Assembly (NCBI GenBank): GCA_003281605.1
Contig: QCBM01000006.1
Coordinates: 1 to 37,942 of the forward strand
Source: Prochlorococcus sp. AG-347-I06
Lineage (GTDB): Bacteria > Cyanobacteriota > Cyanobacteriia > PCC-6307 > Cyanobiaceae
Direction: 5' to 3'
DNA length: 37,942 nucleotides
Both the position numbers and the translations under genes were made by a program. This document shows, piece by piece, positions 1 to 37,942 of the stretch. The notes under the pieces are model-generated. The model was not told the DNA's origin. It did not search any database and was given only the letters and a program-made list of their open reading frames with translations. Position 1 is the stretch's first letter; each line of letters opens with the position of its first letter.

Positions 1-489
1 ATAATTATTTAAATAAATATATAGTAATGCAAGCATTAAAAAAGATATAGCCAAAGATTGCCTTATTGGTCCCATTCCAATTATTAAGAAATAATATGGA
101 TAAGAAATCATTAGTGACAAATAAGTTCTTTTTAATTTTGAGCAGAAATAAAATAAAGAACCTGTAAAAATTGATGAAATAACGAAAATATTGATATTGA
201 ATTTGAATTTTAATGAGACAATTTTTGTGATGAATATGTATCCAATATTAAAGAAGTTTGATTGGTTGCTTAAGATATCTATAAATGGGATATTCACAAT
301 ATCCTTAAAATTTCTCTCATAAGTATCCCAGTCGCATCCAATTTTATCTCTAAAACCGATAAAAATAAGAAATATAGAAAATATGGATAAGTAGAATATT
401 CTACTTGAAAGTATATTTTGAAATTTTTTATTTATTTCAGAACAAGCTAATAAAACCAGAAAAAATAGGGGAAGCGAATATATAAGCAT
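1..489 (-). CDS. EpsG/Wzy-like polysaccharide polymerase, N-terminal part (runs off left edge)
   Basis: The ATG is at 489 and the frame stays open for 163 codons to base 1, so the C-terminal part lies outside the window. The visible part is strongly hydrophobic: a membrane segment at residues 3-15, another around 29-44, and more after residue 90. Two landmarks fit the EpsG family of multi-pass oligosaccharide polymerases: an early GCDWDTY segment near residue 50, and a later YPYYFLIIGMGPIRQSLAIS segment, matching the family's Gly-Arg-Gln signature. Such proteins join repeat units on the outer face of the inner membrane. The start lies one base after the stop of the upstream glycosyltransferase, so it is the seventh gene of the polysaccharide unit. 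The polymerase role is inferred from family resemblance and context; the exact substrate is unknown. Confidence 0.75.
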   Translation of the reverse strand, partial: MLIYSLPLFFLVLLACSEINKKFQNILSSRIFYLSIFSIFLIFIGFRDKIGCDWDTYERNFKDIVNIPFIDILSNQSNFFNIGYIFITKIVSLKFKFNINIFVISSIFTGSLFYFCSKLKRTYLSLMISYPYYFLIIGMGPIRQSLAISFLMLALLYIYLNNY

Positions 490-490
490 A

Positions 491-1654
491 TTAATTATTT
501 AAAAAGTCGTTATAAATTTTTAATATTTGAGTATTAATTCTAATAGTCGAAAAATTGTTCTCAACTATTTTTCTAGCGTTTAGCCCATAAGTTTCCGATA
601 AATCTTTATTATCTAAAAATATCTTCATAGCTTTTTTTAAACTTTTTTCATCTCTTGGTGGGACCAAAATACCTGAATATTTATCAATAATTACATCTTT
701 GCATCCAGGTACATTAGTTGTAATAATAGGCAATGACATTGCCGAAGCTTCAATGAGCGATTTAGATAATCCCTCTCTCCAAGAAGGTAAAACCACAAAA
801 TCCATTTTCCTATAAATCTTTAACATATTATTTGACTTTCCCAATAAATTGATATTTTTATTAAGCTTGAATTTTTCTAGATTTTTTTTACTTAAAGTAC
901 TTTTATTATGCAAATCTATATCTCCAACAATATTAAGTACAAATTTATATTCTTCCATCCAAAGGGACTCACAAGCAGAAATAAGTTCGATTATTCCCTT
1001 CTCCTTAATTATCCTTGCTGGAAATAAAACTTGAATTTTTCTTTTTGATGGAGTTTTAATTTTTACTTTTGAATCAACTTTAAAGTGATCAATATTAACT
1101 CCTGAACCCTTAATTATTCTTGTATTTTCAAGAATGCATAATTTTTCTTTTATAAAAAAATCCCTATCTTCTTGATTATGAAAAATACTTAATGTAGATT
1201 TACTTGAAAAAGCATATTTATAAATTGGCTTAAAAATTTTATTAATAAATTTAATTTTTTTTCTATTACTTAAAAATGATGGTCCTAACCCAGTTATATG
1301 ATTTATTAAATATTTAGTCCCAGTTAGTCTTCCTACAAAACCTCCATAAAGACAGGGCTTAATAGTAAAGTTGTGAATTAAGATTGGTTTATATTTTAGA
1401 AAAATATATATTAAGTGAATAATAGTAAATAATTCTAAGAAAGGATTTTCTGATCCTCTCACTAGAAATAATCTCTCATTATTGGTAAAGAATTTTGCAA
1501 TTTTTAGCTTATATTTATCTAAAGGAGAAGCAAGTATTAGTTTGTAACCTCTCTTGTTCAGAAGAGCTAATAATTCATATCTAAAATTATATAAATACCA
1601 AGTACAATTTGAGACTATTATTATGGTCTTTTGGTTATTTTTTTTATTTTCCAA
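491..1654 (-). CDS. Glycosyltransferase, family 4 (GT-B fold)
   Basis: A 387-residue enzyme that probably adds one sugar to a lipid-linked oligosaccharide on the cytoplasmic face of the membrane. The N-terminal half (about 8-190) has the GT-B acceptor-domain style with IIIVSNCTWYLYNFR at 11-25 and an HNFTIKP block near 94-100. The C-terminal half has ARIIKEKG (213-220, phosphate-binding Arg and Lys) and the EX7E donor-binding motif at Glu294 and Glu302, followed by PIITTNVPGCKDVI. It resembles the PglA/bacillosaminyl-PP-undecaprenol glycosyltransferase subgroup, but donor and acceptor cannot be read from sequence. The start is TTG, and the first 11 bases overlap the end of the upstream fusion gene, implying translational coupling. 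The closest named family is glycosyltransferase group 1. Confidence 0.88.
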   Translation of the reverse strand: MENKKNNQKTIIIVSNCTWYLYNFRYELLALLNKRGYKLILASPLDKYKLKIAKFFTNNERLFLVRGSENPFLELFTIIHLIYIFLKYKPILIHNFTIKPCLYGGFVGRLTGTKYLINHITGLGPSFLSNRKKIKFINKIFKPIYKYAFSSKSTLSIFHNQEDRDFFIKEKLCILENTRIIKGSGVNIDHFKVDSKVKIKTPSKRKIQVLFPARIIKEKGIIELISACESLWMEEYKFVLNIVGDIDLHNKSTLSKKNLEKFKLNKNINLLGKSNNMLKIYRKMDFVVLPSWREGLSKSLIEASAMSLPIITTNVPGCKDVIIDKYSGILVPPRDEKSLKKAMKIFLDNKDLSETYGLNARKIVENNFSTIRINTQILKIYNDFLNN

Positions 1655-2978
1655 TTTTTATACAATATAAGGATCTAAGTTTATCTACTTTATATAAAAA
1701 TTTTACTAAACCAATGTGATTAAAAAAGAATTCATGATGATTATATTTATATAGCTTATCTTTAACGTAAAAAGCATCTATCAATAATATAAAACTACCA
1801 ATTTTTTTATAATAATTTAAAATCATTTTCTCAATTTCTGACTTACTGTAATCATGAGCAAAACCCAACATAGATATTAATATGAGATCTTTTCTTTTTT
1901 TTACTAATAATGTGTGGTCAAATAGTTCTTCTTCTCTTTCAAAAAATATAAATTTATTTTTGTATAAAATTGAAATTAAGTTTTTTAGTCTTAAATCAGA
2001 ATCATATCCGTACTTATATAAACTATCTATTTTCACTTTTGAGAGAATTTCCCCCAAACCACAACCAATATCAATGTATATATCAGGCTTAAAAGAATTT
2101 ATTATTTCAAGAGAAATCATTTTATATTTTCTACAATAAAAAGTCCCATTTAGATGCCAATCATAAATACTCTTATTTTTGAATAAGATTTTATAAAATG
2201 TTCTTTGTTTTATACAAAGTATATTAATTAATAATTTATTGAAAATTTTAAAAAAATTTCTTAGATATCTAAAAAATTTTATAGAAACGAAAGTTAATTT
2301 TTTATCAATTATTTTTAAATATTTTTTGCTTAGTCTTAATTCATTAATTGAAATAAATCTATTATGGTTTTTATCAATAAAAATAATAAGTCTTTCCAAT
2401 TCTTTATCTGAAATAGTATTAATATGAATACATAGTTGGGAGATGCAAGGAATTATTTTTGGTAAAGGAAATGAAGAAACTTGAGGGATAAAAGTAAGAT
2501 TATCCTCCTTATAAGGAAATAAAGAAAAACCATCTAAAATAAATTTAAAATGTAATTTATCTAAAGCTCTTAAAGTATTTTTATCAAATGAATGGGCTGG
2601 AGCCATAAAAACAGGTTCCCACAAAAATTCTTTACTTAATAAACTTTTACCTTTTGAAATTTTTTTTAATTGTTTATTAAATTCATGACCTGCGAATTCA
2701 GAATTACGAGAATTTGCAAAAATAGCTTTTGAATTAGAATCATATAAATGTGTATATCCATGTTGAGCTATAACATCTCCATAAGATTTGCACTTTCTTA
2801 AGTAATCATAATAATTAGGGAAATTATTAGAAACCATTAAATTATAATCTCTACAATCTGGAACTACTCCAAGAATTGATTTTATTTTGTATTTCTCCAA
2901 AATGTTTTTTATTCTTAAAAATCTTTGCCAGTCCATACGAGGATTGATATCATCAAATCGCATTAAATAATGAGCCAT
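1644..2978 (-). CDS. DUF2334 (polysaccharide deacetylase-like) fused to a SAM methyltransferase-like domain
   Basis: 444 residues from the ATG at 2978; a TTG nine bases upstream is also possible. Residues 1 to about 215 look like DUF2334, a (beta/alpha) deacetylase-fold family: MRFDDINPRMDW at 6-17, GVVPDC near 37, AQHGYTH at 71-77, and a MAPAHSFD block near 125. Residues from about 275 to the end look like a class I methyltransferase: YIDIGCGLGEIL (motif I, 301-312) and an acidic end to the next strand at YGYDSD (323-328). A basic, Phe-rich linker of about 55 residues joins them. It sits between two glycosyltransferases, so a role in trimming and methylating a glycan is an inference. Substrate is unknown, and catalytic competence of either half is untested. 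The next gene overlaps its end by 11 bases. Confidence 0.75.
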   Translation of the reverse strand: MAHYLMRFDDINPRMDWQRFLRIKNILEKYKIKSILGVVPDCRDYNLMVSNNFPNYYDYLRKCKSYGDVIAQHGYTHLYDSNSKAIFANSRNSEFAGHEFNKQLKKISKGKSLLSKEFLWEPVFMAPAHSFDKNTLRALDKLHFKFILDGFSLFPYKEDNLTFIPQVSSFPLPKIIPCISQLCIHINTISDKELERLIIFIDKNHNRFISINELRLSKKYLKIIDKKLTFVSIKFFRYLRNFFKIFNKLLINILCIKQRTFYKILFKNKSIYDWHLNGTFYCRKYKMISLEIINSFKPDIYIDIGCGLGEILSKVKIDSLYKYGYDSDLRLKNLISILYKNKFIFFEREEELFDHTLLVKKRKDLILISMLGFAHDYSKSEIEKMILNYYKKIGSFILLIDAFYVKDKLYKYNHHEFFFNHIGLVKFLYKVDKLRSLYCIKIGK

Positions 2979-3011
2979 GAATTTCAAATAATCAAACTTA
3001 TTTAATTTTTA

Positions 3012-4154
3012 TTATTTAAAACTATTATATAATTTCGTATATTTATAATTCATTATATCTAATGAAAAGTTATCTTTTACTCTTCTTCTGGGTGACGAAG
3101 ACTTTTTGTTTAAAATAAACCTTTTTTCAGAAACTTCTTTTAATTGAAGTGCTAATGATAATGGATCTGAAATATTTATGGTCCAACCTGTTTCTCCTAT
3201 AATTTCCTTGGCATCTCCAACATTAGTACTAATACAAGGAATATCAACAGCCATTGCTTCAATTAAAGTAATTGGGAATGCCTCTTTTCTTGATGATAAA
3301 ACATTAATATCTAAAGCATTTAATATCTTATGTATTTCAAAACTTTTACCATATAGTATTACTTCCTTATTTAGATCTAATTGCATTATCTTTTGAGATA
3401 AAAAATCATTATTATTTGATAATCCAGCTCCAATTAATATACATTTGAAATTTACTTGAAAACTTTTTAATAAAAAAAGAGCTTTTAATAAATTATCATG
3501 ATCTTTAATTGGATGATATCTAGCAATATTTCCAATTAGTAAACAATTATCTTCGATATTTAATTTAGATCTAATTTCTTTTCTAAATTTTTTGTTTGGC
3601 CTAAAAATATCGAGCGCAACTCCATTATTTATTAGGATAGAGGGTGATTTTTTATATCCATTTTTTATATGATTTGTTTTTGACCTTAAAGAACAAAAAA
3701 CAATTTTATTAGGCAAGAAATAACTTAATATTGTTAGTATTTTCATTTCAATTGCAAAAAAAATATTAGGTTCTTCATAATCATGATGAATACTCCAAAT
3801 AATTTTATTAATGCCTAAAATCCTCGCAATAGATCCACCTATTAAATTTGCATGATAAAGCCAAGTATGAACAATTTCTGGTTTAAGTTTTAAAATTAAT
3901 TTAAATAATTTAAAAACTTTAAATATGAAAAAAATATTTTTTTTCATATTTAAAGAGTATATTTTGTAACCTTTCTCAATTAAACAATTTCCATAAAAAC
4001 CAATATCAGTTAATGAAATTAATATAATGTTATCCTTATTAATATTTGTAGCAACATTAAATAAAATTTTTTCAGCGCCTCCAGAATCAAGACCAGGGGC
4101 TATAAATAAAAATTTACATTTTTGTTGAAAACTATTAGTATTAGATTTTTTCAT
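3012..4154 (-). CDS. Glycosyltransferase, family 4 (GT-B fold)
   Basis: A 380-residue cytoplasmic or membrane-associated sugar transferase. The N-terminal APGLDSGGAEKIL segment (19-31) is the typical glycine-rich start of GT4 enzymes. VHTWLYHANLIG (95-106) and the IHHD block (122-125) also fit the family. The C-terminal donor domain shows GNIARYHPIKDHD (208-220) with Arg212 and Lys217, and the EX7E pair Glu291/Glu299 in EAFPITLIEAM, then PCISTNVGDAKEII. The first 14 bases overlap the end of the ABC transporter gene, and the fusion gene follows 33 bases after its stop. The sugar transferred is unknown. Its AT-rich, Lys/Asn/Ile-rich composition matches the rest of the island. Confidence 0.9.
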   Translation of the reverse strand: MKKSNTNSFQQKCKFLFIAPGLDSGGAEKILFNVATNINKDNIILISLTDIGFYGNCLIEKGYKIYSLNMKKNIFFIFKVFKLFKLILKLKPEIVHTWLYHANLIGGSIARILGINKIIWSIHHDYEEPNIFFAIEMKILTILSYFLPNKIVFCSLRSKTNHIKNGYKKSPSILINNGVALDIFRPNKKFRKEIRSKLNIEDNCLLIGNIARYHPIKDHDNLLKALFLLKSFQVNFKCILIGAGLSNNNDFLSQKIMQLDLNKEVILYGKSFEIHKILNALDINVLSSRKEAFPITLIEAMAVDIPCISTNVGDAKEIIGETGWTINISDPLSLALQLKEVSEKRFILNKKSSSPRRRVKDNFSLDIMNYKYTKLYNSFK

Positions 4155-5829
4155 TTATATTTCTTAATTTTTTATCTTCTAAAATAAAAACTTTATCACA
4201 AATTTGAACTACTTCTTTTTTATGAGAAATTATTACAATAATCATTTTCCCTATTAAGGTTTTAATTATATCAATAAATTCTTTTTCAGATTTTTCATCT
4301 AGACCTGTAGATGGTTCATCGAGAATTAGTAATTTTGGATTTGTATATAAAGCTCTAGCTAATGCAAGTTTTTTTCTTTCGCCTCCAGAAAAACGCATTC
4401 CTTGATCATAAATATTTTCGTACAATCTATTAGGCAAATTTTCTACAAACTTCCAAGCATTAGCCTTAATGAGACAATTTTTAACTAAATCTTCATTTAT
4501 AGAATTTTCAGTTAAACAAATATTTGAAATTAATGTATCATTTTTAAAAAAATTATCTTGCATTACAATTCCAAAATTCTCCCTCCATTTATTAATATTT
4601 AAATCATTTAAATTTTTGCCAGAAATATAAATATTACCTTTTTTAGGTCTAATTATTCCTGATAAAAGATCTAATAGCGTACTTTTCCCAGATCCAGATT
4701 TTCCAATAATCCCAACTGACTCGTTTTGATTTATTCTTAAATTAAGATTTTCAAGCAAAGGAACTGAATCGGGATAATTAAAACAAACGGAATCAAAAAT
4801 TATATTTCCCTTAAAATTTAAATCAGATTTATTATTTCTTAAATCCTCTCTATATTTTTTAGCCCAACTAAGTTTTTTTAAATGTAATTTAGGCCATGAA
4901 ATTAAGGCGATAGCATCGAGAAGTCTTGTTTGGGCATTATATACCTTAGGTGCCATCCTTATAAAAAGTGATAATGAAAGTATTAAATTTGAAGCTGCTG
5001 AATTGTATAAAATAATGTATGTAATGGATAAGAATATAAATATTACAGAAAGAATTTCAGTTACTAACTTTGATTTATAGCTTGCTTCCATCGCATTAAA
5101 GTAGGAATTTGAGAATCTCAAAAAAATCTTTTTAGACTCCTTTTTCGCTAATTTATCCTTGCTTATTGTACGTATATATTTTAAATTGTTAAATATAGAG
5201 GAACTCCAATTTCCAATACTGGAAGTTATATCTGAAAGCTTACTCCCATACTTTGCAGATTTATTTGAATAATAAATATATATTCTTAATACTAAAAAAC
5301 CATAAATTATCAAAATTATAAAAGTGTCAGGAACCAAAAACAGGCAAGTAAAAAAGTAAATTAAAGCAATAATAAAATAATTAAGAGATTGTAAAAAATA
5401 CATATATCCTTCTGAAATATTTTGTCCCTCCGAAATAATTGACTTAGATATATCTCCTTGACTTAATTTTAAATAATATTCCCATTTTATATTTATCGTC
5501 ATATCTGTAATCTCATCTCTTACAAATCTTTCGATAAAACATTTTGCTTTTACAATATTTTTATTAGAAAGATAATAGAAAATGGCTGACATTAAAGCTA
5601 CAAATAAAAATAAAGAGAGGTAGACCTCTTGTCTTAAATTAAAATTACTAACGTTTATTATTCCTGATAATATACTTTGATTCTCAATCTTTGTGATTAT
5701 GTTAGCCATAAGATATATAGAAATTGTTTCCAAAATTGCGCCTATAATTCCAAAAATTATGGCTAAATAACTATATTTTCCTGATGCTTTTAAATACCTA
5801 TAGTAGTTTTCCCAAAGTTTTAATATCAT
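4141..5829 (-). CDS. ABC transporter, fused membrane and ATPase domains (oligosaccharide/lipid flippase type)
   Basis: A 562-residue half-transporter of the MsbA/PglK type that should act as a homodimer in the inner membrane. Residues 1 to about 310 form the membrane domain with hydrophobic segments near 20-44, 69-88, 150-188 and 258-290. Residues about 342-562 form the nucleotide-binding domain: Walker A GKSGSGKST (376-384), Q-loop Gln424, signature FSGGE (480-484), Walker B LLILDEP (500-506) and switch His536. The family moves lipid-linked sugars, lipids or peptides. Placement among glycosyltransferases and a polymerase suggests a lipid-linked oligosaccharide flippase, by analogy with Campylobacter PglK; this is inference. 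The downstream glycosyltransferase start overlaps its end, and the dehydrogenase stop lies two bases upstream. Confidence 0.9.
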   Translation of the reverse strand: MILKLWENYYRYLKASGKYSYLAIIFGIIGAILETISIYLMANIITKIENQSILSGIINVSNFNLRQEVYLSLFLFVALMSAIFYYLSNKNIVKAKCFIERFVRDEITDMTINIKWEYYLKLSQGDISKSIISEGQNISEGYMYFLQSLNYFIIALIYFFTCLFLVPDTFIILIIYGFLVLRIYIYYSNKSAKYGSKLSDITSSIGNWSSSIFNNLKYIRTISKDKLAKKESKKIFLRFSNSYFNAMEASYKSKLVTEILSVIFIFLSITYIILYNSAASNLILSLSLFIRMAPKVYNAQTRLLDAIALISWPKLHLKKLSWAKKYREDLRNNKSDLNFKGNIIFDSVCFNYPDSVPLLENLNLRINQNESVGIIGKSGSGKSTLLDLLSGIIRPKKGNIYISGKNLNDLNINKWRENFGIVMQDNFFKNDTLISNICLTENSINEDLVKNCLIKANAWKFVENLPNRLYENIYDQGMRFSGGERKKLALARALYTNPKLLILDEPSTGLDEKSEKEFIDIIKTLIGKMIIVIISHKKEVVQICDKVFILEDKKLRNINEKI

Positions 5830-5831
5830 TC

Positions 5832-7190
5832 TTATAAATGAAAAATATTATCTCCAAAAAATCTATTTACCAAATCAAATATTATTGTTCCAGGAGTACT
5901 GATTTCTGCAAAAACTTTTTCTGATATTGAATAAAAATTTTTATTATTTAAAGCAAATATAATCAATGTATATTTTTTGTTTTCAGGAATTTCATTGTTG
6001 GCTTTAATTCCTATTTCTGAGTACAGTAGATCTTTATTAACATTTGGATCTACTATAGTTATCTCCATATTTTCTTTCTTAAGATTCTCTATTAAAAATA
6101 ACATTTGAGAGTTCCTTAAATCTGAACAGTTTTCCTTATAGGTGACTCCGAAAATTAATACTTTCTCTACTTCATATTCGATTTTTCTTTTACTTATTTG
6201 AGATATAATTTCCAAAAACAAATATTCATGCATAAAATCATTAATCTTTCTTCCTGAAGAAATCAATGAAGCTTTAAAACCAATTTGATTAGCTTTATAA
6301 GTCAAATAATATGGATCAACTCCAATGCAATGACCTCCCACTAATCCAGGACGATATTTATGGAAATTCCATTTTGTGGCAGCTGCATCAAGAACTTCAT
6401 TGGTATCAATACCAAGTTTTTTAAAAAAAATAGCTAATTCATTAACCAGTGCAATATTAATATCTCTTTGTGTATTTTCAATTATTTTAGCTGCCTCTGC
6501 TACTTTTATGCTTTTCACTTTATGAGTCCCAGCTTTTATAAAAGATCCATAAAAATTATCAATCCAAATTGCAACTTCAGGATTTGAGCCACTTGTTACT
6601 TTTACAATATTGTCTATTGTATTATTTTGATCCCCTGGATTAATTCTTTCTGGACTATATCCACAGTAGAAAGTATTTTTTAAAACAGAAGAATTAAATT
6701 TTTTCTTAGAAGTTTTTTCTATTATTGGAATGCAAATTTCTTCAGTAATCCCAGGATAAAAAGTACTTTCAAAAATGATGATTTGATTATCTTTTTTTGT
6801 ATTATCAGAATTTATTATTTTTCCGATTTCAAAAGATGCTTTTTTTATTAGAGAAAGATCAGGTTCCTTTTTTTTATCAATTGGCGTTGGCACGGTAACG
6901 ATAAAAATATCAACATTTTTTAGATCCTCAAGATCATTTGTATATTCTATAAATTTAAGATCAATTAATTCTTTTTTTTTAAAAACAATATTTTTGTCAA
7001 AACCTTCTTTAAGTTCCCTTATTCTTTGCGAATTTAGATCATATCCTATTACTCTTCTATTTAATTTTTTATCACTTCTTAAACAATTTTTATTTTTTGC
7101 TATAGCTAAAGATAAAGGCAATCCTACATATCCCAGTCCTATTACAGCAACAATGCAATTACTAATATTTGGTAAATTATTATTATGCAA
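5832..7190 (-). CDS. UDP-sugar 6-dehydrogenase, TviB/WbpA-like
   Basis: Oxidises C6 of a UDP-hexose or UDP-HexNAc to the uronate with two NAD+ in the cytoplasm. The N-terminal Rossmann segment reads AVIGLGYVGLPLSLA (15-29). PTPIDKKKEPDLSLI (101-115) is typical of the TviB/WbpA branch rather than classical UDP-glucose dehydrogenase. The central helix contains KVAEAAKIIENTQRD (229-243) with the catalytic Lys235 region, and the active-site cysteine is Cys288 in GGHCIGVDPYY. Length (452) is slightly above the usual 420-430, with a 10-residue N-terminal addition. The start is a TTG. It lies 16 bases after the epimerase and two before the ABC transporter. UDP-GlcNAc, UDP-GalNAc or UDP-Glc are all possible substrates. 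Confidence 0.92.
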   Translation of the reverse strand: MHNNNLPNISNCIVAVIGLGYVGLPLSLAIAKNKNCLRSDKKLNRRVIGYDLNSQRIRELKEGFDKNIVFKKKELIDLKFIEYTNDLEDLKNVDIFIVTVPTPIDKKKEPDLSLIKKASFEIGKIINSDNTKKDNQIIIFESTFYPGITEEICIPIIEKTSKKKFNSSVLKNTFYCGYSPERINPGDQNNTIDNIVKVTSGSNPEVAIWIDNFYGSFIKAGTHKVKSIKVAEAAKIIENTQRDINIALVNELAIFFKKLGIDTNEVLDAAATKWNFHKYRPGLVGGHCIGVDPYYLTYKANQIGFKASLISSGRKINDFMHEYLFLEIISQISKRKIEYEVEKVLIFGVTYKENCSDLRNSQMLFLIENLKKENMEITIVDPNVNKDLLYSEIGIKANNEIPENKKYTLIIFALNNKNFYSISEKVFAEISTPGTIIFDLVNRFFGDNIFHL

Positions 7191-7206
7191 TATCTAAAAA
7201 ATAGAA

Positions 7207-8244
7207 TTAATTATAATGATACTCTAAATACCAATTTATAAACTTTTTTATACCATCTTCTATTGAAGTATTCGGTTTAAAGTTAATATATTTTTGAAGC
7301 AAATTAGTATCGGCAAAAGTTGCTTCTACATCACCTGGTTGCATATCATCAAGAATTACTTGAGCTTTTTTACCTAAATTATTTTCAATTGCAATTATAT
7401 AGTCATTTAGTTTAGTAGGTTTTGAGTTGCCTATATTAAAAATTTTATAGGGTGTGAATTTATTACTATTTCTGGGTTTATTTTTACTATTTAAATCTTT
7501 ATCTAAGGAATTTTTCATTAAAAGGGAAAAAATAGATTGAATTACATCATCAATAAACGTAAAATCCCTAAGCATTTTGCCCTGATTAAATACCCTAATT
7601 GGCTCATTATTTAAAATTGCTCTTGTAAATTTAAATAAAGCCATATCAGGCCTACCCCAAGGACCATATACTGTAAAAAACCTTAAACCTGTAGTGGGCA
7701 TATTAAACAGATGGCTATAGGTATGTGCTAGAAGCTCATTTGATTTTTTAGTAGCTGCATATAAGCTTATTGGTTTATCAACATTATCTTTTTCTTCAAA
7801 AGGGAGTTTATTATTGCCACCATAAACTGAACTACTACTTGCATAATAAAAATGTTCAACTTTATTAAGTTTGCTTTGTTCAATAATATTAAAAAAACCA
7901 ACTAAATTGGAATCTATGTATGCAGTTGGATTTTCTAGAGAATATCGGACACCAGCTTGTGCAGCCAAATGAATGACATGAGAAATTTTCGAATTGGTTT
8001 CTCTTGATTTACAAAAAATGCTGCCTATTTTATGGAAGTCAATTAAATCAACCTTATAAAATTCAAAATTAATTTGTTTAAGCTTTGCAATTTTTTGTAA
8101 TTCATTTAACCTGCTTAATTTAAGGTCAACATCATAATAATCATTAACATTATCTAAGCCAATAACCTCAATATCACTAAAAATAAGTTTTTTACAAATA
8201 TGAAATCCAATAAATCCAGCAGCTCCTGTTACTAATATTTTCAT
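7207..8244 (-). CDS. NAD-dependent epimerase, UDP-glucuronate 4-epimerase-like
   Basis: A 345-residue extended short-chain dehydrogenase that inverts C4 of a UDP-uronate. It shows the nucleotide-binding TGAAGFIG (6-13), a VNDYYDVDLKLSRL segment (33-46) characteristic of CapI/LpsL-type UDP-glucuronate epimerases, HLAAQAGVRYS (92-102), a serine-rich ASSSSVYG (135-142), and the catalytic YAATK (Tyr162, Lys166). FFTVYGPWGRPDMALF and the GKMLRDFTFIDDV region fit the same subfamily. It is the first gene of the island unit, starting from an ATG next to the divergent spacer, and is followed after 16 bases by the dehydrogenase. Together they would supply a galacturonate-type precursor, possibly N-acetylated. 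Confidence 0.92.
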   Translation of the reverse strand: MKILVTGAAGFIGFHICKKLIFSDIEVIGLDNVNDYYDVDLKLSRLNELQKIAKLKQINFEFYKVDLIDFHKIGSIFCKSRETNSKISHVIHLAAQAGVRYSLENPTAYIDSNLVGFFNIIEQSKLNKVEHFYYASSSSVYGGNNKLPFEEKDNVDKPISLYAATKKSNELLAHTYSHLFNMPTTGLRFFTVYGPWGRPDMALFKFTRAILNNEPIRVFNQGKMLRDFTFIDDVIQSIFSLLMKNSLDKDLNSKNKPRNSNKFTPYKIFNIGNSKPTKLNDYIIAIENNLGKKAQVILDDMQPGDVEATFADTNLLQKYINFKPNTSIEDGIKKFINWYLEYHYN

Positions 8245-8463
8245 ATTATTGGTTCAGTAGATAATATGTTAATTCATTTTAGAAATTAAATAAATAGTTT
8301 TTAATTAGGAAGAAACTTAAAAAAGTTAAATTAAAATTTTAAAAAAACTAGTAACCTTTATATTTATTTCTAAATTTAGCAATTTTTAATATTGAGATTT
8401 TTAATATAAATTATGCTTAGTTATATTTTGATTTTTATAATAAATAAATAATTCTTTTTTTAA
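8245..8463. promoter_or_regulatory. Divergent AT-rich spacer between the polysaccharide unit and manC
   Basis: 219 bases without a gene, almost entirely A and T. It must hold the promoters of both the leftward island unit and manC. TATAAT at 8436-8441 is 22 bases before the manC start and is a plausible -10 element, but no good -35 hexamer stands out and such hexamers are common by chance here. No hairpin with a GC stem, RNA gene or repeat was seen. Confidence 0.4.
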
Positions 8464-9910
8464 TTGAAAAAAAATCCAAAAATAATTCCAATAATTTTAT
8501 GTGGAGGATCAGGTACTAGATTATGGCCAAAATCAAGAACTAGCCTCCCAAAGCAATATTTATCTTTTGATGAGAGTAATCTTTCCTTCCTTCAGTTAAC
8601 TCTAGAAAGAATAAAAGAAATTGATAATATTGATAATCCAATTGTTATTTGTAATGAAGAACATAGATTTATAACTGCTGAACAATTAAGACAAGTAAAT
8701 GTTCAAGCTAAAAGTATTATTTTAGAGCCTGTTAGAAAAAATACTTGTCCTGCTGTAGCTTTAGGAGCTTTAAGAGCATTAGAAATTGATGAAGAATCTA
8801 AACTTCTTATTCTTCCTTCAGATCATTTAATTAAAGACAAAACTGCCTTTATAAAAATAATTAAAGAAGCAGAGATATATGCCGATAAAGAAAATCTAAT
8901 TACCTTTGGGATAATACCAGAAGCTCCTGAAACAGGTTATGGCTATATAAAATCATCATGTCTATTTAATTTAGAAAATTTAAATTGTCTAAAAGTTGAA
9001 AAGTTTGTTGAAAAAACCAAGTAAAAAATTAGCCGAGGAATTTTTAAAAGATAAACGATTTACTTGGAACAGCGGAATGTTTCTTTTTAAAGCAAAAGTT
9101 ATAATTAATGAGATAGAAAAATATTCTCCTGAAATAATTGCATCATGTAGAAAAGCCTTAAAACAGAAAACAAATGACTTATATTTTGAAAAAATTGACA
9201 AAAAAGAATTTAATCTTTGCCCTAATATTTCATTAGATAAAGCTGTAATGGAAAAAACCCAAGCTTGTCTTGTTATGCCTATAAATATTGGATGGAGCGA
9301 TATTGGGGGTTGGAAATCATTTTGGGATAACTCAAAGAAAGATAAGTATGGGAATGTATTACTTGGGGATGTAATTCAAAAGTACGGGCAAAATAATTTA
9401 ATAAATAGTGAACATAGATTAGTTATTGGATTAGGTGTAGAAAATTTAATCATTATTGAGACTAATGATGCTGTTCTTATTGCAAATAGGAATTATTCTG
9501 AAGAGGTTAAAACTATTGTAAATGAATTAAAAAAAAGCTCCCGAATTGAAGTCGATGAACACAGAAAAATCTACAGACCATGGGGAAACTACACATTAAT
9601 AGAGGAAAGTATTTTATGGAAAGTAAAAAAAATTGAAGTAAAGCCATTTTCATCTCTATCGCTTCAAATGCATAATCATAGAGCTGAACATTGGATTATA
9701 GTTGAAGGTACTGCAACAGTTGAAATCGGAAATAATATTTTAGAACTTAAAAAGAATGAAAGTTGTCATGTTCCAATTAAAACGAAGCATCGATTATCCA
9801 ATAAAAAGCAAACAACTCTGATACTTATAGAAGTTCAAAGTGGAAGTTATTTAGGAGAAGATGATATTTTAAGATTTGAAGATGATTACGGAAGAGAAAA
9901 AAATAAATAA
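8464..9910 (+). pseudogene. manC: Mannose-1-phosphate guanylyltransferase / mannose-6-phosphate isomerase, reading frame broken by one base
   Basis: Makes GDP-mannose from mannose-1-phosphate and GTP; the C-terminal cupin interconverts fructose-6-P and mannose-6-P. Frame 1 (8464-9024, TTG start directly after a stop) carries the nucleotidyltransferase signature GGSGTRLWPKSRTSLPKQ and PSDHLI. It reads VEKFVEK, then stops at 9022-9024. The other frame supplies the expected continuation (PSKKLAEEFL, WNSGMFLF, MNIGWSDIGGW-type block) and the type II isomerase cupin (RPWGNYTLIEE, QMHNHRAEHWIIVEGTA, GEDDILRFEDDYGR). The span is 1447 bases, one more than 482 codons. Removing one A from the A6 run at 9011-9016 restores a full-length 481-residue protein. 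Both halves look conserved, so a sequence error or very recent mutation is more likely than old decay. It probably feeds the neighbouring glycan island. Confidence 0.85.
9011..9016 (+). other. A6 run at the manC frame change
   Basis: The coding strand reads GTTG, six A, then CC. Five A would give Glu-Lys-Pro-Ser-Lys-Lys and continue the conserved protein; six A gives Glu-Lys-Thr-Lys-stop. A +1 shift is required. Confidence 0.85.
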
Positions 9911-9930
9911 AATAATTAGTTAATTTTTTA

Positions 9931-10548
9931 TTAAAGTTTTCTCCAAACAGCTAATAATTTCCCTTGAATTGAGACTTCATCAAAACTAAGATTTAAAGGC
10001 TCATAGTTAGGATTTGCAGCTTCCAAAACAATATAATTTTTTTTTCTAAAAAAATATTTAAGTGTAGTGCCTGATCCAGGAACCATCGCACTAACTATTG
10101 TTCCATTTTTCAAGGAGTATGAATCTTTTACTGGTTCCATAAGAACCATATCACCATTTGCTATACAAGCATCTATCATTGAATCTCCATTAACTGTAAG
10201 AGCAAAAATATCCTTTTTCTTAAGGACATCAGATAAATCTAAATTTTCTTGCACATCTGCAAAAGTTTCAATTAATCCTCCAGCAGCAACAGAACCCATT
10301 ATTGGAACCACATCAGAAATCTCATCAACAATTTGCATCGTTCTAGCTTTCCCTTCTTGCCATGAGATATATCCTTTTTCTTGTAGATGCCTTAAGCGGC
10401 TTTGAATAGGAGCTGGAGATTTTAATCCCATAGCTTGCATCATCTGTCTTATTGATGGACTGTGCTGAAATTTTTTCATATAGTTCTTTATCCAGCCGTA
10501 CAGCTCATTTTGCGCCTCAGTAAGATTATTGCCAGAAAATGTTTCCAT
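9931..10548 (-). CDS. lexA: LexA SOS repressor
   Basis: A 205-residue transcriptional repressor with autoprotease activity. The N-terminal winged helix (about 8-70) includes SPSIRQMMQAMGLKS (30-44) and a QSRLRHLQEKGYI recognition region (49-61). The C-terminal S24 peptidase domain keeps all the key parts: the Ala89-Gly90 cleavage site in SVAAGG, Ser123 in GDSM and Lys164 in TLKYF. RecA-stimulated self-cleavage should therefore work, unlike the LexA of Synechocystis, which is reported to lack these features. The gene is convergent with manC (stops 20 bases apart) and lies downstream of argF on the same strand. Its short leader holds two LexA-box-like sites, implying autorepression. Confidence 0.96.
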   Translation of the reverse strand: METFSGNNLTEAQNELYGWIKNYMKKFQHSPSIRQMMQAMGLKSPAPIQSRLRHLQEKGYISWQEGKARTMQIVDEISDVVPIMGSVAAGGLIETFADVQENLDLSDVLKKKDIFALTVNGDSMIDACIANGDMVLMEPVKDSYSLKNGTIVSAMVPGSGTTLKYFFRKKNYIVLEAANPNYEPLNLSFDEVSIQGKLLAVWRKL

Positions 10549-10578
10549 AAAACAAATGTACTCTAATACATTTGTACC
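10549..10578 (-). promoter_or_regulatory. Two tandem LexA-box-like operators before lexA
   Basis: Read on the lexA strand, GGTACAAATGTATT (10578-10565) and AGTACATTTGTTTT (10562-10549) each match 13 of 14 positions of the cyanobacterial LexA consensus RGTACNNNDGTWCB as I remember it, both missing only the C at position 13. They also form a perfect 8-base inverted repeat, CAAATGTA and TACATTTG (10553-10560 and 10567-10574), around a 6-base spacer. The second box abuts the start codon, so binding should block transcription or initiation of lexA. The operator role is inferred. Confidence 0.65.
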
Positions 10579-10603
10579 TCTTAATTAATTTTTTTGCAAT
10601 GTT

Positions 10604-11530
10604 TCAGGAAAGGAGACAAGCTAAAAGTGCTTGTTGTACATGCATTCTATTTTCTGCTTGTTCAAAGATTCTACTATTTTTACTTTCAATCACTTCATCA
10701 GTTATCTCTTTAGTTCTATAGGCAGGAAGACAATGAAGAATAATTGCATTTTTGTCTGCATTTCTTACTAAATTAGGGTCAATAGTAAATCCAAGAAAGT
10801 TTTTATCTTTATTTTCTTTTTGATTTTCTTCCCCCATTGATGACCAAACATCTGTATACAAAACATTTGCTCCCTGTACCGCAGAAATTGGATCATGAGT
10901 AATTTTTAATAAATTTTTATTTTTATAAATGTTTTTGGCTCTATTGATAACCAAATCATTCGGTTCATAACCCTTAGGGCATGCAATTCTAACTTCTACT
11001 CCCAATAAAGCTCCATACAAAATTAGAGAATTAGCGACATTATTACCATCTCCTATAAAGGTCAAAACCACTTTTTTATAATCACTAAATTCCTCTTTAA
11101 TTGTCATGAAATCGGCAAGTGCTTGGCAGGGATGCTCTAAATCTGTGAGGGCATTAATAACTGGCTTAGAAGACCATTTTGAATACTCTTCAATATCAGT
11201 TTGTTTAAAGGTTCTTATTGCGAGAACATCGCAATATCTACTTAACACTCTCGCTGTATCTTTAATTGGCTCGCCCCTTCCAATTTGTGAAGTTGTTGGA
11301 TTTAAATCAACCGTTGTACCGCCAAGTCTGGACATTGCCACATGGAAACTAACCCTTGTACGAGTAGAAGATTTATCAAAAATAAGCCCTAAGACTTTAT
11401 CTTGTAATTTAAAATTTAAATCTTTATTTTTAAAATTTTTAGCTATCTCAAGGATATGTAGAAATTCATCAAATGATGTATCCAAGCTTGATAAAAAATG
11501 TTTTTTTTCGAGCTTGATTGGGTTTAACAT
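10604..11530 (-). CDS. argF: Ornithine carbamoyltransferase
   Basis: Condenses carbamoyl phosphate with ornithine to citrulline in arginine synthesis; a soluble trimer in the cytoplasm. The 308-residue length is standard. The carbamoyl-phosphate site STRTR is at 55-59, HPCQ at 133-136, a GDGNNVANSL block at 161-170, and the ornithine-site HCLP at 266-269, followed by AYRTKEITDEVIE. The ATG at 11530 lies 28 bases after the ftsH stop, so the two may share a transcript. The lexA leader follows its own stop by 25 bases. Confidence 0.97.
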   Translation of the reverse strand: MLNPIKLEKKHFLSSLDTSFDEFLHILEIAKNFKNKDLNFKLQDKVLGLIFDKSSTRTRVSFHVAMSRLGGTTVDLNPTTSQIGRGEPIKDTARVLSRYCDVLAIRTFKQTDIEEYSKWSSKPVINALTDLEHPCQALADFMTIKEEFSDYKKVVLTFIGDGNNVANSLILYGALLGVEVRIACPKGYEPNDLVINRAKNIYKNKNLLKITHDPISAVQGANVLYTDVWSSMGEENQKENKDKNFLGFTIDPNLVRNADKNAIILHCLPAYRTKEITDEVIESKNSRIFEQAENRMHVQQALLACLLS

Positions 11531-11988
11531 TTAACTCTATATGGAAACCTAAATTGTACTATGCAGGCATTTTACTTTCTGCTAGAAGAGTTTTGAGATC
11601 CTCCCCTTCAATAACTTCCTCTTTTAGAATTTTTTGGGAAATCGATTCAAGGAGAGGTAAATTATTCCTCAATATATTAAGTGCAGTTTCATGCGCATCA
11701 TCTACTAAATCTCTAACTTCTTTATCTATAGCTTGGGCTGTAGCATCACTAACGGATCTTCTAGGATTATTTCCATTACCTAAAAACTGACCTCCACCTT
11801 GTTTGTCATAAGCAAGAGGGCCAAGAATATCACTCATCCCGAAAGTACCCACCATTTGTTCTGCTATATCGGTTGCTCTTTGCAAATCATTTGAGGCTCC
11901 AGTAGTAATCTTTCCAAAAACTACCTCTTCTGCAGATCTTCCACCAAGAAGTGTAGCAATTTGTCCCTTTAATTCCTCTTTAGAATTC

Positions 11989-11994
11989 AAAAAA
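11989..11994 (-). other. T6 run (coding strand) at the second ftsH frame change
   Basis: On the coding strand the text is AGA, six T, GAATTC. With six T the frame reads Arg-Phe-Phe-Glu-Phe-stop. With five it reads Arg-Phe-Leu-Asn-Ser-Lys-Glu and joins the conserved tail containing GGRSAEEVVFG. Confidence 0.85.
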
Positions 11995-12374
11995 TCTTTC
12001 TTCAGTAGGCAATTGAAGCGTATAGCCAAGTGCACTCATACCTCTTGGCACAATTGAAATTTTTGCAACTTTTGAACCTCCAGGCATAAGATGCCCTACT
12101 ATTGCATGACCCACTTCGTGATAGGCAACAACTTTCTTTTCATCATCTTGCAAAACACGACTCTTCTTTTCCAAACCGGCGACAACTCTCTCAATAGCTT
12201 CACTTAAATCTTGTTGTTCTACACTTTTCCTTTTTGCTCTTGCTGCGAGTAAAGCAGCTTCATTTACCATGTTAGCCAAATCAGCCCCTGCGAATCCACT
12301 AGTAGCTTGAGCAATTGAATCTAAGTCAATTGAATCTGCAAGTTTAACTTTTTTCGTATAGATCTCTAATATAG

Positions 12375-12380
12375 TTTTTT
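12375..12380 (-). other. A6 run (coding strand) at the first ftsH frame change
   Basis: On the coding strand the text is GGTAG, six A, CTATA. With six A the frame leaves the conserved protein at SGRKNYIRD and soon stops. With five it continues [18 protein letters not shown], the expected FtsH sequence. Confidence 0.85.
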
Positions 12381-13445
12381 CTACCAGATAAATCTGGTCT
12401 ATCAACTAAAACCTGTCTGTCAAATCTACCGGGTCTTAAAAGTGCTGCGTCAAGCACTTCGGGCTGGTTAGTAGCAGCAAGAACTATAACTGGCTTATCA
12501 GCGGAGGCAAATCCATCCATTTCAGTAAGAAGCTGATTTAAAGTCTGTTCTCTTTCATCATTACCACCAACTACACCCATTGATCCTGAACGACTTTTAC
12601 CAATAGCATCTAATTCATCAATAAAAATGATGCAAGGAGCTTTCTTCTTTGCTTGTTCAAATAAATCCCTGACTCTTGCTGCACCTGCACCAACAAAAAG
12701 TTCAACAAATTCAGATCCTGAGATAATAAAGAAAGGAACTTCTGCTTCTCCAGCGACCGCTTTGGAGAGAAGAGTCTTTCCTGTTCCTGGAGGACCAACT
12801 AAAAGAACACCTTTAGGTATTCTTGCACCTATATCTGTGTATCTTTCTGGTTTCTTTAAAAAATCAACTATTTCTGTGAGTTCGTCCTTAGCTTCATCGA
12901 CCCCTGCAACATCTGCAAATGTTACTTTAGATTCATCATCAGGTACATAAACTTTAGCTTTACTTTTAGTAAAACTTAGAGCTCCTTGAGCTCCTCCTCC
13001 TCCCATACTTCTTCTAGCAAAAAATTGTAAAACAAGAATAAAAATTAAAGGAGGAACAACCCAACTCAAAATGGTTGAGAAGAAATTAGGTTTCTTTGGG
13101 GGAGCAGCAGCAAATTCCACCCCTTTACTTTCTAGCCTTTGTGGGAGGTCCATATCAAAAATCGGAGTAGTCGCTAATACTGAAGGGGCCCCTTCTTCAG
13201 CTCCATTTAACTCATATCTAATCTGTTCCTGAGTGATATATGCACGCTTTACTTCACCATCATTAACCTGATCAATAAATAAAGAATAAGGAACCCTAGG
13301 GATTTGCATATTTTGGTTTGGGAAAAGGCTACTAAATAAAAGTAATGCTCCAACTCCTATCAAAATAATATTTACAATTCCAAATCTTCTATTAGGTTGA
13401 TTATCGTCTTGTCTTATTGGCATAGTTATGATCAATTTTGAACTT

Positions 13446-13451
13446 ATTATA
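13446..13451 (-). promoter_or_regulatory. Possible -10 element of the ftsH promoter
   Basis: TATAAT on the minus strand lies 22 bases before the ftsH ATG, in the 115-base gap after ribD. No clear -35 element was found at the usual distance, so this is only a candidate in AT-rich DNA. Confidence 0.3.
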
Positions 13452-13538
13452 AACTAAACGAAGAGTTTCCGTATCTGTATTGTTTTTTTTGGGTAAGAAC
13501 CGTACGATACTTTGACTCATAAAAATTAGTATAAAAAT

Positions 13539-14633
13539 TTAATTTTTGAATAAGCTCTTAACACATATATCATTCCCAATCAAACTCAACTGAGAATCAT
13601 TTAATTTAATAATTTCGTGCATTTCTTTAAATTCAAAATCGCTTAAGGGATTCATACTATTTTCTCCACCAAAAATTTTTGGTGCTATAAAAGTAATAAG
13701 TTCCTGGATGCAATTAGATTGGATAGCGGCAGTAGCCAATCCTGGGCCACATTCCCAAAGAACTTTATTACATCCTTTTTTTGCAAGTATTTTTGAAATC
13801 AACTCTGGATTATCTGATGATACTTTTTCTATCTCCACACATTTCGGAATCCTAGAGAGGTAGCTTTCATTTGCTGAGGAAGAATCATAAATAACTAAAG
13901 TTTTTGCCTTACTACAATCCCAAAGATTAGATTTTGAAGGAAGATCTAAACTTTTTGTAAAAACAACTCTTAAAGGCTCAGGTTTTTTTAAACCTCTAGT
14001 AGTCAATAATGGATTATCTTTCCTTAATGTATTTCCACCAATGATTATTGCATCAAATTCTGCTCTAAAAGAGTGAACTAGTGCCCTTGATTCTTCACAT
14101 GTAATCCATTTACTTTTTCCATTTTTTAGAGCTATTCTTCCATCAATACTCATTGCCCATTTAAGAACACCAAATGACTTTTTAGTAATATTTCTATGAA
14201 TAAAAGCCTCATTTAATTTGAGAGATTCTTTTTTACATAATCCTAAGTGAACTTGAATTCCCGCCTCTTTTAGGATTTTTATACCTTTACCACAGACTCT
14301 TTTATCAGGGTCTTCCATAGATATGTATATCTTTTTTAAACCAGAGGATATCACCTTATCCACACATGGAGGTGTTTTCCCTTGATGGCAACAAGGTTCA
14401 AGATTCACATACATTGTTCCACCTTTTGCATCCTTTTTTAAATTATTAATAGCCATTGCCTCTGCATGAGGCATCCCCGCTTTATAGTGAAATCCTTCTG
14501 AAATCAGGTTTCCCTTTTTATCAAGTATTACTGCTCCTACTCTTGGATTCGGACTCGTTGTATTTTTTCCTAACGAAGCCAAATAAATTGCCCTTTTCAT
14601 CCATTTTGTATGGCTTACATTTTTTTCAGACAT
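13539..14633 (-). CDS. ribD: Bifunctional riboflavin biosynthesis deaminase/reductase RibD
   Basis: Catalyses the second and third steps of the GTP branch of riboflavin synthesis: deamination of the diaminopyrimidine, then NADPH reduction of the ribosyl chain. Counted from the ATG at 14633 (a TTG two codons earlier is possible), the deaminase zinc site is HAE at 56-58 and PCCHQGKTPPC at 80-90. The reductase domain starts near 150 with KSFGVLKWAMSIDGRIA, followed by DAIIIGGNTLRKDNPLLTTR and the C-terminal LWECGPGLATAA block. Length 364 is normal. The DUF3122 gene ends 16 bases upstream. RibF, which uses riboflavin, is also in this window at 20195. Confidence 0.96.
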   Translation of the reverse strand: MSEKNVSHTKWMKRAIYLASLGKNTTSPNPRVGAVILDKKGNLISEGFHYKAGMPHAEAMAINNLKKDAKGGTMYVNLEPCCHQGKTPPCVDKVISSGLKKIYISMEDPDKRVCGKGIKILKEAGIQVHLGLCKKESLKLNEAFIHRNITKKSFGVLKWAMSIDGRIALKNGKSKWITCEESRALVHSFRAEFDAIIIGGNTLRKDNPLLTTRGLKKPEPLRVVFTKSLDLPSKSNLWDCSKAKTLVIYDSSSANESYLSRIPKCVEIEKVSSDNPELISKILAKKGCNKVLWECGPGLATAAIQSNCIQELITFIAPKIFGGENSMNPLSDFEFKEMHEIIKLNDSQLSLIGNDICVKSLFKN

Positions 14634-14649
14634 CTCCAAAAAATCAAAT

Positions 14650-15150
14650 TCAGTTTATTGATCTCCACTCTTTAACAACGAAGGGAGGAACAGGCAATTC
14701 AGAAAAAACACCTGACAAAGATAATCTTAATGGTCTATTTTTATCTAAATTTTTAATCAATTCATCAAGATCGAATTCTGCTGCAGCTTGTCTTCCATCA
14801 TTTGCTAATTCCGTATTAAGTAATGTTTTATCATCTAAAAGCCACTTTTTTCTACCTGATTCAACCCTTAATTCAGAGGGATGATCAATTCTGAGATTTC
14901 CTGGATATCCTATTACTCTCAAGATCAATTTATCTTCAAAAAAAGGTGATTTATAAGCTACTAATTGCCAAGTTTCAAAGTCCAAGTCCCTTAAAAATTC
15001 ACTACTAGCATTCATTAATTCCCCATTTATTTCTGTTTCTGCAACCTCTGCAGATACTTTTATTGGGTTAAAAATGAAGGATAGTAGTAAAAGTAAAGGA
15101 AATATTCCTTTTAAAAAAATATTTTTACTTGATTTTGTAATTTTCTTCAT
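14650..15150 (-). CDS. DUF3122 family exported protein of unknown function
   Basis: 166 residues. A positively charged N-terminus and hydrophobic core (about 13-27, IFLKGIFPLLLLLSFIF) followed by a KVSAEVAE region suggest a signal peptide cut near residue 34, so the mature protein is probably periplasmic or lumenal. The rest resembles the cyanobacterial DUF3122 family as I remember it: LRDLDFETWQLVAYKSPF near 53, LRVIGYPGNLRIDHPSEL near 76, and a C-terminal PPFVVKEW. Function is unknown. Its ATG overlaps the end of the upstream small gene by 26 bases and ribD follows 16 bases after its stop, so the three probably form one transcript. Confidence 0.75.
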   Translation of the reverse strand: MKKITKSSKNIFLKGIFPLLLLLSFIFNPIKVSAEVAETEINGELMNASSEFLRDLDFETWQLVAYKSPFFEDKLILRVIGYPGNLRIDHPSELRVESGRKKWLLDDKTLLNTELANDGRQAAAEFDLDELIKNLDKNRPLRLSLSGVFSELPVPPFVVKEWRSIN

Positions 15151-15376
15151 TTTCAGAATCCATCAGGGCATCTAGAGTTACAGCTGTTCTTACAATAGCT
15201 TGATATCTTTTGATTATTTTACGATTTTTTTCTATAACTCGAGATAAATTCAAAGTGTCATTTTCAGAATAGCTAGATGTTAAATCGCTAGAATCTTCTT
15301 CAATAAACTCAAATTCACTATCTTTATTAATTAGAGTTAACAATAAATCATGTAATCTTTTTCTCCTTTCAGACAA
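15125..15376 (-). CDS. Small conserved-looking hypothetical protein
   Basis: 83 residues from a TTG that directly follows an in-frame TAA; there is no ATG in the first 70 codons. The product is soluble and helical in look: a basic start (SERRKRLHDLLLTLI), an acidic Ser-rich middle (about 21-42) and a basic NRKIIKRYQAIVRTAVTLDAL helix. No domain recognised. The 26-base overlap with the DUF3122 gene and the divergent position opposite cobL (83 bases apart) support it being a real gene at the head of the ribD unit. Confidence 0.65.
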   Translation of the reverse strand: MSERRKRLHDLLLTLINKDSEFEFIEEDSSDLTSSYSENDTLNLSRVIEKNRKIIKRYQAIVRTAVTLDALMDSENEENYKIK

Positions 15377-15459
15377 TTAATTTATTATGATAGCTCGGAT
15401 AATAATAAGATAATTTAATAAAACATTCAAACAATTAAATTCCATTTCATGAAATATTG

Positions 15460-16704
15460 ATGACTGAAGTTAATAAAAAAATTCATGTAATTGGGATTAA
15501 TTCTTATAAATTTGAGGATCTTTCTTTAAAATTACAAAATCTATTTTTAGAAACAGAAAATATTGCAGTTCCAAATTCATATTTTGAAGAAATTAAATCA
15601 TGGAACGAAAATGATTTAATTAAAAAGAAATCATTTTTTTCGAGCAAAAGTAATAACGAACTGATTAACTGGCTTCAATCTCAAAAAAGTGATGTAATTC
15701 TAATTTCTAGAGGAGATCCACTCTGGTTTGGAATTGGGAGAATACTTCTAGAAAATTTTTCAAAAGATGAATTAAGTTTTTACCCTTCGAATACTTGCAT
15801 TCAAAAAGCATTTAGCAAGTTAAAGATTCCATGGCAAGATACTGTTAATATAAGTATTCACGGCAGAGATTCGACTAGGTTAGTTGATGCTCTTAAATCA
15901 AGGCCTTCAAGTTTGGCTATTATTACAGATTCAAATAATAAAAGTTTAGAAATAATCAAAAAAAACTTATCAGAATTAAATCTTATTGACTTCTACGATT
16001 TTTGGCTCTGTGAAGAGATTGGTTTTGAGAATGAAAAGATAAGAAAATTAAATCTTAAGGAATCATTACCATCTGACATATCAAGTTTGAACATTGTTGT
16101 TCTTAAAAGAACAAAAAAAAATTACTCGAATAATAATCTCCCTCTTTTCGGAATAAGTGACCATATTTTTAAGACTTTTGATGATAGACCAAACTTATTA
16201 ACTAAAAGAGAGGTTCGCGTTCAAATCTTAGCGGATCTAGAGCTCCCAAAAAATGGCGTAATATGGGACATAGGAGCAGGTTGTGGGTCAATTGGGTTAG
16301 AGGCATTAAAATTAAGGCCTAACTTAGATTTGTTTTGTATCGATAAAAGGATTGGATCAAAAGCATTAATACTAGAAAATTCAGAAAGGCTTGGCGTTAA
16401 ACCAAAATTTATTTGTGAAGAAAACATAAATAATATCTTGAATACAAAAAATTTAAGTCCTTTTAAAAAACCTAATAGATTAGTAATTGGAGGCTGTGAT
16501 AAAAAGACTAAACTTCAAATTATTAATTTCTTGGATCAGTGGATGAGTATTGGAGATATTATCGTTATCCCAATAATTGACTTTCAAACTATTAAAGAGC
16601 TGAAGGAGGCATTAGAAGATAAAAAATTTCAAAACAAATTTAAATTTAATTCAGACCTACAAAAGCTTAAGTATTGCCGAGGGAATGAGATTAGAACCAA
16701 ATAA
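15460..16704 (+). CDS. cobL: Precorrin-6Y C5,15-methyltransferase (decarboxylating), CbiE-CbiT fusion
   Basis: Adds methyl groups at C5 and C15 of the corrin ring and removes the C12 acetate carboxyl during cobalamin synthesis. From the ATG at 15460 (a TTG is immediately upstream) the CbiE half covers about 1-215, with SRGDPLWFGIG at 83-93 and SIHGRDS near 132. The CbiT half covers about 230-414, with DRPNLLTKREVRVQILADL (242-260) and the SAM-binding DIGAGCGSIGLEAL (270-283). The 414-residue length matches fused CobL proteins. It stands alone on the plus strand between the divergent small gene and convergent nadK. In Prochlorococcus it would serve pseudocobalamin production. Confidence 0.95.
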   Translation: MTEVNKKIHVIGINSYKFEDLSLKLQNLFLETENIAVPNSYFEEIKSWNENDLIKKKSFFSSKSNNELINWLQSQKSDVILISRGDPLWFGIGRILLENFSKDELSFYPSNTCIQKAFSKLKIPWQDTVNISIHGRDSTRLVDALKSRPSSLAIITDSNNKSLEIIKKNLSELNLIDFYDFWLCEEIGFENEKIRKLNLKESLPSDISSLNIVVLKRTKKNYSNNNLPLFGISDHIFKTFDDRPNLLTKREVRVQILADLELPKNGVIWDIGAGCGSIGLEALKLRPNLDLFCIDKRIGSKALILENSERLGVKPKFICEENINNILNTKNLSPFKKPNRLVIGGCDKKTKLQIINFLDQWMSIGDIIVIPIIDFQTIKELKEALEDKKFQNKFKFNSDLQKLKYCRGNEIRTK

Positions 16705-16748
16705 TCCTGTTTTTCTATTAAAAGGGAAAAAATAAATTCAAATAATTG

Positions 16749-17657
16749 TTATTTGTTAGGCTTAGCCACATGAGGCAAACCCCAACCTAGTTTATTTCTT
16801 AAAACTTGGAAAAATTCATGATCTTCAAGTCGAATAAACTTTACTGAATGTTTACTTTTTCTTATTAAAACTCTATCTTCAGGCCAAACATAACAACCAG
16901 CATTTCCATCAACAACCATTACCAACCTTTCAGGAGTAGCAGGGAAAACAGTTACTGGTTCTGAATCATTAAAAACTAGTGCCCTTGAGGCCAACGAATG
17001 TGGCGCAATAGGAGTTAATTGTACTACTGGACAATCAGGTGTAATAACTGGTCCTCCAGCACTCAGAGAATATGCAGTAGAACCAGTTGGAGTAGATAAA
17101 ATTACTCCATCAGCTGATATATCAACAGGAGCATGACGCCCTATAGAAATCTCAAAGTGACACATACTTGTTAGAGGTTCTCTATGAAGAGCCATCTCAT
17201 TAAGGCAAAGAGACTCCCATCTCCTCTGATCATTCCGCATTACACTAATAATAAAGCAAGTTCTTTCTTCAATATCCCAATTTCCAGTAATTATTTTATC
17301 TATAGCATCATCTAGGTTAGATAAATAAGCTTCCGCAAGAAATCCTAAATGACCAGTATTTATTGTGAGAATTGGAATCTTAGCAGGTGCGGTTTGCCTT
17401 GCAGCAGAAAGCACAGTCCCATCTCCGCCAAGAACAATTGCAAATTCCATTGACGAATCAAATCCTTCAGGAACACAATTCGTATATCCCAAAGGGCGAA
17501 CATGTTGATCAGGATTTGCGAATCCAACCATCCCTCCAGAGCTACTGACTCTTACAACTTCAAAATTAGATTTTTCCAATTTTTTCTGAACAGAAGTTGC
17601 AGTTTGAACAGCTAGTTCCTTTCCATCATTAACGATTAGTCCTGCTTTACGTACCAA
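16749..17657 (-). CDS. nadK: NAD kinase
   Basis: Phosphorylates NAD to NADP in the cytoplasm. The 302-residue protein has the signature GGDGT at 77-81 ([13 protein letters not shown]), then [10 protein letters not shown], and the second conserved block [21 protein letters not shown]. The C-terminal strand [15 protein letters not shown] also fits. The frame is opened by a TTG immediately after an in-frame TGA, and no ATG is near, so TTG is the likely start. Cyanobacteria usually have two NAD kinases; this one has the long N-terminal form. It is convergent with cobL (44 bases apart) and follows pheS on the same strand after a 70-base gap. Confidence 0.95.
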
Positions 17658-17727
17658 TCAAAAAATTTAAACTAGGTCTATCTTAAACTAATTTGTTGGA
17701 CAATCCTAATTTAAGAATTAAATACCA

Positions 17728-18735
17728 TTAGAACTGTTCTAAGAATCTAAGATCATTTGTATAAAATTTTCTGATGTCGTCAATTTGATGTCTCACCATA
17801 CAAAATCTCTCAACTCCTAATCCTGCTGCAAAACCAGTCCATTTTTCAGAATCTATTCCTAATTTTTCTAAGACCTTTGGATCTACCATTCCGCAGCCCA
17901 TTACTTCTAGCCATTTACCTTTCCACTGGACGTCTACTTCTGCTGAAGGTTCAGTAAATGGGAAATAACTAGCTCTAAATCTTACAGGAATATCTCCAAA
18001 AAAGGTCTTTAAAAATGTAAGAACTGTTCCTCTTAAATGACTAAAATTAATGTCTTGATCGATACATAAAACCTCAACCTGATTAAATACAGGGGAATGA
18101 GTAGCATCCACTGAATCTCTCCGATATACTCGCCCGGGAGCAATAATTCTTACTGGAGGAGGATTTTTCTCTAAGTACCTTATCTGAACAGGAGAAGTAT
18201 GGGTCCTTAAAAGTCGATTTTCATCTAAGTAGAAAGTATCTTGCATATCTCTTGCGGGATGATTTTTTGGTATGTTGAGGGACTCAAAATTATAAAAATC
18301 AGTTTCTATTTCAGGGCCACTTTCAACTGAGTATCCTAAACCACAAAAAATATCTATTATTTCGTCTTGAGTTAAAATTAAAGGATGTTTATTCCCACGG
18401 GGAGTTCCAATTGAAGGTGTAGTTACATCAATTTTCTCTTTATTAATCTTTTTATCTAAGGCTTCACTGTTTAGTTTATTTTTTCTTTCAGTAATTAGTT
18501 CTTGCAAATTTATCTTTATTAAATTTGCCTTCTGGCCAATAATTGGTCTATCAGTGGCAGATAATTGCCCCATCGTTTTCAAGATAATTGATAAATCACC
18601 TTTTTTTCCTAGCAAGGAAACTCTCAATTGATCCAGTTCTTCATGAGTATTAGAATTAACTATATTATTTTTTGCTGTTAGAGAAAGATTATTAAGTTTT
18701 TCCTCAATTTGACTTAATGATTCAATTTGACTCAC
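17728..18735 (-). CDS. pheS: Phenylalanine-tRNA ligase alpha subunit
   Basis: Catalytic subunit of the alpha2-beta2 class II enzyme that charges tRNA-Phe. The 335 residues begin with the coiled-coil N-terminal arm (1 to about 95), then the class II core: the GNKHPLIL start, [10 protein letters not shown]-like motif region ([20 protein letters not shown]), [22 protein letters not shown] (motif 2 area), and motif 3 [21 protein letters not shown] near the end. The start codon is GTG. It is divergent from surE with 68 bases between them. The beta subunit pheT is not in this window. Confidence 0.97.
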
Positions 18736-18803
18736 TGATATAGTAAAAATAAGTATTATTTCATCTTACTTAAATATCGTCCATAAATAAAATGTATTGA
18801 TTA

Positions 18804-19613
18804 ATGAAACCGTTAAATATATTAATTAGCAATGATGACGGTGTTTTCGCAGCTGGGATAAGAGCTTTAGCAAAATCAGCCCAAAAAAGAGGACATAAGG
18901 TAAAAGTAGTATGTCCTGACCAAGAAAGATCAGCTACTGGCCATGGTCTTACTTTACAATCACCATTAAGAGTGGAAAAAGCTGACGAATTATTTGGAGA
19001 AGGAATTGAAGCTTGGGGATGTTCCGGCACACCTGCAGATTGTGTCAAATTAGCACTATCTGAACTCTTGGATTATAAACCTGATCTAGTACTATCTGGA
19101 ATAAATCATGGGCCCAATTTAGGAACAGACATTTTTTGTTCTGGCACAGTCGCTGCAGCTATGGAAGGTACTTTAGAAAATGTTCCCTCCATGGCAATAA
19201 GTGTTGCTAGTTTTAAATGGAAGAATTTTGAATTTGCTGGAGAAATTGCAATGAATATTGCCGAACAAGCCATTAACGATAGTTGGCCAGCTTCACTTTT
19301 GTTAAATTTGAACATACCCCCCTGCGAAAAAAACAAGATAAAAAAATTATCATGGACAAGATTATCGGTAAGAAAATATAAAAATCAATTTTCCAAAAGG
19401 GAAGACCCAAGGGGAGATGATTATTATTGGTTAGCAGGTGAAGTTGTTTTAGATCTTAAATCAAAAGGTTATGGCCCAAAAAACTGGCCCAGTGACGTAT
19501 CTCAAATACAAGAAAATAAAATATCTCTTACACCTGTAGAACCAGATTTATTTTGGAGAGGTAATTTGGAAGACTTACCTAAAATTAATAATTCATTTGT
19601 AAATCCTTCTTAG
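18804..19613 (+). CDS. surE: 5'/3'-nucleotidase SurE
   Basis: A metal-dependent phosphatase that dephosphorylates nucleoside 5'- and 3'-monophosphates, linked to stress survival. The metal-binding [14 protein letters not shown] (6-19) is at the N-terminus. [16 protein letters not shown] (36-51) and the [25 protein letters not shown] stretch (about 99-123, with the metal-site Asn and catalytic region) are canonical. The 269-residue length is normal for cyanobacterial SurE. The ATG is divergent from pheS, and the last 21 bases overlap the end of the convergent DUF3611 gene. Confidence 0.96.
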
Positions 19614-20126
19614 AAGCCATAAAGAAAAGCAAAGTCCAAAAAAATGAGAAGCAATAACTTGTGTATTACTGAGAACTGATAATATTTCAAGTCCAGTAAT
19701 TGGGATATCAGACGTCGCAGTTATCAATTGTCCAGTTGTCTGAGAGGATGCTTGTATAAATAAGGCGCCCATAAGAGCTTGATATCCAATTAATCCAAAC
19801 AAAATTCCTAATAAATCAACTACTAGTCCTCTTTTTATTAATTTACTGGTTTGTCCTCTTGAAGGTCTTGCATTGCTTGCAATTGCTCTTCCTGTTCTAA
19901 CTATTAACCAACCTTGCCAAAGACTAAAAAGTAGTAAAATCAAAGATATCGTTGTAAGTGATAGACCAGGAGTTAAGCCAAGCTGTCCTTCGCTATTATT
20001 TACAACATTTGAAAAAAGCAAAACAGCTGCAACAACAACTCCTAAAATGGATTGAACCCAAAAGCGTATCCATCCAATGCGCCGCATTCCAAATGAGAGG
20101 GACTGAAAATCAATTTTGTCAGGCAT
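19593..20126 (-). CDS. DUF3611 family membrane protein (Tic21/PIC1-like)
   Basis: A 177-residue integral membrane protein with four likely transmembrane segments at about 22-42, 57-77, 101-124 and 143-172. The [19 protein letters not shown] start and the [13 protein letters not shown] segment resemble DUF3611, the cyanobacterial family related to the chloroplast inner-envelope protein Tic21/PIC1, which has been proposed to act in protein import or iron transport. Function here is unknown. It overlaps surE at the 3' end by 21 bases and is divergent from ribF, with 68 bases between the starts. Confidence 0.75.
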
Positions 20127-20194
20127 TCATTTGATTGAATAAACTATAATCAATTCAAATTTGCCATCAAAATCATAAAATTGCACGTAATCTT

Positions 20195-21118
20195 TTGATC
20201 TCTTTAATATCGCCATCTGAAGTTAAGAATCCTACTTCAATTGCTATTGGAAGTTTTGATGGCCTTCATGCTGGCCACAGACAATTAATAAAAAGTGTAG
20301 TTGAAGAAAATAAATATACCCCAACAATTGCGAGCTTCTGGCCTCATCCCCGAGAAATTCTTTACAAAGAGACGCGTCTTAGACTTGATTTGCCTGATGA
20401 AAAGCTATCAGTTCTTGAAGATCTGGGGATTGAACAATTAGTTCTGATTCCTTTTGATATGGAACTATCAAAACTAAGTGCAGAAAGATTCGTAGGAGAT
20501 ATTTTAATAAATCAATTACAAGCAAAAATTATTTCTGTAGGTGCTAATTTTAAATTTGGTTTCAAAAGAAGTGGAGACATTAATACAATAAAAAATATGA
20601 TAATGGATACGGATATTAAACTAAAAATTACTCCAATTTTAGAAGATAAGGAAGGTAGAATCAGCAGCAGCAGAATAAGAGATCTATTAGAGAAAAGTGA
20701 TCTGAAAAATGCTTTCAAAATTCTTAATAGGCCTTATAGTTTTAATGGAAAGGTTGTTAAAGGTAAAGGAATTGGGAAAAGTATAGGATGGCCTACCGCA
20801 AATCTTGAAATAGATGGCAGAAAATTTTTACCTGGAGAGGGGGTTTACGCATCTTGGACAACCATAGAAAATTCCAACCAAAAAATTGAATCTGTTATGA
20901 ATCTTGGCTCTCAACCAACAATAAATCCTTTATTGCCATCTGCAGTTGAAGTTCATTTAATAAATAAAGATATTGATCTATATGGTTTCAATTTATCTGT
21001 AGAACCAGTTGAAAAACTTAGATCTCAAATCAAGTTCAAAAATATAGATCAACTTTCTAATCAAATTAAAAAAGATAGAGATAATGCTCTAGAAATTTTT
21101 AAAAACTACAAAAAATAA
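20195..21118 (+). CDS. ribF: Bifunctional riboflavin kinase / FAD synthetase
   Basis: Converts riboflavin to FMN and then FAD. The N-terminal adenylyltransferase domain (1 to about 180) shows IGSFDGLHAGHRQLI (18-32), FWPHPRE (48-54) and the RISSSRIRDLL segment (155-165). The C-terminal flavokinase domain has NGKVVKGKGIGKSIGWPTAN (184-203) and GEGVYASW. The reading frame opens with TTG and no in-frame ATG lies upstream. Length 307 is standard. thiE starts seven bases after the stop, so ribF, thiE and thiS form a cofactor operon. Confidence 0.95.
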   Translation: MISLISPSEVKNPTSIAIGSFDGLHAGHRQLIKSVVEENKYTPTIASFWPHPREILYKETRLRLDLPDEKLSVLEDLGIEQLVLIPFDMELSKLSAERFVGDILINQLQAKIISVGANFKFGFKRSGDINTIKNMIMDTDIKLKITPILEDKEGRISSSRIRDLLEKSDLKNAFKILNRPYSFNGKVVKGKGIGKSIGWPTANLEIDGRKFLPGEGVYASWTTIENSNQKIESVMNLGSQPTINPLLPSAVEVHLINKDIDLYGFNLSVEPVEKLRSQIKFKNIDQLSNQIKKDRDNALEIFKNYKK

Positions 21119-21125
21119 ATTACAA

Positions 21126-22181
21126 ATGCTGAATACCGATAGTAAAGACGCTGAAGATTTAAGAATTTATCAAATTATTGACGCTAATCTAGATAGAGCT
21201 AGAGAAGGACTAAGAGTATTAGAGGATTGGGCTAGATTTGGTCTAGGCAAAGAAAAATATGTTGAAAAGATTAAAAATTTTAGACAAATTTTAGGAAAAA
21301 ATCATTTAGAAGTTTATAAACAATCTAGAAATCACATTGAGGACAAATGTAGAGGATTGACTCATCAAGAGCAAATCAACAGAAAAACTTCTGATCAAAT
21401 TATAAGTTCAAATTCAGCCAGGGTTCAAGAAGCATTACGTGTAATAGAAGAATTCACTAGGCTACAGAATCATGAGCTTTCAAAAATCGCTTCGGAAATT
21501 AGATATGAAATTTATACTATTGAAATTGACTTATTGAGTTATAGCAAGTTTAAGAAGTCGGAGGAAATATTAAAAGAAAATGACTTATATGTAATCACAG
21601 ATCAAAAAGACAATTTATTAGAAATAATAGAAGAGATTTTAATTGCGGGAGTAAGAATTATCCAACATAGATTTAAAACGGGGACTGATCAAGAACATCT
21701 TCAAGAAGCAATTCATATTAAAAATCTATGTAAAAAATATAATTCATTGTTCATCATTAACGATAGAGTTGATATAGCACTAGCATCTAACGCGGATGGA
21801 ATTCATCTCGGGCAAGACGATTTAGACTTAAAAACCGCAAGAAAACTATTAGGATATTCAAAAGTTATCGGCATAAGTGCAAACAATGCAATTGATATTT
21901 CAAATGCTCTTAAGGAGGGTTGTAATTACATAGGAATAGGACCAGTATTTGAAACTTCAACAAAAAAGAATAAAAAACCTTTAGGTATTGAAAATATCAA
22001 AATATTAACAAAGGATTTAAATATTCCTTGGTTTGCTATTGGAGGAATCAAGTCAAATAATATTTCATATTTAAAAAGAAATGGGTTTAAAAAAGTTGCC
22101 CTAGTTTCGCAATTAATGAATTCTGAAGATCCTAAAGAAGACGCTATTATGATTCTAAAAGAGTTATCTCATGAAAATTAA
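21126..22181 (+). CDS. thiE: Thiamine-phosphate synthase, cyanobacterial two-domain form
   Basis: Joins HMP-PP and HET-P to make thiamine phosphate. Residues 1 to about 145 form the extra N-terminal domain found in cyanobacterial ThiE, recognisable by YQIIDANLDRAREGLRVLED (15-34) and the ARVQEALRVIEEF repeat-like segment near 98. The catalytic TIM-barrel domain runs from about 150: LYVITD, IINDRVDIALASNADGIHLGQ (split around 210-230), IGPVFETSTKK and WFAIGGI (302-308). Total length of 351 is typical for this form. The last 11 bases overlap the start of thiS. Confidence 0.95.
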   Translation: MLNTDSKDAEDLRIYQIIDANLDRAREGLRVLEDWARFGLGKEKYVEKIKNFRQILGKNHLEVYKQSRNHIEDKCRGLTHQEQINRKTSDQIISSNSARVQEALRVIEEFTRLQNHELSKIASEIRYEIYTIEIDLLSYSKFKKSEEILKENDLYVITDQKDNLLEIIEEILIAGVRIIQHRFKTGTDQEHLQEAIHIKNLCKKYNSLFIINDRVDIALASNADGIHLGQDDLDLKTARKLLGYSKVIGISANNAIDISNALKEGCNYIGIGPVFETSTKKNKKPLGIENIKILTKDLNIPWFAIGGIKSNNISYLKRNGFKKVALVSQLMNSEDPKEDAIMILKELSHEN

Positions 22182-22380
22182 GGTAAATGGAGAAGAAAAA
22201 AAAATAGAACTTGATCAAGAAAAAGTTCTAATATCTACAGTTCTTAAACATATGGGATATAAACCAAACACAATTGTAGTGGAGTTAAATAATTTAATTA
22301 TAAATTCAATGAAATGGGAAAAAGTGAAGCTTAAAGATGGTGATAATTTAGAAATAGTTTCAATAGTTGGCGGTGGTTAA
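22171..22380 (+). CDS. thiS: Sulfur carrier protein ThiS
   Basis: A 69-residue ubiquitin-like sulfur carrier that donates sulfur to the thiazole ring of thiamine. It has the beta-grasp start MKIKVNGEEKKIEL, the VVELNNLII strand, and ends in the required diglycine (IVSIVGGG), the site of adenylation and thiocarboxylation. The 11-base overlap with thiE supports coupled translation. No thiG is seen nearby. Confidence 0.95.
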   Translation: MKIKVNGEEKKIELDQEKVLISTVLKHMGYKPNTIVVELNNLIINSMKWEKVKLKDGDNLEIVSIVGGG

Positions 22381-22492
22381 AAGATAAATTCTTTATACAT
22401 TAAAAATCTTCATAATTTTTTAAGTTTAGGCTTGAAACAATAACCAAATTTCTCCTATTTTCGTTATATATTTTTAATACCTAAATACAAAA

Positions 22493-22660
22493 ATGAAAGA
22501 AAAAATTGATATTAACTCAAGGACCCTCAAATGGGAGCAAAATGGTGAGTTAGCGCATAAAGATCTCTCTGAGCTAATTGAAAGACTTAAGAATGTAGAA
22601 AGTGAATATAACTCATCTGAGCTGAATAGATTAGGTACTAAATCAAACATAAATGATTAA
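22493..22660 (+). CDS. Small hypothetical protein, 55 residues
   Basis: ATG at 22493, TAA at 22658-22660. The product is hydrophilic: KEKIDINSRTLKWEQNG, then a predicted amphipathic helix with LSELIERLKNVESEYN, then a polar tail. No cysteine, signal peptide or membrane segment, and no family recognised. Codon use (GAG, AGA, CTT, TCA mix) and a clean start and stop in a region otherwise free of genes favour a real gene, but length alone cannot prove it. 112 bases separate it from thiS. Confidence 0.5.
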   Translation: MKEKIDINSRTLKWEQNGELAHKDLSELIERLKNVESEYNSSELNRLGTKSNIND

Positions 22661-22727
22661 ATTTGTTACTTAGATCTTGTTTTTATATAAATTTGTACCA
22701 AATTAAAATTACTGAATATAAAAATAA

Positions 22728-22859
22728 ATGTCGAAAAGATTTCCAGAATGGGTAAATACAGAAGTTGTGATAAAAGCAATTAAAAAGAGAGAAGAAGGAA
22801 TGCTATCAAAACAACTTAATTTATGGATAGAAAACCTATTAGAAATAGAAAAAAAGTAA
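22728..22859 (+). CDS. Small hypothetical protein, 43 residues
   Basis: ATG at 22728, TAA at 22857-22859, four bases before the convergent larB stop. The product is rich in Lys and Glu: SKRFPEWVNTEVVIKAIKKR, then a short helix LSKQLNLWIENLLEIEKK. It contains two tryptophans, which is uncommon for a random AT-rich frame, and looks like a small helical, possibly DNA- or protein-binding peptide. No family recognised. Confidence 0.45.
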   Translation: MSKRFPEWVNTEVVIKAIKKREEGMLSKQLNLWIENLLEIEKK

Positions 22860-22863
22860 TTAC

Positions 22864-23520
22864 TCAGGAAATGCTTTTAATAATTCTTAGGGCCGCCATT
22901 CCTGCTCCGTAACCGTTATCTATATTCATCACTGCAATACCTGGAGAACAACTTGACAACATACTGTTTAAAGCAGTTTCTCCATCCTTGCTAACGCCGT
23001 AGCCCACTGAGACAGGTACTGCAATTATAGGTTGTGCCAACAATCCACCCACAACTGTTGCCAAAGCTCCTTCCATTCCAGCACAGACTATTAATACATC
23101 ATATTTATTAATTTCTTCTAACTGACTCATCAATCGATGGAGTCCAGCTACCCCAACATCTATAAAAGATTGACAACTAACTCCATGAATTTCAAGTGCT
23201 AATTGGGCTTCAAGTGTTACGGCTAAATCACTTGACCCTCCTGAAATAATGGCAACTTTTTTATTAGTAATTATTTTATTCAGATTTTTCCCAATTGTTA
23301 AGCAATTTGCTTCTTCATAGAATCGTGCATCTTCATACAAATCTAAAAGATAATTAGCCTTTTCACTATTAATCCTAGTAATGAAAACAACCTCATTTTT
23401 ACTTAATACATTTGAAGATAATCTCTCTAATTGGTCGATACTCTTATCTTGACCCCAAATAGCCTCAACGAGTCCAAGCCTATCTCTTCTTTGAAAATCA
23501 AATTTGATATCAAAATTCAT
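22864..23520 (-). CDS. larB: LarB-like / PurE-related carboxylase protein
   Basis: 218 residues related to the N5-CAIR mutase (PurE) fold. LarB of lactobacilli carboxylates and hydrolyses nicotinic acid adenine dinucleotide in the first step of nickel-pincer nucleotide cofactor synthesis. Visible family features are SGGSSDLAV (93-101), FIDVGVAGLHRL (119-130), AGMEGALATVVGGL (147-160) and PVSVGYG (169-175), ending with NIDNGYGAGMAA. The N-terminal part is a little shorter than in typical LarB (about 246). No larA, larC or larE is in this window, so the role in this organism is uncertain. The ATG overlaps the upstream TGA by four bases (ATGA), the last step of the era operon. Confidence 0.85.
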   Translation of the reverse strand: MNFDIKFDFQRRDRLGLVEAIWGQDKSIDQLERLSSNVLSKNEVVFITRINSEKANYLLDLYEDARFYEEANCLTIGKNLNKIITNKKVAIISGGSSDLAVTLEAQLALEIHGVSCQSFIDVGVAGLHRLMSQLEEINKYDVLIVCAGMEGALATVVGGLLAQPIIAVPVSVGYGVSKDGETALNSMLSSCSPGIAVMNIDNGYGAGMAALRIIKSIS

Positions 23521-23963
23521 CTTTGCTTATCTAATTCTCCCTCATAAATTAATTCAAAGGGATTTTCACCTACATTTAGAGCAGCTTTAACATTATCTTC
23601 AAATTTTTGTTGAACTACATTTACTTCTGACATTGGTATGCTTTTCCATAATTTCTTACTTTTCCAATTTACTAATATTAAAGCTTCTTCTTTTTCTTTA
23701 TCCCAAAATAATTGTCTTCCCAAAAAACCATCTTGAGAAGATAACCATGGCTCCCATATTTCTTTTTCAGCATTTAACCAAACTGCTTTTACATCGGCAG
23801 GTACTTTAAGTCTTAATTCCTCTATGACCATTTCATGTTGAAAATTATTCATTGTAAGAGCTTTTAAATTGGGAATATCAGATTGAAAAATTAAAACTAC
23901 TAAGCAAATTAATAATAAACAAAATCTTTGAATTTTTTTTTTCAAATTTAATTTAAATATCAT
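23517..23963 (-). CDS. TIGR03792-type cyanobacterial protein, exported or membrane-anchored
   Basis: 148 residues from the ATG at 23963, which overlaps the ispF stop as ATGA; a longer frame starting at 23993 is less likely. A basic stretch followed by a hydrophobic segment (about 13-28, [16 protein letters not shown]) looks like a signal peptide or anchor. The rest matches my memory of the TIGR03792 family: [38 protein letters not shown] and [15 protein letters not shown], a dimeric alpha/beta-barrel-like fold of unknown function. It lies between ispF and larB and is translationally linked to both. Confidence 0.75.
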
Positions 23964-25180
23964 TTTTTCTCGAGTAGAACTACTGAATGGCAACTTATAC
24001 CCTCTTCTCTCCCTTCTGGCCCTAATTTTTCATTCGTGGTTGCTTTAATCCCAATTAAATTTTCATCAATATTTAAGATTTCAGAAATGTTTTTTTTCAT
24101 TAGTTTTATATGTGGCATGATTTTTGGCCTTTCAGCCACAAGAACACTATCAATATTATTTATTTCCCAATCATCTTGTCTAATCAAGTCAATTACTTTT
24201 GATAACAAAAATAAGCTATCAGCATTTTTCCATTTTTCATCAGATGGGGGGAAATACTTTCCTATGTCACCCAACGAAAGTGCTCCCAATAATGCATCCA
24301 TTATTGAGTGACTTAAAACATCAGCATCACTATGACCATCCAAACCTAAATTTTCAGGATGATGCAATTTTACACCTCCAATAATTAAATCTCTATCCTT
24401 TACTAGTCTGTGAATATCGTATCCATTACCTATTCTAAATTTCATGAATTGATTATTTTCTTTTATTATTCTCTTACTTTGTGGGGATTTTTTGTAGGTT
24501 TCATTTGAAATTAAGTCACTTCTTCTTTGCAATGTTCTTTCAAAACTTTTTCTTCTTCTCCATGATTTAATCTCTTCATGATTACCGCTCACTAGAACAT
24601 CTGGCACTTTCATATCCTTAAAAGTTAATGGCCTCGTGTATTGAGGATATTCTAGTAAAGAAGAATTATGACTCTCATCGACTAAGGAGTTTGGATCACC
24701 AAGAGTTCCTGGCAATAATCTAGTCAAGCCGTTAATTATTGATATAGCCGGTATTTCACCTCCAGAAAGTACATAATCACCTATCGATATCTCTTCATCA
24801 GCTAAACATCGTATCCTTTCATCAAAACCTTCATATTGACCACAAATAATTATTATTTGATCCAAAGTGGACCATCTCTCAAGATCCTTTTGCTTTAGGA
24901 CTTTACCCTGTGGGGTCATCAACAAAGTTTTACTTTTAGGTAATTTTCTAATTGATTCATACGCCTTATAAATAGGTTCTGGTTTTAACACCATACCTGC
25001 GCCTCCTCCATAAGGCTTATCGTCTACTTGCCTGTAAGATCCTTCTCCATATTCTCTCAAATCATGTAAATTTACCTCGATCAAATTCTTATCTAAAGCT
25101 TTTGTTATGACCCCTAAATTATTTATTAATTCAAAAGCTTTAGGGAACAATGAAATTACATCAAAATGAAAACTACTCAT
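23960..25180 (-). CDS. trmD-ispF: tRNA (guanine37-N1)-methyltransferase joined in frame to MECDP synthase (TrmD-IspF)
   Basis: One 406-residue frame. Residues 1 to about 225 are TrmD, the SPOUT enzyme that methylates G37 of tRNA next to the anticodon: [38 protein letters not shown]-type knot region ([14 protein letters not shown]) and a [13 protein letters not shown] tail. From Met246 (base 24445) it is IspF, which makes 2-C-methyl-D-erythritol 2,4-cyclodiphosphate in the isoprenoid pathway: [43 protein letters not shown] and KATTNEKLG. The roughly 18-residue linker is unlike either family. Removing one base of the run at 24488-24493 ends trmD at tandem TAA codons (24468-24463) and leaves ispF starting 20 bases later at its own ATG. 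I regard two separate genes as at least as likely. era ends next to the ATG. Confidence 0.9.
24488..24493 (-). other. A6 run (coding strand) at the trmD-ispF junction
   Basis: With six A the frame continues Tyr-Lys-Lys-Ser-Pro into ispF. With five A it reads Tyr-Lys-Asn-Pro-His-Lys-Val-Arg-Glu and then two TAA stops. The same kind of run marks the manC and ftsH breaks. Confidence 0.6.
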
Positions 25181-26092
25181 CTAGAAATCTTCCTCATAAC
25201 CAAACTCAATTAACCTTGATTCTTTTTTTCTCCAATTTGGAATAACTTTCACAAACAACTCTAGATGAACTGGACCATCAATTAATTTTGACATATTTGA
25301 TCTTGCTGACTGACCAATCATTTTTAACATTGAACCTTTCTTTCCAATAAGAATGCCTTTTTGAGTTGATCTTTCAACAATAATAGTAGCCAAAATAGCT
25401 GTAAAAACTTTGCCATTTTTTCTTTTCATTTCTTCTCTTTTTTCTATCTTTACTGCGACACTATGAGGTACCTCTTCTCTTGTATTTTTTAATACCTGCT
25501 CTCTTACCAAATCAGATAATAAGTTATCTAATGGTTGGTCGCAAATCGTCTCTTCGCTATAAAGTTTTGGTCCCTCTGGAAGAAAATTAAGCGCCATATC
25601 TACTAGATCAGAACATCCCTCTCCTTTAGAAGCACTTACAATTTGAAAGTTTCTATTAATTCCAAAAAACCTTCTATATTGATCTAATCGTAAATTCCTA
25701 AATTCCTTATTAACCAAATCCCACTTATTTAATGCCACAATAAATTCAGTTTTATTTGCTATTAGAAAATTCAAAATATATTCATCACCTCTACCAGGTT
25801 CTTCACTCGAATCAATAACAAAAATTACCATATCAACTCCATTAATTGCAGATTTTGCGTTTTTTACTAATATCTCTCCAAGTCGATGATGAGGTTTATG
25901 AACACCTGGCGTATCGACAAAAATTATTTGCCCATTTTCTGTAGTTAGTATTCCTTTTAATTTATTTCTAGTAGTTTGCGCTATTGGAGAAGTAATTGTT
26001 ATTTTTTCTCCAATCAATTTATTTATTAAAGTAGATTTACCGACATTTGGCCTTCCTAGTAAAGTTACAAACCCAGATCTATAATTAGCCAA
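25181..26092 (-). CDS. era: GTPase Era
   Basis: An essential GTPase that binds 16S rRNA near its 3' end during small-subunit assembly. The 303 residues show G1 GRPNVGKS (13-20), G3 DTPG (60-63), G4 NKWD (122-125) and a G5 SASKGEG block, followed by the C-terminal KH RNA-binding domain with ILIGKKGSMLKMIGQSAR. The frame opens with TTG three codons after an in-frame TAA, with no ATG alternative nearby. It heads a compact operon: trmD starts on the base after its stop, followed by ispF, the TIGR03792 gene and larB. Confidence 0.96.
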   Translation of the reverse strand: MANYRSGFVTLLGRPNVGKSTLINKLIGEKITITSPIAQTTRNKLKGILTTENGQIIFVDTPGVHKPHHRLGEILVKNAKSAINGVDMVIFVIDSSEEPGRGDEYILNFLIANKTEFIVALNKWDLVNKEFRNLRLDQYRRFFGINRNFQIVSASKGEGCSDLVDMALNFLPEGPKLYSEETICDQPLDNLLSDLVREQVLKNTREEVPHSVAVKIEKREEMKRKNGKVFTAILATIIVERSTQKGILIGKKGSMLKMIGQSARSNMSKLIDGPVHLELFVKVIPNWRKKESRLIEFGYEEDF

Positions 26093-26130
26093 AGACTTTT
26101 AATGCATCAATAATAAAATTCTGATCAAAA

Positions 26131-26658
26131 ATGAAAAAAAAAACCATAAATTTAAAAGAAGCTTCTTTCACGCAAGCAATAAACATATCCGCACAATGGT
26201 GCAAAGAGTGGGCTGAGGATTTACTCAGCGAAGAGGTTTTAGCAGATAGAATCGCAGAGCTAACTAAAACAAGAAATGGACTCAGAGGATTTTTTGCTTA
26301 CGCTTTATCAGATAAAGATTGTTTTTTGTTAGATAAACTTCCTTTTTCACTAATTTACAAATTGAACGAAGGTGGTGATGCTGTAACAGAAATAGTAGTA
26401 AAAAATTTAATAATGAGTTCCGCTCAAATTATTATTCATCGAAGAGATAATAATCATGAATATGAGATAACATCGGAGAACATTTCAGATAGATGTAAGG
26501 CTATTTTAAAACTGCTAGAAACTAATTCAGTTACAAAGTCTGTCAATCGAGTACTTAGAGACTTAGATAATATGGGCAATAGTTTTGATAATTCAGTGAA
26601 GTATGACTCAGAGCAAAAGGAATTCATAAAAAAACAAATTCTTGATATCGCCCAATAA
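26131..26658 (+). CDS. Hypothetical protein, 175 residues
   Basis: Soluble, no signal peptide or membrane segment. The N-terminal half is helical (FTQAINISAQWCKEWAEDLL, then VLADRIAELTKTRNGLRGFFAYAL). A mixed central region contains LPFSLIYKLNEGGDAVTEIVVKNLIMSSAQII, and the C-terminus is polar. I do not recognise a domain, though the orderly composition and ATG start opposite era (38 bases apart) support a real gene, probably conserved in picocyanobacteria. It ends at a clear hairpin terminator. Confidence 0.8.
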   Translation: MKKKTINLKEASFTQAINISAQWCKEWAEDLLSEEVLADRIAELTKTRNGLRGFFAYALSDKDCFLLDKLPFSLIYKLNEGGDAVTEIVVKNLIMSSAQIIIHRRDNNHEYEITSENISDRCKAILKLLETNSVTKSVNRVLRDLDNMGNSFDNSVKYDSEQKEFIKKQILDIAQ

Positions 26659-26659
26659 A

Positions 26660-26685
26660 AAAGCGTAGAAACAAATCTACGCTTT
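26660..26685. terminator. Hairpin terminator shared by convergent genes
   Basis: A perfect 10-base stem, AAAGCGTAGA and TCTACGCTTT, with a 6-base loop lies just after the stop at 26658. Flanking A and T stretches on both sides let it act in both directions, for the unknown plus-strand gene and for the minus-strand Bax-inhibitor-like gene ending at 26710. It is the only strong hairpin of this kind I found in the window. Confidence 0.8.
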
Positions 26686-26709
26686 AGATTATTGGTTTAA
26701 ATAATGTGT

Positions 26710-27447
26710 TTAGTCTCTTCTTCCACCACCTTGTAGTGCAATCATTAATCTTAATATAAAAACAAAAAGATTTATATATGTAAGATACATACCTAAAGCC
26801 CCTGCAAGGTATTGATCATCATTATATCTTCTTGGCATTGTATAAAAATCAACGAAAGACATTGCCACAAATAATACAGTTCCAAATCCGGCAATTATTA
26901 ATTCGAGTCCTGAACCTCCAAAAACTCCTGGAGCAAAGAATCCTCCAATTAGTTGGACAAACATTGCTATAAGCAATCCTATTAATCCAAGACCAACTAC
27001 TCCACTTAGTGCTTGACCAACACTATCACTCATTCTTTGGCCAGTGTAAGAGGCAATAACGAAAGTTATACCAGTAGCTAAGGCTGCTGTTCCAACCGAA
27101 CCAATACCAATTGTTCCTATTGCTAAAGCAACTATTCCACTCAAGGTGAATCCAGTTAACAAACTAAATCCTGTTAACAAAGGCAATGCCTTCGCATTAT
27201 TTGCGCTATTTGCAGCGCTTGTGGCAACAAAAAACAAAATCAATTCTGCAATTAATGCAACAATTGAGAGAGGCTGAAAAAGACCAGGATTTGTTGCTAT
27301 GAGTGAAACACCTGCTAAAACGCCTAAAGAAGTTAGAACCATTCCTCCACCTACGTAAGGTAAAGCTTTTTGAACAACATTAGGTCCAACAATTGAACTA
27401 GTTTGTGCTTCACGAATAGCTTGATTGAAATTACTACTTGCTGGCAT
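26710..27447 (-). CDS. Bax inhibitor-1/YccA family membrane protein
   Basis: 245 residues with a soluble N-terminus (1-30) and about seven transmembrane segments from residue 32 to 238. Long Gly/Ala/Leu-rich helices alternate with short loops. The PRRYNDDQYLAGALGMYLTYINLFVFILRLM end, with acidic residues in the penultimate loop and a final helix, fits the BI-1/YccA family, whose bacterial member BsYetJ is a pH-sensitive calcium leak channel. Function in cyanobacteria is not established. It lies 73 bases after phoH on the same strand and ends at the shared terminator. Confidence 0.85.
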   Translation of the reverse strand: MPASSNFNQAIREAQTSSIVGPNVVQKALPYVGGGMVLTSLGVLAGVSLIATNPGLFQPLSIVALIAELILFFVATSAANSANNAKALPLLTGFSLLTGFTLSGIVALAIGTIGIGSVGTAALATGITFVIASYTGQRMSDSVGQALSGVVGLGLIGLLIAMFVQLIGGFFAPGVFGGSGLELIIAGFGTVLFVAMSFVDFYTMPRRYNDDQYLAGALGMYLTYINLFVFILRLMIALQGGGRRD

Positions 27448-27520
27448 TTTTTTTTATAAATATAGACTTATTCTAATTGATTTTTAAAATTTCAGGGTAC
27501 GGATCTCCAGAGTTATAAAT

Positions 27521-28477
27521 TTATTGATAAGCCTCAATAATTTTCTGAACTAAAGGATGACGAACTACATCTTCAATATTTAAATAACAAAATTTTATAC
27601 CTTCAGTTTCAGAGAAAATTCTCGATGCTTCAATGAGGCCGCTTTCCTGATCTTTTTTTAAATCAATTTGAGTAATATCTCCGTTTACAACCATTTTTGA
27701 TCTCTCTCCTAATCTGGTCAAAAACATTCTCATTTGAGAGCAAGTAGTATTTTGTGCCTCATCCAAAATAATTAAAGAATTATCTAAGGTTCTTCCTCTC
27801 ATAAATGCCAAAGGAGCAACTTCAATAATTCCCTTATCAATTAACGAACTTGTTCTATCAATCCCGAAAATACTATGTAAAGAATCAAATAAAGGCCTTA
27901 AATATGGATCTACTTTTTGTTGCAAATCACCAGGTAGAAATCCCAAACTTTCACCAGCTTCTACAGCTGGTCTGGTAAGAATAATTTTTTCAATTTTTTT
28001 CTCATTCAATAGCCTTGCCGCGCAAACAGTTGCTAAAAATGTTTTACCAGTACCAGCTGGGCCAATTGCGAATGTAAGATCAAAGTTTTCAATTGATTCA
28101 ACATATTCTTTTTGCCTTATAGTTCTTGGTCTTAAAAATCTTCCTTCTTTGGAACGCGCAAGAATTTTTTTTCCAAGTTCTGCATGTGAAGACGATTCGC
28201 CCATATTTAAAGAGCTTAAAGCCGCTTTAAGATCTACCTCTGGGACTTCTAACCCTTGTTCCCAAATTGGTCTTGTTAGTTCTACTAATGCTGAGGCTCT
28301 CTCGATTTTCGATATTCCACCGTTCATCTCAAGTTGTAAGCCTCTAATTGTTAAAGAAACTCCTGTAAGAGACTCAAATTTTTTTAAGAAAGAATTACCA
28401 GGTCCAGATAATGCTGTAGCGGCATCAGAGCTTGGCAAATCAATTTTGAAGTGACCAGTTTTGGAAACTTCCTTCAT
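27521..28477 (-). CDS. phoH: PhoH-like ATPase
   Basis: A 318-residue PhoH/YbeZ-type protein, a P-loop ATPase linked to RNA and ribosome metabolism. After an N-terminal segment (about 1-110) it has the RPRTIRQKEYV entry, Walker A GPAGTGKT (139-146), ILTRPAVEAGESLGFLPGDL (166-185) and Walker B LIILDEAQN (235-243), followed by TRLGERSKMVVNGD. The ATG at 28477 is 36 bases after the rpsP stop, so rpsP and phoH probably share a transcript. Confidence 0.95.
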   Translation of the reverse strand: MKEVSKTGHFKIDLPSSDAATALSGPGNSFLKKFESLTGVSLTIRGLQLEMNGGISKIERASALVELTRPIWEQGLEVPEVDLKAALSSLNMGESSSHAELGKKILARSKEGRFLRPRTIRQKEYVESIENFDLTFAIGPAGTGKTFLATVCAARLLNEKKIEKIILTRPAVEAGESLGFLPGDLQQKVDPYLRPLFDSLHSIFGIDRTSSLIDKGIIEVAPLAFMRGRTLDNSLIILDEAQNTTCSQMRMFLTRLGERSKMVVNGDITQIDLKKDQESGLIEASRIFSETEGIKFCYLNIEDVVRHPLVQKIIEAYQ

Positions 28478-28513
28478 CTAGTTATTGAATAAGAATAGAA
28501 ATTTATCAAATCA

Positions 28514-28879
28514 CTAGCTTTCAGCTTCATTACTCTCGTTTTCAACTTTACTACTATCATTTTCTTCGTCTTTAGTTTTGACCTTAGCTAATTTTTCGTT
28601 CTCTAACTTTGCTTTACCAATTGAGATAGAGGGTCTTTCTGTTTTTTCTAATAACCCTCCCTTTTCTAATAAAGTTCTCACAACATCAGTTGGCTGAGCA
28701 CCTTGAGTAAGTCTTGTTCTTAAAGCTTCTGTGTCAAGCCTGGTTTCCTTAGTTCTTGGATTATAAAAACCTAGTTCTTGAAGAGGTCTGCCATCTCTTC
28801 TGGAAGTACTATTGCATGCAACAATTCTGAAACTTGCTTCTTTTTTCTTTCCAAAGCGCTTAAGGCGCAATTTAATCAT
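28514..28879 (-). CDS. rpsP: 30S ribosomal protein S16, with charged C-terminal tail
   Basis: Small-subunit protein that stabilises the central part of 16S rRNA. The conserved core is residues 1 to about 80: [36 protein letters not shown] and [16 protein letters not shown] tail of about 40 residues rich in Lys, Glu, Asn and Ser follows, as in other cyanobacterial S16 proteins. A run of six A in this gene (near 28845) is in frame, which shows that such runs are not always faulty here. It lies 54 bases after ffh on the same strand. Confidence 0.97.
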
Positions 28880-28933
28880 CTTAATTTAATGCGTTTTTAA
28901 TAATAATATCATTTAAAGGTAAAAATATAGAAA

Positions 28934-30340
28934 TTATAAATCGGCAAAACCTTTTTTCTTTTTATTATTTTTTTGTTTTTTCATTGGCTTATTACCACTC
29001 ATACCTCCCATTCCTGGCATTCCTCCCATTCCTGGCATTCCTCCGTTAGACATTTGTTTCATAAAACCTCTCATTCTTTGAAAATCAGCTAATACTTTAT
29101 CTACGTCTTTTGCTTCATAACCACTACCCTGAGCGATTCTCTGTCTTCTTGAGGGTTGAGCGGCAAGAACTTCGGGTTTTTGTTTCTCCTCAAGAGTCAT
29201 TGACGAGATCATAGATTCTATTTTCTTAAGTTGATCTTCTCCATCTTTTATCATCCCATCATCTATTTTATTCATTCCAGGAATCAATTTTATCAATCCA
29301 CCAAGTGAACCCATTCTTTTAATTAATCTCATTTGCTTTACAAAATCATTAAAATCAAAAGTCGCTTCTTGAAGTTTCTTTTGCATCGCTTCTGCATCAG
29401 CAAGTTCAACTTCTTTTTGTGCTTTTTCAACAAGTGTCAATACATCACCCATGCCTAAAATTCTGCTGGCCATTCTCTCTGGATGAAATGGTTGCAGGGC
29501 CTCTATTTTTTCACCTACACCTATAAATTTGATTGGTTTACCACTTATCTTTCTTATTGATAAAGCAGCTCCGCCTCTTGAGTCACCATCCAACTTAGTT
29601 AATATCGCCCCTGTGATGCCTACTTTTTCATGAAATGACTTTGTTAAGTCTGCAGCTTCTTGCCCAATCATCGAATCAACAACAAGCAAAACCTCATCAG
29701 GATTAGAAACTTCTTTTATTCGAACCATTTCACTCATCATGGAATCATCAATTTGCAGTCTTCCTGCAGTATCAATAATTATCGAATTAAAATCATTTTC
29801 ACTAGCAAAATCTAATGCTTCCTTTGCTATTTCTTCTGGTTTGCTATTTTCTTCTTTAGCTGAAAAAACTTCCAATTCATATTGACTTCCCAATGTTTTA
29901 AGCTGCTCTACAGCTGCTGGTCGATAAATATCTGCAGCCACCAAAAGAACTTTTTTATCATTTTCCTTTAAATAAAGTCCTAACTTTCCTGTTGCAGTTG
30001 TTTTACCCGCTCCCTGAAGTCCAGCCATCAAAATGACTGTAGGACTTTTTTCATTTTCGTTTAATGGAGAATTTTCATTCCCCATGATGTGAATTAATTC
30101 TTTATTTACAACTTCTATAAATTTCTGACCTGGGTTTACACCCCTTACTACTTCTTCTCCAATAGCTTTATCTTTAACATCTGTTATAAACTCTTTTACT
30201 ACAGACAAACTAACATCTGCATCAAGGAGTGCTCTTTTTACCTCCTTCAAGGCATCGTTAATATTATTTTCACTAATTTTTGCTTCGCCTCTTAAACCCT
30301 TTACTGCGTCTTCAAAGCGTGACGAGAGTTCATCAAACAT
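28934..30340 (-). CDS. ffh: Signal recognition particle protein Ffh (SRP54)
   Basis: GTPase that binds 4.5S RNA and signal sequences to target proteins to the membrane. The N domain covers 1 to about 90. The G domain has GLQGAGKTTATGKL (107-120), ADIYRPAAVEQL, DTAGR and TKLDGDSRGG. The Met-rich M domain extends from about 300 to the end (MRLIKRMGSLGGLIKLIPG, SRRQRIAQGSG). The C-terminus carries a short GMPGMG repeat and a lysine-rich end. Length 468 is normal for cyanobacterial Ffh. ftn2 ends 47 bases upstream and rpsP follows, an arrangement I recall from other picocyanobacteria. Confidence 0.97.
   Translation of the reverse strand: MFDELSSRFEDAVKGLRGEAKISENNINDALKEVKRALLDADVSLSVVKEFITDVKDKAIGEEVVRGVNPGQKFIEVVNKELIHIMGNENSPLNENEKSPTVILMAGLQGAGKTTATGKLGLYLKENDKKVLLVAADIYRPAAVEQLKTLGSQYELEVFSAKEENSKPEEIAKEALDFASENDFNSIIIDTAGRLQIDDSMMSEMVRIKEVSNPDEVLLVVDSMIGQEAADLTKSFHEKVGITGAILTKLDGDSRGGAALSIRKISGKPIKFIGVGEKIEALQPFHPERMASRILGMGDVLTLVEKAQKEVELADAEAMQKKLQEATFDFNDFVKQMRLIKRMGSLGGLIKLIPGMNKIDDGMIKDGEDQLKKIESMISSMTLEEKQKPEVLAAQPSRRQRIAQGSGYEAKDVDKVLADFQRMRGFMKQMSNGGMPGMGGMPGMGGMSGNKPMKKQKNNKKKKGFADL
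29004..29039 (-). repeat. Tandem 18-base repeat in the ffh 3' end
   Basis: Two perfect copies of an 18-base unit (29004-29021 and 29022-29039) with a partial third copy encode Gly-Met-Pro-Gly-Met-Gly units in the M-domain tail. Copy number could vary between strains; the Met-rich tail is usual in this family. Confidence 0.8.
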
Positions 30341-30387
30341 TATTCAAAAGTAATTTTAAATATTATAGATGATCTTGAAGTTTGTAA

Positions 30388-32493
30388 TTACAAGCCACTC
30401 ACGAAATCAACCAATTTCCATGATTTATTTGAAAAACCCAAAATATATTTAACTTTAAGGGGATTTAATGATGTTTCATTAACAAATTCACCAGAATTCT
30501 TTACTAATCTCTCCAGATAATTCAATTCTGCTAAAACAACTATTCGAGATGAAGTTTGCGATTCCAAATCAATCTTACGTATTTGGGAATTAATTTCTTT
30601 GTAAATTCCCTTCTTGATATCGTTCTGTCTTTCTTCGATAGTTCTATCAATCAAACCTTTACTAACAATCTTGGAAAGATTAATTTCACTCTTTCCAGCT
30701 AAGTAATTACTTTTATTTAGAAGCCATCCATTAATTAAATTCCTAATATCTTCCAAAGAAGGTGAAGGGGAATTAAGTTCTTTGAATTGATCGGAAAAAA
30801 TTGAAGTAGATTTCTCAGAAATAGAATTCAATTTGCTTGAAGGATTTTTTTTTATTTCTTGAATAATATCTTTTTCACTAATCTTTTGATTTTTATCTTT
30901 GGCAATTAAAGTTTTTTCAAAATTAGCTTCCTTCTGAATTGACTTTTTAAAATTATTTCTTAAAAATCCAATACCAATGCCAAATGCAAATAAAATTAAA
31001 AACGCATAAATATAAACTAAATAAGGTGACTGTTTAATAATGCCTTTATCCTTCAAAAATTCCCCAAAATTAAACTTTAATTCTGCAATTTTTTCAATTA
31101 AGAAATTATAAAACTCTATTGGTTTTTTCTTAAAGTATTCCTCATTGAATTCGTTTTCTTTGATCTCAACCTTTTCATAATCTTGTTTTATACCCCCAGG
31201 CCAAGGTAATTTCCTTTCATCAATACTGCCCAATAAATTATCAAAATCTTCAGTCGTTTTTGTAGAGGTTTCCTTCTCAATCTGTTGGTTCTGAAGATTT
31301 GACCTAATTGCAATTCTATTTGATTTCTTTTCTAATTTTTCAATAAATTCTTGAATTTCCCTATCTTCAAACCAAGAATCTAAATCAACCTCTTTTGAGT
31401 CAATGTCTCTATACCCAACTAAAACATCATTCTCTAGCCAATTTTTACAAAAAATACATATCGCTTCTAACTTATTTCCTGAATAATTATTAAGCCAATC
31501 TCGTAAATTTTCATCAGAACTACTTGAAAACCTTGCAGAGGCCTGGTCAACATCAGCTAAAAGCAAATCTAAACAACCAATTAAAGGCATTGAATCAAGA
31601 CCTGATAAATTTAGTTTCTTTAAAATTCTTCTCGCTTCAAATAATTTTTCCGGCTTTCTTCTAGAGAAACCAATAGCTGTTAAGGATAGAAAAGCTAAAA
31701 ATCCTGCTTCTAACGATCCTCTTTTTTGTAATTCAAGAAACAAATCAATCTGTTCTTGCACTGTCAAGAATGGCTTAATTTGTTGAAAAAAAGCTTCAAA
31801 CTCTTGCTGATTTAAATAATCTTTATATTCAGATTTATTTTCACCTTCTAAACCACCTCTTTTGATTATTAAATTTTCCAACATACTTAAGCCTTTTTTA
31901 TGAGACTCTTGATCATTAAGATCCCTACTAAGTAAATCTAGGATTCTGAAAGGAAGCAAAGCAAGCAAGTCCTCTTCAAGTTCTTTTCTTCTGTTTTCAA
32001 GCTTACCCATTCTTTGTAGAAGTTGAATACCTTCATGTAAAAAATCAGCGGCGTTCGAATAGGATCTTAGCTGTTGTTCTTGAATTGCAGAATCTCTAGC
32101 TGTTAAAGCAGCCAATAGTGTTAAATCAGCTTCTCTACTACTTCCTAAAGCTGGAGTTTGTGGGGGCTGCAATGCTTTTCTCGTGATTTTAAAAGCTTCT
32201 TTTGCTGAACCCGATTCCCAAAGTAGTATTAATCCTGCTACTTCTCTATTTGAGGAAAAATCTAATCCAGAATTCCCATTTAATAACAAATTTTCGTAAT
32301 CTCTTCGGCTTTCTGGATCTGTAAGTAAATCGGCTGTGAGGCGGAGCAACTCAGATCTTTGGGTTAAAACTTCATAAGTAAAACCTTCATCGGGTGTTTT
32401 ATCTAAACGTAATTGAAACGCCCTTAATATTTCCTCAGAAGTTGCAGAGGGGCTTACGCCAATTAAACGAAAATGGTCTAAAGGAAGTTCCAA
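30388..32493 (-). CDS. ftn2: Cell division protein Ftn2/ZipN (ARC6-like)
   Basis: A 701-residue divisome organiser that anchors FtsZ to the cytoplasmic membrane in cyanobacteria; the plant homologue is ARC6. Residues 1-70 form a J-like domain (DHFRLIGVSPSATSEEILRA) without an HPD motif. A long helical region follows to about 390, then a charged linker, one transmembrane segment at 490-511 (YLVYIYAFLILFAFGIGIGF), and a C-terminal IMS-like domain from about 575 that ends in SWKLVDFVSGL. The frame opens with TTG (ELPLDHF). It is divergent from pdhA with 113 bases between the starts, and ffh follows on the same strand. Confidence 0.93.
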   Translation of the reverse strand: MELPLDHFRLIGVSPSATSEEILRAFQLRLDKTPDEGFTYEVLTQRSELLRLTADLLTDPESRRDYENLLLNGNSGLDFSSNREVAGLILLWESGSAKEAFKITRKALQPPQTPALGSSREADLTLLAALTARDSAIQEQQLRSYSNAADFLHEGIQLLQRMGKLENRRKELEEDLLALLPFRILDLLSRDLNDQESHKKGLSMLENLIIKRGGLEGENKSEYKDYLNQQEFEAFFQQIKPFLTVQEQIDLFLELQKRGSLEAGFLAFLSLTAIGFSRRKPEKLFEARRILKKLNLSGLDSMPLIGCLDLLLADVDQASARFSSSSDENLRDWLNNYSGNKLEAICIFCKNWLENDVLVGYRDIDSKEVDLDSWFEDREIQEFIEKLEKKSNRIAIRSNLQNQQIEKETSTKTTEDFDNLLGSIDERKLPWPGGIKQDYEKVEIKENEFNEEYFKKKPIEFYNFLIEKIAELKFNFGEFLKDKGIIKQSPYLVYIYAFLILFAFGIGIGFLRNNFKKSIQKEANFEKTLIAKDKNQKISEKDIIQEIKKNPSSKLNSISEKSTSIFSDQFKELNSPSPSLEDIRNLINGWLLNKSNYLAGKSEINLSKIVSKGLIDRTIEERQNDIKKGIYKEINSQIRKIDLESQTSSRIVVLAELNYLERLVKNSGEFVNETSLNPLKVKYILGFSNKSWKLVDFVSGL

Positions 32494-32606
32494 GCAAATA
32501 TCCTATTGAAAATTCTTAGACAAATTTTATCAAGTTAAAAAAATTTTTCACAAGGTCTTACAGAGTTATTAAAGAAAATCATGAAAATCGCCCTTCACAG
32601 CTTAGA

Positions 32607-33680
32607 ATGTTAACAAATCAAAACTTCGTTAAGGTATTTTTCTTGGAAACACATGTAGAGAGAATCTCAAATCTTCAAGACATAAAAAAATCCGAATTAG
32701 ATCGAGAAACCGGATTATTTCTTTATGAAGACATGACTCTTGGTCGTAGGTTTGAAGATAAGTGTGCAGAAATGTATTACAGGGGGAAAATGTTTGGTTT
32801 CGTTCATTTATATAACGGTCAAGAAGCTATAAGCACTGGAGTAATTGGCGCCATGAAAAAGAAACATGATTGGTTTTGTAGTACATATCGCGATCATGTT
32901 CATGCACTAAGTGCGGGGGTTCCCTCATTTGAAGTAATGAGTGAGCTTTTTGGTAAAGCTACTGGATGTAGTAAAGGCCGAGGTGGATCCATGCACTTAT
33001 TTTCAAGAGAGCATCATTTACTGGGAGGATATGCATTTATTGGAGAGGGAATTCCAGTTGCCTTAGGGGCAGCCTTTTCAAGTAAATACAAAAAGGAAGT
33101 TGCTGGTAACAGTAATAGTGATGCAGTAACTGCAGCATTCTTTGGGGATGGGACTTGCAATAATGGGCAGTTTTTTGAATGTTTAAATATGGCTCAGTTA
33201 TGGAAATTACCCATAATTTTTGTTGTTGAAAATAATAAATGGGCTATTGGTATGGCTCATGATAGAGCCACTAGTAACCCAGAAATCTGGAGAAAAGCGT
33301 CTGCTTTTGGTATGCACGGTGAGGAAGTTGATGGAATGGATGTGTTAGCAGTGAGAGGAGCAGCACAAAGAGCAATTGATCGTGCTAGAGCAGGAGAAGG
33401 GCCTACACTCTTAGAATGTTTAACTTATAGATATAGAGGCCATTCTCTTGCAGATCCAGATGAATTAAGGTCTGAAAAAGAGAAGGAATTTTGGGGAAAA
33501 AGAGATCCCATTAAGAAGCTAGCCAAAGAAATTATTGACGGTAAATTCGCAACGGAAGAAGAATTAAAAGTTATTGAAAAGAAAATTGACGCAGAGATTT
33601 CGGAGTCAGTTAAAAATGCTATTGAAGCTCCCGAACCACCTTCAGAAGAATTAACAAAATATATTTGGGCAGAAGATTAG
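32607..33680 (+). CDS. pdhA: Pyruvate dehydrogenase E1 component, alpha subunit
   Basis: Thiamine-diphosphate-dependent decarboxylase subunit of the complex that makes acetyl-CoA. It has the TPP-binding motif [20 protein letters not shown] (180-199) running to ENN (208-210), preceded by [19 protein letters not shown], and followed by the phosphorylation-loop region [16 protein letters not shown]. The 357-residue length is typical. The ATG at 32607 gives an N-terminus ([11 protein letters not shown]) that looks less conserved, and a TTG at codon 13 (ETHVERIS) is an alternative start. The stop is one base from the convergent sigma factor stop. The E1 beta subunit is elsewhere. Confidence 0.95.
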
Positions 33681-33681
33681 A

Positions 33682-34623
33682 TCAAATACCACTAGGTAAT
33701 TTTCTAGTTAAATTCCTTAATTTTCTTAGTGCCTTAAGTTCAACTTGCCTCACTCTTTCTCTGGAAACTTCTAATAATCTTCCAATTTCAGCAAGTGTGT
33801 GTCTCTCATTTGCATCAAGCCCAAATCTTAATTTAAGAACATGTTGTTCTTGCTCGCTCAAATGAGTTAACCACTTACCAAGTTGCTCTTGATGCATTTT
33901 TTGTTCAACTTGATCTAAAGGTTCTTCACTATTACTATCAGCAATTAAATCACCTAAAAAGCTTCTGCCGTCATCGCCATTTACTGGAGCATCTAAACTA
34001 CTTGTCGATAAAGCTTGTCTCAAAACTGAATCCAATTCTTCTACATCAATTTCCATCGCCTCTGCAATTTCAATCCTACTGGGCATAGCACCAAGTTTAT
34101 GAGCCAAATCTCTACTAACTTTTCTAATTGAAGCTAACCTTTCACTTAAGTGAACAGGTAAACGAATTGTTCTTGATTGACAAGCAATTGCTCTTGTCAT
34201 ACTCTGTCTAATCCACCAGAAAGCGTATGTAGAAAACTTATACCCCCTTGTCGGATCAAATTTTTCAACAGCCCTCTCCAATCCAAGAGAACCTTCTTGT
34301 ACTAAATCAAGAAGTTCGAGTCCTTTACCTTGATATTTTTTTGCAACACTGACAACTAATCTTAGATTAGCTTTCATCATTCTTTCTTTAGCTCTTCGAC
34401 CAATTTTTATTGTTCTTTTTTGCTGAGTTGTAAATTCATTAGTCTTTTCATTTAATTGTCCATCTTCCGTAAGAATCATCATTTTCTGGACTTGATTACC
34501 CAATTCAATCTCTTCGGCAGGTGTTAATAAAGGGACTCTACCAATATTTTGTAAGTACCAACTGATTGGATCATTACTCCTCCTTTTAGGTTGTTCTGCT
34601 TGTGTTGGTAAAGATGAAACCAT
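33682..34623 (-). CDS. Group 2 (RpoD-like) RNA polymerase sigma factor
   Basis: 313 residues with regions 1.2 to 4.2 but without the long acidic region 1.1 of a principal sigma. Region 1.2 begins DPISWYLQNIGRVPLLTPAEE. Region 2 includes LVVSVAKKYQGKGLELLDLV and the promoter-melting and -10 segment GYKFSTYAFWWIRQSMTRAI. Region 4 includes VLKLRFGLDANERHTLAEIG and VSRERVRQVELKALRKLR, the -35 helix-turn-helix. These are non-essential alternative sigma factors that recognise consensus-like promoters under stress or light change; which group 2 member this is cannot be decided. ATG at 34623; convergent with pdhA, with 140 bases between it and nnr. Confidence 0.93.
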   Translation of the reverse strand: MVSSLPTQAEQPKRRSNDPISWYLQNIGRVPLLTPAEEIELGNQVQKMMILTEDGQLNEKTNEFTTQQKRTIKIGRRAKERMMKANLRLVVSVAKKYQGKGLELLDLVQEGSLGLERAVEKFDPTRGYKFSTYAFWWIRQSMTRAIACQSRTIRLPVHLSERLASIRKVSRDLAHKLGAMPSRIEIAEAMEIDVEELDSVLRQALSTSSLDAPVNGDDGRSFLGDLIADSNSEEPLDQVEQKMHQEQLGKWLTHLSEQEQHVLKLRFGLDANERHTLAEIGRLLEVSRERVRQVELKALRKLRNLTRKLPSGI

Positions 34624-34763
34624 AAATTTGACCCAATTAGGTATTAAAACTTTCCTACATTTTTATGGAAATGGCCAAATATTTAATGCGGGCTTCAGAT
34701 TTCAAGTAATATTTGTACACTTATGTGTTTAAAACTATAAATAACTCTCTTAAATTGTTTCTT

Positions 34764-36329
34764 TCAAGATATTTGTCTCGTTTTTATATTTCTGATTAAT
34801 TTCGATAATTCGTCACCGATAGCAGAAGCATTTGAACCTTTTTTGCACTTTGATGCAGCAAATGAATGCAAAAGTACATATTTAGCAAAAAAATCTGTTG
34901 TTATATTCCTACAAAAGTTTAAATCAATAGCAGAACTGCCAGCTATAAATCCAGATAAAAGATCACCCAATCCAGCTCGAGCTGTCTGAGAATCGGTTCC
35001 AAAAAGTTGCCATACTTTTTTATTATCAGCAATTATGCTGTTAGCTCCCTTTAATAAAATACTAATGTCAAATTCTTTTGCTGCATCAAGAGCTAGCCCT
35101 AAATTGGTAGAAGAATTGATATTAGGGAATAACCTTCGAAATTCTTGGCTATGTGGTGTAATCCATGTTTTAAATTTTCTCTCTAAAAAGAAATTTGCCC
35201 CTAACTTAGATTCTGAAATTCTATTAAGTGCATCTGCATCCAATATCAATAATCCTCCAAAACTAACAAGATAGTCTTTCGATTTTTGCCAATCATCACA
35301 ATCAATTCCTATCCCTGGACCGACAGCTACTGAATCAAATAAACTTAAATCAATATTTTTTAATGCACTAAATAAAGACGCATTTCCATTTTGGTTAGAT
35401 TGCATAGTTTCTTTTAAAACTATTTCTGGAGCAACTTGCCAAATAGATTCAGCAACTATCCCAGGCAGAACCGCAGAGATAAAGCCCGCTCCACTTGCAA
35501 TAGCCCCTTTTAGTGCTAAGTATGCAGCACCAGGATATTTTTCACTTCCAGCTATTAATAATGTTCTACCTCTTTTATATTTGTTGGAAGTTTTTGGTAA
35601 AGAAGGTAAATCAATATTTTTTATATCTTTGTAGGTAACCTTAAAAATCTTTTTATCAACTTTGGATAGTTTACTAAAAGGTACCCCAATATCTATATGG
35701 TGCAATTCTCCAATAAAAGGTAAAGCAGAATCTTGGATCAACCCTATTTTATTAAGACCAATGGCCAAGGTATAGTCTGCCTTTACTGCGCTATCAAAAA
35801 AAGGCTCTCCTTTATCAGGACATAATCCTGTTGGAATATCAATACTTATTACCTTGCCATTATTGTTATGAAATTTTTGATTAAATAGTTTTATTAATTT
35901 ATTATCAACTTTTCTTGTTTGATTATTACCAAAAACTGCATCAATCCAAAGCTCTTTCCCATTTGCAACAGGTGGCTCTGCTAATTTTGTGACACCAATA
36001 GATGTAAGATAATTAAGGTGGCTATTAGTTAATGTTTTTTTTATAGGGAATGGACACCATACCTGGACATAAAAACCTTTCAAAAAAAGCTCTCTAGCTA
36101 TCACGGCACCATCCCCGCCATTATGCCCAGGACCTATAAAAACAGTTGTTCCATGCTTGAGAAGAGGTTTCTTTTTTAAGAGCCATCTACTAATTTGTAT
36201 ACCAGCTTTTTCCATCAATGCTTCTTGTGGCATTCCATCAGAAAACATTTCTTTCTCTAATATCAACATTTGCTTCGAATCAACAATTAAATGTTCAGAA
36301 TCAATTGTTGGCCATACAATTTCGTTCAT
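34764..36329 (-). CDS. nnr: Bifunctional NAD(P)H-hydrate epimerase / ADP-dependent NAD(P)H-hydrate dehydratase
   Basis: Repairs hydrated NADH and NADPH. The N-terminal YjeF_N domain (about 15-230) has MEKAG (39-43), the GPGHNGGDGAVIAREL signature (66-81) and DIPTGLCPD. The C-terminal carbohydrate-kinase-like domain (about 245-521) has GRTLLIAGSEKYPGAAYLA, GPGIG, LLILDADAL, WITPHSQEF and the dehydratase motif AGLGDLLSGFIAG. The ATG at 36329 is divergent from mnmA with 46 bases between them. Confidence 0.94.
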   Translation of the reverse strand: MNEIVWPTIDSEHLIVDSKQMLILEKEMFSDGMPQEALMEKAGIQISRWLLKKKPLLKHGTTVFIGPGHNGGDGAVIARELFLKGFYVQVWCPFPIKKTLTNSHLNYLTSIGVTKLAEPPVANGKELWIDAVFGNNQTRKVDNKLIKLFNQKFHNNNGKVISIDIPTGLCPDKGEPFFDSAVKADYTLAIGLNKIGLIQDSALPFIGELHHIDIGVPFSKLSKVDKKIFKVTYKDIKNIDLPSLPKTSNKYKRGRTLLIAGSEKYPGAAYLALKGAIASGAGFISAVLPGIVAESIWQVAPEIVLKETMQSNQNGNASLFSALKNIDLSLFDSVAVGPGIGIDCDDWQKSKDYLVSFGGLLILDADALNRISESKLGANFFLERKFKTWITPHSQEFRRLFPNINSSTNLGLALDAAKEFDISILLKGANSIIADNKKVWQLFGTDSQTARAGLGDLLSGFIAGSSAIDLNFCRNITTDFFAKYVLLHSFAASKCKKGSNASAIGDELSKLIRNIKTRQIS

Positions 36330-36375
36330 AATGATTACAAAGCAATTGAAAAACTGTTCAAAAATTTAAACTTTC

Positions 36376-37533
36376 ATGTTAAAGACACAAAGGGATAAAA
36401 AATTAGAGAACTTTTTTTCTTCTAATAATAAAACTAAAAAGAAGAAAAATATTATTGTAGGTCTTTCTGGTGGCGTAGATAGTTCCCTTTCAGCGGCTCT
36501 TCTTGTAGAAAGAGGCTGGAATGTTGAGGGACTAACTCTTTGGCTAATGAAAGGACAAGGCTCCTGTTGTTCTGAAGGATTAGTTGATGCTGCTGGCCTT
36601 TGTGAAGATTTGGGAATTAATCATAAAATAATAGACTCAAGAGAAATTTTCGAAAGAGAGGTAATTAAAAAAACCACTGAAAGCTATGAAAAAGGATTCA
36701 CTCCACTTCCATGTTCGATGTGCAACAAGAATGTAAAGTTTGAAGAGATGCTTAATTATGCAATTAACAAAAAACACTTTACTCATATTGCTACCGGACA
36801 TTACGCAAGGATAAAAAAATCATCTTATGCTAATAAACTTGATTGCAAGAGCTTTGTATTTAAGGACCTCCTTCTCCTCAGAGGCGCTGATGAGAACAAA
36901 GACCAAAGTTACTTTCTATATTCTCTTTCACAAGAAGTACTAAGCAGATTAGAATTTCCTCTTGGTGAAATGAAAAAAGAAGAAACAAGAAAAGAAGCCC
37001 TGAGATTAGGTCTTAGAACTGCTCAAAAACCAGAAAGTCAAGATTTATGTTTAGTTGAGCATTATGGATCAATGCAGAGATTTATCGACAAACACATTGA
37101 ACCCAAAGAAGGAGAAATTATTCATGTAAATGGTAAAGTCCTTGGAACACATAATGGTATTCAGCACTTTACGGTAGGTCAAAGAAAAGGTTTGGGAATC
37201 GCCTGGCCGGAACCATTATATGTAAAAAGTTTAAACAAGGAAAAAAACATAGTTTACGTAGCAGATAAAAGTGATCTACTTAATAAAGAAGCTATAATTA
37301 GTAAGGTTAACTGGGTTTCAATCGAAGAACCTAAGGGTGAGATAAAAGTAGAAGCACAAATCAGATATAGAAGTCATCCAGTAAAAGGGACTTTAATTCC
37401 TTTGAGAAATTTAGATAATCCAAGTAAAACATTTAAATTAATTTTTGAAGAAAGTCAAAGTTCAGTAACGCCCGGACAAGCTGCAGTTTTTTATAAAGGA
37501 GAAATTTTATTAGGTGGTGGATTAATTAATTAA
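36376..37533 (+). CDS. mnmA: tRNA-uridine 2-sulfurtransferase MnmA
   Basis: Adds sulfur to the C2 of the wobble uridine in tRNAs for Lys, Glu and Gln. The PP-loop is SGGVDSS (31-37), the catalytic pair is Cys113 in PCSMC and Cys225 in SQDLCLV, and the central ATGHYAR block (139-145) binds tRNA. The C-terminal beta-barrel carries GQRKGLGIA and [10 protein letters not shown]. Length 385 is normal, with a lysine-rich start of about 24 residues before the core. Its last eight bases overlap the end of convergent lnt. Confidence 0.96.
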
Positions 37534-37942
37534 TTTTCCAAAAAAAATTTAATCCAATAAAAAATATAAACAATAACAAAATAGGTTTATCTCCAAATTT
37601 TGTATAAAAAGTCTTTTCGGAGGAAAAGCTAGGAAAAACTATTTCATTTCGTTCAACATTTAAATCTAAAAGCTGAATTATTTTTCCATCATCCTGAACT
37701 AAACCCGAAGGTCCTGTGTTTGATACGAGTAAATTGTGTCTCTTATTTTCAATACTTCTTAATCTAGCCAAAGATAGGAATTGATTATAAAGCTTAGTTG
37801 GATAGGGATCTAAATTTGCTGCAGATATTATTAGTTTTGCACCGCTTTTAACAGCCTTTCTTATTTTCAATCCATCACTAATTTCGTAACATATAGCTAC
37901 TGCTAGTGGGGGTGTAAATTTAGGCTCAAAAAATCGTGAATC
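37526..37942 (-). CDS. lnt: Apolipoprotein N-acyltransferase, C-terminal part (runs off right edge)
   Basis: The last step of bacterial lipoprotein maturation: transfer of an acyl chain to the N-terminal cysteine in the inner membrane. The 138 visible residues begin inside the nitrilase-like domain with [14 protein letters not shown], where the Cys in ICYE is the expected catalytic nucleophile. [16 protein letters not shown] and [12 protein letters not shown] follow, and the protein ends with a hydrophobic segment ([19 protein letters not shown]) that fits the final transmembrane helix. The frame is open from base 37942, so the N-terminal membrane domain lies outside the window. Confidence 0.88.

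Follow-up and report, generated by a model that had tools for sequence, protein, structure and literature searches.

ArnD removes the formyl group from lipid-linked Ara4FN, and NDST1, the heparan sulfate N-deacetylase/N-sulfotransferase, combines in one chain the deacetylation of an amino sugar with modification of the amine thus exposed. In the synthesis of Nod factors, the NodB-fold deacetylase NodB and then the class I methyltransferase NodS act on one amino sugar, and N-methylation was observed only after deacetylation (consulted sections of PMC5080398). GpgD of Pseudomonas aeruginosa removes the acetyl group from the lipid-linked GlcNAc of GlcNAc-PG and is encoded together with a GT4 glycosyltransferase (consulted sections of PMC12713373). 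We analyzed a stretch of 37,942 nucleotides from Prochlorococcus sp. AG-347-I06 (the window), in which a deacetylase and a methyltransferase are encoded by one gene.

The window protein resembles the NodB/NodS system in combining a NodB-fold deacetylase with a class I methyltransferase, which would act one after the other on an amino sugar, but its deacetylase half belongs to DUF2334, and Polysacc_deac_1 (PF01522) stays below its cut-off of 23.1 (14.5 bits; 16.1 for the half alone). Moreover, the two enzymes form one polypeptide here and an adjoining pair in relatives, and the setting is probably a surface glycan, whereas NodB and NodS make chito-oligosaccharide signals. The NodS family, of which Pfam presumably contains a model, was not among the Pfam matches at E <= 0.01 in the 22 rows of our methyltransferase family alignment (A6). 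The deacetylase half would be a distant homologue of GpgD: it matches the GlcNAc-PG deacetylase model NF053788 (NCBIfam) at E 8.8e-7, though at 28.6 bits (30.5 for the half alone) far under the NCBI cut-off of 280, and this model is equated with GpgD by its name only. GpgD differs in its phospholipid substrate and in its three-gene operon gpgSDF, which lacks a methyltransferase. ArnD came first when the full structure model was compared with the PDB by Foldseek; its alignment to the model has Z 16.2 (196 aligned, rmsd 2.7), but the identity is 12-13%, and its solved 270-residue chain carries no methyltransferase. The NDST1 chain matches model residues 1-238 (Z 13.4, 201 aligned, rmsd 3.7); this likeness is in fold only, since NDST1 is an animal enzyme with a sulfotransferase. 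No NDST-like sulfotransferase domain was found in the window protein, whose second half is modelled as a SAM methyltransferase fold.

A deacetylase-methyltransferase fusion in a glycan locus

The reading frame at 1644..2987 (minus strand) holds 447 open codons counted from TTG, and the ATG at 2978, which gives 444 aa, aligns with the start methionine of relatives. The first-pass annotation had placed the gene in a glycan locus, in agreement with the Pfam assignments of the surrounding genes (Table 1): two GT4 glycosyltransferases, an ABC transporter, an EpsG-family protein and sugar-nucleotide genes. The ABC transporter is possibly a lipid-linked glycan flippase. Relatives of the upstream glycosyltransferase lie near the pair in Prochlorococcus AG-673-L20 (L028), Prochlorococcus AG-919-J11 (L029) and an Omnitrophota genome (L038). 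Elsewhere on the window contig, a ManC-like gene, by comparison with AG-673-L20, and an FtsH-like gene, judged by eye, are broken.

Table 1. Features of the fusion gene and its neighbours in the window
Feature	Position	Strand	Basis or remark
EpsG-family membrane protein, cut by contig end	1..489	-	Pfam EpsG E 5e-19; Wzy-like polymerase role likely
GT4 glycosyltransferase, 387 aa, immediately downstream	491..1654	-	Pfam; relatives in L028 (55% identity) and L032 (52%)
Fusion gene, 444 aa	1644..2978	-	DUF2334 deacetylase, linker helix, class I SAM methyltransferase
Methyltransferase domain, W274-H275 signature to C-terminus	1647..2159	-	Alignment, Pfam on relatives, fold model
Predicted SAM-binding motif I, DIGCGLGE, residues 303-310	2049..2072	-	I, G, C, G, E invariant in 22/22 rows
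Linker, single predicted helix, residues 219-265, basic and amphipathic	2184..2324	-	Structure model
DUF2334 (PF10096) domain, residues about 4-198	2385..2969	-	NodB/CE4-like fold
D149 to H185, likely motif 4/motif 5 Asp-His relay	2424..2534	-	Assigned here; both invariant in 9/9 aligned deacetylases
H73-GYT-H77, predicted metal-binding His pair, NodB motif 2	2748..2762	-	Both His invariant in 9/9 aligned deacetylases
R7-F-D9-D10, NodB motif 1 with its two adjacent Asp (predicted roles in catalysis and metal binding)	2949..2960	-	R, D, D invariant in 9/9 aligned deacetylases
GT4 glycosyltransferase, 380 aa, immediately upstream	3012..4154	-	Pfam
ABC transporter, membrane and ATPase regions	4141..5829	-	ABC_tran over cut-off, ABC_membrane below
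UDP-glucose/GDP-mannose dehydrogenase family	5832-7190	-	Pfam
GDP-mannose dehydratase/epimerase family	7207-8244	-	Pfam

The fusion of both domains in one gene had been proposed together with the caution that separate genes in a relative would point to a sequencing fusion. Such separate genes exist in AG-919-J11, where deacetylase and methyltransferase overlap by ATGA, yet the recommended look for the same fusion in other genomes yielded a second true fusion in AG-673-L20. This protein is 51% identical to that of the window, its linker aligns without gaps (17/59 identical), and the gene order is identical. Therefore, we regard the gene as a pair that fused and not as an artefact. The concern about a frame error was reasonable because two other genes on the contig are broken, and an error joining two overlapping genes would also be in keeping with the arrangement in AG-919-J11. 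But the identical error would have to have occurred in two separate genomes, and the homology of the window protein with its relatives extends to the C-terminus. A sequencing or assembly accident is therefore extremely unlikely, and we consider it largely ruled out; fusion through a frame error was rejected.

The two halves and the linker

The first half exceeds the curated Pfam cut-off for DUF2334 by far (137.2 bits, E 7.4e-40; cut-off 26), which bears out the original domain call. Residues were assigned with the NodB/CE4 motif definitions of PMC10967932 (consulted sections). The proposed inspection of the metal-binding residues at FDD and HGYTH found D9-D10, H73-x3-H77, D149 and H185 intact, which corresponds to the NodB/CE4 set of tandem Asp, two His, Asp and His, with D149 and H185 placed in motifs 4 and 5 by our own assignment. 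For motif 3, which consists of Arg and Pro, P127 is invariant in the nine aligned deacetylases; of the Arg residues only R7 is invariant, which lies next to motif 1 and is a candidate stand-in for the motif 3 Arg. The Foldseek list for the full model begins with ArnD, PgdA and CE4 enzymes, the best VIA Z is 17.0 (189 aligned, rmsd 2.6), and the half models confidently as a NodB-like fold close to ArnD. Two EF-hand matches in this half (E 0.055 and 0.89) were regarded as chance.

The second half is poorly recognised by Pfam when taken alone: Methyltransf_23 scores 12.9 bits (E 0.094, cut-off 27), and the window row of A6 has no Pfam match at E <= 0.01. Across the family, Methyltransf_25 is matched at this threshold by 19/22 rows, and the relative in L035 reaches 30.6 bits against the Pfam cut-off of 27. 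The structure model (mean pLDDT 92.7) predicts a class I SAM methyltransferase with Rossmann-type fold, glycine-rich motif I and an acidic residue ending strand 2, in line with the initial methyltransferase call; GCGLG and this residue, D326, show little or no variation across the 22 rows. Among the 50 Foldseek matches listed, NodS chains have the highest TM-scores (0.60/0.62). The structure matches have similar scores (Z 13 to 15.3) and include NodS and Hen1 as well as C- and O-methyltransferases, so that N- and O-methylation cannot be told apart by fold. The PDB profile matches are headed by BamL (E 1.2e-6), which we take to methylate an amine. In the profile libraries searched, the family matched only assorted methyltransferase models, such as phrog_4752 'tRNA methyltransferase' (11/22 rows, best E 5.7e-7) and MTase_DVU1556 (11/22 rows, best E 4.4e-6).

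The linker had been described as lacking a clear fold, but the model predicts one helix (pLDDT about 69-92 in blocks of ten residues), and the net charge is +13 across 57 residues. Where the enzymes are separate, its counterparts are the tail that ends the deacetylase and, after it, the tail that begins the methyltransferase; both tails are usually basic. Overall, the first interpretation held for both domains, the metal residues, the SAM fold and the glycan locus, but not for the unstructured linker.

Distribution of the gene pair

Scanning 84,980 genomes with a motif of the methyltransferase only, we found 20 strong relatives outside Prochlorococcus; the scan used one short peptide pattern and misses divergent relatives such as G960, so that its counts describe a sample. 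A DUF2334 gene was present in the fetched flanks of 6/20, namely in Gammaproteobacteria, Omnitrophota, Patescibacteria, Sphingomonas and Lachnospiraceae. Further methyltransferase-only searches gave three new matches: two strong ones adjoin DUF2334, and a weak one (G1177, 61 to 66 bits) does not. The two genes abut in L037, overlap by 1 nt in L038 (and in L082 if ATG is the start) and by 4 nt in L089 (ORF coordinates), and lie 48 bp apart in L040; they are one gene apart in L039, with an FkbM-type methyltransferase gene between them, and two genes apart in L047 and L056. Near or direct pairing recurs: it spans five phyla and comes in two gene orders. The recurrent adjoining of separate genes suggests that the fusion joins a recurrent and apparently undescribed gene pair. 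As the same two enzymes are adjacent in unrelated bacteria, they are probably functional partners in modifying sugars of the cell surface, and the recurrence lends support to the earlier suggestion that two changes are coupled on one sugar.

The association is incomplete. Within the Lachnospiraceae (L045, L047-L057, L059), 11/13 relatives have no DUF2334 gene in the fetched flank, the others being L047 and L056, and a whole methyltransferase gene of the family was found in 0/7 DUF2334 neighbourhoods from Lachnospiraceae carriers (L078 holds a 62-aa remnant only). DUF2334 is over the cut-off anywhere in the genome in 14/19 carriers searched and absent from the whole genome in the other five (those of L041, L043, L045, L046 and L059); among 14 controls, 7 have a match at E <= 0.001 and 4 are over the cut-off. 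Presence somewhere in the genome therefore appears only moderately commoner in carriers. Conversely, no match to the methyltransferase family came from 4/8 genomes of the genus that bear DUF2334 (G021, G086, G168, G073). On the tree, the paired methyltransferases are spread over several places (5 changes; 37/500 shuffles as low), and a single origin of the pairing is not supported. Nor do we claim that the fusion arose from the AG-919-J11 pair, because the methyltransferase of that genome groups apart from the fused ones, on a tree that long branches make unsure.

Among 386 genomes of the phylum, a search with the complete protein returned no genome but that of the window itself (E <= 1e-4), and the methyltransferase model likewise found only this genome among 292. 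There were no matches to the full protein in genome_contigs by single-sequence patterns or among plasmids and phages by tblastn, none to the fusion (A3) or deacetylase (A1) alignments in viral_contigs, and none to the L038 and L040 methyltransferases among plasmids. The methyltransferase alignments detected L035 in viral_contigs, plus two generic matches of 16 bits (L060, L061). Matches of about 16 to 27 bits were dropped from all counts as ordinary methyltransferases, including these two, L017, L058 and the second frames of L054 and L055. Our search of open-licence PMC papers returned nothing relevant on the fusion or on a deacetylase with N-methylated amino sugars, a weak absence because only such papers were covered; DUF2334 is named there by one paper, in a table, without function.

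Proposed function and alternatives

We propose that the protein may be a bifunctional glycan-modifying enzyme which deacylates a lipid-linked amino sugar and then methylates the same sugar, likely on the freed amine, a reading for which we see about as much reason to believe as to doubt. The N-terminal half would act as a metal-dependent NodB-fold deacylase and take an acyl group, most likely N-acetyl, off an amino sugar bound to a lipid on the cytoplasmic side of the membrane, where the basic amphipathic linker helix would keep the protein. The C-terminal half would then move a methyl group from SAM onto that sugar, most likely onto the freed amine. In favour of the amine are the NodS chains with the top TM-scores among the matches listed, the deacetylation-first order in Nod factors, the match to the N-deacetylase part of NDST1, and BamL at the head of the profile matches. 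By way of the glycosyltransferases and the ABC transporter encoded nearby, and of the EpsG-type polymerase, the product would pass into a surface polysaccharide.

Possibly, though we would rather doubt it, the amine is freed while the methyl group goes to a hydroxyl, either on the same sugar or on a neighbour, so that two decorations of one repeat unit are coupled. Glycan loci often encode sugar O-methyltransferases, COMT (Z 13.3) and other O-methyltransferases occur among the fold matches, and an FkbM-type methyltransferase separates the two genes in L039; but O-methylation alone leaves the repeated deacetylase partner unexplained. We consider it unlikely that the halves catalyse unrelated reactions on different molecules and were joined only to be expressed together or brought to the membrane. 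The carriers without any DUF2334 gene would fit such a joining, as would L043, where the methyltransferase relative adjoins a histidine kinase gene, a non-glycan gene. Against it stand the pairing across phyla and gene orders and the linker length kept between the two fusions. Chain-end capping of the WbdD type, where both enzymes would work on a terminal sugar, is brought up by WbdD itself at rank 33 of the Foldseek list for the methyltransferase half. However, WbdD-type capping is a feature of O-antigens that are exported by ABC transporters and need no Wzy polymerase for their synthesis, whereas the window locus has an EpsG-family protein, and no kinase domain was found in the nine proteins scanned, six of them from the window. 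Capping is therefore decidedly improbable.

Beyond the proposed bifunctional deacylase-methyltransferase of the window, we tentatively suggest, with somewhat more doubt than belief, that DUF2334 deacetylases and their own methyltransferase family (signature WH...IGCGLGE) could form a recurrent undescribed module making N-methylated amino sugars on lipid-linked surface glycans. It would be a bacterial counterpart of NodB/NodS and NDST, present in Prochlorococcus as a single bifunctional enzyme. A gene fusion or a closely coupled pair reveals which partner belongs to an enzyme without assigned function. Here, the DUF2334 proteins and the methyltransferase family gain a testable chemistry, namely to deacetylate and then methylate the same sugar. 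N-methylated amino sugars would alter the surface charge of Prochlorococcus and perhaps its phage-receptor properties.

Gene fusion in Prochlorococcus

The first-pass annotation had called a DUF2334 deacetylase-like domain fused to a methyltransferase in one reading frame of the window, which is the entire contig C6 of a 1.52-Mb genome. This frame is genuine and codes for a single protein (see table for coordinates), with an alternative TTG start three codons upstream of the ATG also being possible. The DUF2334 match covers residues about 4-198 (E 7.4e-40). The methyltransferase half, comprising the final 170 residues, is weakly recognized on its own (E 0.094); once it was aligned with 21 relatives, the class I methyltransferase motif IGCGLGE became visible, and 19 of the 22 rows of this alignment matched Methyltransf_25 at E <= 0.01.

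Because the contig holds other broken frames, a sequencing artefact was a fair suspicion. One of these frames is FtsH-like, a gene that is usually essential, and its splitting therefore suggests sequence errors in the assembly. The first-pass annotation had also proposed looking for the same fusion elsewhere, and a second case was indeed found: 266 genomes of the genus yielded it twice, in the window's own and in Prochlorococcus sp. AG-673-L20. The two proteins share 51% identity overall (131/214 in the deacetylase, 17/59 in the linker, and 80/170 in the methyltransferase), their linkers align without a gap, and both loci have the gene order ABC transporter, GT4, fusion, GT4, EpsG-family protein. 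An artefact would require the same error twice, once in each genome, and we rejected this explanation.

The two halves also occur apart. Prochlorococcus AG-919-J11 encodes them as separate genes in the order of the fusion with an ATGA overlap, and in AG-347-M18 (G605) both genes are present on different contigs. In a further genome (G070), the sequence starts within the methyltransferase end, the upstream part, fused or separate, lying outside it; the same GT4 comes next (52% identical), followed by a polymerase-like frame that is broken (by eye). Overall, DUF2334 is present in 8 of the 266 genomes, and a match to the methyltransferase family is absent in 4 of these 8 (G021, G086, G168, and G073). 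Stand-alone DUF2334 genes have other neighbours at three loci of the genus, of which the one in G086 is perhaps an independent deacetylase-methyltransferase pairing. The low G+C content of the glycan segment would fit a variable genomic island.

Coordinates and arrangement of the fusion gene and of other features in the window and in the fetched loci
Locus (genome)	Position	Feature
Window	1644..2978 (-)	Fusion gene, 444 residues
Window	1-8244	Glycan segment, G+C 24.6% vs 32.7% in the remainder of the contig
Window	8464-9910 (+)	Mannose-1-phosphate guanylyltransferase-like gene, broken into the overlapping frames 8464-9024 and 8996-9910
Window	11559-13435 (-)	FtsH-like gene (by eye), broken into three frames that overlap
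L028 (AG-673-L20)	917-2359	Intact relative of the split guanylyltransferase-like gene
L034 (G021)	8675-9427	Stand-alone DUF2334 gene adjoining FemAB-like gene (Pfam, just under cut-off)
L030 (G605)	3-1004	Stand-alone DUF2334 gene adjoining FemAB-like gene (by eye)
L033 (G086)	8143-9850	Stand-alone DUF2334 gene directly behind a different methyltransferase (Methyltransf_11 type)
L037 (Gammaproteobacteria MAG)		Methyltransferase and DUF2334 gene abut
L038 (Omnitrophota)		Pair overlaps by 1 nt
L039 (Patescibacteria MAG)	944-3294	Pair separated by one gene, an FkbM-type methyltransferase
L040 (Sphingomonas sp. Y57)		48 bp gap in pair
L047, L056 (Lachnospiraceae)		Pair separated by two genes
L078 (Lachnospiraceae)	5071-5259	Remnant (62 aa) of methyltransferase C-terminus, about 1 kb ahead of DUF2334 gene
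L035 (Lachnospiraceae)	5854-6492	Orphan methyltransferase, closely similar to the orphan copies of L051-L055
L043 (alphaproteobacterial)	4539-6479	Methyltransferase adjoining CBS/histidine kinase gene (Pfam)
L046 (alphaproteobacterial)	5872-7830	Methyltransferase adjoining CBS/histidine kinase gene (by eye)

Recurring pairs of methyltransferase and DUF2334 genes

We scanned genome_contigs with the alignment of the methyltransferase half alone; since a single nine-residue pattern was used, the counts are those of a sample. The scan returned 24 loci, three of them from Prochlorococcus. With one weak locus (L058, 26.7 bits) left out of the counts, 20 remain outside this genus, and at 6 of these a DUF2334 gene lies in the fetched flank (up to 6 kb, less where the contig ends): 2 of the 13 from Lachnospiraceae and 4 of the 7 others. 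Genome-wide, DUF2334 scored over the cut-off in 14 of 19 carriers (the genome of L053 being left out) and was not found in the other 5, compared to 4 of 14 control genomes (7 of 14 at E <= 0.001). Over the 19 carrier genomes (about 76 Mb) 19 DUF2334 matches were listed, and a random site would lie within 6 kb of one in roughly 1 of 300 cases, an estimate that disregards the clustering of glycan genes.

The methyltransferase-only model was also run on 149 genomes of the Sphingomonas sp. Y57 family, 193 of the phylum of L038, and 188 of the class of L039, yielding three matches beyond the known seeds. DUF2334 adjoins the methyltransferase in G776 (locus L082, 138 bits; 1-nt overlap if ATG is the start) and G960 (locus L089, 151 bits; 4-nt overlap), and does not in the weakly matching G1177 (61 bits). 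In seven DUF2334 neighbourhoods from Lachnospiraceae carriers, no complete methyltransferase gene of this family was present. One of the seven, L078, holds the remnant, which suggests a lost methyltransferase partner.

In each of the eight pairs outside Prochlorococcus (L037-L040, L047, L056, L082, and L089), the methyltransferase precedes the deacetylase, the reverse of the fusion. On the tree of the methyltransferases, paired rows are dispersed: they require 5 changes, and 37 of 500 shuffles were equally low. Therefore, the pairing is either ancient with frequent loss or of repeated origin. One orphan copy comes from a viral contig of IMG/VR, where a gene judged by eye to be recombinase-like lies about 3 kb away; mobile elements may spread this family. 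DUF2334 was not found genome-wide in the genomes of L043 and L046.

Predicted structure and conserved residues

The model of the methyltransferase half (22-row alignment) reached a pLDDT of 92.7 and a pTM of 0.89. Foldseek matches in the PDB included Hen1, TrmR, TehB, and NodS, the NodS chains having the top TM-scores (0.60/0.62) among the 50 matches listed. In VIA-align, SgvM (Z 15.3), Hen1 (14.7), and NodS (13.6; 160 aligned, rmsd 3.2) were recovered; because these leading matches lie near one another, the fold is compatible with NodS without proving it. The full-length model (27 rows; pLDDT 89.0, pTM 0.65) predicts two confident domains of unsure relative placement. Its top Foldseek match was ArnD (E 3.1e-6; VIA-align Z 16.2), and other NodB-fold proteins reached Z 17.0. 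Both halves have known folds, and the deacetylase half falls into a named family; as far as our literature searches reach, no description of the fusion or the recurring pair was found.

Among the residues invariant in nine aligned deacetylases are R7, D9, D10, H73, H77, E94, P127, H129, D149, and H185, in agreement with motifs 1, 2, 4, and 5 of NodB as presented in PMC10967932. For the Arg and Pro of motif 3 the correspondence is ambiguous: P127 is invariant, but R7, the single invariant Arg, sits next to motif 1. The 22 methyltransferase rows share Y285, I304, G305, C306, G307, E310, D326, D401, and R435, with W274, H275, and H375 being near-invariant.

The linker is predicted as a single helix (residues 219-265) and carries a net charge of +13 over 57 residues, compared to +12 over 60 in AG-673-L20. 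The final 40 residues of separate deacetylases have a net charge of +4 or more in 9 of 10 cases (+1 in L056), as does the N-terminus of separate methyltransferases up to WH in 10 of 11 (-1 in L043). Because these tails are mostly basic, the linker resembles a pair of putative membrane-binding tails merged end to end.

Proposed role of the fusion protein

The neighbours of the fusion are sugar-nucleotide genes, an ABC transporter, two GT4 enzymes, and an EpsG-family protein, which we infer to be components of a lipid-linked repeat-unit pathway. Inspection by eye, with no predictor, revealed neither a signal peptide nor a membrane span in the fusion protein, which should therefore face the cytoplasm; this would place it where lipid-linked intermediates are assembled. 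By analogy to its relatives, the deacetylase half may act on a lipid-linked amino sugar. GpgD, tied to the fusion through the NCBIfam model of that name, uses GlcNAc-PG according to PMC12713373, and the fold neighbour ArnD is described as working in Ara4N biosynthesis. HexD, an annotated polysaccharide deacetylase, is reported in PMC10128005 to deacetylate a glycolipid; since the authors' model places it on the outer leaflet, analogy would be compatible with either side of the membrane.

The simplest reading of the tie between the two halves is that the methyltransferase would methylate the amine uncovered by its deacetylase partner. NDST, a fold match to the fusion model, couples deacetylation and amine sulfation in one protein. 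For Nod factors, PMC5080398 describes deacetylation first, with N-methylation seen only afterwards. The fusion protein almost certainly methylates by SAM and likely deacylates; both halves probably act on the same sugar, and the amine is a tentative candidate for the methylation target.
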